59,565 nucleotides of DNA, taken from NCBI RefSeq assembly GCF_905250085.1, contig NZ_CAJNOB010000056.1:63035-122599 (forward strand), given 5' to 3'. The notes under the pieces were generated by a model, which saw nothing but the letters and a program-made list of their open reading frames with translations, did no database searches and had not been told where the DNA came from. Of this stretch, positions 1 to 59,565 are shown in pieces. Origin of the DNA: Candidatus Methylacidithermus pantelleriae. Its GTDB lineage: Bacteria > Verrucomicrobiota > Verrucomicrobiia > Methylacidiphilales > Methylacidiphilaceae. The position numbers were made by a program, and so were the translations under genes. The first letter of the stretch is position 1. Every line of letters starts with the position of its first letter.

Positions 1-316
1 TTTCTGCCGTGCCAGGAAACTCTCCCAGTCTTTCCCTCTTGCCTTCCCCGTGCCCGGGGAGCGATCGGTTGCACCAGGAGCCGTCCCTTCAGGAGTTTTC
101 TCTTTTTCCCAAGAGGGCTGCTCTGAGGAGGCAGGTTTTACTTTCTGGGCCCCCTTGTGCTCGGACGACACCCGCCGGGGTTCCTTGGATTTGCCCGCTT
201 CACCTTTCTTCTGGGCCTTGGTGTTCTCCTTGGACCCAGAAGACGGTGCGGCTTTTTCCGGGTCTTTTACCGTGGGTTGCTTTCCCTTTTTCTTCTGGCT
301 TTCTTTGTTGCCCATA
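1..316 (-). CDS. Partial protein with Lys/Glu-rich low-complexity N-terminus, unknown function
   Basis: An open frame starts at an ATG at 316 on the minus strand and runs off the left edge of the window without a stop, giving about 105 codons. The visible part begins MGNKESQKKKGKQP and is a charged tract rich in Lys, Glu, Ser, Pro and Gly with no predicted membrane segment. It becomes less biased near the edge (DWESFLARQK), which may be where the folded domain starts. It diverges from treY, leaving about 190 bases for two promoters. I do not recognise the family. Such tails occur on RNA-binding or ribosome-associated proteins, but nothing here proves that. Whether it is really a gene depends on the sequence to the left. 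Confidence 0.45.
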
Positions 317-505
317 GTAGATCGCCGGAATATCGTCTCACCCTAGATTCTTGCCAAGTAAAAATGGCAGCCTTCCTTGGAGCTGCAACTCCCAGGTGAA
401 TCGCTTGGATCGGGTTGGTTATGAGAGACCTAGCAAGAACATTTCGCTGCACCGGTTCGGGAGAGACCCAGGCCGAGTTGCCAGGAGGAGAGGAAGACCC
501 TAGCA

Positions 506-3295
506 ATGAATGTTCCTCTGGCCACCTACCGCCTCCAGCTCCACAAAGAGTTTTCGTTTCGCAGCGTGGAGGCGATCCTTCCTTATTTGCAGGAACTTGG
601 GATTTCCCACGTTTACGCGTCCCCCGTGACCCGAGCTCGCCCGGGGAGCTCCCACGGATATGATTGTGTCGACCCCTCTACGATCCATCCGGAACTGGGA
701 ACGCCAGAGCAGTTTGAAGAGCTTCTAGCCAAGGTATGCAAACGATCCATGGGGTGGTTGCAGGATATCGTGCCCAATCACATGGCTTTTCACATCGAAA
801 ACCCGATGCTAGCCGACGTTTTGGAAAATGGCCCGTTTTCGGAGTACTACCACTTTTTTGACATTGAGTGGAATCATCCCTACCCCAGTCTTAAGGGGCG
901 GCTTTTAGCCCCCTTTCTTTCCAGCTACTACGGCCAGGCACTTAGCTGCGGGGAAATTCAGCTCCAGTTTCAAGACGGGGCCTTCTATGTGGCCTATCAT
1001 GGGCTTAAGTTTCCCTTGCGGATCGAAAGTTATGCCACGGTGCTCGGTCATTGCCTCCCGGCCATTCGACAGCGTCTGGGTGCCCAGCATCTGGATCACC
1101 TGAAGTTTCTTGGGGTTCTTTATACGATTCGCAATCTTTCCAGTGCGGAAAGCCCGAGTGAGCGCAAGGATCAGGTCCGCTTTGTCAAGCAGATGCTCCG
1201 GGAGCTCGTTCGCGGCAACCGGGATATCCGAGCTTCCTTGGAAGCCACCCTGCGCACATTCAACGGTGACGTGACCAATCCTAGCTCCTTCCAGCTCCTG
1301 GATCGTCTTTTGAGCGAGCAATACTTCCGACTCTCCCTCTGGAAGGTAGCAACCGAGGAGATCAACTACCGGAGGTTCTTTACGGTCAATGACTTGATTG
1401 CCGTTCGTTCGGAGAATCCGGAAGTTTTCGAACGAACCCATGGTTTCCTTCTCGAGCTGGTGCGCAAGGGGTGGATTAGTGGGTTACGAATCGATCATAT
1501 TGACGGCCTGTACGACCCCACGGCCTATCTGAATCGGCTGCGCAGTTCGGTCCCGGAAGCCTATCTTCTGGTTGAAAAAATTGTCGATGCCGTGGAAGAG
1601 ACCCTTCCGGAAAACTGGCCGGTGGAAGGGACCACCGGGTATGACTTTCTGGGAATGGTGACCGGGCTTTTTTGCGACCGCAACTCGCTGGGTCGAATGG
1701 ATCGGCTGTTTCGGGATTTTGCTGCCGTCGAAGATGAACCTGAGGAACTGGTCCGAGAAGAAAAGCGCTTTGTTGTCCAAGAACAGCTGGCGGGCGATCT
1801 CGACCGGGTAGCTCTGGCGGTGCACGGGCTCTGTGCTCGACTCTGGTTTGGCCCTGACGTTACCCTCAATGGCTTGCGACGGGCGTTGGCTGAGGTTGTC
1901 GCCTGCCTTCCTGTCTATCGCACCTATGTCACTCAGGAAGGACCGAGTGCTCAGGATCGGCGTTTTATCGAACAAGCCATTAGCCAAGCTTGTGCCAGCC
2001 AGCCAGAACTTCTCAATGAGCTTGGGTTTATCCGTCAGCTCCTTCTTTTAGAGTTGCCTCATCCTTTGCCTGAAGAGGACAAGGCAGAATTGGCCGATTG
2101 CATTGCCCGTTTCCAGCAAATTTCAGGCCCAGCGATGGCGAAGGGGTTCGAGGACTGTTTCTTTTATATCTACAACCGGCTTTTGTCGTTGAACGAAGTG
2201 GGGTGCAACCCGATCCGATTCGGGGTTTTACCCGATGAGTTTCACACCTTTCTTCAAAAGAGGGCCATGCGATGGCCCTACAGTTTGAACGCGACTTCGA
2301 CTCACGACACCAAGCGGGGAGAAGATGCTCGCGCCCGGCTGAATGTCCTTTCCGAGCTGGCTGAGGAGTGGGAAAGCCATGTTTGGGAGTGGAGACGACT
2401 CAATGAGCCCAAGAAACGGGACATTGGGGGTGTCTGGGCCCCCGATCCCAATATGGAGTATTTCCTCTACCAGAGTCTGGTCGCTTCCTTCCCCTGGGAT
2501 CTAGAAACGCTTCCCTCTTTCCGGCAACGGGTAAGTAGCTTTGTGGTCAAGGCGTGCCGGGAAGCCAAGACGTTTTCTACCTGGCACAACCCTCACCTTT
2601 CTTACGAGGAGGCTTGCGTGGGTTTCGCCACAGACATTCTCAACCCTGAGCTGAGCCCGGAGTTTTGGAAAAGTTTTCTTCCGTTTGTCCGCCGGGTCGC
2701 TCATTACGGCGCGATCCATTCCCTGGCTCAAACCGCATTGAAACTTTTTGCACCAGGGGTACCGGATTTTTACCAAGGGAGCGAATTATGGGACCTTTCC
2801 TTTGTGGATCCCGATAATCGCCGCCGGGTGGATTTTGACCTACGGAAACGATTGTTGCGGCAGGTACGGGAGGCGGCCGGAAACACCGAGCATCTTTCCC
2901 AAATCCTATCGAATCCGAAGGACGGGCGGATCAAACTTTACGTCATCTATCACGGGCTTCGAGTTCGAAAAGAATACCGGGATGTCATGGAAAAAGGCGA
3001 TTATATCCCCATGACATTTCGAGGTTCCCGCAGGGACCATGTCTTTGGATTTATCCGGCGATTCGCTGCTCGATGGGTAATGGTGGTTGTCCCCAGGTTT
3101 AGCACCGCTCTGGTGGAAGAAGGGATGTGGCCTGTGGGGGAAACGGTGTGGAGCGACACGTATGCAGTCTTACCTGCAGATGCGCCCCCTCACTGGAACA
3201 GCGGTCTAACCGTCGAAAAGTGTGTATGGAAGGATCAAGCCCCCGTTGGGCAAATGCTGGGTCAGTTCCCGGTGGGGGTTTGGACTTCGGGATGA
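506..3295 (+). CDS. treY: Malto-oligosyltrehalose synthase (TreY), GH13
   Basis: TreY rearranges the reducing-end alpha-1,4 bond of a malto-oligosaccharide into an alpha,alpha-1,1 bond. This makes maltooligosyltrehalose, which TreZ then cleaves to trehalose. The 929-residue product is a little longer than many TreY proteins. It has the family N-terminus (PLATYRLQLHKEF), the substrate loop QDIVPNHMAF, the nucleophile region LRIDHIDGLYDP, the acid/base region LLVEKIV, the TSTHDTKRGEDARAR motif holding the third carboxylate, and the conserved C-terminal stretch GVPDFYQGSELWDLSF. The ATG follows a GGAGAGGAAG-like ribosome site. No treZ is next to it. A partial gene diverges upstream and a dead IS607-family element lies downstream. 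It is functionally linked to treS-mak and glgB about 13 kb away. Long antisense frames inside it look like codon shadows. Confidence 0.95.
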   Translation: MNVPLATYRLQLHKEFSFRSVEAILPYLQELGISHVYASPVTRARPGSSHGYDCVDPSTIHPELGTPEQFEELLAKVCKRSMGWLQDIVPNHMAFHIENPMLADVLENGPFSEYYHFFDIEWNHPYPSLKGRLLAPFLSSYYGQALSCGEIQLQFQDGAFYVAYHGLKFPLRIESYATVLGHCLPAIRQRLGAQHLDHLKFLGVLYTIRNLSSAESPSERKDQVRFVKQMLRELVRGNRDIRASLEATLRTFNGDVTNPSSFQLLDRLLSEQYFRLSLWKVATEEINYRRFFTVNDLIAVRSENPEVFERTHGFLLELVRKGWISGLRIDHIDGLYDPTAYLNRLRSSVPEAYLLVEKIVDAVEETLPENWPVEGTTGYDFLGMVTGLFCDRNSLGRMDRLFRDFAAVEDEPEELVREEKRFVVQEQLAGDLDRVALAVHGLCARLWFGPDVTLNGLRRALAEVVACLPVYRTYVTQEGPSAQDRRFIEQAISQACASQPELLNELGFIRQLLLLELPHPLPEEDKAELADCIARFQQISGPAMAKGFEDCFFYIYNRLLSLNEVGCNPIRFGVLPDEFHTFLQKRAMRWPYSLNATSTHDTKRGEDARARLNVLSELAEEWESHVWEWRRLNEPKKRDIGGVWAPDPNMEYFLYQSLVASFPWDLETLPSFRQRVSSFVVKACREAKTFSTWHNPHLSYEEACVGFATDILNPELSPEFWKSFLPFVRRVAHYGAIHSLAQTALKLFAPGVPDFYQGSELWDLSFVDPDNRRRVDFDLRKRLLRQVREAAGNTEHLSQILSNPKDGRIKLYVIYHGLRVRKEYRDVMEKGDYIPMTFRGSRRDHVFGFIRRFAARWVMVVVPRFSTALVEEGMWPVGETVWSDTYAVLPADAPPHWNSGLTVEKCVWKDQAPVGQMLGQFPVGVWTSG

Positions 3296-3423
3296 GCGTT
3301 TGGGGTTTCTTCTGGAAGAAGCGATGGGAGCGGGGGGCTATTCCGAAAGCACTCCCAAACTGCGGATTGATTTGTGGAAGGCTGGCTGCCAATAGGCTGT
3401 AAGATCCTGATTGAGTGATCGAA

Positions 3424-3905
3424 CTGGGACCAAGCGAATGGTATGAGCTTTACGACTGGTCCGTAGCGGTGGAATGTAGGAAGCTCTCGGGGCCTGCCTG
3501 TGAGACGCCCATGAGGCCGAATAGGGGTTGACGAGCCCGGGGCAGAAGCAAGGCGTGAGGCGGTACTGCATGCCCGGGTTCTTTGGAGGATCACAACACC
3601 GATCGCCACCGCCAGGTGACGCGGCTTGCAGCATGGGCTTCCTTTAAGAAAGGGGTCAAGACCGAAGAGGTCTCAATCGCCCTTAGAGGGAAGGGATCTT
3701 GGTACTGCGATCGCCCGTATGGAAGACCATCCTTGTTAGAGGAGTGGGGAGAGACTCGCGCGGTTGGGGTCGGAGCCCATCGAGGCTGCGTTTGCTTCGA
3801 CGCGAAGGGGGCTGATCGTGAGGAAGCTGGCAAAGGTGAAAAAGGACCGGGTGCTGGACGTGATCCACGTCCTGCCGAGCCTCTGCATCCGGCCCTACGG
3901 ATGCT
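3424..3905 (+). pseudogene. tnpA: IS607-type serine recombinase tnpA remnant (element E)
   Basis: Pieces of an IS607 TnpA appear in order. The MerR-like helix-turn-helix region survives as GMSFTTGP, a stop, RWNV, then GLPV. VDEPGAEARREAVLHARV leads into the catalytic serine segment. In the next frame EDHNTDRHRQVTRLAAWAS and VKTEEVSIALRG match the region after the catalytic serine (usual form DLDRQVARLAAWAS...EVGSGLNG). LRSPVWKTILV and EPIEAAFAS follow, and DRVLDVIHVLPSLCIRPYG matches the usual DLVRDMVEVLTSFCARLYG ending. The frame breaks right at the RVSS position (the sequence reads GTTCTTTGG), and several later shifts exist. It is clearly non-functional. The family assignment rests on the ordered run of matches rather than on any single one. 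Confidence 0.65.
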
Positions 3906-3959
3906 AGCCGGTGCGGCGGCGTGGGGAAAAGACGGTCATTGGGGGGCTAGAGCTAGTCT

Positions 3960-5060
3960 CGTTCACCAGGTATTCCGATTTACGATCGATTCATCGCCTG
4001 GCGCTCAAGCGAGCCCTGGACACCCGCATGAGGGCCGAGAGTTTCGACTTCCACTGGAGGCTGGCTTTGGCCAAGGAGTGTCTGGATGCCTGGAAGTGGC
4101 GGAGGATGTGCAGGTGGTCTGGACGCTTGCCCGAGCTTCGCCGCGAGGGGAACCGGGCTACAGAGGGCCTTGCTCCCTGGTCGCCGGAGAATGCGAAGGG
4201 GACGAAATCGTTCGGACTTTGAGGGTCTGGCGGGCGGCCTCAAACCATGGGTCAGGCGGCCAAAAAGGGGAAGCGTAGCGGCCGCCGGGTGTGCGGGTAG
4301 ACCTCCCATGCTTGAATCGGAGGGGTCGAGACCAGGCCTCGTTGGGGTTCATCGCCCGTCCGGTCCGGACAGAGGATCAAAGCCGCGTTGTGCTGGCCAG
4401 GATCGGCTGGGTGAGGACGTACGAGCCGGCGACGGTGCTCTGGCAGCGGATCCGACCAGGGATGATCGGTCTATTCCGGGCTACGGTAAACCGGATGGGT
4501 GGACGGTGGGTAACGAGCTTTTCCTCTGAAAGGGAAAGCAAACTGGACTTACCCAGGTTTTTCCGAAGCTTGGGTTAGGGTTGATGCCGGGTTGCGGCAC
4601 CTGGCGGGGCTTTTGAGAGGAGAGCAGGGGTCAAACGGGTGGATGCTGGAGGAAGCCGCTCCAGAAGCTTTTCCGGCCGGAACGGGTGCTGGCGCAGGGG
4701 AAGTCAGGTAGCAGGAACCGGGAAAAGACCTAGGACGGGCTCGCCAGCCCTATACCTGCATCGGGCGGATCCGTCGGGATGCTCTGGACAAGTGAACCGG
4801 TGAGATCGTCCCCGCCAGCCGGATCATGGTTGCCCAGACTGTGAACGTGAACCGTATCCAGCGGAACCGGGGGCCGGGGTGGTGGAGGAAAGCCTCTGGG
4901 CTTGTTCTGGACCGAAGCAGCAACGCGGTACACAATCTTGTGGCACTTCTGGCTACTGGAGTCGGGGTGGACCGGAGAGCATAACGGCGGCGGACGGGAT
5001 GCAAGGCCTACTGCCTCCACCACAAAGCCCCGGAGGAAGCGGGAAGTGGGCGGCGGGCAT
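3960..5060 (+). pseudogene. tnpB: TnpB (IS605/IS607 OrfB type) remnant (element E)
   Basis: Frame-shifted pieces follow the usual order of an actinobacterial-type TnpB. These are FRFTIDSSPGAQ (N-terminal FRFALDPTPAQ), LALAKECLDA, LPELRREGNRA, LAPWSPENAKG, then RIGWVRTYEPATVLWQRI with ATVNRMGGRWVTSFSSE. A degraded RuvC-like start reads LRHLAGLLRGEQ. DALDK is followed after a stop by EIVPAGRIMVAQ, matching DALHK...GTIVVEDL. The zinc-ribbon end GLVLDRSSNAVHNL matches GLVLDRDLNAARNL. About 60 residues between the RNRG and GLVLDR segments, which normally include the first zinc-ribbon cysteines, appear to be deleted. Stops and frameshifts make it a pseudogene. The left and right limits are approximate. 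Confidence 0.65.
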
Positions 5061-5250
5061 GCTAGCTTGTACGATTCGTAAATCCGGTCGGTAACGGGCA
5101 GATGCCGGAAAGAGTTTTTTCTATGATCGTGCGTAACGGATCAAGAGGAAAAGGGAAGTGCTGTGCCGGAACCCCGAGCGGATTCGTAGAGGATTGATCA
5201 ACTTGGAGCAGCTAGATAAGACACCACCAAGCCACTCTCTGGAGGGAACT

Positions 5251-5463
5251 ATGGTAAATGTGGGACTTTTCTTTCGTCGCATTTTCCTTTTGGGACTTCT
5301 AGCTCTGGCCGCACTCAGTCAAAGTGGTTGTGCGACGTACTACTATTCTCCTCCCCCCTATCCCCGGTATGCGCGGCGTGTTTGGGTACCTGGACACTGG
5401 AGGTACCGGCCTCGATGGGGTGATTGGGTATGGGTTCCTGGTCACTGGGTATGGTACTACTAG
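5251..5463 (+). CDS. Small lipoprotein with WxxGxW repeats
   Basis: This 70-residue protein has a signal peptide (basic start, hydrophobic run IFLLGLLALAALSQ) and a lipobox-like SGC at about residue 26, so it is probably lipidated and envelope-bound. The mature part is tiny and aromatic: YYYSPPPYPRY, then two copies of WVPGHW separated by RYRPRWGDWV. This matches the YxWGxW/WxxGxW repeat families of small exported proteins, whose function is unknown. The internal ATG at 5251 was chosen over upstream starts because GGAGGG lies a few bases before it and the signal peptide begins there. It stands alone between a dead transposon and uppP on the other strand. Confidence 0.7.
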   Translation: MVNVGLFFRRIFLLGLLALAALSQSGCATYYYSPPPYPRYARRVWVPGHWRYRPRWGDWVWVPGHWVWYY

Positions 5464-5714
5464 TGTCGATGGATTCTCCGGGGTCCCATGGGAGACAGCT
5501 CGTGTTCCGCCATTGTTGAAACGGCAAAGGTGAGGAGCTTTGAGCTAGGCTTTGGCAGTGTACCTTTTCCCGTTCACAATGGTCACGACAGATCTGGTCC
5601 GAAAGCTGTTATGTCGGCGGACCCGTAAGGCCTAAGGGAAGCGATTGTGAAGCTACGTCCTGGCTTTACCCAGGGCGAGGATCAGGTTGCCTTTGTAGCT
5701 GTCCACCAGGTCTC

Positions 5715-6506
5715 CTAACCCCGGAGGACTAGCAAAAGAACCAAAGCAAGAGCGATTCGGTACCATGCAAAAGGAACAAAAGAGCGCGATCGAACATACG
5801 AGAGGAGCCATTTGACACTGACAAATCCGACGAGAGCCGAAACGAAAAATCCAAGGGCTAAGCAAGCCCAAGACTCGGCCGGAGCACGGTGGAAAAAGTG
5901 GGTTTCTGAGTCCAAGGAGTAAAGACTCGCCGCAGCCATGGTAGGGATCCCCAAAAGAAAGGAAAATTCGGTCGCTTCTAGGCGAGTTACCCCGAAATAC
6001 ACGGCTGTAAGAATGGTTGCCGCCGAGCGTGAAAGCCCTGGAAAGATTCCTGCGAAAACTTGAGCGATTCCCACCCATAGAGCGGTTGTCCAGCCGATAC
6101 CATCTTCGTGAACAGGGTTTCGCTGAAAACGGTGCTCCACAAGAAGGATCGCCAGGCTGCCTGCAAGGAGGGCAAGGATGATGGGCCAGAGTTCTGTGGG
6201 CAATTTCCAACCCATTTTCTTAACGAGGAGCCCCAAGACGCTTGTAGCAAGGAAAGCTACTCCAATTTTCCCGAGATAGGCCAGCCCCCGCCGAGAGCTG
6301 GATTGAGTAAAGAGGAGAGGAATTTCCTTTCGGTAAACAAGGACCACCGCCAAAACGGCGCCCAGTTGGATGATGATATTAAAAGCTTCGGAGTGCTGGC
6401 CCAGCCAGTGCTCGGCGATGAGCAGGTGAGCCGTGCTCGACACCGGGAGGAACTCGGTCAGTCCCTCAAGGACTCCGAGGAGGATGACGGCCCAATATGT
6501 TGCCAT
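5715..6506 (-). CDS. uppP: Undecaprenyl-diphosphatase (UppP/BacA)
   Basis: This integral membrane phosphatase recycles undecaprenyl diphosphate to the monophosphate carrier used for peptidoglycan and O-antigen export; it also gives bacitracin resistance. The 263-residue product has the family motifs: ExxxE in VLEGLTEFLPVSSTAH (residues about 12-27) and PGLSRSA at residues 156-162, in a background of about eight hydrophobic segments. The start at 6506 (MATYWAV) places the first helix at the N-terminus as in the family; a longer frame to 6590 adds a charged stretch not expected here. It ends about 250 bases from the small lipoprotein gene and is transcribed in the same direction as the ABC exporter genes upstream, but about 290 bases separate them. 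Confidence 0.93.
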   Translation of the reverse strand: MATYWAVILLGVLEGLTEFLPVSSTAHLLIAEHWLGQHSEAFNIIIQLGAVLAVVLVYRKEIPLLFTQSSSRRGLAYLGKIGVAFLATSVLGLLVKKMGWKLPTELWPIILALLAGSLAILLVEHRFQRNPVHEDGIGWTTALWVGIAQVFAGIFPGLSRSAATILTAVYFGVTRLEATEFSFLLGIPTMAAASLYSLDSETHFFHRAPAESWACLALGFFVSALVGFVSVKWLLSYVRSRSFVPFAWYRIALALVLLLVLRG

Positions 6507-6794
6507 GGGACTTTCTTTTTTGCCCGAATGGCTTTGTAGATCAAGAGCCAGATAACGTTGGCGTGCGATCCCTCGGGAAGAAAAGGCCACAATCCCTCTT
6601 TGGTGTCCTGCTCTCCAAACGCTGGATCGATGAGGCAGAAGGAAACCCTACCCTACGGTCACACACAAGAGGCCTGAATGGGGGTGAAGATTGGAGGTAC
6701 CCAACGGTTACTTGAGCGATGGCCCTTGTGAGAGGGGCATTCCCAAAAAAATGGCTTTTTGGTTTTTCCAAAACAAAAACGAGCGCTTTTCGGG

Positions 6795-8597
6795 TTATTT
6801 CCCCCTGCCACAAAAACTCTCGTACAGGGAGCGATATCGTCCTTCCCGCTGGACTAACTCCTTGTGGGTTCCTTTTTCCACCAATAGCCCCCGCTCTAAC
6901 ACCCAGATTTCGTCCACCCAGTTTACCGACGACAATCGGTGGGAGACTATGAGTGTCGTCTTCCCAAGGGAGAGCTTTTGGAAGGCTCTTTGAACCATTT
7001 CTTCTGTTCGCGAATCCAGTGAAGCGGTTGCCTCATCGAGGATCAGTATCTTGGGGTTGGCTAAAAACGCCCAAAGCAGAGCTAAAATCTCTTTCTGACC
7101 ACTGGTAAGGGCTGACCCGGCCGGGCCCACCTCCGTGAGATACCCGCAGGGCAATTCTTCGAACCATTCTTCAACCCCCAATTCCTTGGCTGCGCGTTGG
7201 ACTTCCTTGAGAGAAGCTCTTGGCTTGACCCACCGGAGGTTATCGAGAACGGTGCCACTAAAGACAAACGATTCTTGGGGAATCCAAACCATCTTTTTTC
7301 GCAGTTGCTGGATTCGCCAGCTTCGCAAGTCTTCCCCGTCGATCTCGATCCGGCCTCGTTGCGGTTCATAGAATCCCAGAAGGAGTGCGGCAAGCGTGCT
7401 TTTTCCCGAGCCGGTGGGGCCTACCAGGGCCACTCTTTTCCCTGGTTCAATGTGAGCAGAGATTCCTTGGAGGACCCAAGTGTGTTCGGGGGTGGAAGGG
7501 TAGCGAAAAAAGACATCTTGAAAAATAATCTCTCCTCGGATGGGCAACGTGGAACGCCTGGCAGGCGACCGCCTTTGCCCGTGGACCGGTTGCAAGAGTT
7601 GCCAGGCGCGTTCCGCATGGATCAAGGCGGCCAGAAGGGAAAAAGACAACTCGCCTAGAGATCGGATTGGCCCGACAAGGATACCGAGATACAAAAGGAG
7701 GGCCGTGAGTTCTCCAATCGTCAGTTTGTTTCGCCAAACCAGATAGGCTCCGTATCCCAAAAGGGTGGCATGGGCCATCCCTGCAAGAATCCCTAAGCCG
7801 AAAAGATAGGTCTGCTGAAGGCACCGGGACCTCACGGCTTGCCGAACCCAGCGCGCGTGTTGCTTTTCAAGCCGAAGAAGACTGCGATTTTCTCCAGCCA
7901 ACGCCTGGACAAGGGGAGCCAAACGAATCGCTTCTGCGAATCCTGCCGCAAGCTTGGAAGATTCTGCGGCCAGTTGTTCTTGAGCCAGGAGGCTTTTTCG
8001 AGGCAGAAGGATGCTCATACCGATGGCAGCCCCTAGAAAAAGACCAAGGAGTCCAAGAAGGCGAAGATCTCGCCATGCCATTATCAACCCCACCCATACA
8101 AGAAGCGTTACGCTTGCCATGGCTTTTCCTATTCCCCAGGATAGGAAGGGTTCGATCCGGTCTAGCTCGCAAGAAAGCCGAGCCACCAAGCTTCCCGTCG
8201 GCAGAGACTCGAAAAACTCCAGAGGCAACCCCAGCACGCGAGAAAAGAGGCGTTGTCGGAGCCGGGCAATCGCTCTCTGGCCGGCCCGGACACCGCTTGC
8301 CATTTCTCCCGCCCGAAAGAATGAAAAACCAAAAAGGCTTCCCACAGAAAGAACGAGGATGGGTCCAAAAGCCTGAAGGGAAGGGCAACCGGCTCGGTTT
8401 TGACCGATCCACTGATCGACGCCTTTTTCTACGCAGATGGGGAAAAGAAAGGCGCAGATTCCCTGGCCGAGACTACAGAGGCCCGCTAGAAAAGAAAGTT
8501 TCCAATAGGGTCGCAAAAGGGAAAGGAGCCGGGCCAGTCTCTGCAAGGACTGGACACGTTTTTGCCGAGGTTGAGGCAAAGCCCATGCGGAGATCAT
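6795..8597 (-). CDS. ABC exporter half-transporter, catalytic-site subunit of a heterodimer
   Basis: This is a type I ABC exporter half (about 600 residues) with an N-terminal six-helix membrane domain (about 40-330) and a C-terminal ATPase domain (about 360-600). The ATPase has Walker A GPTGSGKST, Q-loop IPQESF, Walker B with catalytic glutamate LILDEATASLD, and an H-loop histidine (IVSHRLSS). Its signature motif is LTSGQ instead of LSGGQ. The start is set at 8597 because the ATG overlaps the stop of the upstream gene (ATGA), which indicates translational coupling; the frame stays open to 8762. With its partner (8594-10327) it should form a heterodimer in which this subunit supplies the competent Walker A/B. 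The substrate (lipid, peptide or drug) cannot be read from the sequence. Confidence 0.9.
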   Translation of the reverse strand: MISAWALPQPRQKRVQSLQRLARLLSLLRPYWKLSFLAGLCSLGQGICAFLFPICVEKGVDQWIGQNRAGCPSLQAFGPILVLSVGSLFGFSFFRAGEMASGVRAGQRAIARLRQRLFSRVLGLPLEFFESLPTGSLVARLSCELDRIEPFLSWGIGKAMASVTLLVWVGLIMAWRDLRLLGLLGLFLGAAIGMSILLPRKSLLAQEQLAAESSKLAAGFAEAIRLAPLVQALAGENRSLLRLEKQHARWVRQAVRSRCLQQTYLFGLGILAGMAHATLLGYGAYLVWRNKLTIGELTALLLYLGILVGPIRSLGELSFSLLAALIHAERAWQLLQPVHGQRRSPARRSTLPIRGEIIFQDVFFRYPSTPEHTWVLQGISAHIEPGKRVALVGPTGSGKSTLAALLLGFYEPQRGRIEIDGEDLRSWRIQQLRKKMVWIPQESFVFSGTVLDNLRWVKPRASLKEVQRAAKELGVEEWFEELPCGYLTEVGPAGSALTSGQKEILALLWAFLANPKILILDEATASLDSRTEEMVQRAFQKLSLGKTTLIVSHRLSSVNWVDEIWVLERGLLVEKGTHKELVQREGRYRSLYESFCGRGK

Positions 8598-10327
8598 GCC
8601 ACAAGCAGGCCAGCCGGTAAGAGGGTGGGGCTCGTTATCTCCCGGTACGGACCGGGCTGGGCGAGAAGCTTTTGGTGGGTTCCCTCCTGGGCGATTGTCC
8701 CGTTTTCCAGTACAATGATCCAGTCGGCTTTCTGGAGTAAGAAAGGCCGGTGGGTGACCCATAGGATCATCGGCATGGGATCGAGGCTGACAAGGCGTTT
8801 CCAGATCCTCGCCTCCGTTTCGGGATCGAGGTTCGTGGTAGCCCCGTCAAGAATAAGAACCATCGGTTGCAGAAGAAGGGCACGGGCCAAAGCCAGGCGC
8901 TGTTTCTGGCCTCCGCTCAAACGGATTCCCCGCTCCCCAATGACGGTTTGGTAACCATTGGGAAGGTTTTCGATAAATTCGTCCGCGCAGGCAATTCGGG
9001 CGGCTTCCTCGATCCTTTTTCGGCTCGCATGGGGAAGCCCGAAGGTAAGGTTTTCCTGGATCGTCCCGTGGAAAAGGAACGGTTCCGGAAAGACGTAGGT
9101 GACGGATCGGCGGAGGCAGGAAAGAGAGAATTCCCGAAGGTCGACATCGCCCCAGAGGATGCGTCCGGTCGTTGGATCGTGAAACCTGGGCAAAAGCGTA
9201 AGCAGAGCTGTTTTTCCCGAGCCGGTGGGCCCGGTAATCACCACAAAAGTTCCCGGCGTTAACGTAAGGCTAATATCCCTAAGAATGTGGGCGTGGTTTC
9301 TTGTGAGCCCGACCCGATCGAAGACCAGGGCCGCCGGCCGCCGGCCCGGGACTCGCTTGCCAGAAGCTAGAGGTTGCACCCCGCAAAGAAGCTCCTCGAT
9401 CCTTGAGGCTGACGCGTGTGCCGCTTCCCAAAGGTTGGAGAGGTGAGTCAACCCGCAGACTCGATGAGCAATGGAAACTAAATAAATGAGGATTTTCGCC
9501 AGATCCCCGACCGGAAGCGTCCCTTGAAGGGTAAGACGTCCTCCCATCCAGAGGACTCCGGGAAAGGCGAGCGCAAAAAGAACATGAGCGGTCGGAAGGC
9601 GGGTGGCCCAGAGCCAAACCCCCGAGAAGAGTTCTCGCAGGTACTCTTTTTGCTGGGCGAGAAGCCGCCGCCTTTGGATTCGCTCAAAAGAAAACGCCCG
9701 CACAAGACGCAGAGCAGTGATCGACTCCTCCATGATCCCCACGAGGGAAGCGTAGAAGGAGTGCACCCTCTTCCATTGGCGATGCAGTCGTAGAGATCCC
9801 CGCACGACCCGGGCAAGGCTTGCCAGGAGAAGCACTACAGTCAACAAGCCGAGGGTGGGGCTAGCCGAAGTAATAAGGGCTAGGGCAAGGACGAGGTAAA
9901 GGGATGTGTCAAAAACGGCCATCGGGAATCCTCGAAGAAATTCCTCTACGTTCCGAAGATCGCTGATCGTGCACGAAAGGAGGTCTGCCGTAGAAGCAGA
10001 CCGTGTGTTCCACCCCAGGGCTCGTTGCTGAGTTGCTCGAAAGACATCTCTTCGGAGTTCTCCGAGGACCTCCCCTATCCATCGTACCTCCGTGATGCCC
10101 GCCCAAACCAGTAATCCTTCTCTGGCGGCTGCCAGGAGGAGACAGAGTCCCGCATACCACCCGCAAAAAAGGACGGAGTCAGGGGAAGCTCCTTTTGCCA
10201 GCTGGTTAAGGCTTGCCCCGATTATGTGGGGCAAGACAAGTTCCAATGCTACGGCCCCGGAAAGGGCGACCAGGCAAAAAAACAAGCTTCTCGGGCGATG
10301 TTTGAAGTATCGGAGTACTACCCCCAT
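8594..10327 (-). CDS. ABC exporter half-transporter, degenerate-site subunit of a heterodimer
   Basis: This 577-residue ABC exporter half lies first in a two-gene operon. The membrane domain covers about residues 15-310 and the ATPase about 330-560. Walker A is GPTGSGKTA, the signature is canonical LSGGQKQR, and the H-loop is VTHRPF. Walker B reads LILDGATTNLD: glycine stands where the catalytic glutamate should be, read directly from a GGG codon on the minus strand. This subunit's own ATP site is therefore expected to be weak or inactive, while its good signature completes the site formed with the partner's Walker A/B. The neighbour carries the reciprocal defect (LTSGQ signature). The stop overlaps the partner's start by four bases. 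Confidence 0.9.
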   Translation of the reverse strand: MGVVLRYFKHRPRSLFFCLVALSGAVALELVLPHIIGASLNQLAKGASPDSVLFCGWYAGLCLLLAAAREGLLVWAGITEVRWIGEVLGELRRDVFRATQQRALGWNTRSASTADLLSCTISDLRNVEEFLRGFPMAVFDTSLYLVLALALITSASPTLGLLTVVLLLASLARVVRGSLRLHRQWKRVHSFYASLVGIMEESITALRLVRAFSFERIQRRRLLAQQKEYLRELFSGVWLWATRLPTAHVLFALAFPGVLWMGGRLTLQGTLPVGDLAKILIYLVSIAHRVCGLTHLSNLWEAAHASASRIEELLCGVQPLASGKRVPGRRPAALVFDRVGLTRNHAHILRDISLTLTPGTFVVITGPTGSGKTALLTLLPRFHDPTTGRILWGDVDLREFSLSCLRRSVTYVFPEPFLFHGTIQENLTFGLPHASRKRIEEAARIACADEFIENLPNGYQTVIGERGIRLSGGQKQRLALARALLLQPMVLILDGATTNLDPETEARIWKRLVSLDPMPMILWVTHRPFLLQKADWIIVLENGTIAQEGTHQKLLAQPGPYREITSPTLLPAGLLVA

Positions 10328-10452
10328 GGGAGGTCAAAGGAGAGTACCAGAAAAATAGCATATTTCTGCAACCCGCGGATCGGCAAGCCCGCCCCCTGCG
10401 TTAAAGGAGCCTCTTACTTAAGAGTTAGCTAAACCTTCGGGTTTCTCTTATC

Positions 10453-11394
10453 TTATAGACTGCCCGTTGAATTGGTTCCGGATGAGGGGTGAGCCGGAGG
10501 GGTACCCAGCTTGGCAAACCCATGATCAAAGAGCCATCGGGCATCCTGCCATTTATTGGGGCTGGCTAGCAGTACCAGATGCAGCTCCGAGCCATCCCGG
10601 CGGCAACAGGCCGCGAAGGTATGTAGGCTTGATCGAGTCCATCCGGTTTTGGCAGGGCCCATCCCGGGGTATTTCCCGAGAAGCTTGTTGTGGTTCTTAA
10701 TCCAGTGTTCTCCACTGGCCGTGATCAAATGGAACGCCGGCGTGGCACAAATGGTTCGCAGTTCCGGCACTCGCAATACGGCCTCAAAGATCCGAAGAAG
10801 GTCTCGTGCAGTAGTCCACTGTCCCGACGCAGGTAGGCCGTTAGGATTAACAAAGTGGGTATGGGTACATCCCAATTCCCGTGCTTTCCGATTCATTTCT
10901 TGAACAAAGGCAGCGACCGACCCGCTGGTATAGCGGGCCAGAGCCAAAGCTGCATCGTTTTCGGAACCGATCAAAAGTGCCCAGACCAGGTCACGAACAC
11001 TCACGGTTTCTCCCGGAACCAGGGGAATGTGAGAGGGTTCGACCCGGGTGTCTTCCGGCCGAATCCGGACCCATCCAGCCAAGCCGGTCTTTTCGTAAAC
11101 GATGAGTGCCGTCATGAGCTTGGTTGTGCTTGCGGGGGGCAAGGGGAGGTCGGCGTTACGCTCAAAAAGGACCCGGTTGTCCACCGGGTCATACAGGAGG
11201 ATTGCGGTAGCTCTTGGCAGGGACGACTCCGGAAAGGGTCGTCCTTCGGGATGCGGGCGCGGGCCGACCGGTCGGGAATGCTTTTTGACACCCGCGGCAA
11301 GGCTTGGCTCAGCTGGCCACAAAAGAGCGACGATGGCCAGAGTAACGAATCCCAAGCGGGCCTGTGGAAAGGCCTGGAAACGTCTTCGTCCCAC
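10453..11394 (-). CDS. D-alanyl-D-alanine carboxypeptidase (PBP5/DacA-like), short form
   Basis: This penicillin-binding serine peptidase trims the terminal D-Ala from peptidoglycan stem peptides in the periplasm. With the start I propose it has 313 residues. A signal peptide has basic residues, then LGFVTLAIVALLW, with cleavage near SLAAG. The three catalytic motifs are STTK (about residue 89), SEN (about 144) and KTG (about 249). GTG at 11394 was chosen because AAAAAGGGGG lies about six bases upstream and the signal peptide starts there; the frame remains open to an ATG at 11529, which would add 45 residues with no signal character. The C-terminal beta domain and amphipathic anchor of E. 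coli PBP5 are missing, so the protein may be periplasmic and soluble. Confidence 0.9.
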   Translation of the reverse strand: MGRRRFQAFPQARLGFVTLAIVALLWPAEPSLAAGVKKHSRPVGPRPHPEGRPFPESSLPRATAILLYDPVDNRVLFERNADLPLPPASTTKLMTALIVYEKTGLAGWVRIRPEDTRVEPSHIPLVPGETVSVRDLVWALLIGSENDAALALARYTSGSVAAFVQEMNRKARELGCTHTHFVNPNGLPASGQWTTARDLLRIFEAVLRVPELRTICATPAFHLITASGEHWIKNHNKLLGKYPGMGPAKTGWTRSSLHTFAACCRRDGSELHLVLLASPNKWQDARWLFDHGFAKLGTPPAHPSSGTNSTGSL

Positions 11395-11544
11395 CACCAA
11401 CCCCCTTTTTATGAAACGAGTTGGACTTGCTGGGCAAGCCTTTTTTGTTTTTTCAGAGCCTAAGAGCCGCCTGCCTGTATGCCTTTTTTCTTGAGGATGG
11501 GATCGATCCGGCTTCCTCAAAGGCTGCATGGAGCCCGCTTTCTT

Positions 11545-11649
11545 CTACGCCTTGTACCGCAACCGTTTCTTATGGCGATGCATTCGCCGCCGCTTGCGGC
11601 GTTTATGCTTGTTCATCTTAGCTTTTCTTCGTTTTTTGATCGAACCCAT
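11545..11649 (-). CDS. AURKAIP1/COX24-domain small basic ribosomal protein
   Basis: This 34-residue, extremely basic protein begins MGSIKKRRKAKMNKHKRRK and ends RLRYKA. The pattern (KKRR.KM.KHK.RK...R..R) matches the bacterial members of the AURKAIP1/COX24 family, which are tiny ribosome-associated proteins. The start has a strong ribosome site (AAAGGAGGAAGGGAG) about 10-20 bases upstream, unusually good for this window. It lies between the carboxypeptidase and hisG on the same strand. It is too short for ordinary gene callers and was found by reading the minus strand between them. Family assignment is by motif memory; the strong ribosome site and near-total Lys/Arg/His content make a real gene likely. 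Confidence 0.8.
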   Translation of the reverse strand: MGSIKKRRKAKMNKHKRRKRRRMHRHKKRLRYKA

Positions 11650-11774
11650 AGATTGGTATCTCCCTTCCTCCTTTCGTTGGTCGAGCTTGCCATAGACTCA
11701 TTTTCCGCAAGCTATGGAGTGGTTGGCTCCAAAGAAGGGTCCTCTTCCCCGGTTGGCTAGCATGGGAAGCTTTC

Positions 11775-12656
11775 CTAGTAGATCACCTTGTTGAGCGGAT
11801 ACTCGATAATCCCTTCGGCGCCCAATTCTTTGAGTTCCGGGATGAGAACCCGTACGATTTCCTCGTCCAAAACCGTTTCAACGGCAACCCATTGAGGATC
11901 TGCAAGCTGCGAGATCGTTGGTCTGCGCAAGGCCGGTAGCCTCTGGAGAATAGCGTTAAGATTTGATTGCGGTACATTCATCTTAAGGCCTACCTTGTCC
12001 CTTGCCTGGAGAGCCCCTTGCAGGAGAATCGCGATGGCTTCCATTTTTTTCCTTTTCCATTCGTCTTTCCAAGAAACGGGATTGGCGATCCATTGCGGGT
12101 AGCTTTCCAGGACGACATCCAGAACCCGCAGGTTATTGGCTCGCAGAGACGCCCCCGTTTCGGTCAAATCCACGATGGCATCCACCAGTTCCGGTACTTT
12201 CACTTCCGTTGCTCCCCAGGAAAATTCCACCTGAGCCTCTACGCCATGGGTGCGTAGGTACTTACGGACAAGCTGGACTGCTTCCGTTGCGATGCGTTTC
12301 CCTGCTAGATCGTGTACGGATCGATACGGGGAATCCTCTGCCACGGCCAGCACCCATCGAGCTGGGAGCTTGGAGGCCTTGCTATAGGCAAGGTCACAAA
12401 TGACGACCACATCGGCTTCTGTTTCCAACACCCAGTCTTTGCCCGTAATCCCGCAGTCAAGAAATCCTTGAGCCACGTACCGGGCCAATTCCTGGGCCCG
12501 GATGAGCCGTGCCTCCAAGTCTGGATCATCAATGTAGGGACGGTATTCCCGTTGGGATCGCCGGAGCCGAAATCCGGCCTTGGCCAGAAGTTCCACGGTT
12601 GCCTCTTCGAGACTTCCTTTGGGCAAGCCGATCCGCAGTTTGCGCTCGCATGACAT
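11775..12656 (-). CDS. hisG: ATP phosphoribosyltransferase (HisG), long form
   Basis: HisG joins ATP and PRPP in the first, feedback-controlled step of histidine synthesis. The 293-residue length and a C-terminal ACT-like region after the catalytic domain mark the long form, which works as a hexamer without HisZ. The start [20 protein letters not shown] has the conserved GLPKGSL motif; [19 protein letters not shown] and [12 protein letters not shown] match the family. The ATG at 12656 was chosen for this motif; the open frame extends further but is not HisG-like there. It lies seven bases after the HIT gene, so the two probably form one transcript. No other his genes are nearby. Confidence 0.95.
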
Positions 12657-12663
12657 GGGCTTG

Positions 12664-13230
12664 CTACCTTGCCGTCTTATCCGGGTCCTGTAAAGTGCCT
12701 TTTTCTTCTCGAGAACCCCCACTTCCGTAGGCACCGGTCCAAGGCCCGGCAGATTCCAACCAGCTTTTGAGCCGGTGATAGACACCCGGAAGGTCATCCG
12801 GATGGACCCGAGTTCGCCCAACGGTGGTCATGAAATTGGAGTCGTTGGCCCACCGCGGCACCAAGTGCCAGTGTAGGTGGCTTTCCAAACCAGCTCCTGC
12901 GGCGGCTCCCAGGTTGAGGCCCACATTGTATCCATCCGGATGAAGGGTAGCGTCAATGGCGTCGATTAAATGACAAATCATGCCAATGGACTCGAGAATC
13001 TCCGCATCGGAAAGTTCCTGTAAGCGGCTTGCCTTTCGATAGGGTACGATTAGGCAGTGCGCCGTATTGTAGGGAAAGGCATTGAGGAGGCAAAAACAGG
13101 ATTTTCCTCGCAGTAACACATAGTTTTTTTCATCATCGCTCTGGGCGGCGATGCGGCAGAAGAGATCCGGATCCAAGGGTTGCCCCTGTTCTAGATAAGC
13201 CTTGCGCCACGGTGCCCACAGGTGTTCCAT
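12664..13230 (-). CDS. HIT-family nucleotide hydrolase/phosphorylase
   Basis: The histidine triad [10 protein letters not shown] is present about two thirds along this 188-residue protein, after the typical N-terminus [13 protein letters not shown]. This MEHLWAPWR...FC pattern is that of the bacterial Ap4A-phosphorylase/AP4A-hydrolase-like HIT group, which act on dinucleoside polyphosphates or AMP conjugates in the cytoplasm. [18 protein letters not shown] is the usual conserved block. The ATG at 13230 begins the recognisable domain. It is the first gene of a probable two-gene transcript with hisG (seven-base gap) and diverges from holA over about 50 bases. Substrate cannot be decided from sequence. 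Confidence 0.88.
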
Positions 13231-13283
13231 GGAGTCTAGCGGAAAATTAGACCGAGGTGCACATCGAACACAAGGTGGAACCA

Positions 13284-14375
13284 ATGGGAGTGGCGGCACC
13301 CAAAGGGGTTCACATCTTTACAGGGACGGATTCCTACGCAGCATTCCAGGCATCCAAGGCGTTTGTTGCTCAGCAGGCCGTCCAGCATCAGTTAGAGATC
13401 GAAGCTTATGACGGCGATGGGGAGAGTGGTGAGGAAGCTCTCGAACAACTGAAAGCTGTATGGGAGGCTTTGGTTACCGTTCCCCTTTTTGGAAAAGGGA
13501 GAATCGTCTGGTGGAAGCATGTGGACTTGTTAGGGGCGAGCGTTTTTTTCCGCAACCCGGCTTTGTTGCGTGTATGGCAAAACCTGCTGGAGGTCCTTTC
13601 GCAAGGAACGACTCCCTATTTCCGGCTTGTGATTCATGCCCGAGCTCTGGATCGACGGATCGCAGCACTCAAAGACCTTTTGGCCAATGCCATGATCACC
13701 CGTTGCGATCGGGTATCGCCTGGTTCGGAGGAGGAATCCGACGAAATAGCCCAACTGGAAGAGCAGCTACAAAAGCTTGGTTGGGAACCCGAGCCGGGTG
13801 TGTCGGAATGGCTGTTTTGGGCTACGGGAGGGGACCGGGGTCTTTTGGAGCAGGAACTAGCGAAACTGGCGGTCTATCCTTCAGGGGACCGGCGGTTAAC
13901 ACGAACGTTTGCCGCAACACTTGTGCCGGTTTCCCGCGGAGGGGATCTCTGGGGGTATTGTGACGCTGTGCTTGCCGGTAAGCTGGATGAGGCTTGGGAT
14001 TCGCTGCAGCGACTCCTTGCCTTGGGGGAATCGGAGATTGGATTGGCGAGCCTTCTTGCGGCACAAATTCGCCTAGCTGCCCGGACGGCTTGCCTACGGG
14101 AAGCCGGTCTTTTGCGGCTGGTTCGCCGAGGTTCCACCGTCCTTGCAGAGGTAGACCCGTCTGCGCGAGCGCTTCTGGTCCGCTCGAAGTCTGGAGAGCT
14201 TCCTAGCCCGTGGAGGCTAGGTCGGATCGCTACCCGCAGCCAGCGATTGCCCATCCAGAGGTGGGTGCGCGCTGTGGAACGGGTGGAGTGGCTTTTGCGA
14301 GAACTTGTGACCCAGGATCTGCCCAGGGTTCTCTTGGAAAGAGCCACGCTGGAACTTTGCCAGATCCTAAGCTAG
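13284..14375 (+). CDS. holA: DNA polymerase III subunit delta (HolA)
   Basis: Delta opens the beta clamp and is part of the clamp-loader complex. The 363-residue product starts MGVAAPKGVHIFTGTDSY, where HIFTGTD resembles the IYLFTGSD start of HolA. PLFGKGRIVWWKHVDLL and LLEQELAKLAVY are the characteristic delta motifs, followed by the helical C-terminal domain. The ATG at 13284 was preferred over the upstream in-frame start because AAGGTGG lies a few bases before it. It has no Walker motif, as expected for delta. It diverges from the HIT gene. The GT2 gene follows about 17 bases later, so they may be co-transcribed. Confidence 0.88.
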   Translation: MGVAAPKGVHIFTGTDSYAAFQASKAFVAQQAVQHQLEIEAYDGDGESGEEALEQLKAVWEALVTVPLFGKGRIVWWKHVDLLGASVFFRNPALLRVWQNLLEVLSQGTTPYFRLVIHARALDRRIAALKDLLANAMITRCDRVSPGSEEESDEIAQLEEQLQKLGWEPEPGVSEWLFWATGGDRGLLEQELAKLAVYPSGDRRLTRTFAATLVPVSRGGDLWGYCDAVLAGKLDEAWDSLQRLLALGESEIGLASLLAAQIRLAARTACLREAGLLRLVRRGSTVLAEVDPSARALLVRSKSGELPSPWRLGRIATRSQRLPIQRWVRAVERVEWLLRELVTQDLPRVLLERATLELCQILS

Positions 14376-14392
14376 CCTAGGAGAGAACGAAC

Positions 14393-15223
14393 TTGGAGAG
14401 CTTCAAAGGGATGCATCCTCCCCGGCCGTTTCTTTCGATCGTCATTCCCTTCTACAACGAGGCGGAAAACCTGGGCTTGCTCATTACGGAGCTGGACCTG
14501 GTGTTGGGAGATTTAGGGATTTCGGCCGAGATTCTCCTAGTGAATGATGGGAGCACGGACTTTTTCGATCGTCCGGCCACTACGCCGCGCTTTCCCATCC
14601 GGTGGATCGATCTTGATCGTCATTCCGGTCAAAGTGCAGCCATCTACTTTGGAATCCAGCAAGCCCGCGGGATGGTCATCGGGCTCATGGACGCGGATCT
14701 TCAGAACGACCCGGCTGATCTCCCCCGCTTGCTCGAAACACTGGCCCGGGAAGAGGTCCATCTTGTAACGGGCTTTCGCCAGAGACGATTCGATTCCTGG
14801 ACCCGCAGGTTTACTTCGAAAATCGCCAACTGCGTCCGTTCCTTTCTCCTTAAGGATCAGACCCGGGATACAGGGTGCTCCCTTAAAGTACTTCGCCGTG
14901 AGCTTGCCGTACGGCTTCCAGGTTGGGATGGAATGCACCGGTTTATTCCTTCTCTGGCTGTGGCCATGGGATTTCGTGTCGCGGAACTCCCCGTCCATCA
15001 CCGGCCTCGGCGCTTTGGCAAGAGCAAAGTCCGGCCTTTTCGACGCGCCTGGAAGGCGACCATCGACCTTTTAGGAGTTCTCTGGCTTTCGCGTCGCCAG
15101 TTTCAAGCTAGGGCTTTGGAAAAAGGAAACCCTGATCCGTTGAGCGAGTTTGGCGAAGAGGTAGCGCGGGCGCACGAACCGGCCATCTCCCCTCCCTGCC
15201 AAGGCAAGGTTGGAACCGAGTAA
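14393..15223 (+). CDS. Glycosyltransferase family 2 (dolichyl/undecaprenyl-phosphate sugar transferase type)
   Basis: This cytoplasmic GT-A-fold glycosyltransferase (276 residues) has the N-terminal FLSIVIPFYNEAENL, the nucleotide-binding ILLVNDGSTD and the metal-binding DADLQNDP. Its order of motifs is that of the DPM1/ArnC group, which load a sugar from an NDP-donor onto polyprenyl phosphate; VTGFRQRRFD and HHRPRRFGKSK also fit. There are no long C-terminal membrane helices as found in some ArnC proteins. It begins with TTG (AGGAGAG about 8-10 bases upstream); an ATG lies six codons downstream. It sits between holA and the PQQ-type dehydrogenase on the same strand. Sugar and acceptor are unknown. 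Confidence 0.87.
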   Translation: MESFKGMHPPRPFLSIVIPFYNEAENLGLLITELDLVLGDLGISAEILLVNDGSTDFFDRPATTPRFPIRWIDLDRHSGQSAAIYFGIQQARGMVIGLMDADLQNDPADLPRLLETLAREEVHLVTGFRQRRFDSWTRRFTSKIANCVRSFLLKDQTRDTGCSLKVLRRELAVRLPGWDGMHRFIPSLAVAMGFRVAELPVHHRPRRFGKSKVRPFRRAWKATIDLLGVLWLSRRQFQARALEKGNPDPLSEFGEEVARAHEPAISPPCQGKVGTE

Positions 15224-15236
15224 CGCTTCTGGGTCC

Positions 15237-16496
15237 ATGTGGCTGCGTTTAGTGGCTTCCTTTTGGATTGCCGTCTCTACGGTGCACGCGGCCATTCGGG
15301 TAGAGACGCTAGTCCCCCAGCCGATCCGGATCCGGCTAGAGGATCTCCCTCGTCCCTACCAAACGGCGAGCGCGGAAAAGTACCCGCGCATTGTTCCTCC
15401 CCCGAAGGATCCGGTTTTGCATTTGCCTCAAGGTTTCCAGCTAACCGTGCTGGCCGATGGCTTGGATTCCCCTCGTTGGATTGTACCGGGGCCAAACGGG
15501 AGCTTGTTCGTTGCCGAGAGCTATTCTGGTCGTATTTGGCTTTTGGAACTGGAAGCCGGCCGCTCTACTGGGATCCGTCGCCACCTTTTTGCTCCCGAAG
15601 GAATCGGGTTGCGGGAGCCTTTTGGCATGGCTTGGGACGAGCACTGGTTTTATGTGGCATGTACCGACCGGCTTTTGCGGTTTCCCTACGAGCCGGGTCA
15701 GACCTTTCTCAAAGGAAAGGGTTCCGTGCTGGCCGTTTATCCGGGAGGCGGGCACTGGACTCGAAGCCTTGTCCTCTCGCCGGATGGGACGGCGTTATAT
15801 GTGGGAATCGGTTCGGCCGGCAATGTTGGGTGGGAGAGATCACCTCGAGCCACGGTTTTGCAGGTCCCTTTGAATGGATCCCCACCGAAGGTCTGGGTCC
15901 GAGGGATTCGCAATCCCGTGGGGCTTGCCTTCCATCCAGTGACCAGGGAACTTTGGTGTGTGGTCAATGAAAGGGATGGGCTAGGGGATGATCTTGTCCC
16001 GGACTACATGGCCTGTCTTCATCCGGGCGAGTTCTATGGATGGCCCGCTGTCTACCTCTCGTCTCACCTAAGGGATCCAAGGATTGAGATTTTCGGTCCT
16101 AAGCTCCATACCCTTGTGTCCCAAACGAAAACCCCCGAGATTCTTTTTCAGGCTCATTCCGCTCCGCTGGGCCTTGCCTTTGCGGCTACCGAGACCCTCT
16201 TCCCTCCGCGATACCAAAATGGTGCTTTTGTCAGTTTCCACGGTTCATGGAATCGCACGGTGGCTACGGGATATAAGATTGTCTTTGTTCCCTTTGCCCC
16301 GGAGGGACGGCCCTTGGGATGGTATGAGGATTTTCTTACAGGCTTCCTTTTAGATGCAGATAGGCCGATTGCCTGGGGAAGGCCGACAGGCTTGGCCGTT
16401 CTCCCGGGTAAGGGAGTAGTTTTTAGCGACGACGCTTCCGGGCGGATCTACCTGATTAGCTATGGGGCTTCTGGAAAACCTTCCGTAGCTCCCTGA
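15237..16496 (+). CDS. Exported PQQ-dependent sugar (sorbosone-type) dehydrogenase-like protein
   Basis: The 419-residue product has a signal peptide (MWLRLVASFWIAVSTVHA) and a six-bladed beta-propeller typical of the glucose/sorbosone dehydrogenase family, periplasmic enzymes that use PQQ. Supporting blocks are LPQGFQLTVLADGLDSPRWI, VRGIRNPVGLAFHP, HPGEFYGWPA and VSFHGSWNRTVATGYKIV. ATG 15237 was chosen since the signal peptide begins there; the frame starts a little earlier. It begins 13 bases after the GT2 gene. Electron acceptor and substrate are not visible; a PQQ supply would be needed from elsewhere in the genome. Confidence 0.82.
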   Translation: MWLRLVASFWIAVSTVHAAIRVETLVPQPIRIRLEDLPRPYQTASAEKYPRIVPPPKDPVLHLPQGFQLTVLADGLDSPRWIVPGPNGSLFVAESYSGRIWLLELEAGRSTGIRRHLFAPEGIGLREPFGMAWDEHWFYVACTDRLLRFPYEPGQTFLKGKGSVLAVYPGGGHWTRSLVLSPDGTALYVGIGSAGNVGWERSPRATVLQVPLNGSPPKVWVRGIRNPVGLAFHPVTRELWCVVNERDGLGDDLVPDYMACLHPGEFYGWPAVYLSSHLRDPRIEIFGPKLHTLVSQTKTPEILFQAHSAPLGLAFAATETLFPPRYQNGAFVSFHGSWNRTVATGYKIVFVPFAPEGRPLGWYEDFLTGFLLDADRPIAWGRPTGLAVLPGKGVVFSDDASGRIYLISYGASGKPSVAP

Positions 16497-16873
16497 CAAC
16501 CGCCTCGCGAAAGCCTTGCCGCTTGGCTTCTTTTTTATTGGAAAAGTACTGGCCGAAAAGGCTCCCCTTTCCGCGGGGTCATCCAGGGTTTTTTCCCGGT
16601 CAAACGCGAAAATGCTCTCTCCCAAAAAACGGGAGCCCCTGGCGAAGCCTTGGAGGGGCTTGAATCTGGCTAGAAAGTGTTTCAAGGTTTTAGGAACAGG
16701 TGTGCCCAAACGAGCAAATCCACGATCCACCGAGATTCGCCTTCCGAGGGGATAGTGGAAAAAAAGAGCTCTTTCAGTAGGGCGCTTTGTGGAAAGAAAC
16801 GGATAAGCTCGTTTTGCTTTCCGGTTTGGCGGGCGGCAGTCGTTCCATTCCCCAGCCTTTTCAAGGGAGGTAT
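16497..16873. other. Intergenic region, 377 bases, nothing recognised
   Basis: This stretch lies between the convergent PQQ-type dehydrogenase and glgB. Short open frames on both strands have no motif or bias I can recognise. I saw no clear rho-independent terminator, although one would be expected between convergent genes. Confidence 0.4.
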
Positions 16874-18796
16874 CTATTGTGGATGGGATAACTCCTTTTT
16901 AAAGGCGACCAGAGAAAGAGGAGGCAAGGTCAAGCATAGGGAAAAAGGCTGGCCGGCCCAGGCAAGCAAACCTGCTTCCACGCCGCCCAAGTTACCGAGT
17001 CCCGAACCACCGAAGTAGCTCGCGTCGCTATTGGCAATTTCTTTCCAATAACCGCCAGCTGGGGCTCCCACGAGATAATGGAACCGGGGTACGGGTGTCA
17101 GATTGAGAACGACCAGAATCAATTCTTTCCCGTCGCGCGACCGCCGGAGGAAACTAATAATGCTTTGTTGCCAATCGGAAAAATCGATCCATGCAAATCC
17201 TCGGGGATGGAAGTTTTCCTCGTGCAAGGCTCTTTCCGTTCGATACAAGCGATTCAGCTCGCACACCCATCGCAAAAGTTCTTGGTGGGGCACGTATTCC
17301 AAAAGGTGCCATTCCAAGCTATGATCCTGGTTCCATTCGCCCCATTGGCCAAATTCACCCCCCATGAAAAGAAGTTTATGGCCTGGGAAAAAGTACATAT
17401 ACCCCAGAAGGGCACGGAGATTGGCGAACTTTTCTTGGGGTGTCCCCGGCATCTTGGAAAGAAGTGATCCTTTGCCATGGACCACTTCATCGTGGGAAAG
17501 AGGAAGGATAAAGTTTTCATGAAAGGCATACCACGCACTAAAGGTTAAGCAGTGCTGGTGATACTTCCGGTAAATCGGGTCCAGCGAAAAGTACCATAGG
17601 GTATCATGCATCCACCCCATGTTCCATTTCATCCCAAAACCCAACCCTCCGAGATAGGTGGGCCGGGACACCATAGGATAGGCGGTGGATTCCTCGGCAA
17701 TCATCTGGACATGCGGAAACGAGCGATAGACTTCCTCATTAAGAGTCCGGAGAAATGCGATGGCTTCGAGGTTTTCATTTCCCCCATAGATATTAGGAAT
17801 CCATTCTCCCGGTTTCCGGGAGTAGTCGAGATAGAGCATGGAAGCAACCGCATCAATTCGCAGGGCATCCACATGATACTGCTCGAACCAAAAGCAGGCG
17901 TTACTAATGAGAAAAGCTCGAACTTCGTTTCGCCCATAGTTGAAAATATAGCTTCCCCAGTCCGGGTGATATCCTTGGCGGGGATCCGCATGTTCGTATA
18001 GATGGGTTCCATCAAAAAGACCTAACCCGTGCCCGTCGGTAGCAAAGTGAGAGGGAACCCAGTCGAGGATGACGCCAATACCGTGCTGGTGAAGGTAATC
18101 GATCAAGTACATGAAATCCTGGGGAGTACCGTAGCGAGCCGTCGGAGCGTAGTATCCGGTAACCTGGTATCCCCAGGAGGGATAATAGGGGTGTTCCATG
18201 ATCGGGAGAAATTCAACATGAGTGTATCCAAGCCGCGTCACATACTCGGCAAGGAGCGGGGCCAATTCCCTGTATGTGAGCCAGCGATACCCTTCTTCGG
18301 GGACTCGTCGCCAGGAACCTAAATGAACTTCGTAGATTGACCAGGGTGCATCGAGCGCGTTTCGTTGAGAGCGTTTTTCCATCCACTCGTGGTCGTGCCA
18401 ATCATAGTGGAGATCCCAGACGACCGACGCACTACACGGAGGTTTTTCTGCAAAAAAGGCAAAGGGATCGGCCTTTTCTAGAGGAGCACCTCCCCGTTCG
18501 GGTTCGATATAGTACTTGTAAAGGGCTCCCTTATCGACTCCTGGAAGGAAACCTTCCCAGATTCCCGATTCATCGCTCCGGCGTTCCAAGGGATTTTTTT
18601 TGGGATTCCAACCATTGAAGTTGCCGATGACCGAAACGTACCGCGCATTGGGTGCCCAAACACGGAAAGAGGTCCCTAGGGAGCCGTCGCGGAGGGCCAA
18701 GTGGGCGCCCATTTTTCGATAGATGCGATAATGGCACCCCTGGCGGAAGAGATAGATATCATATTCGGTCAGCGGTTCATAAGAAGGCCAGCTCAT
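16874..18796 (-). CDS. glgB: 1,4-alpha-glucan branching enzyme (GlgB), GH13
   Basis: GlgB introduces alpha-1,6 branches into glycogen-like glucans. The 640-residue product lacks an N1 extension and has the CBM48-like domain ([20 protein letters not shown]) and the GH13_9 catalytic domain. Nucleophile region [18 protein letters not shown], acid/base region [10 protein letters not shown] and third carboxylate in [13 protein letters not shown] are all present, as are [15 protein letters not shown] and [14 protein letters not shown]. The start is six bases after the treS-mak stop, so it is the second gene of an operon. The end is followed by about 377 bases without a clear gene. Together with TreY and TreS-Mak it fits a trehalose/maltose-1-phosphate alpha-glucan route, although GlgE itself is not in the window. 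Confidence 0.95.
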
Positions 18797-18802
18797 CGCT
18801 AA

Positions 18803-21800
18803 CTATGAGGGGATGGGAGGTGGTAGGGTTTCGGGGCCTAGAGAAAGGAGTTTGAGCGCGTAGAACGAAAACGCTACCCGGTCATGCTCAAGTTCCACGT
18901 CCCGGATCAATTCTCCCAGGGCTCGTTCGATCAGGCAGAATTGCAAAAGGACATCCCGATCCGCCGGGTCAGTCGGGAGAAAGGAAGCGGGCCCGATCCG
19001 TGCATAATAGCTCTCCAGAAAGACCGTACTGGTGTACTTATACCAAAGATGGATCCAGTCGGAAAGATAGGGAAACTCGGCCACAGGTGCCACTCCTGAA
19101 TAGCGAAGGGAGGAGAAGGCTGCAAACCGGAGCGACTGGAGCATCGTGGCGGCATCGCGTAGGGCGGGCCGTTTGAGTCGCCGTTCGCTCGCAGGCCGGA
19201 AGGGATCCCCTTCAAAGTCAGTAATGACGAAATCCTTTCCCGTATACAGAACTTTTTCCAGTTGGTAATCTCCATGAACTCGAATTTTTGCGCCGGAAAG
19301 TTTTCGATTCACAATGGCTCCCAAGAGCGTTTTTAGCCGGCTATAGATCCCACCCCAGCGAGGGGCTTCGTCTCGGAGGGCAGGCGGAAGCGAGGAAGTT
19401 CTTTCTTTAAAAAGACGATTGACCTCTGCGAGTAATTCGAGCCCCGATTGGAATAGCGAGCGCTGGTAGAGAGGAGTGAAGGGTTCGGGGTTAAAGTCAG
19501 GATCGTCTGACTCCTGTCCCAAAGCCAAGTGCATTTGTGCGGTCCGGTCTGCCAGAAGACGGAGATTCCCAAGGAAAATTTCGTCCACGAGTTCCCGGAC
19601 CGAGGCCGGCCATTGAGCGATGGGCTCTTTCCAAAGGGCTAGCGGGTCCACAGGAGGTCGAACCTCGAGCACGTGCTCCAGGTACCGTTCGACAACCCCG
19701 ATTGTGAGCTTCCAGGCATCCTGTTCGGAAGTGACATGTTCAAGAAGGAGAGCTACCAAAGAGCGCGCGCCATCCTCTCGATGATATTCCAGAGCTCCCA
19801 TGTACTGCGGTACGTGCGGAAATCTACATTTTTCGCTCAAGTAACGCACCATTTCCGCATCGGGATCTTCTCCCTCTCCCAGGATTCTGTAGAGTTTTAA
19901 AAGGAAGCGCTGGCCATAAATGACCCTCACGCAGGCAGGCTCCGTTTCGATGAGCTTGGTGTGGGGAGGCAACTGTCCTTGCCGGCGTAGTTCTTCGCTT
20001 TCCCGGGAGGCTCTCCCACAAAGAAAACCATGATGGCCGGACGCTCTCCTTCTTCCGGCAACAAAGTCCAGAATGAGATCCCAGGAACCCGGATACCGAC
20101 GAATGTCGGCCAGCACTCCTTCCCACTGGCCGGCCTGGTATCGAACCAGAACCGATTCCGGATAGAGGAGGAGAAGTTGGCGCGCTGCATCTGCTTCGGC
20201 AACAAAAAGCGGGAGGGCCAGAACCATGGGACTTCCCTCGGACAAGTTGGTCGAGACAAAAAGCCAGAAGATCGAGTCAGCTCTCCTGACCGGCTCCATT
20301 TCAATGTAATCCCAGACCGAAACGTCCGTGATCGCTGCACTAGGTGCAAGGCGACCAAGAACGGAGGGGAGATAATCGGGCAGAAGTTGGGCAAGAACCC
20401 TTCTTCCGGTTTCCGACTCCCAGTACTCGGCAGTGGGACGTTCGACAAGGACCAAGGGGCGCACGGAATCCTTAAGATGGACGACGGGTTCGGTCGTCTG
20501 GCTGAGGAGAAGCCAGAAGTGATCGTAGGGCCCCATGAGGAAGGTCAGGGGGTCGTCGGTCCGTATTGGGGGGAGAACCGTTCGACCAAAAGGCTCGATG
20601 GGGGTCATTCCAGCCCATTCTCTGAGGTCAAGGCGGGCCAGCTGGGAAAACCTCGAAAGATTAAGGACCACAAGCACGATCTGTCCCTCCCATTCGCGGG
20701 TAAAGGCGAGCACCTTGGGATTATCCACAAAAACAAGCCGCAGGGATCCCCGAGCCAGAGCCCGCAAACGCTTGCGCATGTCGATCGTTCGGCGGACCCA
20801 CCACAAAAGCGAAGAGGTGTTCCGCTCTTGGAGTTCTACATTAACAGCTTGGTAGTGGTATTCAGGGTCGATGACAACGGGTAAGTAGAGCTTTTGGGGA
20901 TTAGCCGTGGAGAATCCAGCATTGGTTTCCCCGCTCCATTGCATGGGGGTTCGGACTCCGTTCCGATCTCCCAAGTACATATTATCACCCATTCCAATTT
21001 CATCCCCGTAGTAGAGGATGGGAGTCCCCGGAAGGGAGAAAAGAAGCGTAAAGAGGAGCTCAATTTTCTTGCGATTATTCCCAAGTAAGGGAGCCAGCCG
21101 CCTGCGAATCCCCAAATTCAACCGCGCTCTCCCTTCCCGAGCATAAACTCGATACATGTAGTCCCTTTCCTCATCGGTCACCATCTCTAGGGTGAGTTCG
21201 TCATGGTTGCGCAGAAAAATGGCCCATTGGCAATTGTCCGGAATGGCTGGAGTTTGCTCGAGGATATTCACGATGGGGTAGCGCTCTTCGGACTGGAGGG
21301 CAATGTAGAGCCTGGGCATCAGCGGGAAATGGAACGCCATGTGGCATTCATCCCCCTGGCCAAAGTAAGCCACGGCATCTTCCGGCCACTGGTTAGCCTC
21401 GGCCAGGAGCATCCTTCCGGGATACTTGCGGTCTACAAAGGCCCGGATTTCCTTGAGAAACGCGTGCGTTTCCGGGAGGTTTTCGCAGGTGGTCCCCTCC
21501 TTTTCAAAAAGGTAGGGAACTGCATCGAGCCGTAGGCCGTCCACCCCCATCCCTAACCAGAAATCGATCACTTTGAGGATCTCACGCCGAACCTCGGGAT
21601 TTTCGTAATTGAGGTCGGGTTGATGGGAGTAAAAGCGGTGCCAATAGTAAGCTTTGGCCAGCGGGTCCCAAGTCCAGTTGGAAGTCTCAAAGTCTTGGAA
21701 GATGATCCGTGCGTCCCGGTAGCGCTCCGGCGTTTCGCTCCACACATAAAACTCCCGCCACCGGGACCCGGGCCGGGCGTGACGCGCTCGTTGAAACCAG

Positions 21801-22159
21801 GGATGCTGATCGGAGGTGTGGTTAAGGACAAGCTCGGTGATCACGCGGATACCGCGCTTGTGAGCTTCCTCGAGAAACCGTTGGAAATCCCGGAGCGTTC
21901 CGTAGGCAGGATGCACATTGGTGTAGTCGGAAATGTCGTATCCGTCGTCTTTCAACGGGGACGGGTAGAAAGGTAAAAGCCAGACTGCCGTAACTCCCAG
22001 TTTTTCTAGGTAGTCCACTTTAGAGGTAAGTCCCGGAAAATCGCCGATTCCATCGCCGTTGGAATCGAAAAAGGCCCTCACGTGGAGCTCGTAGATAATC
22101 GCATCCTTGTACCAGAATGGATCGGTGGGAGGGGTACGAGAAGAGAAAAGTGCTGTCAC
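18803..22159 (-). CDS. treS: Trehalose synthase fused to maltokinase (TreS-Mak)
   Basis: The product is about 1118 residues. The N-terminal half is GH13 trehalose synthase ([18 protein letters not shown], then [11 protein letters not shown], catalytic [22 protein letters not shown] and [11 protein letters not shown]). It isomerises trehalose and maltose. The C-terminal part is a maltokinase with [14 protein letters not shown] and ITDFEGDP motifs, which phosphorylates maltose with ATP to maltose-1-phosphate, the GlgE substrate. Fusion in this order is common in bacteria with the GlgE route. A GTG at 22159 is chosen because the first recognisable domain follows closely; a TTG at 22300 would add 47 residues unlike the family and no good ribosome site is visible for either. 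It is followed by glgB six bases later. Confidence 0.92.
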
Positions 22160-22333
22160 GTTTGCGTCACGCCTGCCACGAAAAACGCAGGGAGGTACGG
22201 CTTTCCTTCCGAGGGAACCGGGTAGGGCCAAAAGGGTTGCTCTCCCAGAACTGTGGGGAGTGCTGGGAAGAGAGCAGGGACCAAAAAGAAAAGAACGCAA
22301 GAAAAGAAGCTGGCACGTTTCCAGAACTGTAAT

Positions 22334-22909
22334 CTAGAGGTAGTCCGGCTCGTTACCTGGCTTCCACTTGATACTGCATCCAAGGCTAGGCTTTTGATCC
22401 TGGGGAATGGGTCGTCCTTCCAAAAGAGCGTCGATCGCCCTTGCTAGGTCGTGCCCGGTAACGGGAATTCCATTACCCGGCCGGCTGTCGTCGTATTGTC
22501 CCCGGTAGACAAGCTTTCGATCCTGGTCAAAAAGGAAAAAGTCTGGCGTGCAGGCTGCCCGAAACGCTTTGGCCACTTCTTGAGACTCATCGAAGAGGTA
22601 GGGGAAGGGATAACCGACAAGCTTGATCTCTTCGGCCATCCGTTCTGGGCTATCCTCAGGGTAACGCTGGGGATCGTTGGAGTTAATCCCCACGATGGCT
22701 ACCCCGCGTTTCTGGTAGTTCCGGCAAAACTCCGCCAGATGGTGGCGGATATGTTTCACGTAGGGACAATGGTTGCACAGAAACATGACCAAAAGAGCGG
22801 GAGCCCCTTGAAAGTCATCCCTCCGGACGATCTTGCCGCTTGGGTCGGGTAGAGCAAAGTCCGGGCAAGGAGTCCCCAACGGAAGCATAAGCGAACGGGT
22901 TGCAGCCAT
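22334..22909 (-). CDS. Thioredoxin-like redox protein with CNHCPYV motif
   Basis: This 191-residue protein is of the redoxin/AhpC-TSA superfamily with active site CNHCPYVKH at about residues 45-53, a CxxC in the thioredoxin position. LGTPCPDFALPDPSGK is the typical N-terminus, and AIVGINSNDPQ, YLFDESQEVAKAF and CTPDFFLFD are the conserved core. The group is cytoplasmic (no signal peptide seen) and usually described as a thioredoxin-family or peroxiredoxin-like protein of unknown partner. It diverges from the MFS gene over about 90 bases. Confidence 0.85.
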   Translation of the reverse strand: MAATRSLMLPLGTPCPDFALPDPSGKIVRRDDFQGAPALLVMFLCNHCPYVKHIRHHLAEFCRNYQKRGVAIVGINSNDPQRYPEDSPERMAEEIKLVGYPFPYLFDESQEVAKAFRAACTPDFFLFDQDRKLVYRGQYDDSRPGNGIPVTGHDLARAIDALLEGRPIPQDQKPSLGCSIKWKPGNEPDYL

Positions 22910-22996
22910 GAGTTGTTACCTTGTTTTGGCAGCTTAGTCTACTTGCGTTTCGTCTTGGACGCAAGCTTCCGGTAGGCTTACAAAACGACTCCTTTC

Positions 22997-24220
22997 ATGA
23001 GCTTGCCTCTGACCCTTCGTGCTCTCCGTCATAGGGATTTCCAGTTGTATTTTGCCGGTCAAGCCATTTCCTTCATTGGCACCTGGATGCAGTCGGTTGC
23101 CCAGGGTTGGCTGGTGTTCCAGCTGACCCATTCCAGCTTTTGGCTCGGCCTGGTTGGCTTTTGCGCAAGCTTTCCTTTCTTTCTTTTTTCCCTCTGGGCC
23201 GGCACGATTGCCGACCGAGTTCCCAAACGGGCGTTGCTTGTGTGGATCCAAGTATGGAGTGCAGCCATCGCATTGGGATTGGGACTTTCGATTTCCTGTA
23301 AGCTTGTCACCCCTTGGCTTGTGGCGATCCTTTCCTTTGCCGGAGGGATCGCGCGTGCTTTGGAAACTCCAACGCGGCAGGCTTTTCTCATTGAACTCGT
23401 CGGCCGAGAGGATCTTCCCAATGCTGTGGCACTCAATTCGTCCCTATTTAATGGAGCCCGGTTGCTAGGGCCGGCTCTCGGCGGCTGGCTTGTGGCAACC
23501 TGGGGAACGGCCAGCTGTTTCTATGCCAACGCCGGCTCCTTTGTCGTAGCCTGGGCGTGTCTGGTTGCGATGCAGGCGGAGGGCCTTCCGTCGGAGTGCA
23601 CCCAAGAAGGCAGGACTGGGCTACCGGAAGCTTTGGGGTTCCTTTTCCGAGAGGGAAGAGAAGCTCTTGAGCCTTTGGGGGTACTGGCGGTCGTCTCGCT
23701 CTTTGGATGGTTTTACTCAACCCTTCTCCCGTACTTTGCCGGGGCCATTCTAGCGGGTGGGGCAAAAGAACTGGGCCTTTTGGTTTCTTTCAACGGTTTG
23801 GGAGCCCTTTTGGGGGCTCTCGTAACGGCCCGGCACGGCTCCTTTGAGCTGGCTCGACGATTTTCTCGATTGGGAATCACGCTTTTTTGCCTGGCGCTCC
23901 CCATCTTCGCAGAATCGCGCTTGCTTCCCTTAAGCGCCGGCGCTCTTTCGGTGGCAGGTTTCGGGTTAGTGCTTTTCCATTCCTCTTGCAACATCTGCGT
24001 CCAGAAGATTGCTCCTGACGAGCTGCGCGGGAGGCTCCTGGGCGTGTATGTCTTTCTTTATCAAGGTCTTTTCCCTTTCGGGAACCTGCTCGGGGGATGG
24101 TTTGCCCATACGTTCGGGGCTCCGAAAGCGCTGTGGATCGGCTCCCTTTTCTGCGCCAGCGCAGCGTTTGGGATGAGTCTCTTCTCACAACTGGTTTCCT
24201 TGGGGAACAAAGCCCGGTGA
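22997..24220 (+). CDS. MFS exporter of the EntS/MFS_3 type
   Basis: This 407-residue protein has about 12 hydrophobic segments, with the N-terminal FQLYFAGQAISFIGTWMQ and the loop ADRVPKRALL between helices 2 and 3, characteristic of the MFS_3 (enterobactin-exporter-like) subfamily. It is an inner-membrane efflux protein; the substrate cannot be told. DELRGRLLGVYVFLYQGLFP is the conserved loop of the second half. No siderophore genes lie near it, so a role in siderophore export is not supported by context. The ATG at 22997 is the first in-frame start that precedes the first helix. Confidence 0.87.
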   Translation: MSLPLTLRALRHRDFQLYFAGQAISFIGTWMQSVAQGWLVFQLTHSSFWLGLVGFCASFPFFLFSLWAGTIADRVPKRALLVWIQVWSAAIALGLGLSISCKLVTPWLVAILSFAGGIARALETPTRQAFLIELVGREDLPNAVALNSSLFNGARLLGPALGGWLVATWGTASCFYANAGSFVVAWACLVAMQAEGLPSECTQEGRTGLPEALGFLFREGREALEPLGVLAVVSLFGWFYSTLLPYFAGAILAGGAKELGLLVSFNGLGALLGALVTARHGSFELARRFSRLGITLFCLALPIFAESRLLPLSAGALSVAGFGLVLFHSSCNICVQKIAPDELRGRLLGVYVFLYQGLFPFGNLLGGWFAHTFGAPKALWIGSLFCASAAFGMSLFSQLVSLGNKAR

Positions 24221-24246
24221 GGATTGGGCTACGATTCGGCTTTACC

Positions 24247-24606
24247 CTACGCTACGGCAATCCAAGATTCTAAGATCACACGCACAAGGCTTATGACGAT
24301 GGCCCCTCCGAGTGCTGAAAGGAAACCGGGGACATGGAAACCGGCCACTAGGGCTCCGACCAAGTAGAGCAAAAAGGCGTTAATAACAAGAAGGAAAAGT
24401 CCAAATGTAAGGAGAACGAGGGGCAAGCTTACAACGACAAGGATCGGTTTGAGTAGAGCATTGGTAATGCCCAGGATAAGGGCAGCCGCCAGAAGGGAAC
24501 TCCAGTGGTCGTAGGTAATCCCTAGGAAGCGGATGTGAGCGGCCACAAAAACGGCCACCGTCAGGATAAACCACCGGAGGAGGAATGGGGCCATGGTCTT
24601 ACCCAT
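24247..24606 (-). CDS. Phage holin superfamily IV-like membrane protein
   Basis: A small protein of about 119 residues with four hydrophobic segments, matching the family called mycobacterial 4-TM phage holin superfamily IV (DUF-type membrane proteins found widely in bacteria). Characteristic pieces are ALILGITNALLKPILVV, SLPLVLLTFGLFLLVINA and FLSALGGAIVISLV. Despite the name, most bacterial members are chromosomal and not phage genes, and nothing around it is phage-like. Its function is unknown. Start codon uncertain (24606 or 24594). It converges with the MFS gene. Confidence 0.8.
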   Translation of the reverse strand: MGKTMAPFLLRWFILTVAVFVAAHIRFLGITYDHWSSLLAAALILGITNALLKPILVVVSLPLVLLTFGLFLLVINAFLLYLVGALVAGFHVPGFLSALGGAIVISLVRVILESWIAVA

Positions 24607-25245
24607 TAGACTGGCTTGGATGACGGGTTTCGTCAACTAGGGCTATGTCCAATCCTATGCCGTTTGCCCGGGTATCCCTGAGGGTCTCTGCATCCATTCC
24701 TGCCCATCCCAAGAGGCTTGCCTGCGGGCCCTTTTTGCCGGCGCCGCTCTTTTGGTCGAAGGAGCTTTTCCCCATAGAGATTACTGGCCGGTTTCCCTGA
24801 TCGCTTCGACGCAAGCATCTCTCTGGGGTAAGCGGGAGGAGAGGGGAACGAGAAAAGGCAACCAAGGGAGAGGTTCCCTGCCCAGCTCCCCAAGCCAGAT
24901 GGCTCGCAAACCTTCTAGCTTTGGCCCTAAGGTTGACACCCTTGGGTGACAAGCCGCTCGGCCGTCGTTACTGCCTGGGCAAAGAAGAGATAACTGCCAT
25001 TTGGCTTCTGGGCAAAAAAGGAGTTAGACTCCTAGTGGGAGGCGGGCGATAGGAACTCAAGCAGGAGCTCCGTTTGGGGACACGGGAGTGGTAACCCTGG
25101 CCAAGAGAAAAGCTTTCATCTTGGGAGCTTCAAAAAAGGGAGCCAGGGGAAGGTTTTCCGGCTTGGCGGAATAACGTTTTAGGAGTTAGCCCATGGGACG
25201 CAAAAGCGAAGGGATGCGGGCAAAGTCCCCGGAAGGAACCGGAAG
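24607..25245. other. Intergenic region, about 640 bases, nothing recognised
   Basis: This stretch lies between the holin-like gene (minus) and the methyltransferase (plus). It has several short open frames on the minus strand (24633-24952) but no family match, no consistent codon bias and no obvious terminator. I see nothing I can support here. Confidence 0.4.
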
Positions 25246-25842
25246 ATGGGAAAGTTCTTACGAGATCCATCCTACTGGGATGAACGCTATCGAGCGGGGG
25301 ATCATCCATGGGATCGCGGCTCCCACGCTCCACCGCTGGAAGAAGTGCTGGAGCTTTACCCATGGAAGGGTCGAGTGCTGGTGCCAGGATGTGGGACCGG
25401 GCATGATGTCCGCTTTCTAGCGGCTGCTGGGTTGGAGGCGGTCGGGATCGATTTTTCGACCGAAGCCATTGCGCGCGCTCGGTCTTTTACGAAAACCCCC
25501 AAGGCAATCTTTTATGAGTTGGATCTTTTTTCTCTCCCTCCTTCCTGGAATGATACTTTTGACTATGTTTGGGAGCACACGTGTCTTTGTGCGCTCCAGC
25601 CCGAGGATCGCCAGCACTACGTGCATGCGGTCCACCGGGTCCTTAAGCCGGGCGGCTCTTTGGTTGGCGTTTTCTTTTTGGTGGGTTCGTCCCAGCCTCC
25701 CCCATACGGGTTTTCGCCCCCGGAGCTAGACCAGCTTTTTGGTGCCTTGTTTTGGCTCGAAAAGGAGTGGCTTCCGGGCCGGTCGTATCCAGGACGCGAG
25801 GGAGAAGAGCTGGTCCGGTGGTATCGAAAGGAAGTGCGCTAA
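25246..25842 (+). CDS. TPMT-superfamily class I SAM-dependent methyltransferase
   Basis: A 198-residue methyltransferase of the thiopurine/halide methyltransferase (TPMT) family. The N-terminal DPSYWDERYRAGDHPWDRG is the family hallmark, the SAM motif I is VLVPGCGTGHDV, motif II is AVGIDFSTEA, and FDYVWEHTCLCALQPEDR is the typical C-terminal motif. Members methylate thiol or halide ions or thiopurines; the substrate is not evident. The ATG follows a GGAACCGGAAG-like ribosome site. It stands alone, with about 600 and 530 gene-free bases before and after it. Confidence 0.85.
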   Translation: MGKFLRDPSYWDERYRAGDHPWDRGSHAPPLEEVLELYPWKGRVLVPGCGTGHDVRFLAAAGLEAVGIDFSTEAIARARSFTKTPKAIFYELDLFSLPPSWNDTFDYVWEHTCLCALQPEDRQHYVHAVHRVLKPGGSLVGVFFLVGSSQPPPYGFSPPELDQLFGALFWLEKEWLPGRSYPGREGEELVRWYRKEVR

Positions 25843-26369
25843 AAGGCTCTGGCACCCCTCGGGTAAGGAAAGCCGAGGCTATCCCTCTGAGAGGAAAGAA
25901 GTGCTTCGGAAAGCCCGGGGATCATCTGGAGGACTGGAAGAGATGGCACTTTGCGTGGGGGAGTGTTTCCTCGCGAGAGGACGGGAAGCGAGTCCGGATC
26001 ACTCTTTTTTTGGGAAACCAACGTAGGAACTTGTGAATGAAAGCCGGTGAGAAATCTCTTTTTTCCAAAGGCTTCGGTTGGGAGGGAGCAAAAAAAACAC
26101 TTGCCTTACCTGCGCGTAAAACTGTCCCCTGGAGCTAGCCAAATGGAGAGCGCACCAGAGTCGCTAACGGGCTTTTTTGGGTTGGGAGCTATCTAGAGGG
26201 ATACCCCTTGCGTTTTCCAGAACCGGGAGAAAGGAAGACGAGCGGGGCAGAAAAAACCAGGAAAAGAATTCCCTTTTGGGATTTTTGGGAATAACCCGCC
26301 AAAAAAACTTTTTGTTGCAGGAAAGAATCTTGGTTAGAGGGATCCGCTTGACCGAAAAAAAGAAAAGCG
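25843..26369. other. Intergenic region, about 530 bases, nothing recognised
   Basis: Between two genes on the + strand. Several short frames, and A/T-rich runs near 26080-26100 and 26300, but no motif I can name. It may hold the promoter of the glycosyltransferase. Confidence 0.35.
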
Positions 26370-27980
26370 GTGGAGGCTCACCGGCCCAGTTGGATTTCGC
26401 AAACCCTGGCAGCCGGGGCGCGTCTTGCGGGAAAAGTGCGGAAGCCAATCGCCAGTATGGGCAAGCTATGCCATAGGCCGGCTTTGGGAAGCTGGGAAGC
26501 TCCCCCCCTTCGCGGGCTCATTCTTGGGATTTTCTTTTTGGGGGTCGGAAGCGTGCGGTTATGGATGGCATCGCGGTTGGAACTTGTTCCGGATGAGGCC
26601 TATTACTGGTTATGGTCCCACAGGCTAGACTGGAGTTACTATAGCAAGGGACCCGGGGTGGCTTGGACGATCTTTCTTGGGCGCCTCCTTGGAGGGGACA
26701 CCGAACTAGGGATTCGCTGGCCAGCTGTCCTTCTTTCTCTGGGCACAGGATGGCAGCTCTACCGGATGGCGCAGGAACTTTTGGGACAATCCGAAGCTCT
26801 GTGGTCGCTTACGCTGGCTGCGGGGATCCCTCTCTTTGCGGTTGGATCGGTGCTGATGACCATTGATCCCTTGTCCGTTTTCTTTTGGGCATGGGGAGCC
26901 CGATCCTTTTGGAAGGCAATCCATGGGCCGGGGTGGGGCTTTTGGCTAGCGTCGGGACTGGCCGTGGGTCTTGGGTTTTTGGCAAAATATGTCAATCTCT
27001 TGGAGCTTCTCTGTTGGGTTTTCTACCTCGTGATCACGCCCTCCAAGCGGTCGCTTTTGCGGGACGGCCGTTGGATCTGGATTGGGCTCCCGGTGATTCT
27101 TGCACTGGCACCTGTTTGTTACTGGAATGGCACGCACCAGTGGGCTGGCATAGGTCATCTCCTTTCCCGCGGCTCCTTGGATCGGCCTTGGCAGTGGAGT
27201 GGAAAGGAATGGATGTCGTTTCTAATGGAACAAGCCCTTGCTTTATCTCCAGTGGTTTGGCTGGGGATGCTCTGTGCGGTGGCAGATGGGTTGCGGAAAC
27301 TGCCTGTCTGTCCCAAGACCTCGTATCTCGTTTGGTTATTTCTCCCGGTCTTTCTTTTTTATGCTTTTTTGAGTTTCAACCAGGCGGCCAAGGGCAATTG
27401 GACGGCCACCGCGGACATAGCGGGCATCTTGCTTTTGGGTTCTTTTTGTCATCGGTTATGGCGGATGGGAAGGTGGGGTCTGCGCGCTTTCGTCGGAATC
27501 CTTTTTCTTACGGCTTTCCTGGAAACGGGTCTTCTCCATACCACGCTTCCTTTGGGGGTAGCTCCTGCGCATGACCCTCGCATGCGGGTTCGGGGTTGGA
27601 GAGACCTTGCGCAAAAGGTGGATCAGGTCCAGCAAGCGACCCGGTCTCAAGTTTGCATTGCCAGTAACGCAGGGTTGGCAAGTGAGCTGGCTTTCTACCT
27701 CCCCGGTCATCCCCCGGTTTATGTGGCACCCAGTTCCCGGCCTCGGGACCAGTTTTTCTTTTGGCCGAGTTACGATCCGGCACGTATCCGGCGTGCTCTC
27801 TATATCACGGAGGACTGCGAGGCGGTTCTCCCTCGTCTCCTTTGCAAGGATTTTTTTCGGGCAAACGCCTTGGGCCAGGTTTGGCGAAGGTTTCGTGGAG
27901 CCAAGCTTACCGCGTACTGCCTGTGGCTTTTGGAGATTCCGCCATCCAAGGTCCTCCCTCTATCCCAGAAGAGTCCATAG
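26370..27980 (+). CDS. ArnT/PMT-type (GT83-like) membrane glycosyltransferase
   Basis: A 536-residue protein with about 10-12 membrane helices and the conserved N-terminal DEAYYWLWSHRLDWSYYSKG, the acidic catalytic loop of polyprenyl-phosphate-sugar-dependent transferases of the PMT_2/ArnT group. The enzyme would use a polyprenyl-linked sugar donor in the periplasm. The GT2 protein at 14.4 kb could be the donor synthase, but they are 11 kb apart. The frame opens with GTG at 26370; an ATG at 26457 just before the first helix may be the true start. Only 12 bases separate its stop from the left end of dead IS607 copy A. Confidence 0.8.
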   Translation: MEAHRPSWISQTLAAGARLAGKVRKPIASMGKLCHRPALGSWEAPPLRGLILGIFFLGVGSVRLWMASRLELVPDEAYYWLWSHRLDWSYYSKGPGVAWTIFLGRLLGGDTELGIRWPAVLLSLGTGWQLYRMAQELLGQSEALWSLTLAAGIPLFAVGSVLMTIDPLSVFFWAWGARSFWKAIHGPGWGFWLASGLAVGLGFLAKYVNLLELLCWVFYLVITPSKRSLLRDGRWIWIGLPVILALAPVCYWNGTHQWAGIGHLLSRGSLDRPWQWSGKEWMSFLMEQALALSPVVWLGMLCAVADGLRKLPVCPKTSYLVWLFLPVFLFYAFLSFNQAAKGNWTATADIAGILLLGSFCHRLWRMGRWGLRAFVGILFLTAFLETGLLHTTLPLGVAPAHDPRMRVRGWRDLAQKVDQVQQATRSQVCIASNAGLASELAFYLPGHPPVYVAPSSRPRDQFFFWPSYDPARIRRALYITEDCEAVLPRLLCKDFFRANALGQVWRRFRGAKLTAYCLWLLEIPPSKVLPLSQKSP

Positions 27981-28041
27981 CGGGTTGCCAAGAGCGAAAA
28001 AAGATAGGAACACCTAAAGCCCTTCACGCTAGCATCTCCAA

Positions 28042-28606
28042 CTGAAGTTCACTGCGTGGGCCTAGCGGCAGGATGTTGGTGACAAGACGGCTTGGCGGAT
28101 CTGGAAGGAGGGATGTTTGCCTCTTGCCGGAGAGAAAAGTTACTGACCGGGACCGTAATGGTGCCTGCGGAGGCGGCAGCACCCGATCATGTCGCTCTTC
28201 ACGCGCGGGTGTCGAGCGTCGATCCAACAGCGGATTGCGGGAGACAATGGGCTTGGGTTCTCCCGAGTTGGCTTCTCCAACAAACCGTTGCGGATCGTTA
28301 AGGCCGTCAACGAGGTCGGCTCCGGGATGAAGGGCCATCGCAGAGGGGTCGTTGGGCAGGTCTATGATCCAAAGGTTTTCGTCGTCCTGGTCGAGTAGCT
28401 CGACCGGCTGATGGGCCTCGGTTCCGAGTAGCCCGAGGAGGCATTGGGTGCGTAGAGTAGATCTATCCTGGTGGGGGGGTCCGAATGAAAGGACTGACGA
28501 TATCGTGCGTGGCCCATATGCGGTCAGCGTTTCGTTGTGTGCCAGCCGGTACGGAAAGAGATCCGCGCGGAACCGCGCAAAGAAGGCGCTCGAAGCAATC
28601 GCATAA
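28042..28606 (+). pseudogene. tnpA: IS607 tnpA serine recombinase remnant, copy A
   Basis: Frame-shifted pieces run in order: start-codon position reads CTG, then FTAWA, a stop, RQDVGDKTAWRIWKEG (the MerR-like helix-turn-helix), TGTVMVPAEAAAPDHVALHARVSSVDPTAD split across a shift (the catalytic serine in RVSS is intact), then GMKGHRRGVVGQV and FVVLVE matching GSGMNGHRRGLVGQV..VGVILVE. It ends at TAA (28604-28606). Stops inside the helix-turn-helix and several shifts make it dead. Confidence 0.75.
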
Positions 28607-30172
28607 GGAGGCTCTCCATTTCACAGGAGGGAGACGTTTGAGGCTCATACTGGAAGAGGGTTTCGCCTCGTAACACCTATGCGGCGCTCTCCGAGTGGGT
28701 GGAGCGAAGTTTTTTTCTGCCACATGCGGGTCCGTATTTCGATGAAGAAGCGTAAGCGATCGTTCCTGCCACGGTTTGGCTGGATCCCGCAAGAGTTCTC
28801 TAGCCGCCGGGTCCAAGCTCGGGGGAAAAACGGGTTTGAGCCGCCAACGGCGGCCCAAGCTCATGGAGGGAAGCTAAGGAGCGGGATTCGGAAGAGCGGA
28901 AAGGTGATCCGCAAGCTCAAGCAAAAGATGCCGGGATCGGGCGTTTTGCCCGAGAAAAGCCGCCTGACCATCCTCGGGACGAAACTCCCTGCGCCCCTGG
29001 CCGAAGAGGAGTCCCCAGCGGCTGCGTCTCTCTTTGGGTTCCCGCCGCCTCTTCCCGTAAAAAATGTTTCTTCGAAGAAAACCGATGCGCCAACCCATGC
29101 GGACTGGAAGAAAAATGGGCAGGCGGAGCGGAGGACTGAGTTCTTTCTGCTCGGGTCGGAGGACAAGACCCCTGGTAATCCATCCTGCCAAGCCAGGGTA
29201 TCCCCGGACAGGAACCTATCGGGTTTTTCGGTTGCGGCTACCGGAAGGATGGGGGAGCCGGAGCCAATCCCTGGTTTTTCAAGGCCTGCGTTTCACCTAC
29301 GGCCAAAAGGTGATCCTCCAGGCTCTTTCCGCCGGCGGGATGGTGACCGGGAGAATCCTAGAAGGGGGTAAACTCGTCCCGAAGCCGCAGGGATCCCAGC
29401 TTAAGCTAGCGGTTCGTGCGGGAGCAAACCAGGGGTGGCGGGTAATGGCCAAGCGTCAAGGGGAGGACCCCTTGGGCAATCTCGTGAGAATCCCCGCGAT
29501 CGGACTCAATCTCCAGGGGAAAAGCGAGGAAAAGGCCAAAGCGAACGTTGCTACTGTGTGCCAAACGATTGCTTGGGTCTTTGCTAAAATCGGGCAAGCC
29601 CCTTGGAATCGAACGATGGGATCTCCCCAAGAGGAAGCTCAAACTCCGAGTCGGTGGATCCCGTTCGGGCCCGCTTGGCTCTTTTCCTTCGCCAAGGCCA
29701 AGGAGATCACCGGGGTGAAGTCGGCTTCGTTTCGCGCGCGACTCAAGCTCATCGAAGTCGACCGGCCCTAGACGTCTGGGATGGATGCGGTCAACTAGGC
29801 GCGTCGTCGGGGTACGAGTTCTTACGAGCGCGCGGTCGCGTGACGTCGGCCGGAGAGGATTGGGTCTCTCCGAACGCCCATCTGTGGCAGAGGTAGTCGT
29901 GCCGATTCGCAATGGCCATCATGTCAGCTTGGCCTTACCCGCAAGCAATCCGACGAAGCATGTATGGTCGTTTTCCTATGGCGGGGTTCACAAGAGACTC
30001 AAAAAAGGGCGTCTCCCGCGCATGCCCTCCTCGGGAGGCAATGGAGGGCCTCCCGCACTTATGTCGCCGAAAAGGCGGGACTGGCCGCGACGGGGGCTTT
30101 GCCGGTGAAACGCCCCGCGCCAATCGTCGGCGGGGCTGTTCGGCCGGCGTCTCGGACGATCCTCCCTGGTAG
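28607..30172 (+). pseudogene. tnpB: TnpB remnant of IS607 copy A
   Basis: Ordered matches to the TnpB of this subfamily: AASLFGFPPPL and DWKKNGQAERRTEFF early, GLRFTYGQKVILQAL in the middle, then LGNLVRIPAIGLNLQGKSEE, which corresponds to the region just after the RuvC-like first aspartate. The aspartate segment itself ([15 protein letters not shown] in copy C) is missing here through an internal deletion. PTKHVWSFSYGG and the final SDDPPW close the gene at 30172. The active site is incomplete and frameshifts are present. Confidence 0.75.
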
Positions 30173-30198
30173 GGGACTGGTTGTCTCTTTTTTAGGGG

Positions 30199-31575
30199 TT
30201 ACAGCTCGACGGGTTCTCCTGGCGGAGGAATAACCACTTTCATCCCGGGACAAAGGGTTCCCAATTGGTGGGCAAACCATTCTAGGGAAGGTGGATCACC
30301 GTGGACCAGCACGCAGATCCTGGGACGGCAGCACAGGATAAAATGCAAAAGATCTTCCCGTTGGGCATGCGCGGTTAGATCGAAACGGTTCACCTCGCAC
30401 AGAACGGGTTCTTCCCCTGCCTCCTCATGAAGAACGACGGAGGAGCCTCGGGGGGTGGCCAGGAGACGACCCGCGGGGGAATCTGGGTCTGTATACCCTA
30501 CAAAGTAAATGCTATGTTCTTCCCGAGCCAGAAGTCTTCGCGCCACCAGATACGAGGGGGTATTCTCGGTCAGCATCCCAGAAGAAATGAGGTAGATTTT
30601 AGGCCGGTTTTTCGGCGGGAATTCCACGGGTTTTCTAGGGTCCATGATCTGCGGCTCAATGTCCGCCAAAAGACGAAGCCCGGGATGGAGTCGAAAGGAA
30701 CGGCGCGCTAAGCGATCGTAGATCGACGATAAACTTTTCCCCAGCCCGCTGATGACAATCGGGCAACGGCGGATCCGTTGCTCCTTTCGAAGAAAGTAAA
30801 GGGCGGCCAAAAGTTCCTGCGTCTTTCCCAGGGCAAAGACGGGGATGAGTACACTCCCTCCCCGGGCAAAGGTGGCTTCGATGGAAACGGCCAACCGTTC
30901 CAGCTCCGACTCTCGAGTGGCCCCGTTGGGCATGGTTTGGGAGCCCCGCGTCGTCTCGACAATGAGAACGTCCATTGCTCGGGTTGGGAACGATGCCTGC
31001 GGCATGAGCGTCTGGTCTTGAAAGCTCACGTCCCCGGTGTAGAAAATCGATCGGCCCCGATGGTGAATTTCAATCCCCACGGCCCCCAGAACATGTCCGG
31101 CCGGGTGGTAACGAAAGGTGAGAGATTCCTGTCGCGGATGAGGAAGCCCGTCCAAGGACCATTCCTTGCCTGGCTGGCAAATCTCAAATCGTTGAAGGCA
31201 TTGGTCGACCTCCCGATGGGTATAGAGGGGATAGGATGTGATATTGCGTGCGGCTCGCTGTTTGAGCATGACTTCTACGGAGTTATGCAAAAGAGCCTCG
31301 GCAATATGGGCCGTGGCCTCTGTGGCAAAAACTTTTGCTTCCGGTTGGAGGCGAAGGACCAAGGGTAGTGCCCCGATATGGTCATGATGGGCATGGCTTA
31401 GGAGAACGGCTTGAAGGGGGTAACCAGCTAGGAGTTTCAAGTTGGGGGTTGCCTCTTCGCCTTCCAGCCGCGGGTGCATCCCCGCATCCAAAAGGAGGCA
31501 GCCGTCCGTGCCAAAATCCAAGAGGTATGAATTGGCCCCGATCTCGTTAGCGCGCGTTAGATTGATGAACTTCAC
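30199..31575 (-). CDS. Metallo-beta-lactamase/beta-CASP RNA-processing nuclease-like protein
   Basis: A 458-residue two-domain protein of the MBL-fold/beta-CASP family. Metal-binding motif HAHHDHIGAL and second-site GHVLGA and YTGDVSF are present, with the beta-CASP signatures PVFALGKTQELL and ISSGML, and the C-terminal FDLTAHAQREDLLHF and VHGDPPSLEWF. The family includes endo/exoribonucleases (CPSF73, YSH1, archaeal FttA and bacterial YsdC-like enzymes), so RNA processing is likely but untested. A GTG at 31575 begins the recognisable fold (KFINLTRANEIGANS). It diverges from polA over about 340 bases. Confidence 0.85.
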   Translation of the reverse strand: MKFINLTRANEIGANSYLLDFGTDGCLLLDAGMHPRLEGEEATPNLKLLAGYPLQAVLLSHAHHDHIGALPLVLRLQPEAKVFATEATAHIAEALLHNSVEVMLKQRAARNITSYPLYTHREVDQCLQRFEICQPGKEWSLDGLPHPRQESLTFRYHPAGHVLGAVGIEIHHRGRSIFYTGDVSFQDQTLMPQASFPTRAMDVLIVETTRGSQTMPNGATRESELERLAVSIEATFARGGSVLIPVFALGKTQELLAALYFLRKEQRIRRCPIVISGLGKSLSSIYDRLARRSFRLHPGLRLLADIEPQIMDPRKPVEFPPKNRPKIYLISSGMLTENTPSYLVARRLLAREEHSIYFVGYTDPDSPAGRLLATPRGSSVVLHEEAGEEPVLCEVNRFDLTAHAQREDLLHFILCCRPRICVLVHGDPPSLEWFAHQLGTLCPGMKVVIPPPGEPVEL

Positions 31576-31916
31576 CTGACTTTGCCCAAGATTCCTCCAC
31601 CCTTGGGTTTTGGTTTCGGTGGCTGGCGGCAACAAGAAACATGTTTACTACGAAAAAGAAGAAACTTGGACTCTCTGTCAAGGTTTCCCCGAGGGCCTTG
31701 GAGACCAGCAGGTGGGCCGAGCTTTTTTTGCAGGTCCTGGTTGGGTCAAAGAAAGACCGGGGCAGCCAGGTTGACCCAAAAGGCAAAGAGAAGCGCGCTG
31801 CAGAGCTCGGTCTATCGTAAGACCTTCTCGTTTTCGCAGCGTTGGGAAGGGCTTGGGCCCTTTTGGGCATACTTTCGTTGGCTAACCCGGTCAAGGTGGC
31901 TAGAGTTAGGTCAACA

Positions 31917-34673
31917 TTGAGCGACTGCGAGCAACGCAGGCTTTTCCTTTTAGACGGTATGGCTCTTGCCTACCGGGCGCACTTTGTTTTTTTAAGCCGC
32001 CCGGTTCGGACCTCCTCTGGGTTAAACACCTCAGCTGTGTTTGGGTTTACCAACACGCTCCTCCAACTCCTCAAGAAGGAGAAACCTACTCACCTCTGCG
32101 CCGCTTTTGATACGGAGGGTCCTACTCTGCGCCACGAGCAATACCAGGCCTACAAGGCGACGCGCCAAGAAATGCCCGAGGATCTTTCCCAGGCACTTCC
32201 TTACATCTTCTTGCTGTTAGAAGCTTTTCGGATCCCAGTTCTACGGTATCCGGGGTTTGAGGCGGATGATCTAATGGGAACCTTGGCAAAACGAGCCGAG
32301 AGGGAGGGTTTTTACGTCTTTCTTGTGAGTCCCGATAAGGATCTCGCGCAACTGGTTTCCGACCGGATCTTTTGGTACCGGCCTGCTCGGATGGGGGACT
32401 CGGCAGAAATCTGGGGAGTGTCAGAGGTCTGCAAGCGATGGGGGATTCAAAGACCGGACCAGCTGGTTGATATCCTCGCTCTGGTTGGGGACAGTTCCGA
32501 CAATATCCCCGGGGTGCCGGGTATTGGCGAAAAAACGGCTTCTGCTCTCATTTCCCGGTTCGGTAGCCTGGAGAATCTTTTGGCACATCTTGCGGCAATC
32601 GAAGGGAAACTCGGGCAGAGGCTCCGGGAAGGGCAGGAGCAAGCGCGTGTAAGCAAGCGCCTAGTAACCATCCACTGTGATGTTCCCCTGGCTGTGGATT
32701 GGAAGGAATTGGAGGTCCGGGAGCCGGACTGGGAGCGTGTAAAGGAGATTTTTACGCGGCTAGAGTTTCACAGCCTGGCCAAGCGGCTCTTTGGGGAGGA
32801 GAGTCCCCCTGCGAGAACGAGACCGTCTTTTCCCCAGCTTGAGTTTGAGCTTCCGGCAGAACGGCCTCTCTACCTGGCCGCCCAAGGGGAGGAGAGAGCG
32901 CCGGAGTGTCATCTTTTGGAGAAGGAAGCGGATTGGAGCCTTTTTTTTCAAAGCTTGGACAAACCCTCCGCGCTTGCCTTGCATTGGGAAGTCGACTCGC
33001 CTGATCCCAAAAAAGCTCGGCTTTTGGCGCTTGGCTTTTCCGTTCGACGAGGTGAGGCCTGGTATGTGGCGTTGGCCCAAGAGGGATCCGCGGGAGCGTG
33101 GTGGGAGAAACTGGCTCCCCTCTTGGCGGATCCCACCGTTGAAAAGATCGGCCATAATATGAAATTTTTTCTTTCAGTCTTGCGCTGGCAGGGCAAGGAC
33201 CTCTCGGGACCCTTTTTTGATACGCTTCTTGCCCACTACGTGCTGGAACCGGAAGCCCGGCATGATTGGGAGAGCTTGGTCGCGGCAACCCTTGGGGTTC
33301 GGATAACGGGTGCGGAGTCGCCGGAAAAACAAGGGCTCCAAGAGCGCGCTCGCCAGGCGGGAGAAAAACTTCAGCTCCTTTGGGCACTTCGCCAGCAGTT
33401 GGAACGAGAGATTCGTGCACGCAAGCAGGAACGGGTCTTCTATGAGATTGAGTGTCCCTTGGTTCCCGTGCTGGTTGCGATGGAAATAACGGGCGTTACC
33501 ATTGATGTCAATGCCCTGGAGGACTATGGCGCGCTTCTGCAAGCAGAGCTCGCCCGTATAACAGAGGAGATCTGGGAGCTGGCCGGGATCCCTTTTAATC
33601 TTAATTCTCCCAAACAGCTTGGGGAAGTTCTCTTCGAACGGCTTGGGTTGGAGGGGAGCGGCAAAAAGACCCCGACCGGGCAGTACGCAACCGGGGAGGC
33701 AGAACTTGTTAAGCTGGCGTCACGCTACCCGATCGTTGCCAAAATCCTGGAATATCGCTCGCTGGTAAAATTGAAAAACACCTATGTCGATACTCTCCCC
33801 ACATGGATTTTTCCCCAAACTGGGCGGATTCACTGCACATGGAATCAGGCGGTCACAGCCACCGGTCGTTTGCAGTGCGAGAACCCTAACCTCCAAAACA
33901 TTCCCGTTCGTACCGAAAAAGGAAAAGAAATCCGCAAGGCCTTTGTTCCCAGGGGACCGGGTTACGTGTTGGCTTCTGCTGACTACTCGCAGATTGAGTT
34001 ACGGATCATGGCCGCCCTTTCTGGGGATCCGGGCCTGCGGGAAGCGTTTTTGAGCGGGACCGACATCCACCGGGCCACTGCCTCTCGGATCTTTGGCGTG
34101 GGTGTCGAGGAGGTGACCCCCGCCATGCGGCGTACTGCGAAAATGGTCAATTTTGGGATCATGTACGGCATTTCTCCCTTTGGGCTAGCCCAGAGGCTTG
34201 GCATTGCAAAAACCGAAGCGGCCGAGATCATTAACCAGTACTTCAATCAGTACCCGGGGGTCCGGACCTATATTGAGCGGACCCTCGAGTTTTGCCGGGA
34301 ACACGGCTATGTGGAGACGGTGACAGGTCGAAGGAGGTACCTTCCGGATATTGGCTCGGCTAATCAAACGGTGCGTCACGCAGCTGAGCGCAATGCGATT
34401 AACGCTCCCATTCAAGGAACGGCGGCGGATCTCATCAAACTGGCGATGATCCGGGTGCATCAGGGATTAGAACGTCAAGGTGCCCGGACCCGATTGATTC
34501 TCCAAGTTCATGATGAACTTCTCTTGGATGTCTGGTCAGAAGAGAGGGAGAATCTTTTACCCTGGGTGGTCAAGGAGATGCGAGAAGCTTTGGATCTAGG
34601 CATTCCGATTGAGGTTCACGTGGGCGTTGGGCGAAACTGGCTGGAAGCTGGGGAATCCCAACAAAGCCTGTGA
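31917..34673 (+). CDS. polA: DNA polymerase I with inactive 3'-5' exonuclease domain
   Basis: PolA fills gaps and removes RNA primers. The product (918 residues from TTG at 31917; frame open from 31842) has the 5'-nuclease domain first (LLDGMALAYRAHF, AAFDTEGPTLRHEQYQAYKA, VSPDKDLAQL, GDSSDNIPGVPGIGEKTA). A degenerate exonuclease domain follows: the DxE motif region reads ALHWEVDS, the NxxxD region reads KIGHNMKFF, and the third carboxylate region reads RARQAGEKL. The polymerase domain has motif A DYSQIELRIMA, motif B RRTAKMVNFGIMYG and motif C LQVHDELLLD intact. TTG at 31917 follows a possible TTAGGTC ribosome site. It diverges from the beta-CASP nuclease gene and converges with a GNAT gene. 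Confidence 0.93.
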   Translation: MSDCEQRRLFLLDGMALAYRAHFVFLSRPVRTSSGLNTSAVFGFTNTLLQLLKKEKPTHLCAAFDTEGPTLRHEQYQAYKATRQEMPEDLSQALPYIFLLLEAFRIPVLRYPGFEADDLMGTLAKRAEREGFYVFLVSPDKDLAQLVSDRIFWYRPARMGDSAEIWGVSEVCKRWGIQRPDQLVDILALVGDSSDNIPGVPGIGEKTASALISRFGSLENLLAHLAAIEGKLGQRLREGQEQARVSKRLVTIHCDVPLAVDWKELEVREPDWERVKEIFTRLEFHSLAKRLFGEESPPARTRPSFPQLEFELPAERPLYLAAQGEERAPECHLLEKEADWSLFFQSLDKPSALALHWEVDSPDPKKARLLALGFSVRRGEAWYVALAQEGSAGAWWEKLAPLLADPTVEKIGHNMKFFLSVLRWQGKDLSGPFFDTLLAHYVLEPEARHDWESLVAATLGVRITGAESPEKQGLQERARQAGEKLQLLWALRQQLEREIRARKQERVFYEIECPLVPVLVAMEITGVTIDVNALEDYGALLQAELARITEEIWELAGIPFNLNSPKQLGEVLFERLGLEGSGKKTPTGQYATGEAELVKLASRYPIVAKILEYRSLVKLKNTYVDTLPTWIFPQTGRIHCTWNQAVTATGRLQCENPNLQNIPVRTEKGKEIRKAFVPRGPGYVLASADYSQIELRIMAALSGDPGLREAFLSGTDIHRATASRIFGVGVEEVTPAMRRTAKMVNFGIMYGISPFGLAQRLGIAKTEAAEIINQYFNQYPGVRTYIERTLEFCREHGYVETVTGRRRYLPDIGSANQTVRHAAERNAINAPIQGTAADLIKLAMIRVHQGLERQGARTRLILQVHDELLLDVWSEERENLLPWVVKEMREALDLGIPIEVHVGVGRNWLEAGESQQSL

Positions 34674-34811
34674 AGAAAAACGCAGGCCCAGAGAGAGCGA
34701 TGGGATGCTCTTCTTTTGCAGCCGGACGGGAAAGACTGTTTTTGGCCGAAAACACTCCACAACCACTAGTGGTCCTCCCTGCCCTCCCAAAAGTGGCTTT
34801 AGGAAACGCCA

Positions 34812-35324
34812 CTAGGTTGGGGGTAAATCGAGGTCTTGCAGGCTCCGGTACATGATCCAAACGTCGACCAGTCCCTTTTCTTTGTGCCGAAAAGCGTTCG
34901 GGATAACCCCCACGACGCGAAAACCGAGGCTTTTCCATAGTCGCACGGCGGGTGTGTTGGTGCTAACCACAAAGTTAAATTGCATGGCCTCGTAGCCCAT
35001 CCTGCGCGCCTCGCCGAGCGCATGAAGTGCCATTGCCCGGCCAATGCCTTGCCTTCGGTAGGCCGGGTCGACGATGAAAAAGGCGTTGGCTACGTGGCTT
35101 CCCCTGCCGGGCTGGTTGGCTCGAAGCCCATATGCTCCCAGAACATCTCCTTTTTCCACGGCCACAAAGCTCCGCACCCCCTCTCCAAACCACATATCCC
35201 AAACTCGTTGCCGGGTGAGCCACGGTTCGTCCTGTGGATAGCTCTCCCCTTCCTCGACCACACGACGGAAGATCTCCCAGATACGGGGAAAATCTTCCGT
35301 TCCGGTAGGCCGAATGAGGGGCAT
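34812..35324 (-). CDS. GNAT-family N-acetyltransferase
   Basis: A 170-residue acyltransferase of the GNAT fold. The acetyl-CoA-binding motif is RRQGIGRAMALHAL, preceded by NAFFIVDPAYR, and the C-terminal FNFVVSTNTPAVRLWKSLGF is typical of a subgroup of toxin/stress-type or protein acetyltransferases. The ATG at 35324 begins the fold; a TTG at 35342 would add six residues. Substrate unknown. It converges with polA; the 138 bases between the stops hold a perfect palindrome ACCACTAGTGGT (34762-34773) but no clear terminator. Confidence 0.82.
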   Translation of the reverse strand: MPLIRPTGTEDFPRIWEIFRRVVEEGESYPQDEPWLTRQRVWDMWFGEGVRSFVAVEKGDVLGAYGLRANQPGRGSHVANAFFIVDPAYRRQGIGRAMALHALGEARRMGYEAMQFNFVVSTNTPAVRLWKSLGFRVVGVIPNAFRHKEKGLVDVWIMYRSLQDLDLPPT

Positions 35325-35479
35325 GGAAAAGTCGGAACTCAAAAAAGAAAGAGAATAAGCCAGGTTTCCGATTTTTTGGCCAATCTTTGAGAGAATGTTC
35401 TATTTTGGGTCGGATAGGGGAAAGGAGGGATTCCCGTAGAACACCGGGTCTCTTCCTCAGCTAGGGAGAATCGCTTCTG

Positions 35480-36478
35480 TTACGTTTGGGCGTTTACAGG
35501 ATCTGCCCGGCGAAAGGTGCTCATCCAGGAACCGAGCAAAAGTACCAACGCCCATCCCCATTGGATCCAACCTAGCCTTTCTCCAAACAAAAGGCGCGAT
35601 AAAAGGAGTGTCCCCAGTGGACAAAGGAACTGCACAGTGACGGCCACCACTGCCCCCAATCGGGTGATGCAAGTGTAGTAAAGAACGTGCCCAAGCCCGA
35701 TACAAAGAACGGCGGAAACGACGAGAAGAACGGTTGCTCGAACGGGAGCGTGAAGGATTTCCGACGGTCGCCCTATCAGAAGCGTTGGAAAAAAAAGGAG
35801 AACCGAAGTCAAACCTGAGATCCACGTGAAACTAGCCACTGGACCCATGGCATCCGAAGGTTGCTTGGCAAAAACCGTGTACAGACTCCACGCCAACGAC
35901 GCCCCAAGTGCCCACCCCAAGCAAAGCGGATTGACCCGGAAGGTCGAGTTTTCCGGAACGACCAGTCCCGCCGTTCCACACAAAGCAAGCGCAAGACCAG
36001 TCCAGTAGGAAGCCTGGCGCACGATGGGCCGCTCGTCGGGCAAGTGCCAGAAGGCTAGAAGGGCGGTCAACGGAACGGAAAGCCGTAAAAGGACCGTGAG
36101 GGTTCCGGGGGGTAACCCTTTCAAGGCTTCCGTTTGCGCAATCTGGTGAAAGGCATTGGGGAAAGCGGCCACAAGGCACGGTAAGAAGGCCCTCCGCCAC
36201 GGGACGCGTTGAGCCCGAAACGTTTTCCATCCCCACGGGAGTGTGGTGAGAAAACCCACGGTGTAGCGGTAGAAATTCTGGGTGCAGGGATCAAAGTAGC
36301 GCAAAAGGTAGTACATAAAAAGGGCGGGTGTCGCCCACAGAACCGTAAGGACGACAAGGAAAAACCTATCGCTAGCAAGAAGGGAACGGTGGGGAAAACC
36401 TGAACAATGTTTCCTTGGAGGAGTCATCAGTCTCTTGTTTGGGACGGAGGAAAAACCACGAGAAAGGCTTCTTTCCAT
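35480..36478 (-). CDS. EamA/DMT-family membrane transporter
   Basis: A 332-residue protein with about ten hydrophobic segments and internal EamA duplication (first half from FFLVVLTVLWATPALF; second half from LGWALGASLAWSLYTVFAK). Members of the drug/metabolite transporter superfamily export amino acids, nucleosides or other small metabolites; the substrate here is unknown. TVQFLCPLGTLLLSRLLFGE is the usual conserved end of the second repeat. The ATG at 36478 has AGGA just upstream; an ATG at 36427 is also possible. It starts 11 bases after the tRNA-Phe gene on the same strand, so both may share a transcript. Confidence 0.85.
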   Translation of the reverse strand: MERSLSRGFSSVPNKRLMTPPRKHCSGFPHRSLLASDRFFLVVLTVLWATPALFMYYLLRYFDPCTQNFYRYTVGFLTTLPWGWKTFRAQRVPWRRAFLPCLVAAFPNAFHQIAQTEALKGLPPGTLTVLLRLSVPLTALLAFWHLPDERPIVRQASYWTGLALALCGTAGLVVPENSTFRVNPLCLGWALGASLAWSLYTVFAKQPSDAMGPVASFTWISGLTSVLLFFPTLLIGRPSEILHAPVRATVLLVVSAVLCIGLGHVLYYTCITRLGAVVAVTVQFLCPLGTLLLSRLLFGERLGWIQWGWALVLLLGSWMSTFRRADPVNAQT

Positions 36479-36489
36479 GGGTCCTAAAC

Positions 36490-36562
<73 letters not shown>

Positions 36563-37203
36563 TCTACCGTCAGGCGCACCCAGTTTTCTCTCCTACCTGG
36601 CCAGACCCAAAGGAGAGATTCAAAAGGGCTATCTTCTAGCGATAATGTATGGGTGCAACGTAATGGAGAAAGCTTACCCAGCCAAAAGGTTTTCGGATAG
36701 TCTCGACTGGGTTTCCAAGCGCTCTTGGTCGATCCAATTTGGGAGGAAAAAAAGAGTTGGTCCGAACGAATCCCGCGAAGCCTCATGACCAAGGGAGTTT
36801 GTAGGGCCTGTGCATGGAAGATGGATGCTCCCGTCATTAGAGTTACCCGGCCAGAGGTTTGCGTGCCGCTCATGTTCGCTCCCTTTGGAAAAGGGAGCTT
36901 ATCGGAAAAGCGAGCGACAGCAAGCTTGGTTCTGTGATTTTGCCCGAAGGATGGGGAGTAACTGCAGCGACAAGAGGCAGACTCAATCGCTTAGGACGGA
37001 GGGCAAAAGAGCTTTCCAAAACGGGGGCTTGGGGTCCGAGGTGAGTGATTCCTGCATCAGGTCTGAAGTGGAGTCGGGAAGAAAGTTGCCAAAAAGAAAG
37101 GCGAGCGGGGCGAACTGGCGGAAGAGGAAACGCAGGCAAAGATCAGCGCGGGCGGTTTGGCACGCGGAGCAAACGGCCCATGAGTGGGTTGGAGCTTGCC
37201 AGG
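36563..37203. other. Intergenic region, about 640 bases, nothing recognised
   Basis: Lies between tRNA-Phe and the left end of IS607 copy B. A minus-strand open frame at 36553-36873 overlaps the tRNA and has no family match. The promoter of the tRNA/EamA transcript should be here. Confidence 0.35.
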
Positions 37204-37252
37204 AGCTAAAAATAGAGCAAAGACACAAGGCTCTGTATCGCAGCATGTCCGA

Positions 37253-37815
37253 ATGAGGTTGAGTACAGCGGCCACGCGGCAGGGTGTTGGTTACAAGACG
37301 GCTTGGCGGATGTGGAGGAGGGTGTTTCCCTGTTCCTCCAGAATGAATTGCCGACCGGGACGGTAATCGTTGTATCCGGAGGCGCTACTACCCCGCGGGG
37401 CGGCTTTCTACGCGCGGATGTGCAAACGCCGATGGAAAAGCCCGATTGAGACAAACCATTCGCTTGGATTCTCCGAGTTGGCTCTCAAGCAAGCCCTTGC
37501 GGATCGTCAAGGCCGTCAAGAAGGGTACTTCTGGGAGAAACGATCATCGCAGAGGGGTCGTTAGCCAGCTGCGTGATCCCGAAGGTTGGCGCTGTCCTGG
37601 TAGAGCATCGCCGCCGGCTAATGCGCTTCGGTTTCGAGTGCGGGGAAAAAGCATTGGCCACGCAGAGTCGATCCATCCTGGTGGTGGATCCCATTGAGAT
37701 GAGCGACGATATCGTGCGCGAGCTCCACGAGGTTCTTGATTGTCTCTGTGGGAGGCTTTACCAGAAAAAATCCGCGCAGAGAACCCTCCCAAGAAGGCGC
37801 TCGGAGCCGTTCCGA
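37253..37815 (+). pseudogene. tnpA: IS607 tnpA serine recombinase remnant, copy B
   Basis: It keeps the best start of the four copies: an ATG at 37253 followed in one frame by MRLSTAATRQGVGYKTAWRM, the MerR-like helix-turn-helix of IS607 TnpA. Then come PTGTVIVV..., a catalytic segment with one extra base (ATGTGCAAACGCC) so that RVSS is lost, and VGAVLVEHRRRLMRFGFE matching VGVIVVEHRDRLMRFGFE. It finishes with SILVVDPIEMSDDIV..LHEVLDCLCGRLYQKKSAQ. Frames change at least three times. Confidence 0.75.
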
Positions 37816-39014
37816 AGGAAGCTTTCCATTTTTTGCACATAAGAGAGACTTTTGACGCCCACACCGGAAGAGGCTTTGGCTCGTAACATCTAATGCGGCG
37901 CTCTTACGCGGGCGGGAGCGGAGTTTTTTTCTCAGATGCCGGCTGGTGGTTCGCTAAAGAGAACGTAAGCGATACTTTTTGCCGCGGCTTAGCTGGACCG
38001 CCCAAGAGTTTGATACCCTGCGGGTCCGAGCGTAAAGCAAAGATGGCCCCGAGCGGCGTGAAGGGCGGCCCGAGCTCATGGAGGGAAGCTAAGGAGCGGG
38101 ATCCGGAAGAGCGGTAGAGCTTACCCGCAAGCTTTAAGGAAAAGATCCCAAGATCAAACGTTTTGCGCGAGAAAAACCGGCGGCTGGCCATCCTCGGGCC
38201 GAAACTCCATGCGCTTCTGGCCGAAGAGGAGTCCCGGGCGGGTGCGTTTCTCTTTGGGTTCGGGCCGCCTCTTGGCCGAAAAAGTTTTCATCTTCCCTTG
38301 GCCAAAATGGAGCGCTTGGACAACCCCGAGAGAATCCGTGGGATCCAATGGAATCCCCATGGCAAGAGCGGGGAGGAGCAGGCGAGAGCGATTTTTGGTG
38401 ATGCCCGCAAAGAGATCTCTGGCGGCTGCGACGAATCGGGCAAGGTGTTTGCGATCGAACGCTGGGATCTTCGAAAGAGCAAAGCTAGAGCTTAACTCGG
38501 TGGATTCCGTTCGGGCTCACTTGGGTCTTTTCCTTTGCCTATGCTAAGGCGACCGCGATGCTTCAATCGGCTTCTTTTGCTGCCGGATTCGAGCTGATCG
38601 AACTCGACCCCCCTTACGCGTCTCCGGTCAGTACCGTCAACCACACGCGCCATCGGGACACAACTTCTTACGAGGGCGCGGCCTCGTCCCTTCCTCCGGC
38701 GAGGATTTGAGTCTCTTCGATCGCCCATCCGTGCGGGAGGCGGTAGTTCCGACCCGCAAGGCGTCATGTCAGCTTTTCTCTCACCCGGAAACGATCGGAC
38801 AAAGCGCGGATCGTCGTTTCTATGGCAAGGGTTGGGAAGCGACTCAAAGCGGCGCATGCAGCGCATGCCTGGTTGGGAGGCAATTGGCTCTCTCCCGTGT
38901 TTGTCCGCCAAAACGCGGGACTGGGCCGTTACCCGGCCTTTGCTGGTGAACCCCCGGCACGGGAATCGTCGGCAGCCCTGTTCGTCCGCCGTCCCGGACG
39001 ATCTTCCTTGGTAG
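37816..39014 (+). pseudogene. tnpB: TnpB remnant of IS607 copy B
   Basis: The frame around 38163-38495 reads GAFLFGFGPPLGRKSFHLPL and then jumps to AKMERLDNPERIRGIQW, which in copy C corresponds to [17 protein letters not shown]. About 400 bases including the RuvC-like first aspartate are deleted between them. GKSEEETRAV-like residues (GKSGEEQARA) follow. The C-terminus VPDDLPW with its stop at 39014 matches copies A and C (SDDPPW, DDPLW). It is non-functional. Confidence 0.72.
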
Positions 39015-39047
39015 CAGAATGGTTGGCTATGGTTTTGGGAACGGTTT

Positions 39048-39680
39048 GGGATGGCCGCTTGGCGAAAGCCGAGTTGGCAGATGATGCAAGCTCCGAAGTC
39101 TCGGAGTCTTTTGTGGGCGGAAAGAAAAGGATCCAATCGATTCCTTTGGGCCTACCAAGGTGTACGAAAGCAAAAGGGGCGCGCTCTTTTCTAGCGTCTG
39201 CGCGGATTGAGCCAGTCATTGGGGATACGCTTGAGGCGAGAAAAGAGAAGTAGGCAGGAACCTCCTGGCGGAAGCAAGGTTGGTATTGGCACGGCGAGGT
39301 AGGGAGCCCGTTCCTAGCTACGCTCCAGACAATCGCGGAAGCCAATGGGTGCCGTTGTTTGTGACCTGGGGGGTTGCGGCGGGGCAGATCTGGGGTGAAG
39401 GCGGAAAGACCCCAAAAAAGGGTAAGCTATACGTCAAGAAAAGGTTTCTTTTTTTGGCCTAGCGGCGGGTCCCCGTCGACCTGCTGCTGGCGAAACTCGG
39501 GAGTGGTTGAGATGATCGAGCTCCCTATCACTTGGCGGGCGGCCACATCCTGGGGAGCGTCCCTACTGGGTGGGTCGGCAATCGGTTGCCGCGAGCTTGC
39601 CGGGACACAAGGAGTTGACAAGCGAGCGTCATCCTCGGTCATGGTGGCGGGTGAGGACTCGTGAAGCCGGACGCCGAGCC
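39048..39680. other. Intergenic region, about 630 bases, nothing recognised
   Basis: Between the right end of IS607 copy B and the amgK-like gene. Short frames exist on both strands, with no family match and no repeat shared with the IS607 copies that I could see. Confidence 0.35.
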
Positions 39681-40745
39681 TCAAGGATCCCTCTGTGTTA
39701 GGAGGGGGCATGAGCGAGATGGTGGCCGAGCAGCTGGGGAGTGGGGTGACGGGAGCTTGTGGCAGCACTCTTTGACCAGAGAAAGGAGAGTTTCAAGACC
39801 TTCGATCCTTTCGAGGACCTCCACCAAAAGTTGGATGCCGACCGGGATGTACGCGAGAAACTCTTTCTTGCCCCTGACCAATCCCAGATAACCAAATGCG
39901 CCAAGAGCCTGCATAAGCCTCTGGAGAGCGACCCAATCGAAGAGCGATTCCAGGTCTTCGGGAAGACTTTGACCTTGGACTTCCCACAGGGCTTCGTAAT
40001 AGGCTTTTAATTCGCTGCGTTCTTTTGGCAGGAGGGCCACGTAGGGATCAAAAAGGAGGGATGCTAGGTCATAGGAGGCAAGTCCCCAGCGCAGTCCCTG
40101 GAAATCGATCAGATACGTGCGGCCCCTGCGCACCAAAATGTTGCGTGACTGAAAATCACGATGAACCAAGCAACGGGGAAGAGCACCAAGCTTATCGGCA
40201 ATGGCGTGCAGGCGAGGATGTTGAGCCAGTTTTTGCAGGGTTTGCGGTTTGTGACCAAAAAAACGTCCCAAACAATTTTCGAAAAAGTACGATTGTTCCC
40301 AGAGATATAACGCGCGGGTAAACGGGGGTGCGAGGGGAAGATCGGGCAGCTGGGGGTTTTTGTGAGTATGCAAAAGAAAGATTTCCTGGAGGGCTTGCCG
40401 GTACAGGGCAGACTTTCGAGGCCAAGGAAGGCTACGACAGGCGCAAAGGTCAAGATCCCCCAAGTCTTCCATCCAGAGGATCCCCTGGTCGGGCTGGTGG
40501 GCGTAGATTCGAGGAACACGAATCCCCAGCGACCGTAAAAACGTGGCTAGGGGTGCGTAGTGCTCATTTTCCTGGCGGGTCTTTTGGTAGGAAATAAGCA
40601 CAAGCGATTGTCTCTCGTTAATGGAGATCCGGTAGAAACTCCGGTCTGAACCTCCCTTTTCCAATGGATACACGGCGGGTGTCTTCCAAGGGAAATGAGG
40701 GAACCGGCGAATGGTTTCTTGCAAAAGCTTTTCGGGTAGTTCCAT
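39681..40745 (-). CDS. amgK: AmgK-like anomeric MurNAc/GlcNAc kinase (aminoglycoside phosphotransferase fold)
   Basis: AmgK phosphorylates recovered N-acetylmuramic acid (and N-acetylglucosamine) at the anomeric carbon in the peptidoglycan recycling branch that bypasses de novo UDP-MurNAc synthesis. The 354-residue product has the kinase active-site motifs CLVHRDFQSRNILV (HxDxxxxN) and LIDFQGLRWG, and the N-terminal EKGGSDRSFYRI loop. The C-terminus ends in a Pro/Ser/Arg-rich tail (SPAARPPSRS) that is not part of the fold. It lies three bases after the nucleotidyltransferase gene, the order and partner known for MurU-AmgK, which is the main support for the substrate. Other members of this superfamily phosphorylate different sugars, so the assignment is by context. 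Confidence 0.75.
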   Translation of the reverse strand: MELPEKLLQETIRRFPHFPWKTPAVYPLEKGGSDRSFYRISINERQSLVLISYQKTRQENEHYAPLATFLRSLGIRVPRIYAHQPDQGILWMEDLGDLDLCACRSLPWPRKSALYRQALQEIFLLHTHKNPQLPDLPLAPPFTRALYLWEQSYFFENCLGRFFGHKPQTLQKLAQHPRLHAIADKLGALPRCLVHRDFQSRNILVRRGRTYLIDFQGLRWGLASYDLASLLFDPYVALLPKERSELKAYYEALWEVQGQSLPEDLESLFDWVALQRLMQALGAFGYLGLVRGKKEFLAYIPVGIQLLVEVLERIEGLETLLSLVKECCHKLPSPHSPAARPPSRSCPLLTQRDP

Positions 40746-40748
40746 GAG

Positions 40749-41711
40749 TTAAACGTCTGCGTTGACAAGCTCCCCCTTGGCAAGCCGGCCGTCACGCACG
40801 ATGCAGTGAACGAGCCGGCTGCCGGGGGCGACTTCCCCTTTTTCCCAGATGATGGAATCGATCAAGACGGATCCTTCCCCTACCTTAGCACCCGGACCCA
40901 CAAAGGAATCTCCCAAGATCAAGGCGCTTGGGTGTACATGAGCCGTCGGATGGACCGGTTCCACGGCGCCCATCCATCCCGGCAAATTCCGCAGCTGGCG
41001 GTGAACGGCAAGGTAGGCTTCCCGGGTTCCGAGGTCAAACCACACACCCTGGTCAAGGACGATTCCTCCAACGGGACGTCCAGCCCGGATAACTTCTAGG
41101 AGCACATCGACGAGAGAAACCGGACCCTTGGGCGGAATCCAGCTAACGAATTCCGGAGAAATGACGGCAATTCCCGTGTAGAGAAAATCTTTTGTCCCGC
41201 TCCTTCCAAGCGTATGGCGAATGTCGACAATCGTTTGGGTGGTTGGGTCAAAGGCCACATGGAGAGCCGGACCGTGAGAGCGAAGCACCAGGGTCGCAAG
41301 ATGATCCGTTTCCAAATGCCGTTTCACTGCCAGGCCTATCGGCAGATCCGTAAAAATGTCTCCGTTACTAATAAGAAATGACTTGCGGCCAAACCAGTGG
41401 CTGACGTTTCGAATCCCACCTCCCGTATCCAGAAGGAGTGGTTCATGTTCCCAATGGATGGGCCGGCCTTGATACTTTGCTTCGGGGAATACGCGCTGGA
41501 AGGCCTCGGGAACATGATGGGTATTGACCACAAACTCCTGGATCCCCAGTTCCACCAGCCGGTCAAAGACATAGCTAATCAGCGGCCGATGGGCTACCGG
41601 GATCAAGGGTTTGGGCCGATCTTCCGTTAAAGGGCGTAGCCGCAGCCCCCGTCCTGCGGCGAGCACAAAAGCCCTTTCGGAAAGACCATAGGAAAGATTC
41701 ACAAAGTGCAA
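40749..41711 (-). CDS. murU: MurU-like sugar-1-phosphate nucleotidyltransferase with C-terminal left-handed beta-helix
   Basis: The nucleotidyltransferase domain has the NTP-binding loop AFVLAAGRGLRLRPLTEDRPKPLIPV at about residues 14-39, NTHH and GDIFTDL for metal and sugar binding. After it come hexapeptide-repeat units (VHPTAHVHPSALILGDSF, GPGAKVGEGSVLI), making a 320-residue protein longer than Pseudomonas MurU (about 220 residues, without the repeats). MurU makes UDP-MurNAc from MurNAc-1-phosphate. The adjacent AmgK-like kinase favours this role; related enzymes with repeats are GDP-mannose or glucose-1-phosphate pyrophosphorylases, so the exact nucleotide and sugar are uncertain. Confidence 0.72.
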   Translation of the reverse strand: MHFVNLSYGLSERAFVLAAGRGLRLRPLTEDRPKPLIPVAHRPLISYVFDRLVELGIQEFVVNTHHVPEAFQRVFPEAKYQGRPIHWEHEPLLLDTGGGIRNVSHWFGRKSFLISNGDIFTDLPIGLAVKRHLETDHLATLVLRSHGPALHVAFDPTTQTIVDIRHTLGRSGTKDFLYTGIAVISPEFVSWIPPKGPVSLVDVLLEVIRAGRPVGGIVLDQGVWFDLGTREAYLAVHRQLRNLPGWMGAVEPVHPTAHVHPSALILGDSFVGPGAKVGEGSVLIDSIIWEKGEVAPGSRLVHCIVRDGRLAKGELVNADV

Positions 41712-42032
41712 AGCTTACCCGTTTTTGCCATCGATCCAGGACTTTTTTCTGTGGGACAAGGTCTTGGAACTGCTGCGCGACCGGTCGTTCCTGCCTCAAA
41801 AAGATGCCAGGGAAACGTTCTTTCCCTTCCCATCGGAAAAAAGTGCATGCTGTAACCCTTCTTTGAAGAGCGCATACGGAAAAGCCACGGGAAACAAGCG
41901 GCTATCTGCAGCGCCTGGAAGCCGAGGCCACGGAAAAAGGCTAACGAGATAGGCAGCCGAAACGCTTATGATCTCTTGTGCCAGGCAAAGAGAGACAAGC
42001 TGCCCGTAACAAAAGAACCGGATCTGTCCTGC
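41712..42032. other. Intergenic region, about 320 bases, nothing recognised
   Basis: This stretch separates murU-like and Pro-rich genes, both on the minus strand. It should contain the promoter of murU-amgK. I could not identify a promoter or terminator by eye. Confidence 0.35.
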
Positions 42033-42767
42033 TTATCGATCGATGGTTCGCTTGCCCGTAAAAAATTCTTCGAGGTCACCACCGATCCCCTTAAAAGTTC
42101 GCTCGACCTCTTCACCGAATTCTTGAAACCCGGAACGATGTTTCTTTTGTTTCGAGCTGTGGGCCACTTTGGAAGGCTTTTCTTTTGGGAGGATTTTGAG
42201 AGTGTCTGCCTCCCAGGTGCCGTTGCTCAAATGGGCTTGCACGATAATTCGGTCGGCGAGTTTAAGATCGAAAAGTCGCTTCTTAGCACTGTCCGGTGCG
42301 AATCGGGTTCGCCCGGTTAACCGGAAAAGTTTTTCCTCCTCGGTTTCCGAGAGAATCCCAATTTGCTGGAGGGAAAGAGTACTGACAATCCCCGAAAAAG
42401 ACTGGGTGGCTGCGGATGGCGGAGCTGGACTCGGCGGAGGGCTTTGACGGGTTGTTTCCGCCGGGGTGGAAGGGGGTGGAGAAGGAGGAGGAGGAGGTGG
42501 TGGCGGCGCCTGCGGGCTCCAAGGAGGAGAAGGCTCAGGATTGGATGGTGCCGGGGCTGGGGGTTGGTTTGGCGGAGGGGAGGTCTCGGAGAAGGAAAGA
42601 ACCAGTTGTCCCTTCCACACAAGGAGCCCACAAAAAAGAGCCCAGACCCAATGCTTACTTTTGCCTCGGATCCGGTCAGCTTGAGGAAGCGGGAAGGATT
42701 GTTCCCCTGGAGAGATTTTTGGCCCGCACCGACCCCGTGAGCTGAACCTTTGTCTTTTTCCAGTCAT
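42033..42767 (-). CDS. Membrane-anchored Pro-rich protein, unknown function
   Basis: A 244-residue product with a basic N-terminus, one hydrophobic segment (VWALFCGLLVWKGQLVLSF, about residues 41-60), a long Pro/Ser/Ala linker (about 65-115, with a run of eight prolines), and a small globular C-terminal part that includes FSGIVSTLSL, RLTGRTRFAPDS and ADRIIVQAHLSNGTWEADTL. The last part resembles the small beta-barrel (DUF5666-like) domains found in exported proteins, but I am not sure. This architecture suggests a periplasmic protein anchored to the inner membrane with a flexible spacer. I do not recognise a family. Start codon uncertain. Confidence 0.55.
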   Translation of the reverse strand: MTGKRQRFSSRGRCGPKISPGEQSFPLPQADRIRGKSKHWVWALFCGLLVWKGQLVLSFSETSPPPNQPPAPAPSNPEPSPPWSPQAPPPPPPPPSPPPSTPAETTRQSPPPSPAPPSAATQSFSGIVSTLSLQQIGILSETEEEKLFRLTGRTRFAPDSAKKRLFDLKLADRIIVQAHLSNGTWEADTLKILPKEKPSKVAHSSKQKKHRSGFQEFGEEVERTFKGIGGDLEEFFTGKRTIDR

Positions 42768-42870
42768 CCTTTTGGATCGTGAGCCTCTTACACGCCCTTC
42801 TTTCCACAGTTCCTTCCGGAGTCCCAGGCCACTTCTCCTGGATCGTGCCCCTCTGAATAGGCCCTTTTTT

Positions 42871-43650
42871 CTAGGAATTCATGGGCGAGGGATGGGCTCC
42901 GGTAGGAGAGCCTACCAAGCCAGAAATCGTGGCAAACTCAAACCCCCGCGCCACCAGACCTTCCAGAATTTTTGGAAGCGCTTCGGCCGTTTGCCGGTGC
43001 AAATCGTGCATGAGGACAATGGATCCTGGAACCGAGTCTTTCAATACCACGTTTTGGATCGCTTGGACACCGGGTTGGGACCAATCACGTGTATCCACAC
43101 TCCAGTACACAATTCCCATCCCTTGTGAGGTGACGAGGGAGACTTGATCCTTCCGCAAAGCTCCGTACGGCGGGCGAAACCACCGTGGCCGGTAGTTAAG
43201 ATGCTGGGCCAAGGCCTCGTTACAACGCCCGATCTCCCTTTCGACCCTTTCAAGAGAGAGGGAGGAAAGCTTGGGGTGCGAAAAGGTGTGATTTCCGATT
43301 TCATGACCTTCAGCGAGAACTTTCCGAGCCAGTTCGGGAGCGGCTTCCACCCGTTCCCCCAACATGAAGAAAGTCGCAGGAATCTCGTGTGTGGCTAGTT
43401 CGGCCAAAATCCGGTCGGTGATTCCTGGCCAGGGACCATCGTCAAAAGTCAACGCGAGTTTCCGGCCAAAGCCCGGTCCATGCGTCACATGGGTAACCGG
43501 TTGCCCGGCAATCGTGGGAATTACTTGGGGATCGGAAGGACGGGATGCTTGAGCCCATACTTTACCCAGTTGAGCCCAGGGAGTTGCTGCAAGACCGAAA
43601 AGAAGGACTTGCTGGAGAAATTCTCGCCGCGAAATTTCTCTCTTTTCCAT
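42871..43650 (-). CDS. Tat-exported polysaccharide deacetylase (CE4)
   Basis: A 259-residue deacetylase of the NodB homology domain. It contains LTFDDGPWPGITDRIL (metal-binding aspartates), GNHTFSHP (metal-binding His pair), RWFRPPYGA, DTRDW and LMHDLH, all five canonical motifs. The N-terminus ISRREFLQQVLLFGLA carries SRRxFL, a twin-arginine signal, with cleavage near VWAQA, so the folded enzyme probably reaches the periplasm. Substrates of CE4 enzymes include peptidoglycan, chitin and other N-acetyl polysaccharides; none is indicated. It diverges from citrate synthase over about 170 bases. Confidence 0.9.
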   Translation of the reverse strand: MEKREISRREFLQQVLLFGLAATPWAQLGKVWAQASRPSDPQVIPTIAGQPVTHVTHGPGFGRKLALTFDDGPWPGITDRILAELATHEIPATFFMLGERVEAAPELARKVLAEGHEIGNHTFSHPKLSSLSLERVEREIGRCNEALAQHLNYRPRWFRPPYGALRKDQVSLVTSQGMGIVYWSVDTRDWSQPGVQAIQNVVLKDSVPGSIVLMHDLHRQTAEALPKILEGLVARGFEFATISGLVGSPTGAHPSPMNS

Positions 43651-43816
43651 GGCGCTCTTCTCATGGTACGGGAAACCCGACTCTTGCCAAGAGCCTTTTT
43701 TGGGATCGTGGAAGGCGATTGGGGATTGTTTCTGCGGGAGTGGCTTGCCCTGTCCGCGCCGAAGAAGTATAGCTCATGGGTAGAGGGAAAGCTCTCTTTT
43801 GACTGCCGTGGGATTT

Positions 43817-44947
43817 ATGGCACCATCGTCGAAAGCAAGTGGACTCGCCGGAGTGGTTGCGGGAGAGACTGCGATTAGCGCCGTTGATCGCGAAGGGCTC
43901 GATCTTACCTATCGGGGCTATTCCATTCGGGATTTGGCGAGCCAGGCAACTTTTGAAGAGGTTGTCTACCTTCTTTTATATGAAAAGCTTCCCACGGAGG
44001 AGGAGCTAAGGTTTTTTTGCCAGGACCTAGTCCGGCAGAGAGGGCTCCCTCCAGAAGTGTGCCAAATTTTGGAACGGCTGCCAGGTTCGGCCAATCCGAT
44101 GGATATCCTTCGAACCGGCTGTTCGGCTCTGGGAGCTTTTGAACCGGAGCGGGACCCGGAAAGGGATCAGTGGAAGGTTGCCAAACGATTAGTCGCCTGT
44201 TTTCCTTCGATCCTTCTTTACTGGCATCGGTTCCACCGGGATGGCCAGAGGATTGAAACGGCAACGGGAGAACCCAGAACGGCGGCTCATTTCCTTTCTC
44301 TTCTTCGAGGGGAAAGAGAGATTTCTCCCCTCGAAGTTCGAGCGCTGGATGTGTCGCTCATCCTCTACGCAGAGCATGAGTTTAATGCCTCAACCTTTAC
44401 GTGTCGGACCATCGCTTCTACCCTTTCCGATTTTTATTCTGCTGTGACCGGTGGAATTGGAGCGCTGCGTGGGCCGCTTCACGGGGGTGCCAACGAGGCA
44501 GCCATGGAGCTTATTCTTCGATTTAAAACTCCCGATGAGGCGGAGGAAGGCATTTGCCAAATGTTGCAACGCAAGGAACTGGTCATGGGATTTGGACACC
44601 GGGTGTATAAAAAGGGAGACCCGCGTTCGAGGGTGCTTAAGGAATGGGCACAAAAACTTGCCGAGCTACGGGCGGATCAAAGGCTTTTTCCAATCTGCGA
44701 GCGGATTGAAAAGGTGATGTTTCGGGAAAAACAGCTCTATCCCAACGTGGATTTCTACGGGGCGCTCACCTATTATTTTCTGGGAATCCCTATCCCCATG
44801 TTTACTCCCCTCTTTGTCATCGCGCGCGTCGCGGGCTGGTCGGCTCACATCATGGAGCAGCGGGCGCACAACCGGTTGATCCGGCCCATGGGCGAGTACG
44901 TGGGCCCCAGCCCTCGGCCTTATGTTCCCATGCACGCCCGTTCCTAG
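43817..44947 (+). CDS. gltA: Citrate synthase (or 2-methylcitrate synthase)
   Basis: The 376-residue protein is a bacterial short-form citrate synthase, converting oxaloacetate and acetyl-CoA to citrate. GLDLTYRGYSIRDLA begins the fold; HGGANE contains the first catalytic histidine, GFGHRVYKKGDPRS the second, and NVDFYGALTYYFLGIP the catalytic aspartate. QRAHNRLIRPMGEYVG is the conserved C-terminal region. The 2-methylcitrate synthases are too close to exclude. The ATG at 43817 precedes the fold; an upstream TTG is in frame. Its last 282 bases overlap, on the opposite strand, the 3' part of the lipase maturation factor gene. Confidence 0.92.
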   Translation: MAPSSKASGLAGVVAGETAISAVDREGLDLTYRGYSIRDLASQATFEEVVYLLLYEKLPTEEELRFFCQDLVRQRGLPPEVCQILERLPGSANPMDILRTGCSALGAFEPERDPERDQWKVAKRLVACFPSILLYWHRFHRDGQRIETATGEPRTAAHFLSLLRGEREISPLEVRALDVSLILYAEHEFNASTFTCRTIASTLSDFYSAVTGGIGALRGPLHGGANEAAMELILRFKTPDEAEEGICQMLQRKELVMGFGHRVYKKGDPRSRVLKEWAQKLAELRADQRLFPICERIEKVMFREKQLYPNVDFYGALTYYFLGIPIPMFTPLFVIARVAGWSAHIMEQRAHNRLIRPMGEYVGPSPRPYVPMHARS

Positions 44948-46492
44948 GGCAAAGGGAGCGGGAGGGTTCTGGAGCCGGATCTCGGGAAAGTAAGGACCCA
45001 GTAGTTCCCGTTTCCACCATTGACCGGTCGTTTTCCGTTCTTGCCAAGACGTAAAGGAGTAACGGTAGATCCATGCCCGGACGTAAAGCGGTGGGCTTTG
45101 AGGAAAAGGGTTTTCCGCAAACAACCGAACCACTGTGGGACTTCCCTGAAGCAAGCGAATCAAAAGCCGAACAAACCACGGGGAGTCGGTTGCTCGGGAC
45201 AGGGCCGCGAACCACATCTGCCAGTCGAGTCGAGGCTGGTGGGGGGCAACCCATGGAGGTGGCTTGGTAAGCGCCTGGGGTTTCCAGCGAAAGACATAGG
45301 GTTTCCAGTTTACCCCATCGGAGCTTCCTTCCAGCTCAATTTCGTCCCTTTCTTTGGTCATCACGGCAAAGGCGCCGTACCCGTTAGCGACCCGCCAGGG
45401 TTCAATCCAGGCCAAGGGGACCGCGATCCAAGAGGGGGTCTTTTGGGGTCCCAAAAGGAAGTGGGCGGTGGCTAAAAGGCTGGCGGTTCCCAATAGGATC
45501 CCTCCCGGGAGAATAGCCAGCAGGCGCAACCGCGAAGGCCTTTCCGAGGGCGCGCTCCGCAGCGCTTCCCGGCAAGCAGAGGGGAACCATTGTTCCCCTA
45601 CGCTCGGCAAACAAAGGACCAGGGCGAGCCAGTTAAAAAAGGCGTAATTACCGATGACCATCATGGCAAGCTGGAGGCTTGCGCAGCCCAAAACCCCGAA
45701 GAGTCGAGCCCTCCGACCCATCCAGAGAAGGCAGGGAGCCGCAAGTTCCGTACAAAGAACCCAAAACGTGCACATACGGTGAAACCAAAGGGGTGCTTGG
45801 GCCAAATACCAAGCAGGCGGGGTGGGAATCGGCTGGGTAAGGTAGTGATAGGAAAGGGCAGAAAGATCCCGCCAGCTGGGGTCTCCACTGGCAAGTTTTA
45901 CCCAGCCGTTAAGAAAAAAGAGTCGAAAAAGAAGCCAACGCAAAAGCCATACACCCAATTTCGGGGGGGCCTCCGCATAGCGAAACCCAGGGAAAAGCCG
46001 GCAAGGAGTGGAAAGGAGGGCTACGGCGCCGCTTTCAATAAGAAGAGCATCCCATTGGAAATTAAAAAATTCCGTCCCTGCCGTAGCCAGGGAGAGGTAC
46101 AAAAGCGTCACAAGCAAAAGGCAAAGGCAAGGAGCGATATTGAGAAACAAAAAGAGGCTTGCCCCGACTCCAAGCCAGCAAGCCCAGCTAAGTGCCCGGT
46201 CGTCGTGCCAAAACCAGAAGAAGGTCGGAAACAGAAAATAGCGGCGCCAGTCGCTGGTGGCCCGGAGTCCTGCAAAAACCTGCTCGCAGGGAAGGATTCC
46301 CTGGCTCCCTGCCAGCCCGCGAATTTGAACGGCGGCGGAGGCAAAGGCAATGGCAAAGACCATGGCCAGTCCCCGGTGGAATAGCCACAGGGGAAGCCTT
46401 GCCGTCTCTTCGGGTTGATAAAGGACGGCCAAACTCGGTTTCCCGTCTTCTAGCTGGAGCCACCCAAGGAAGGGTAATTTTGCAGGGCGCAC
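44666..46492 (-). CDS. Lipase maturation factor (LMF1) family membrane protein with an antisense C-terminal extension
   Basis: A 608-residue protein with about nine membrane helices followed by a globular region, matching the LMF1 family (PLWLFHRGLAMVFAIAF, FFNFQWDALLIESGA, WLLRWLLFRLFFLNGWVKL, PSWRDLSALSYHYLTQPIP, NGYGAFAVMTKERDEIELEG). Bacterial members are of unknown function; in animals LMF1 helps lipase folding. The start GTG at 46492 has GGAGG about seven bases upstream and overlaps the peroxiredoxin by 43 bases. The family-like sequence ends near YFPEIRLQNPPAPF. The last 93 codons (44666-44947) read the antisense of citrate synthase and look unlike the family. Confidence 0.82.
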   Translation of the reverse strand: MRPAKLPFLGWLQLEDGKPSLAVLYQPEETARLPLWLFHRGLAMVFAIAFASAAVQIRGLAGSQGILPCEQVFAGLRATSDWRRYFLFPTFFWFWHDDRALSWACWLGVGASLFLFLNIAPCLCLLLVTLLYLSLATAGTEFFNFQWDALLIESGAVALLSTPCRLFPGFRYAEAPPKLGVWLLRWLLFRLFFLNGWVKLASGDPSWRDLSALSYHYLTQPIPTPPAWYLAQAPLWFHRMCTFWVLCTELAAPCLLWMGRRARLFGVLGCASLQLAMMVIGNYAFFNWLALVLCLPSVGEQWFPSACREALRSAPSERPSRLRLLAILPGGILLGTASLLATAHFLLGPQKTPSWIAVPLAWIEPWRVANGYGAFAVMTKERDEIELEGSSDGVNWKPYVFRWKPQALTKPPPWVAPHQPRLDWQMWFAALSRATDSPWFVRLLIRLLQGSPTVVRLFAENPFPQSPPLYVRAWIYRYSFTSWQERKTTGQWWKRELLGPYFPEIRLQNPPAPFALGTGVHGNIRPRAGAHVLAHGPDQPVVRPLLHDVSRPARDARDDKEGSKHGDRDSQKIIGERPVEIHVGIELFFPKHHLFNPLADWKKPLIRP

Positions 46493-46947
46493 AAAATGTC
46501 CTCCGCTAGCCGAGTGGGCCTAGGATGGAGATCTCGCCAAGCTAGGATATGCCCGCGAAAAAGGAAGGCCTGTCGGAGTGCCAAGCCCAAGACGACGGGG
46601 ACACCAAAAGCTCGGGCGGCCTGCCGTTGGGAATCGGAAAGGAGGCGAAAGGGAAGATCCCATCTTTGGGCAAAGGCTCTTAACCGGTGAGGAGGATCGG
46701 TGCTTACTCCCAGGATCGTGATCCGGGCTTGGGCAAGCTGGGAAAATCGGTCCTTAAGATGACATGCCTGGGCTGTGCAGCCGAAAGTAAAAGCCTTCGG
46801 AAAAAAGTAGAGTAGCGTCCACCCTTCTAATGGGATGCAGGCTCGAAGATTCTGTGTGTGCCCGCTGGGGTCTTGCAAAAGGACGTCGGGAACGGTTGAG
46901 CCCACCCGAAGGGGTTGAGGGAAAAACCTACCAACCCAAAAGGCCAT
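46450..46947 (-). CDS. Peroxiredoxin (AhpC/TSA, BCP-like)
   Basis: A 165-residue thiol peroxidase-like protein. TFGCTAQACHLKD holds the peroxidatic cysteine (C of GCT) and the resolving-type cysteine five residues later, as in BCP. The usual TPGC is TFGC here; the Thr and Cys are conserved. Also present are GSTVPDVLLQDPSG and ITILGVSTDPP. It reduces hydroperoxides using thioredoxin in the cytoplasm. It is the first gene of a two-gene operon and its 3' end overlaps the LMF1-like gene. Confidence 0.83.
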   Translation of the reverse strand: MAFWVGRFFPQPLRVGSTVPDVLLQDPSGHTQNLRACIPLEGWTLLYFFPKAFTFGCTAQACHLKDRFSQLAQARITILGVSTDPPHRLRAFAQRWDLPFRLLSDSQRQAARAFGVPVVLGLALRQAFLFRGHILAWRDLHPRPTRLAEDILCALQNYPSLGGSS

Positions 46948-47705
46948 GCACCATTATGGCCTCTAGCTTTACCGAGAGCCAAACGAAAGGAGAGGTTTTT
47001 TGGACAACAAAGCGGAGAAGGCGCAATTTTTGCCTTCGCCTCCAATGGGACCTGTGAGCATGGATGGGCCGGGCGTTTTTCCGAGGAAATCCCTAGGCCT
47101 AAAAGGGAAACCTTCGGACCGGGCGCACGCCCATTGGAGAGAACCCAAAGAATCGTGCGGATACGCGGTCAGTTGTGGGGGAGCCTCTCTTCCCTTGACC
47201 GGCGACTTTTTCCTGGGGAGGACACCACGGGGTGGGAAAGAACGGGTCCCAAAGGAGACCCGCCGGCGCTTTCGGATCGGGAAAGAAAGGTCCTTTTGTC
47301 CGAGAAAAAATCCCCAAGGCAAGCGTTGGATCGGTTGCGAGTGGTTTCAGTTCGCCTGCAAGGGAAAGAGAAGGAGATGAGAGCTATTGACGCCTTTTTC
47401 AATCGGGTAGATCGAACGTTGACCTTTGATAGGGTGTGCCATAACGTGACAGGGTCACCCTATTGTCTGCCGTCACCGGGGGTGACCGGGAAACCGTAAC
47501 GGCTCGCAGACGGGACGTAATCCCTTCTCTTTGGTCTAGAGTCCGGCAACAAGGGGGGAGGCTGGCGACGTGCATGAGTGAACGACCGGCGTGTCCGGCT
47601 GGGAACGGCCGGATGCGGCAAAGAAATGTTTCTAGGTTCTCGGCAAGGAAGTGCCAGCGATGACGCGCTACCTTACGGTAGGGAGACGTACGTGAGGCAA
47701 GTTCC
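46948..47705. other. Intergenic region, about 760 bases, with clustered GTCACC palindromes
   Basis: A divergent region between the peroxiredoxin gene and the GlcD-like oxidase. A + strand open frame at 46915-47499 has no motifs or family features. The right half (47446-47486) contains palindromes listed separately. I saw no RNA gene. Confidence 0.4.
47446..47486. promoter_or_regulatory. Possible operator: two GTCAC-based palindromes
   Basis: GTGAC-AGG-GTCAC lies at 47446-47458 and GTCACC-GGG-GGTGAC at 47472-47486. Both have a three-base centre and the same half-site (GTCAC), about 26 bases apart, in the region upstream of the GlcD-like oxidase. Two related dyads at this spacing suggest a dimeric regulator. 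The sites are about 220-260 bases before the gene start, which is far for a simple operator. The regulator is unknown. Confidence 0.3.
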
Positions 47706-49100
47706 ATGGATACTGGTGAAACTCGCTCGCAGAAGGCTGGGTGGATCTTTCAATTGGAAAAGCTATTGCCCTTGGGCCGGGTAAGTTGCGAACCACAAGT
47801 CCTTGCGGAACACGGGACGGATGCGTGGCTGGCCCGTGCGTTACCGGAGGCGGTGGTTTTCCCTCGGACGGTAGAGGAGGTGTCGGCCGTTCTCCGGTTT
47901 GCTTGGGAAAGAGACATTCCGGTAACGGCGCGGGGCGCAGGTAGGGGATATGTCGGAGGGTGTGTCCCGGTTCGTGGTGGCATCGTCTTGTCCGTTGCGT
48001 ACATGAACCGGATCCGAGAAATCGATCCGGTCGATGGAGTTGCCGTGGTGGAACCCGGGGTGATTACAGGAAAGCTAGCGCAAGAAGCTCGCCGGCTGGG
48101 CTATTTCTATCCCCCGGATCCGGCAAGCCTTCACGAGTCATCGATCGGGGGCAATATCGCGACCAATGCTGGGGGGGCCCGCTCGCTCAAGTACGGCGTT
48201 ACCAAACATTACGTTTTGGGATTGGAGGTCGTTCTCGCGGAAGGGACCATTGTCCGGGTGGGATCACGAACTCACAAAAATAAAACCGGGTTTGATCTCG
48301 TAAGCCTGTTCGTGGGTTCCGAGGGTCTTTTAGGGGTGGTCACCGAGGCAACCTTGCGCCTTATTCCCCATCCCCCGGCTCGCGCCGTGATTGCGGCCGG
48401 GTTTGAGGCAATCGAGAGGGCCGCGGCTGCGGTGGAAAACATTCTTACTTCCGGGCTGCTTCCTTCGGCTCTGGAGATTGCCGATCGTTTCACGGTGGAA
48501 GCGGCCCGCCATTACCTAACCGATGTATCCCTTCCCCCCGGGCAAGCGCATCTTTTGGTAGAAGTTGACGGCGGACCGCAAGCCGTGCGAGAAGAGGGGG
48601 AGCGTGTGAGCCAAATTCTTTTGGAGGCTGGCGCGATTGCGGTGGAAAGTGCCTGGGAGGAAGACTCCTGTGAACGATTGTGGTCCACGCGCCGGAGTTT
48701 TTCCCGTGCGCTCTCTCACCAGGGGCTTCTAAAGTTAAATGAGGATGTGACCGTGCCACGGAGCCGGCTGGTGGATCTTTTTTCCTTTGTATCGGAGCTT
48801 GCCCGGCGGTGGGGCATCCCCATTGCTGCTTTTGGGCATGCGGGGGATGGGAACATCCATGTCAATCTTATGGTGAACCCCAATCAAGAGGAGGAGAAGA
48901 CACGGGCGCAGCGGGCGCTGGATGAGCTTTTTGCACAGGTTCTTGGGTGGGGCGGGGTTCTTACGGGCGAACACGGGATTGGGCTTGCCAAACTTTCCTG
49001 GTGGCCTCAGGCGGTCTCCGAGCCCGTGCGGGAGATTCATCGCAAAATCAAACGGGCCCTGGATCCAAAGGGGATGCTCAATCCGGGAAAATTTGTTTGA
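47706..49100 (+). CDS. FAD-linked oxidase (GlcD / D-lactate dehydrogenase type)
   Basis: The 464-residue protein has the FAD-binding PCMH domain (VARTVEEVSAVLR-like PRTVEEVSAVLRFAWE, SSIGGNIATNAGGARSLKYG, FVGSEGLLGVVTEATLR) and the C-terminal FAD-oxidase domain with FGHAGDGNIHVNLM and LTGEHGIGLAKLSW. The order and length match the glycolate oxidase subunit GlcD and D-lactate dehydrogenases. A single-subunit arrangement is suggested, because glcE and glcF are not adjacent. The 2-hydroxy acid substrate cannot be told. A gene of unknown function follows 57 bases downstream on the same strand. Confidence 0.88.
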   Translation: MDTGETRSQKAGWIFQLEKLLPLGRVSCEPQVLAEHGTDAWLARALPEAVVFPRTVEEVSAVLRFAWERDIPVTARGAGRGYVGGCVPVRGGIVLSVAYMNRIREIDPVDGVAVVEPGVITGKLAQEARRLGYFYPPDPASLHESSIGGNIATNAGGARSLKYGVTKHYVLGLEVVLAEGTIVRVGSRTHKNKTGFDLVSLFVGSEGLLGVVTEATLRLIPHPPARAVIAAGFEAIERAAAAVENILTSGLLPSALEIADRFTVEAARHYLTDVSLPPGQAHLLVEVDGGPQAVREEGERVSQILLEAGAIAVESAWEEDSCERLWSTRRSFSRALSHQGLLKLNEDVTVPRSRLVDLFSFVSELARRWGIPIAAFGHAGDGNIHVNLMVNPNQEEEKTRAQRALDELFAQVLGWGGVLTGEHGIGLAKLSWWPQAVSEPVREIHRKIKRALDPKGMLNPGKFV

Positions 49101-49157
49101 TTGTTCTTCGAGGATTCTCCGAGTAGGGGTTTGTCTTCAAAGGGAAGGAACGAAACG

Positions 49158-49685
49158 ATGGCAAAGCTTGAGGATGAGTTTGAATACGCGATGGCGGCCA
49201 CCCAGGTCCTGCGGGTTCCGCGTCGGAGCATTGACACGCTAGGGAGCTCGCTTGTGCACTACCACTTGGTGACGGCTCACATGGATCTGGTGGATGTCTG
49301 TTTTGTGCGTGAGGGGAAGATGGAAGCGGAGCGCCCGAGAATTGTTACCCCGACCTATATGGCCAAAATTCTCTTGGATGGTTTTGGAGCCAAAGCGCAA
49401 GAATACGTCCAGTACCTGGCCCAGCATTCTCGGGAGTTTGTCTTTCTGCGTTACGGTTTTCGGATGCGGAAGGAAGAGGTGGAGTGTTACGAGGTCCGCG
49501 AGCCCTTGGAGGTCACCCTGGAGAGGGTCGAGGCCGAGGTAGAGGCAAAGGGAGACCCCCTGGCGGCGATCGTCGTGGGGGTGGACGACGCGTGGGAAAT
49601 TTCTCTTGTCAAATTTATGCTGGAATATGTGCGAACGTCCTTTCCTCAAAATCTTGAGGATTTTCGAAAGCGAGGCTGGCTATAG
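49158..49685 (+). CDS. Conserved-looking protein of unknown function
   Basis: A 175-residue soluble protein without signal or membrane segments. Start ATG 49158 is preceded by AAGGGAAGGAA, a strong ribosome site; an upstream in-frame start is weaker. It is rich in charged residues; notable pieces are YHLVTAHMDLVDVCFVREGK, KILLDGFGAKAQEYVQYL and YGFRMRKEEVECYEV. It lies 57 bases after the GlcD-like oxidase, and probably shares its transcript. I do not recognise the family and propose no function. Confidence 0.65.
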   Translation: MAKLEDEFEYAMAATQVLRVPRRSIDTLGSSLVHYHLVTAHMDLVDVCFVREGKMEAERPRIVTPTYMAKILLDGFGAKAQEYVQYLAQHSREFVFLRYGFRMRKEEVECYEVREPLEVTLERVEAEVEAKGDPLAAIVVGVDDAWEISLVKFMLEYVRTSFPQNLEDFRKRGWL

Positions 49686-49875
49686 GCGGGCTATTGTCCG
49701 ATCGGAAAAGGTTTTGCCTTTCCTTTTTACAGCGACGTACCGTTGAGAAGAAGTTTTTCCCCTGGGAAGTTCCAAAGCGAGTCGAGCATGGGAAGGATTT
49801 CTTTTTTGCGTTTGAGGTCTGCCAATAGCTAAAAAACATAGGTACACATAACGCTCTGTATCGCACCCTATCCGA

Positions 49876-50446
49876 ATAAAGTAGAGTGCGTGGGCCAAGC
49901 GGCAGGGTGTTGGCTACAAGACGGTTTGGGGGATGGGTAAGGAGGGGCATTTGCTTGTTCCCACAGAATCGTTGCCGACCGGGATGGTGATCGTGCATGG
50001 GGAGGCGGCACAACCCGATGGCGTGGCCCTCTACGTGCGGCTGTGCAAGCGCCGTGCCGATGAACCAGCGGATTTGAGAGAGACAATTGGCTTGGGTTCT
50101 CCGAGTTAGCTTCTCCAGGAAACTGTTGCGGATCGTCATGATCGTCAAGGGGGTCGGCCCTGGGAGGAACGGACATCGCAGAGGGCTCGTTGGGTGGGTC
50201 TGTGACTCCAAGGTTGGCGTCATCCTGGTCGAGGAGCGGGACCGGCTGATGCGCTTCGGTCTCGAGTACCGGGAAGTACCATTGGCCGGCTACAGTTGAT
50301 CCATCCCGGTGGTGAATCCCAAGGAGATCGATGACTCACGCTATCATGCGCGACCTGCATGAGGGGATCGTTTCCTTCTGGGCCAGGCGTTACGGGAAGA
50401 AATCCGCGCAGAGCCGTGCCAAGAAGGCGCTCGAAGCCATCGCATG
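49876..50446 (+). pseudogene. tnpA: IS607 tnpA serine recombinase remnant, copy C
   Basis: The start codon is ATA and the third codon is a stop, then one frame reads SAWAKRQGVGYKTVWGM, GKEGHLLVPTESLPTGMVI and DGVALYVR, that is, the helix-turn-helix and the beta strand before the catalytic serine. The frame is lost exactly at RVSS through one extra base (CGGCTGTGCAAGCGCC). A second frame (50087-50299) reads GRNGHRRGLVGWV and VGVILVEERDRLMRFGLEYRE. The gene ends next to the tnpB ATG at 50444. Confidence 0.78.
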
Positions 50447-52001
50447 GGTAAGCTGGCTATTCTCCCTTACCAGACGGCGTTGCGGGTGACGGTCGAACAG
50501 GGGGCCTTGCGTAACACCTATGCCGCGCTCTGCGGGCGAGCTCGGCGAAGGTGTTTTTCTGTCACATGCCGGCTCCTGTTTCGCTCAACGGGGGCCATTG
50601 ATCCTCTTCCTGCGGCGGTTTGGCTTGACCGCCCGAGAGTTCCATGCCCTCCGGGTCCGAGCTCGAAGCAACGATAGCTTCGATTGGCCAACGGCGGCTT
50701 TGAGCTCGTTTGAGGAAGCTAAGGAGGGGATCAGGGGAGTACAAAAGGTGATCCACAAGCCTGGGGGAGAAGAAGCGGGCCTCGAAACGTGTGGCACGAG
50801 AAAAAGCCGCGGTTGGCCCTCCTGCGGACGGAGCTCCATGGGCTCCCTGGTGCAAGAGTGATGGCCAAACGGAGCCGAGTAGCCGGTTCTCTGTGCCTGG
50901 GGGTGGGCGGATTAGACCCCAGGGAACCTCTCCTGCCAAGCCACGGTATCCCCGGAGGGAAGTCTCTGGGCTTATTGCGGTTGCGGCTGCCGGACGGACC
51001 GGGGCAGCCCGAGTCAATACCTGGTTTTTGAGGGGGGTGTGCTTCGCCTACGGCTAGAAAGCGATTTTCGCGATACTCTCGACCAGCCGGATGGTGACCG
51101 GGACAACCAAGACAGGGGAAGCTTGGCCGGAAAGAGGAGGGATCTTGCGTTTGAATTTACCGCCTCGTGCGGGACCGAAAAGGAGTGGTGGGTGTTGGCA
51201 AGCGTCGAGCTGCGGGCCCGTTTCCTTGGTAACACGCCGGCTTTTCCGGGAGCAGTTGGGATCGACCCCAACGAAGACCGCCTCGCCTTAGCGAAAACGG
51301 ACCGCTTTGGCAATCCAGTGAGAGTCCGCGGGATCCGATTCCATCCCTAGGGTAAGAGCGAGGAAGAGACCAGAGCGGTTGTTGCTTGCGTCTGCAAAGA
51401 GATCGCCCGGGTCTGTTGGCGAATCGGGCAAGCCGCGGGTGAGGGAACGACTGGATCTACTCAAGAGGGAGGCGCAGCTGGAGTCAGTGGATGCCGTTCC
51501 GACCCGCTCGCTCTCTTCCTTCGCCTACACGAAGGCGATCGCGATGGTGAAGTTGGCGTTTTTCGCGCCGGGGTCGAGGTCAACCGAAGTCGACCCGGCC
51601 TACACGTCTCTGATCGGTGCGGTCAACCGCGTGCCGTCATGGCACAGGTTTTTACCAGGACACCGCCTCGTGCCTTTGCCCGGAGAGGGTTGGCAGTCTC
51701 CGAAGGCCCGTTGGGGCGAGAGGCAGTGGTGCGTACTGGCCAATGGCGGTCGTGTCAGTTTTGCGCAATCTCCAAGCAATCGGACAAACCATGGATGGTC
51801 ATTTGCATGGTGGGGTTTCGGAAGAGACTTAAAGCGGCGGATACAGCGCATGCCCTGTCGCGAGGCAATGGATGGCCTCGCGCGGCTCCGTCGCGCGAAA
51901 ACCCGGGGCTGGGCGCTGCCTGGGCTTTGCCGGTGAAACGCCGGCACGCAAATCGCAGGCAGCGCTGTTCGGCCGGCGTCCGGGATGATCCTCTCTGGTA
52001 G
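50444..52001 (+). pseudogene. tnpB: TnpB remnant of IS607 copy C
   Basis: Starts MGKLAILPYQTALRVTVEQG. Later frames read [35 protein letters not shown] and [20 protein letters not shown] (RuvC-like first aspartate), then [27 protein letters not shown] (second carboxylate region), SLSSFAYTKA and STEVDPAYTSLIGAVN, and end DDPLW at 52001. Order and content match TnpB, the ancestor of Cas12 nucleases, of an IS607 type without an obvious zinc ribbon. Multiple shifts and stops make it inactive. Confidence 0.78.
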
Positions 52002-52164
52002 GGGAATGGTTGTCTATGGTTTGAGGAACGGTTTTTTTCCTCCTTATGGTAAGGGTCCTAACTTGGCTGTCTTAGGAAAAGGGATCTTGCGCTCCATAGG
52101 CCTGGGGAGCTCGGCAGTCTAGGGTAGACGCAGACCGCTCGTAAGCGTGGATTGCCGGTTCACG

Positions 52165-53781
52165 TTACGCACCCGGAGAGGCCGATTTAGGACTAGGGGC
52201 TGGAAGCTCTTGGCAGGCTTTGCTTCGGTGGATTCCATAGCCTAGGTAGAGGGCCCACCCGAGAATGAGCCACAAAATAAGTCTTGCCCAGGCCCGCGCA
52301 GGAAGGGAAACCATCTGGAGAAAACAAATCCCAACGCCAGCTAGCGGCAGCCAGGGTACCCAGGGGACGCGAAAGGGGCGAGGGAGCTCCGGCTGGGTGT
52401 GCCGAAGGATGAGAACTCCCAGGCAGACGAGGATGAAGGCAAAAAGAGTGCCGATACTCACAAGCTCGTTGAGCACAAGAATGGGACAAAAGGCTCCCAG
52501 CAGGGCTCCTGCTACTCCGCTCACCACAGTCGCAACGTAGGGGGTTTGAAAGCGGGGGTGAATCCGGGCAAGATGCGGTGGAAGAAGCCCATCTTCGGCC
52601 ATTGCCCAAAAGATCCTCGACTGGCCAAGAAGAAAAACCAAAATGACCGAACTTATGCCGCTGATGGCTCCCAACTTCACAACGGGGGCTAACCAGCGAG
52701 CTCCTATGGCTTCCACTCCTACTGCAATGGGATCCGGGACGGCCAACCGCGAGTAGTGAACCGCCCCGGTCAATGCGATAGCTACCAGTACGTAGAGGAT
52801 CGTGCAAAGGGAAAGACTTCCGAGGATTCCAATCGGAAGGTCTCTTTGAGGGTTTTTCGCTTCCTGCCCCGCAGTAGAGACGACATCAAAACCCAGGTAC
52901 GCAAAAAAGATCATCCCTGCCCCGCGCAAGACCCCGCTCCAACCAAATTGGCCAAACTCGCCCCGGTTGGGAGGAACAAAGGGATCCCAGTTTTGATGCC
53001 AAACCTCGGGATGGGTAGTGAGATAACGGAACGCGGCTGCCACGAAACAAAGAAGTGCACCGGTCTTAAAAAGGACAATCGCCGTGTTCAAGGTTGCAGA
53101 TTCCCGGATCCCCAGCACGAGCAAAGCCGAAAGGGAGAGCACAATGGCGACGGCGGGCACGTTTACCCATCCGGATGCTTGTGGAAGGTCCTCCATGTGC
53201 ACTCCGTGCCCGCGCAACCATTGCGCAAGCTCTCCGGTCGCGATCACCCATCCTTGGCCAGGCAGTTGAACGAGGTGAGTCCCATAAGGGGCGGTCCATT
53301 CGGGCGGTAGCAAAATGCCGATGTCCCGAAGAAGACTGCTAAAATAACCGGACCATCCGATGGAAACGAGCCCCACCGTAAAGAGATACTCGAGCACAAG
53401 GCTCCACCCGATCGTCCAAGCCATTGCCTCTCCCATAGTTGCATAGGCGTACACGTAGGCGCTACCTGCGGCGGGGATCATGGACGCAAGCTCGGCATAA
53501 CACAGCGCTGCCAGGGCGCAGCTACTTCCGGATAAAACAAAAGAGAGGCATACCGCCGGGCCGGCGTGTTGGCTGGCGACTGCCCCTGTCAGAACGTAAA
53601 TTCCTGCCCCGATGATCCCGCCCACACCGAGCGCGATAAGCTCGGGGGCTCCAAGCACCCGTCGTAAGGGATTCGGCGTGTCCCGGCTCCGCGCCGATTT
53701 TGGAACGTGGCGCAGGCGAAAAAACCTTTGCCAGAGAGACCCCAACCGGGTCTCGCATTTTCCCCCAGTGGGTGCAGGCAT
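52165..53781 (-). CDS. APC-family amino acid permease (cationic amino acid transporter-like)
   Basis: A 538-residue protein with about 12-14 membrane helices. LGAPELIALGVGGIIGAGIY is the APC consensus near the N-terminus, followed by AGPAVCLSFVLSGSSCALAA and YAELASMIPAAGSAYVYAYA, which is typical of the CAT/YfnA-type uptake systems. FFAYLGFDVVSTAGQEAKNP is the conserved helix 6-7 motif. It likely imports amino acids with protons across the inner membrane. The ATG at 53781 was selected over the TTG at 53793. It and sufD are on the minus strand with about 50 bases between them, but their functions are unrelated. Confidence 0.88.
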   Translation of the reverse strand: MPAPTGGKCETRLGSLWQRFFRLRHVPKSARSRDTPNPLRRVLGAPELIALGVGGIIGAGIYVLTGAVASQHAGPAVCLSFVLSGSSCALAALCYAELASMIPAAGSAYVYAYATMGEAMAWTIGWSLVLEYLFTVGLVSIGWSGYFSSLLRDIGILLPPEWTAPYGTHLVQLPGQGWVIATGELAQWLRGHGVHMEDLPQASGWVNVPAVAIVLSLSALLVLGIRESATLNTAIVLFKTGALLCFVAAAFRYLTTHPEVWHQNWDPFVPPNRGEFGQFGWSGVLRGAGMIFFAYLGFDVVSTAGQEAKNPQRDLPIGILGSLSLCTILYVLVAIALTGAVHYSRLAVPDPIAVGVEAIGARWLAPVVKLGAISGISSVILVFLLGQSRIFWAMAEDGLLPPHLARIHPRFQTPYVATVVSGVAGALLGAFCPILVLNELVSIGTLFAFILVCLGVLILRHTQPELPRPFRVPWVPWLPLAGVGICFLQMVSLPARAWARLILWLILGWALYLGYGIHRSKACQELPAPSPKSASPGA

Positions 53782-53830
53782 TGCCGGGTCCAAGACTTTT
53801 TCCCTTTTGAGCTTTTGTGGAGTAAACCGT

Positions 53831-55177
53831 CTACCCCTTCGCCGGATGCTGGCTTTGGGCCAGTCGCTCTTCCACCAACGTCAGAAATTCTTCCGTTAGC
53901 TCGCCGTCACCAAACCGTCCGAGCACTTCTTCCAGAAACCCTCGGACAAGCAAAACTTTGGCCAAAGGGAGAGGAATACCACGTTGCCGCAGGTAAAAAA
54001 GCTCTTCGGGATCCAGGGGCCCCACGGTTGCTCCATGGGTACAACGGACCTCATTTGCCATGATTTCCAGGCCCGGGAGGGTATTGGCCTCCGCTTCCTC
54101 GCTTAAGAGAAGATTGCGGTTGGACTGATAGGCATCGGTCGCCTGGGCCTGGGGGTCAACATCGATCATTCCGGCGAAAATCGTTCGGGACCGATCGGCG
54201 AGGGCATTTTTGTACAAAAGATCACTCGTCGTGTGACCGGCTACGTGTTCTTGGAATGTCCGCTGGTCAAACTCCTGCCCGTCTCGGGCTAGCGTGGCCG
54301 AAAGCATAAGACTCTGGGCTCCCGGGCCGACAAGCTTGCTGTGGTTTTCCAACCGTGCGTAACTGGCCCCTAGGTTTGCGTGCAAGGTGATTGCTCGTCC
54401 ATCCCGGTCCACCACGGTAGACCCCATCTGGAGAGAAACGGTTCCCAATGGCCAATCCTGGAGGACGGAAACCCGAAGTTCTCCTCCGCTTCCGACAAAC
54501 TGATCTTGAATGAGGGAACAAAAAGCAGGCCCCCCTTCTGGCTCTGTCCCCCGGAGCCGGATCCGGACTCGCGCGGAGGCACAGCGTCCTACAACGATAA
54601 GAATGTAAGGGAAAATCGCCCTAGGGGAATGAGGGGAAAAGATCTCGATTTCCAGGGGATCTGCCAGGGTTGTCCGTTCTCCCACGTAGAGGAAACACCC
54701 ATTGCGACACCACAGACGGGTGAGGGCCGCAAATTTTTCGCCCCCAAGACGAGTTTTTTCCCGAAAGAAAAAAGGTTGAACCAATTGAGGAAACTTCTGG
54801 GCCGCTTCCAGCAGGGGACAAAAAACGACCTGGGACGACTGGCCAGGCTCCGGCCACCGCCAGAGAGGTTCTTCTCCCCAATGGACGAGCTTCCACCGAT
54901 TGTCCTTGCGCGCTTGGTATTCTTTTCGAAGCTGGAGGGCGGCCTCTTGCTCTGGCTTGTCCACCACAAAAAAGCGTTCCAACCCAATTTTGTGCAAGCT
55001 GGTGAAACGCCAGCGCTCATCCTTTCCGCTGGGGAAGGGGAGCGATAAAAACTCTTGGTACGCTTGACGACGAGCTGCGACCCAAAAAGGAGGGTACTCT
55101 GGGTCGTTCAAGTACGACTCGGGAGGAACTTCCCAGACCGGGTAACCCCCTTGAGGAAGGATCGGTTGTGGTTCCAT
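53831..55177 (-). CDS. sufD: Fe-S cluster assembly protein SufD
   Basis: A 448-residue SufB/SufD-family scaffold protein. The N-terminal part (KDERWRFTSLHKIGLERF) and the beta-helix core (LVGPGAQSLMLSATLARDGQ, FQEHVAGHTTSDLLYKNALA, AGMIDVDPQAQATDAYQSNR and NEVRCTHGATVGPLDPEELFYL) are the diagnostic SufD motifs. SufD forms the SufBC2D complex that builds Fe-S clusters. sufB and sufC are not in the window, so the operon is split or incomplete here. ATG at 55177 chosen at the start of family-like sequence. It diverges from the rhodanese gene over about 180 bases. Confidence 0.9.
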   Translation of the reverse strand: MEPQPILPQGGYPVWEVPPESYLNDPEYPPFWVAARRQAYQEFLSLPFPSGKDERWRFTSLHKIGLERFFVVDKPEQEAALQLRKEYQARKDNRWKLVHWGEEPLWRWPEPGQSSQVVFCPLLEAAQKFPQLVQPFFFREKTRLGGEKFAALTRLWCRNGCFLYVGERTTLADPLEIEIFSPHSPRAIFPYILIVVGRCASARVRIRLRGTEPEGGPAFCSLIQDQFVGSGGELRVSVLQDWPLGTVSLQMGSTVVDRDGRAITLHANLGASYARLENHSKLVGPGAQSLMLSATLARDGQEFDQRTFQEHVAGHTTSDLLYKNALADRSRTIFAGMIDVDPQAQATDAYQSNRNLLLSEEAEANTLPGLEIMANEVRCTHGATVGPLDPEELFYLRQRGIPLPLAKVLLVRGFLEEVLGRFGDGELTEEFLTLVEERLAQSQHPAKG

Positions 55178-55358
55178 GCTTTTTGTCTTGGAGTTTGCCT
55201 CCACCGGGGCAAGAGGGAAAATACAAGCACACGGGATTCCCCGCAAAGGGTAAGCTTCGAGAAGGCTTTACCTGAGCTTGGGAGTGGCTTCTTACTTCCT
55301 CCTTTACTTTTGAGCTAGATTCTCTACTTTTCCGGTAAGTAAACGAAAGGATCCACCG

Positions 55359-56210
55359 ATGAGTAAAGGCTATGCCCATCCTGAAGCATTAGTCGAGACG
55401 TCCTGGCTTGCTGAACACCTGCACGATCCGGACATTCGGGTCATTGAAAGCAACGAGGACGTTCTTCTGTACGATACGGGACATATTCCTGGAGCCGTCC
55501 ACATCGATTGGCGGCGGGATCTCCAGGATCCCGTGGTGCGGGATTACATTTCTCCGGAGGCTTTCGCGGAGCTTTGCTCGCGTAACGGGATCGCTCCGGA
55601 AACCACGTGTATTTTTTATGGGGATAAGTCCAACTGGTGGGCTTGCTATGCTTTGTGGGCTTTCCGTCTGTTTGGCCACCAGAAGGTCAAAATTCTCAAT
55701 GGGGGGCGGGACAAGTGGATCCGGGAAGGGCGGCCTCTTACGCGCGAAAAGCCCAGCTATCCCAGAACCGAGTACCCTGTCCCCAAGCAACGCTACGACC
55801 GAGATATCCGGGCCTTTTATGAAGAGGTGTTGGAATTTTCTCGGAACGGAGGTCCGCTGATTGATGTGAGGAGCCCGCAAGAGTATCGGGGCGAACTTTT
55901 GCACATGCCCGAATATCCTCAGGAGGGGGCGCTACGTGGGGGTCATATCCCTGGGGCGAAAAATGTCCCTTGGAAAACAGCGGTCCGCGACGACGGAACC
56001 TTTAAGTCGGCTGAGGAACTCCAACAAATTTACCAAGAGCAAATCGGATTTTCTCCTGACAAAGAGACCATTGTTTATTGCCGCATCGGGGAGCGTTCCA
56101 GCCACACCTGGTTCGTTCTGACCTACCTCCTTGGGCTGCCTAAGGTGCGCAACTACGACGGATCCTGGACGGAATGGGGCAATAAGGTGCGGGCACCCAT
56201 CGAACGGTAA
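55359..56210 (+). CDS. sseA: Two-domain thiosulfate sulfurtransferase (rhodanese)
   Basis: A 283-residue tandem rhodanese. The inactive N-terminal domain ([41 protein letters not shown]) is followed by an active C-terminal domain with [24 protein letters not shown] and the catalytic-cysteine loop [13 protein letters not shown]. This CRIGERS loop is the CysA/SseA type, which moves sulfane sulfur from thiosulfate to cyanide or protein thiols. It lies five bases before the sufE gene, suggesting it donates or handles sulfur for Fe-S assembly. Confidence 0.92.
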
Positions 56211-56215
56211 CGGTT

Positions 56216-56713
56216 ATGGTGGAAGGGGTTTGCTCGAAGGAAGAGACGAACGTCTACCCGAAGCGCCTAGCGCAGATTGTGGAGCTTTTTACGCCTCTTT
56301 CCGAAGAGGAACGGTGTGAGCTTTTGGTTGCCTTTGCCGATACGGCTTCTCGGTACGAACCGAAGGAAGGGGAGCGGTTTGATCTCGAGGATGTCCGCAA
56401 GGATGAGGAATGCACAGACACCGTCGGGGTTTTTCTTCGACTTGATCCGGAAAAGAAGCTGAGCGTGCGCATGCGTCTCGGGCCTGCGGTCCAAACCCTG
56501 ACCAAAGCCATGACGTCGATTTTATGCGAGGGACTAGAGGGCGCGACTCTCGAGGAAATCCTAGAGCTTTCCAGCGATTTTGTCCCTAAAATTGTAGGGG
56601 GACAGCTCGTTCGCATTCGAAGCCAGACGGTTTATTACGTGCTGGGGAGGATTCGCGCAGCGTGCCAGGTTCTAGCTAGGAGACGACAGGCGTTGGCGGC
56701 AACCCCGAGCTAG
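56216..56713 (+). CDS. sufE: SufE-like sulfur acceptor protein
   Basis: A 165-residue SufE-family protein, which accepts persulfide from SufS and passes it to SufB. The N-terminus (RLAQIVELFTPLSEEERCELLVAFADT) and the C-terminus (LEGATLEEILELSSDFVPK) match. In place of the usual GCQSxVW motif the sequence is DEECTDTVGVFL, so the active cysteine is kept but its surroundings are changed. It is translated five bases after the rhodanese. No sufS is in the window; the rhodanese might supply sulfur instead, which is speculation. Confidence 0.8.
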   Translation: MVEGVCSKEETNVYPKRLAQIVELFTPLSEEERCELLVAFADTASRYEPKEGERFDLEDVRKDEECTDTVGVFLRLDPEKKLSVRMRLGPAVQTLTKAMTSILCEGLEGATLEEILELSSDFVPKIVGGQLVRIRSQTVYYVLGRIRAACQVLARRRQALAATPS

Positions 56714-57129
56714 AGCATTAACCCAGGCTTTTCCCGAGCGCCCGCGCCCCACAACCTCCGCATGGCTCAAGCTCTTACTTGCTCGCTTCCTTTTCGATAA
56801 TAAAAAAGGGACAAAAGAAGGTGTCAGCGTTTTGATTTGCTTTTTTGGACGCATCCGCACCGGGGATAGGAGCCACCGATCGTCTGCGGGTCCGTGGAGA
56901 GCACGGTGATACCCAGGTAACCGCCGCAGAATGGCAAAAGAAAAGCGATATGAAGAAGGGGGTTAAGCTGACAAGCAGTGGCGAAGAGTCCAAGAGTTGC
57001 AAAACCGCAAAAAGATGGTTCAAAGATTTTAGGGTTGGCCAGTCTCACGATGAAAGGATAGACTTAGGAAAGCTTGCGGCCACCGTGGGTCATACGAAAG
57101 TTGGCTCCTAGGTCCGAAGGAGGAAAGGT
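56714..57129. other. Intergenic region, about 415 bases; possible small membrane-protein frame
   Basis: On the minus strand a frame at 56824-57048 (GTG start) encodes about 74 residues with two hydrophobic stretches (ATLGLFATACQLNPLLHIAF and LLPFCGGYLGITVL). It has no ribosome site that I can see and no family I recognise. Apart from that, nothing is visible. The region should hold the erpA promoter. Confidence 0.25.
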
Positions 57130-57489
57130 ATGGAGAAAGAGACGGAAAATGTCCAGCAAGGTGCACCTATTGAAATTACTGAGCGAGCGGCTCACAAGCT
57201 TGCTCAGCTTCTTGCAGAGGAGGGTAACCCCGAGCTAAAGTGGCGCTTGTACGTGACCGGAGGAGGTTGCTCCGGCCTCCAGTATAACTTCGCTCTGGAT
57301 CCAGGGAGTCGGCCGGGGGACGCGGTCATTGCCCAAAATGGAGTCACTTTGCTAGTCGATCCGCGAAGTCTTTCGGTACTGGTGGGCTCCCGGATTGATT
57401 TTAAGGAAGACCTTGAGGGAGCTCAATTTACGATTGATAATCCAAACGCGGTTCGCACGTGTAGTTGTGGGTCATCCTTCTGCGTATAA
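57130..57489 (+). CDS. erpA: A-type Fe-S carrier (ErpA/IscA)
   Basis: A 119-residue HesB-family protein with the three conserved cysteines: GGGCSGLQY and CSCGSSF near the C-terminus. ITERAAHKLAQLLAEEG and FKEDLEGAQFTIDNPNA are the usual flanking motifs. A-type carriers transfer [2Fe-2S] or [4Fe-4S] clusters to target proteins. The ATG has a clear AGGAGGAAAGG ribosome site. A second A-type gene follows 28 bases later. Confidence 0.92.
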   Translation: MEKETENVQQGAPIEITERAAHKLAQLLAEEGNPELKWRLYVTGGGCSGLQYNFALDPGSRPGDAVIAQNGVTLLVDPRSLSVLVGSRIDFKEDLEGAQFTIDNPNAVRTCSCGSSFCV

Positions 57490-57517
57490 ACCAAACGCAT
57501 TGCTCGGCTTTCCTGCT

Positions 57518-57865
57518 ATGTCTACCTTCCAACCCATCCGAATCCATCTGACCGACCAAGCCGCAGAACGACTGAAGAAATTTCTGGGCGAAAACGCTTT
57601 GGCATGCGCTGTGCGCATCGGGGTGTGCCGGAGTGGTTGCGCGGGTTATAGCTACAAAATGCAAGTCACCCAAGAACCGGTTTCCTCGGAGGAGTGGGTT
57701 GTAGAAGTGAAAGGGATTCGGCTGTTGATCCCGAAGGAATTTGCTCGCTGGCTGGATGGTCTGGAAATCGACTACGGGCGATCGGGAGTAAATGAGAGTT
57801 TTCGGTTCCGTAACCCCCATGCGAAAGCCTTATGTGGGTGTGGGGAAAGTTTTTCTTTTGAGTAA
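57518..57865 (+). CDS. Second A-type Fe-S carrier, HesB-like
   Basis: A 115-residue HesB-family protein with cysteines in RSGCAGYSYKM and LCGCGESF, matching the three-cysteine pattern. IHLTDQAAERLKKFLGE is the start of the fold and the loop LEIDYGRSGVNESFRFRNP is close to SufA/IscA. It is distinct from the first copy (SGCAG rather than GGCSG), resembling the SufA-type. The ATG at 57518 begins the homologous part. Its stop is 12 bases before the left end of IS607 copy D. Confidence 0.88.
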   Translation: MSTFQPIRIHLTDQAAERLKKFLGENALACAVRIGVCRSGCAGYSYKMQVTQEPVSSEEWVVEVKGIRLLIPKEFARWLDGLEIDYGRSGVNESFRFRNPHAKALCGCGESFSFE

Positions 57866-57926
57866 GGAGTCGCCAGCAGCGAAAAAAATATAGCCGCACA
57901 TAAGGCTCTTCACGGCATTTATCCGA

Positions 57927-58488
57927 AGGAAGTCACCTGCGTGGGCCAGACGGCAGAGTGTTGGCTACAAGACGGGTTGGCGGATGTCGAAGGAGGGGCG
58001 TTAGCCTCTTCCCGCAGGGTGGTTGCCGACCGGAACGGTGATCGTGTATGCGGAGGCGGCATCACCCGATGGCGTGGAGCTTTTCCGCGCGGGCGTACAA
58101 GCGCCGATGAACCAGCGGATTGAGACCGGCAGTTGGCTTGGGTTGTCCAAGTTTGCTCTCAAGCAAAGCGTTGTGGATTGTCAAGGCCGTCAAGGAAGGC
58201 GGCTCTAGGATGAACGGCGATAGCAGAGGGCTCGTTGGGCAGGTCTCTGATCCGAAGGTTGGCGTTATCCTGGTCGAGGAGTGCGACCGGCTGATGCGCT
58301 TGCGTTCCGATTACCGGGAAGCGACATTGGCCGCGGAGAGTCAATCCATCCTGTTGGTGGATCCGAATGGGATGAGCGACGATATCGTGCGCGCCCTCGA
58401 TGAGGTCATGGTTTCATTGTGTGCCAGGCTTTACGGGAAGAGGTCTCCACGAAATTGTGCCAAGAAGGCGGTCGAACCGATCGCATGA
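57927..58488 (+). pseudogene. tnpA: IS607 tnpA serine recombinase remnant, copy D
   Basis: The start position reads AGG instead of ATG. Then AWARRQSVGYKTGWRMSKEG (helix-turn-helix), a stop, LPTGTVIVYAEAASPDGVE, a catalytic segment with one extra base (GCGTACAAGCGCC) that breaks RVSS, NGDSRGLVGQVSDPKVGVIL, ECDRLMRL, and LLVDPNGMSDDIVRALDEVM, then LCARLYGKRS. The last part is in one frame through 58488, and its TGA overlaps the tnpB ATG (ATGA). Confidence 0.75.
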
Positions 58489-58690
58489 GTAAGCTCTCTA
58501 TTCTGTTGCCAGAGACGGTTGCGGTGATGATCGACCAGGGGGCGTTGCTTAACACCTCTGGGGCCCTCTACGCGCGGGTCGAGCAGTGTTTTTTGCGGGA
58601 TCGGGCTCGTGTTTTCGCTGGGAAAAGTTAAGCGATCGTTTCCGCGGCGGTTGGGGTTGATGGACCAAGAGTTTCAATGCCCTGCGGGTC
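58485..58690 (+). pseudogene. tnpB: Truncated TnpB N-terminus of IS607 copy D
   Basis: Starts MSKLSILLPETVAVMIDQGA, matching the start of copy C tnpB (MGKLAILPYQTALRVTVEQG), with an early stop and loss of similarity near 58690. Only the N-terminal part of tnpB is present. Confidence 0.7.
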
Positions 58691-59058
58691 TGTTCTTACT
58701 AGCGCCCGCCGGCAGCATGTAGCCTTTCGTGTGTGAAACCTTTCGTCTTGGGGCGCGGAGCGACGGGAATCCAAGCTGGAATCCTGCTGGGATCGGCAAG
58801 AGCGCGGTCTTGCCAAGGGTTGCTGTCAACCGGACCGGTGCCGGGGATGGCATGACGTCGTTCTACGATAAAGACTGCGACTTGAGTCGTGGGCTGTTTA
58901 CTCTTGGAAGCCTTTGGCAATCGGGGGCAGCCTGCGCTAGAAAGGCCATGGGCTTCCAACGGGCATCAAAGCGCGGGAAGAGGAAGCCGCTCCTTGGTCC
59001 CCTTTCGAGGGTCGTATCGCCACAGGCTGGTCGCAACAAGGTTTAGGCTTTTTTTCGG
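58691..59058. other. Region of about 370 bases joining copy D to the next gene, nothing recognised
   Basis: Sequence between the breakpoint in tnpB of copy D and the coiled-coil gene. A + strand frame at 58729-59046 (GIGKSAVLPRVAVNRTGAGD) has no family I know. It may be what replaced the right half of copy D. Confidence 0.3.
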
Positions 59059-59565
59059 ATGATGTACAATATGGGAGCCATGCCATTTGGATTGGCAGAT
59101 CTTGGGGACTTGTTGCGGATTTTAGAGGAGCACCCGGAGTGGAAAAACGCCCTGCGGGCATCGGTCCTTGGAGAGGAATTTCTGCAACTTCCCGAGCTAG
59201 TGCGCAGACTTGCTGCAGCCCAAGAACGAACCCAGGAGGAACTAACCGTACTTGCAACCAAAGTTCAAGCCCTAATAGAGGCTCAGCGAAACACGGAAGC
59301 ACGCCTGGGACAACTTGCCGAGGCTCAGAGCCGGACGGAGGAACGCGTTGGACACCTGGACGAACGGGTTGGACGCCTAGAGGAGGTTCTAGCTCAGCTG
59401 GTTGAGACTCAGCGGCGGACGGAGGAGCGGTTAGAGGAGTTGGCTCAAGCCCAGTGGCGGTCGGAAGAGCGGATTGAGCAGTTGGCTGAGGCTCAGAGGC
59501 GGACGGAGGAGCGGTTAGGGGAGTTGGCTCAAGCCCAGGGGCGGTCGGAGGAGCGGATTGGACAG
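59059..59565 (+). CDS. Partial coiled-coil protein with 14-residue heptad-type repeats (DUF3782-like N-terminus)
   Basis: The frame from ATG 59059 stays open to the right edge (169 codons). The N-terminus reads GLADLGDLLRILEEHPEWKN and ALRASVLGEEFLQLPELVRR, followed by repeating units of about 14 residues (LAEAQRRTEERLEE, LAQAQWRSEERIEQ). Proteins with this start followed by a coiled coil often end in a PD-(D/E)XK-type nuclease domain (DUF3782); that end is outside the window. The repeats are nearly identical at the DNA level (42-base period), implying recent tandem expansion. Function of the family is unknown. Confidence 0.6.
   Translation, partial: MMYNMGAMPFGLADLGDLLRILEEHPEWKNALRASVLGEEFLQLPELVRRLAAAQERTQEELTVLATKVQALIEAQRNTEARLGQLAEAQSRTEERVGHLDERVGRLEEVLAQLVETQRRTEERLEELAQAQWRSEERIEQLAEAQRRTEERLGELAQAQGRSEERIGQ

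Follow-up and report, generated by a model that had tools for sequence, protein, structure and literature searches.

In the heterodimeric exporters TM287/288 and TmrAB, the Walker B change of the degenerate ATP site is reportedly an aspartate, in difference from the glycine (Gly495) of the gene pair described here. Both systems share with this pair the joining of two half-transporters and the combination of one degenerate with one canonical ATP site (for TmrAB, PMC7756269). It is still a matter of debate why an inactive ATP site is retained in so many ABC exporters, and passages of a review on degenerate sites, which name Asp, Met, Ser and Asn as residues found there, call the pattern's functional origin in human transporters enigmatic (PMC7756269). 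A non-acidic case is ABCB11, with Met at the catalytic position. ABCB1 given Met there was inactive and regained activity when three more ABCB11-like residues of site 1 were added, an effect that the authors' simulations attribute to weaker ATP binding (PMC7544095).

Here we analyse two overlapping genes in a 59,565-nucleotide stretch of DNA (the window) from Candidatus Methylacidithermus pantelleriae, presumably a thermoacidophilic methanotroph; the genes are ones that a preliminary description had presented as an ABC exporter pair with complementary site defects. We conclude from the motifs and the tree that they very probably encode one heterodimeric exporter with two unlike ATP sites, of which one (site 2) would be hydrolytic and the other (site 1) dead, with weakened ATP binding.

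Results

Gene pair and neighbourhood

Both proteins consist of an ABC_membrane-type transmembrane domain (TMD) followed by a single ATPase domain (NBD), with scores above the curated cut-offs: 67.7 bits for subunit 1 and 91.7 bits for subunit 2 against PF00664 (cut-off 28), and 95.9 and 105.5 bits, respectively, against PF00005 (cut-off 25). The frames are open over their full length, 1,177 codons together, and the four-base overlap claimed for the genes is indeed present as an ATGA in the window (Table 1). GC3 is 0.616 in subunit 1 and 0.559 in subunit 2, near that of 13 other window genes (0.548–0.608; subunit 1 slightly above), an observation that is neutral as to whether the genes are decaying. 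In the window the pair sits between uppP and dac, two genes that adjoin each other in 12 of 12 other genomes of the family searched (neighbourhood comparison over 31 loci, all those returned by the searches). Promoter-like sites were not in excess (2 versus 2.0 expected), and a scan for terminators, with 14 terminator-like sites versus 11.2 expected, was uninformative.

Several named families were tried and rejected. Against the MsbA model (NCBIfam TIGR02203) the subunits score 271.5 and 298.1 bits, with a cut-off of 602; against SmdA/SmdB (MdlAB; NF008055/NF008056, cut-offs 845 and 746) subunit 1 scores 255.5 and 160.7 and subunit 2 204.2 and 220 bits; and against CydDC (TIGR02857/TIGR02868, cut-offs 435 and 329.05) the values are 214.9 and 206.3 for subunit 1 and 224.9 and 198 bits for subunit 2. 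Structure prediction, from alignments of 27 and 23 rows in which both subunit types were mixed, gave a confident whole exporter fold for each subunit. A fold search with subunit 1 returned TM287/288, TmrAB and TAP among its best solved matches, level with many other exporters.

Table 1. Positions in the window of the exporter genes, their ATP-site motifs and the flanking genes.
Feature	Coordinates	Strand	ATP site	Basis or comparison
uppP/bacA, flanking gene, not part of the pump	5715..6590	-		PF02673; dac adjacent in other family genomes
Subunit 2, half-size ABC exporter (TMD + NBD), 600 aa	6795..8597	-		PF00664 + PF00005, tree, predicted fold
Subunit 2 H-switch His553, intact	6939..6941	-	canonical	alignment, codons
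Subunit 2 Walker B catalytic Glu522, GAG	7032..7034	-	canonical	alignment, codons
Subunit 2 signature LTSGQ	7095..7109	-	degenerate	alignment, codons; own-clade relatives LSAGE
Subunit 2 X-loop GPAG	7116..7127	-	degenerate	alignment; clade relatives ERG or DRG motif
Subunit 2 Q-loop Gln441, intact	7275..7277	-	canonical	alignment, codons
Subunit 2 Walker A GPTGSGKS, intact	7398..7421	-	canonical	alignment, codons
ATGA, shared by the subunit 1 stop and the subunit 2 start	8594..8597	-		subunit 2 ATG inside ATGA
Subunit 1, half-size ABC exporter (TMD + NBD), 577 aa	8594..10327	-		PF00664 + PF00005, tree, predicted fold
Subunit 1 H-switch His526, intact	8750..8752	-		alignment, codons
Subunit 1 Walker B catalytic position Gly495, GGG	8843..8845	-	degenerate	alignment, codons
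Subunit 1 signature LSGGQ, intact	8906..8920	-	canonical	alignment, codons
Subunit 1 X-loop GERG, intact	8927..8938	-	canonical	alignment
Subunit 1 Q-loop Pro414, replacing Gln	9086..9088	-	degenerate	Gln in 173/174 aligned; codons
Subunit 1 Walker A GPTGSGKT, intact	9209..9232	-	degenerate	alignment, codons
Subunit 1 A-loop Arg343	9299..9301	-	degenerate	clade relatives Tyr 7/10, His 3/10
dac, D-alanyl-D-alanine carboxypeptidase, flanking gene	10453..11529	-		PF00768

Motifs of a canonical and a degenerate ATP site

The preliminary description rested on a glycine in the Walker B motif of subunit 1 (LILDGATTNLD) next to a good signature, and on a subunit 2 with the glutamate (LILDEATASLD) but LTSGQ as its signature. 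All of these readings hold at the level of the codons, and so does the conclusion drawn from them, namely one normal and one degenerate composite site: it is given by the motifs, and in the tree the two proteins fall in matching halves of a heterodimer clade. The canonical site is complete in its motifs, with the A-loop Tyr, K399, Q441, D521, E522 and H553 of subunit 2 facing LSGGQ and GERG of subunit 1, and the other site combines the missing catalytic Glu with the non-consensus partner signature. The list of defects was nevertheless too short, as it had missed Pro414 in the Q-loop, Arg343 in the A-loop and Ala493 in the X-loop of the partner, where 8 of 8 clade relatives have Arg. Judged by the motifs, these Q-loop, A-loop and X-loop losses argue more strongly for a dead site than Gly495 does on its own. 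The A-loop change by itself would say little, given the His in three of the ten clade relatives; among the 174 aligned exporters this position is Tyr in 163, His in 7, Phe in 3 and Arg in one. In subunit 1, Lys372 of Walker A, Asp494 of Walker B and His526 are still intact.

We also counted how many positions invariant in the clade are kept, with each row trimmed so as to start at the first Met of its reading frame. The NBD of subunit 1 keeps 57 of 67 (10 clade rows, the broken copy in genome G460 excluded), and the ten changes include Q414P and D495G; in its TMD the count covers only positions from about 153 on, as one row (L162) was 457 aa long after trimming. Subunit 2 (8 clade rows, the broken copy in G496 excluded; the stretches fetched from G522 and G510 had none beside the subunit-1 gene) keeps 71 of 110 NBD positions, with 493, 498, 499 and 501 among the 39 changed, and is altered at 97 of 157 in the TMD. 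As many of the 39 NBD changes lie elsewhere than in the degenerate site, general divergence accounts for some of the change in subunit 2.

Rarity of glycine at the catalytic position

The site arrangement is well known; the glycine at the catalytic position is unusual. Our exporter set comprised 164 matches, or 158 after removal of nested copies, and 160 with the two window proteins; 3 of these 160 lack the catalytic position. Among 174 distinct aligned exporters this position is Glu in 101 and Asp in 68, is without a residue in 4, and is Gly only in subunit 1. The complementary asymmetry is ordinary, since every one of the 68 Asp-bearing exporters has an SGGQ-type signature itself. At the DNA level, the pattern D-G-[A/P]-T-x-x-h-D gave 9 matches in 286 genomes of the class (5 in the backward control), of which only the window's own falls in an ABC domain. 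With Glu or Asp in place of the Gly, the pattern gave 357 raw, singly unverified matches in 29 genomes, and the control gave 0. A naturally occurring glycine at this position was not met with in the literature searched, which took in only a minority of subscription journals.

Clade and relatives

In the main tree of 50 chosen rows, subunit 1 groups in the subunit-1 half of a verrucomicrobial heterodimer clade (bootstrap 100, SH-aLRT 100) and subunit 2 in the subunit-2 half of the same clade (100/98). This tree superseded a preliminary FastTree tree, from which 5 of 160 rows were left out (3 truncated, 2 longer than 750 aa) and in which only two near-clade subunit-1 members were present. The end branches of the two window subunits are long, 2.37 and 2.49 versus a median of 0.53, and both were flagged as long branches; the sister branch of subunit 1 inside the clade has a support of only 85/47. 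A recent duplication as the source of the pair is rejected, with a p-AU of 2.84e-51 for the tree in which the subunits are sisters. The locus thus consists of two adjacent, diverged half-transporter genes that are not recent duplicates.

The clade members (L157, L162, L183–L190) resemble the window pair in having the subunit-1 gene first, LSGGQ in subunit 1, and Glu with a degenerate signature in subunit 2. They differ in keeping the Q-loop Gln, in a partner signature LSAGE rather than LTSGQ, and at the catalytic position. Glutamate in close homologs, which the preliminary description had named as evidence against its reading, was not seen: all ten readable subunit-1 relatives have Asp (GAC in seven, GAT in three), the closest being only 40% identical. 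Gly495 therefore appears as a departure inside the clade, which is defined by the tree and not by the catalytic residue. For subunit 2 the best identity to a clade member is 34%, and no near ortholog or homolog above 40% identity was found for either protein. An exact peptide scan of the genome contigs gave 32 loci with best-segment identities of 27–34% and no near relative, and the best 5000 matches listed in a plasmid search were all below 60% identity. A search of 387 genomes of the phylum, at strict thresholds and with three candidates scored per genome, found no relative of subunit 2 besides the window's and three relatives of subunit 1 (34–39%), which belong to another heterodimer clade and have Asp.

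Self-pairing is common among half-size exporters, and each subunit might form a homodimer, the overlap merely coupling expression. We consider this very improbable, as both sites of a subunit-1 homodimer would lack a catalytic acid and both signatures of a subunit-2 homodimer would be degenerate, and the two kinds of gene are adjacent in 9 of 11 clade genomes (among these genes, one neighbour and one subunit-1 copy are broken).

Discussion

The motifs of site 2 are kept while those of site 1 are changed. We infer heterodimer formation, the direction of transport and the kinetics from sequence, and on this basis propose the following working of the pump. Site 2, built from Walker A, Gln441, Glu522 and His553 of subunit 2 with LSGGQ and GERG of subunit 1, would be complete and hydrolyse ATP, and this hydrolysis would drive each cycle. 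Site 1, built from Walker A, Pro414 and Gly495 of subunit 1 with LTSGQ and GPAG of subunit 2, would perform no useful hydrolysis, because no carboxylate is left that could position the water. With the A-loop Tyr, Q-loop Gln, partner X-loop Arg and signature Ser also lost, ATP should in addition bind more weakly there, as has been proposed for ABCB11-like sites, so that site 1 could reopen without hydrolysis rather than lock shut. A more extreme version, in which site 1 holds no functional ATP and the pump is a natural one-ATP exporter derived from an Asp-type ancestor, is suggested by the alteration of A-loop, Q-loop, catalytic acid, partner signature and X-loop together; we regard it as unlikely.

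A variant of the proposed working, differing only in the hold of site 1 on ATP, would make site 1 a lasting clamp in which tightly bound ATP joins the ATPase domains while site 2 fires repeatedly. The intact Lys372, Asp494 and His526 of subunit 1 would suit such a clamp, and in CFTR the degenerate site retains ATP for minutes, yet according to the same passages of the review mutation of the CFTR A-loop Tyr cut ATP residence (PMC7756269). Here that Tyr and the Q-loop Gln are gone, and the partner has neither the signature Ser nor the X-loop Arg; we regard the clamp as a less likely alternative. Decay of the genes after their acquisition, with the site changes as loss without function, would account for the very long end branches and for the many altered positions of subunit 2, but the confident predicted folds and the retention in both genes of every canonical-site motif residue checked argue against it, and frames that stay open over so many codons despite the long branches speak for selection on function; we hold decay to be decidedly unlikely. 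An assembly or sequencing error at Gly495, the true residue being Glu or Asp, has to be weighed as well, since the genome, if it is the one described in PMC8170126, as we infer, is probably a single MAG assembled from short reads with MEGAHIT. GGG is two base changes from the GAC or GAT of all clade relatives, and none of those read has a Glu codon, so a single miscalled base is unlikely; moreover, one error could not explain the degenerate Q-loop, A-loop and partner motifs at the same site. We thus judge an error highly unlikely.

With a heterodimer of a hydrolytic site 2 and a dead, weakly binding site 1 as the preferred reading, the pump would otherwise be an ordinary exporter. A pair without the acid, the Q-loop, the A-loop and the partner motifs, set beside Asp-type clade relatives, could serve as a ready natural comparison for the question of whether loss of the carboxylate forces ATP to be bound more weakly, in the way engineered into ABCB1 on the model of ABCB11.

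Among known systems, TM287/288 and TmrAB match the fold of subunit 1 (Z ~33) and both subunits in sequence; they lie outside the trees made here. TAP1/TAP2 (ABCB2/B3) is likewise a heterodimer with a degenerate site, and subunit 1 matches TAP1 structures, but TAP has an accompanying H-loop deviation by the review's account (PMC7756269), whereas the pair keeps His526, and its function differs. Pdr5 is similar in that many motifs of one site are altered together, and differs in the inverse domain order that it shares with ABCG, in its catalytic Asn and in the replacement of the Walker A Lys and the H-loop His (as outlined in PMC7756269). Like subunit 1, ABCB11 (BSEP) has a non-acidic catalytic residue, and its degenerate site is also changed in the signature and beside the Gln of the Q-loop; as far as the account in PMC7544095 goes, it differs in having Met rather than Gly, in being a full-length bile-salt pump, and in that its change lies beside the Q-loop Gln, where here the Gln itself is replaced.

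Motifs of the exporter pair and composition of its ATP sites

The pump is encoded by two overlapping genes whose products both have ABC_membrane and ABC_tran domains over the Pfam cut-offs. The preliminary description had claimed a four-base overlap, which is ATGA, and motif defects that are borne out when the codons are read: subunit 1 has Gly495 (GGG) within LILDGATTNLD and the signature LSGGQ, and subunit 2 has Glu522 (GAG) within LILDEATASLD and the signature LTSGQ.

Positions of the pump genes and their neighbors in the window
Feature	Length (aa)	Position	Strand
uppP		5715-6590	-
Subunit 2, half-size ABC exporter	600	6795-8597	-
Subunit 1, half-size ABC exporter	577	8594-10327	-
D-alanyl-D-alanine carboxypeptidase gene		10453-11529	-

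In exporters of this kind, as PMC7544095 describes them, one domain contributes the A-loop, Walker A, Q-loop, Walker B and H-loop of each ATP site, and the other supplies the X-loop and signature. Gly495 and LTSGQ thus fall in one site (the degenerate site, or site 1) and Glu522 and LSGGQ in the other (the canonical site), so that the earlier interpretation of one normal and one degenerate site is upheld. The canonical motifs are intact (Lys399, Gln441, Asp521, Glu522 and His553 of subunit 2; LSGGQ and GERG of subunit 1). At the degenerate site, the A-loop Tyr of subunit 1 is replaced by Arg343 (Tyr 163, His 7, Phe 3, Arg 1 among 174 aligned exporters; Tyr in 7/10 and His in 3/10 subunit-1 relatives of the nearest clade, a verrucomicrobial heterodimer clade), its Q-loop Gln by Pro414 (Gln in 173 of the 174), and the X-loop Arg of subunit 2 by Ala493 (Arg in 8/8 clade relatives). 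Subunit 1 retains Walker A Lys372, Asp494 and His526 there. The H-switch is Gln in six and His in four of the ten subunit-1 genes of the clade; the window's subunit 1 has His despite the lost catalytic acid.

AlphaFold2 predicted complete exporter folds for both subunits (mean pLDDT 85.9 and 82.2 for subunits 1 and 2, respectively). The best solved matches of the subunit 1 model include TM287/288 (Z 33.5, rmsd 3.4, 556 aligned), TmrAB (Z 33.0, rmsd 2.5, 562 aligned) and TAP, with which PCAT1, MsbA and many other exporters tie. These matches confirm the predicted exporter fold; function and heterodimer formation are beyond their reach.

Rarity of the glycine

In a first alignment of 160 exporters, the catalytic position was Glu in 96, Asp in 60 and Gly in one, with no residue in three. 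Addition of the nearest clade, with a locus that appeared twice counted once, gave Glu 101, Asp 68, Gly 1 and none 4 among 174 exporters. Both samples were picked for their resemblance to the two proteins of the window or to relatives of these. All 68 Asp carriers themselves have an SGGQ-type signature, and where both motifs were readable, every non-consensus signature was on a Glu carrier. The motif D-G-[A/P]-T-x-x-h-D, searched for as a DNA pattern, had nine matches in 286 genomes of the class (backward control, five), and reading their contexts left the window's own as the sole ABC-domain match. The Glu-or-Asp version gave 357 matches in 29 genomes (control, 0), a total of matches whose ABC identity was not checked singly. 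Judging from these comparisons, asymmetry of the two sites is ordinary for such exporters; combined with the Q-loop proline, the glycine makes this pair a rare variant of an established exporter type.

Kinship and origin of the pair

With a nearest-clade subunit 1 as query, close subunit-1 matches turned up in 10 of the 384 class genomes searched, the query's own included, from three other families. The catalytic codon is Asp in all ten readable relatives (GAC 7, GAT 3), and since GGG is two base changes from either codon, a single miscalled base is an unlikely origin of the glycine. In an eleventh genome (G460, where loci L155 and L191 are the same stretch), the subunit-1 copy is broken by an in-frame TAA and the adjoining subunit-2 gene is open. 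A subunit-2 gene adjoins subunit 1 in 9/11 genomes, one of the nine being broken: at locus L184 of genome G496 (140-2267, minus strand), it lies in two pieces matching consecutive parts of an intact relative. Subunit 1 of eight relatives (L157, L162, L183-L188) has an extra ~23-29 residues between A-loop and Walker A that are absent from L189 and L190 and from the window's own subunit 1.

A careful 50-row tree placed subunit 1 inside the subunit-1 clade (bootstrap 100, SH-aLRT 100) and subunit 2 inside the subunit-2 clade (100/98). Their end branches are very long (2.37 and 2.49, respectively; median 0.53), and the position of subunit 1 within its clade is weakly supported (85/47). A tree with the window proteins as sisters was 95.5 log-likelihood units worse and was rejected (p-AU 2.84e-51). 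Separate clade placement and rejection of the sister tree make it most likely that the pair was inherited as a pair from a heterodimer ancestor with Asp.

Genomic setting

The window's genome comprises 2,459,655 bases in 71 contigs, and the GC content of the window is 56.0%. The Candidatus Methylacidithermus pantelleriae PQ17 MAG, a MEGAHIT assembly of MiSeq reads, is given as 2,466,655 bp, 71 contigs and 55.2% GC (PMC8170126).

The genes for uppP and the carboxypeptidase are adjacent in every one of the 12 other genomes of the family that were searched, with 54-87 bases between matched stretches, and this adjacency was seen again on 12 loci; in the window, 3,865 bases including the pump separate them. 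At 17/17 loci examined from the order's other families (three incomplete), no uppP was seen within the ~1.5 kb flank of the carboxypeptidase gene. The 13 family genomes each have two carboxypeptidase-gene matches and one uppP; in each of the 12 others, uppP adjoins just one of these two copies. This gene order is best fitted by an insertion of the pump between the two genes in this lineage, the alternative being its loss in the other two genera. GC3 (0.616 for subunit 1 and 0.559 for subunit 2, against 0.548-0.608 for 13 other window genes) gives no clear sign of a recent foreign origin. The uppP and carboxypeptidase families function in cell-wall synthesis; since the pump probably came to lie there by insertion, these neighbors are poor guides to its substrate.

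Selection, decay and mechanism

Subunit 1 keeps 57/67 clade-invariant NBD positions and 29/58 TMD positions (the latter only from about residue 153 on); subunit 2 keeps 71/110 and 60/157. The breadth of change in subunit 2 shows much of the divergence to be general. Decay of the genes would be one explanation, but both frames are open over their full length at such divergence, which speaks against it. Canonical-site motif residues are kept in both subunits, and most degenerate-site ones are altered. We favor a pump in which the canonical site would be the sole site of hydrolysis, and the degenerate site would bind ATP weakly and not hydrolyze it. The main rival is a degenerate site acting as a tight-binding ATP clamp, as in CFTR; the boldest reading would be that it holds no functional ATP.

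The favored arrangement, with one hydrolytic and one weakly binding site, draws on ABCB11, whose catalytic position is Met. According to PMC7544095, this Met put alone into ABCB1 made the transporter inactive, which the authors read as locked ATP, and adding three more site-1 changes made it active again, an effect they attribute, on the strength of simulations, to weakened ATP binding. Like ABCB11, the window's pair has a non-acidic catalytic residue and further site-1 changes, and its loss of the acid together with the A-loop Tyr, Q-loop Gln, X-loop Arg and signature Ser fits the same logic.
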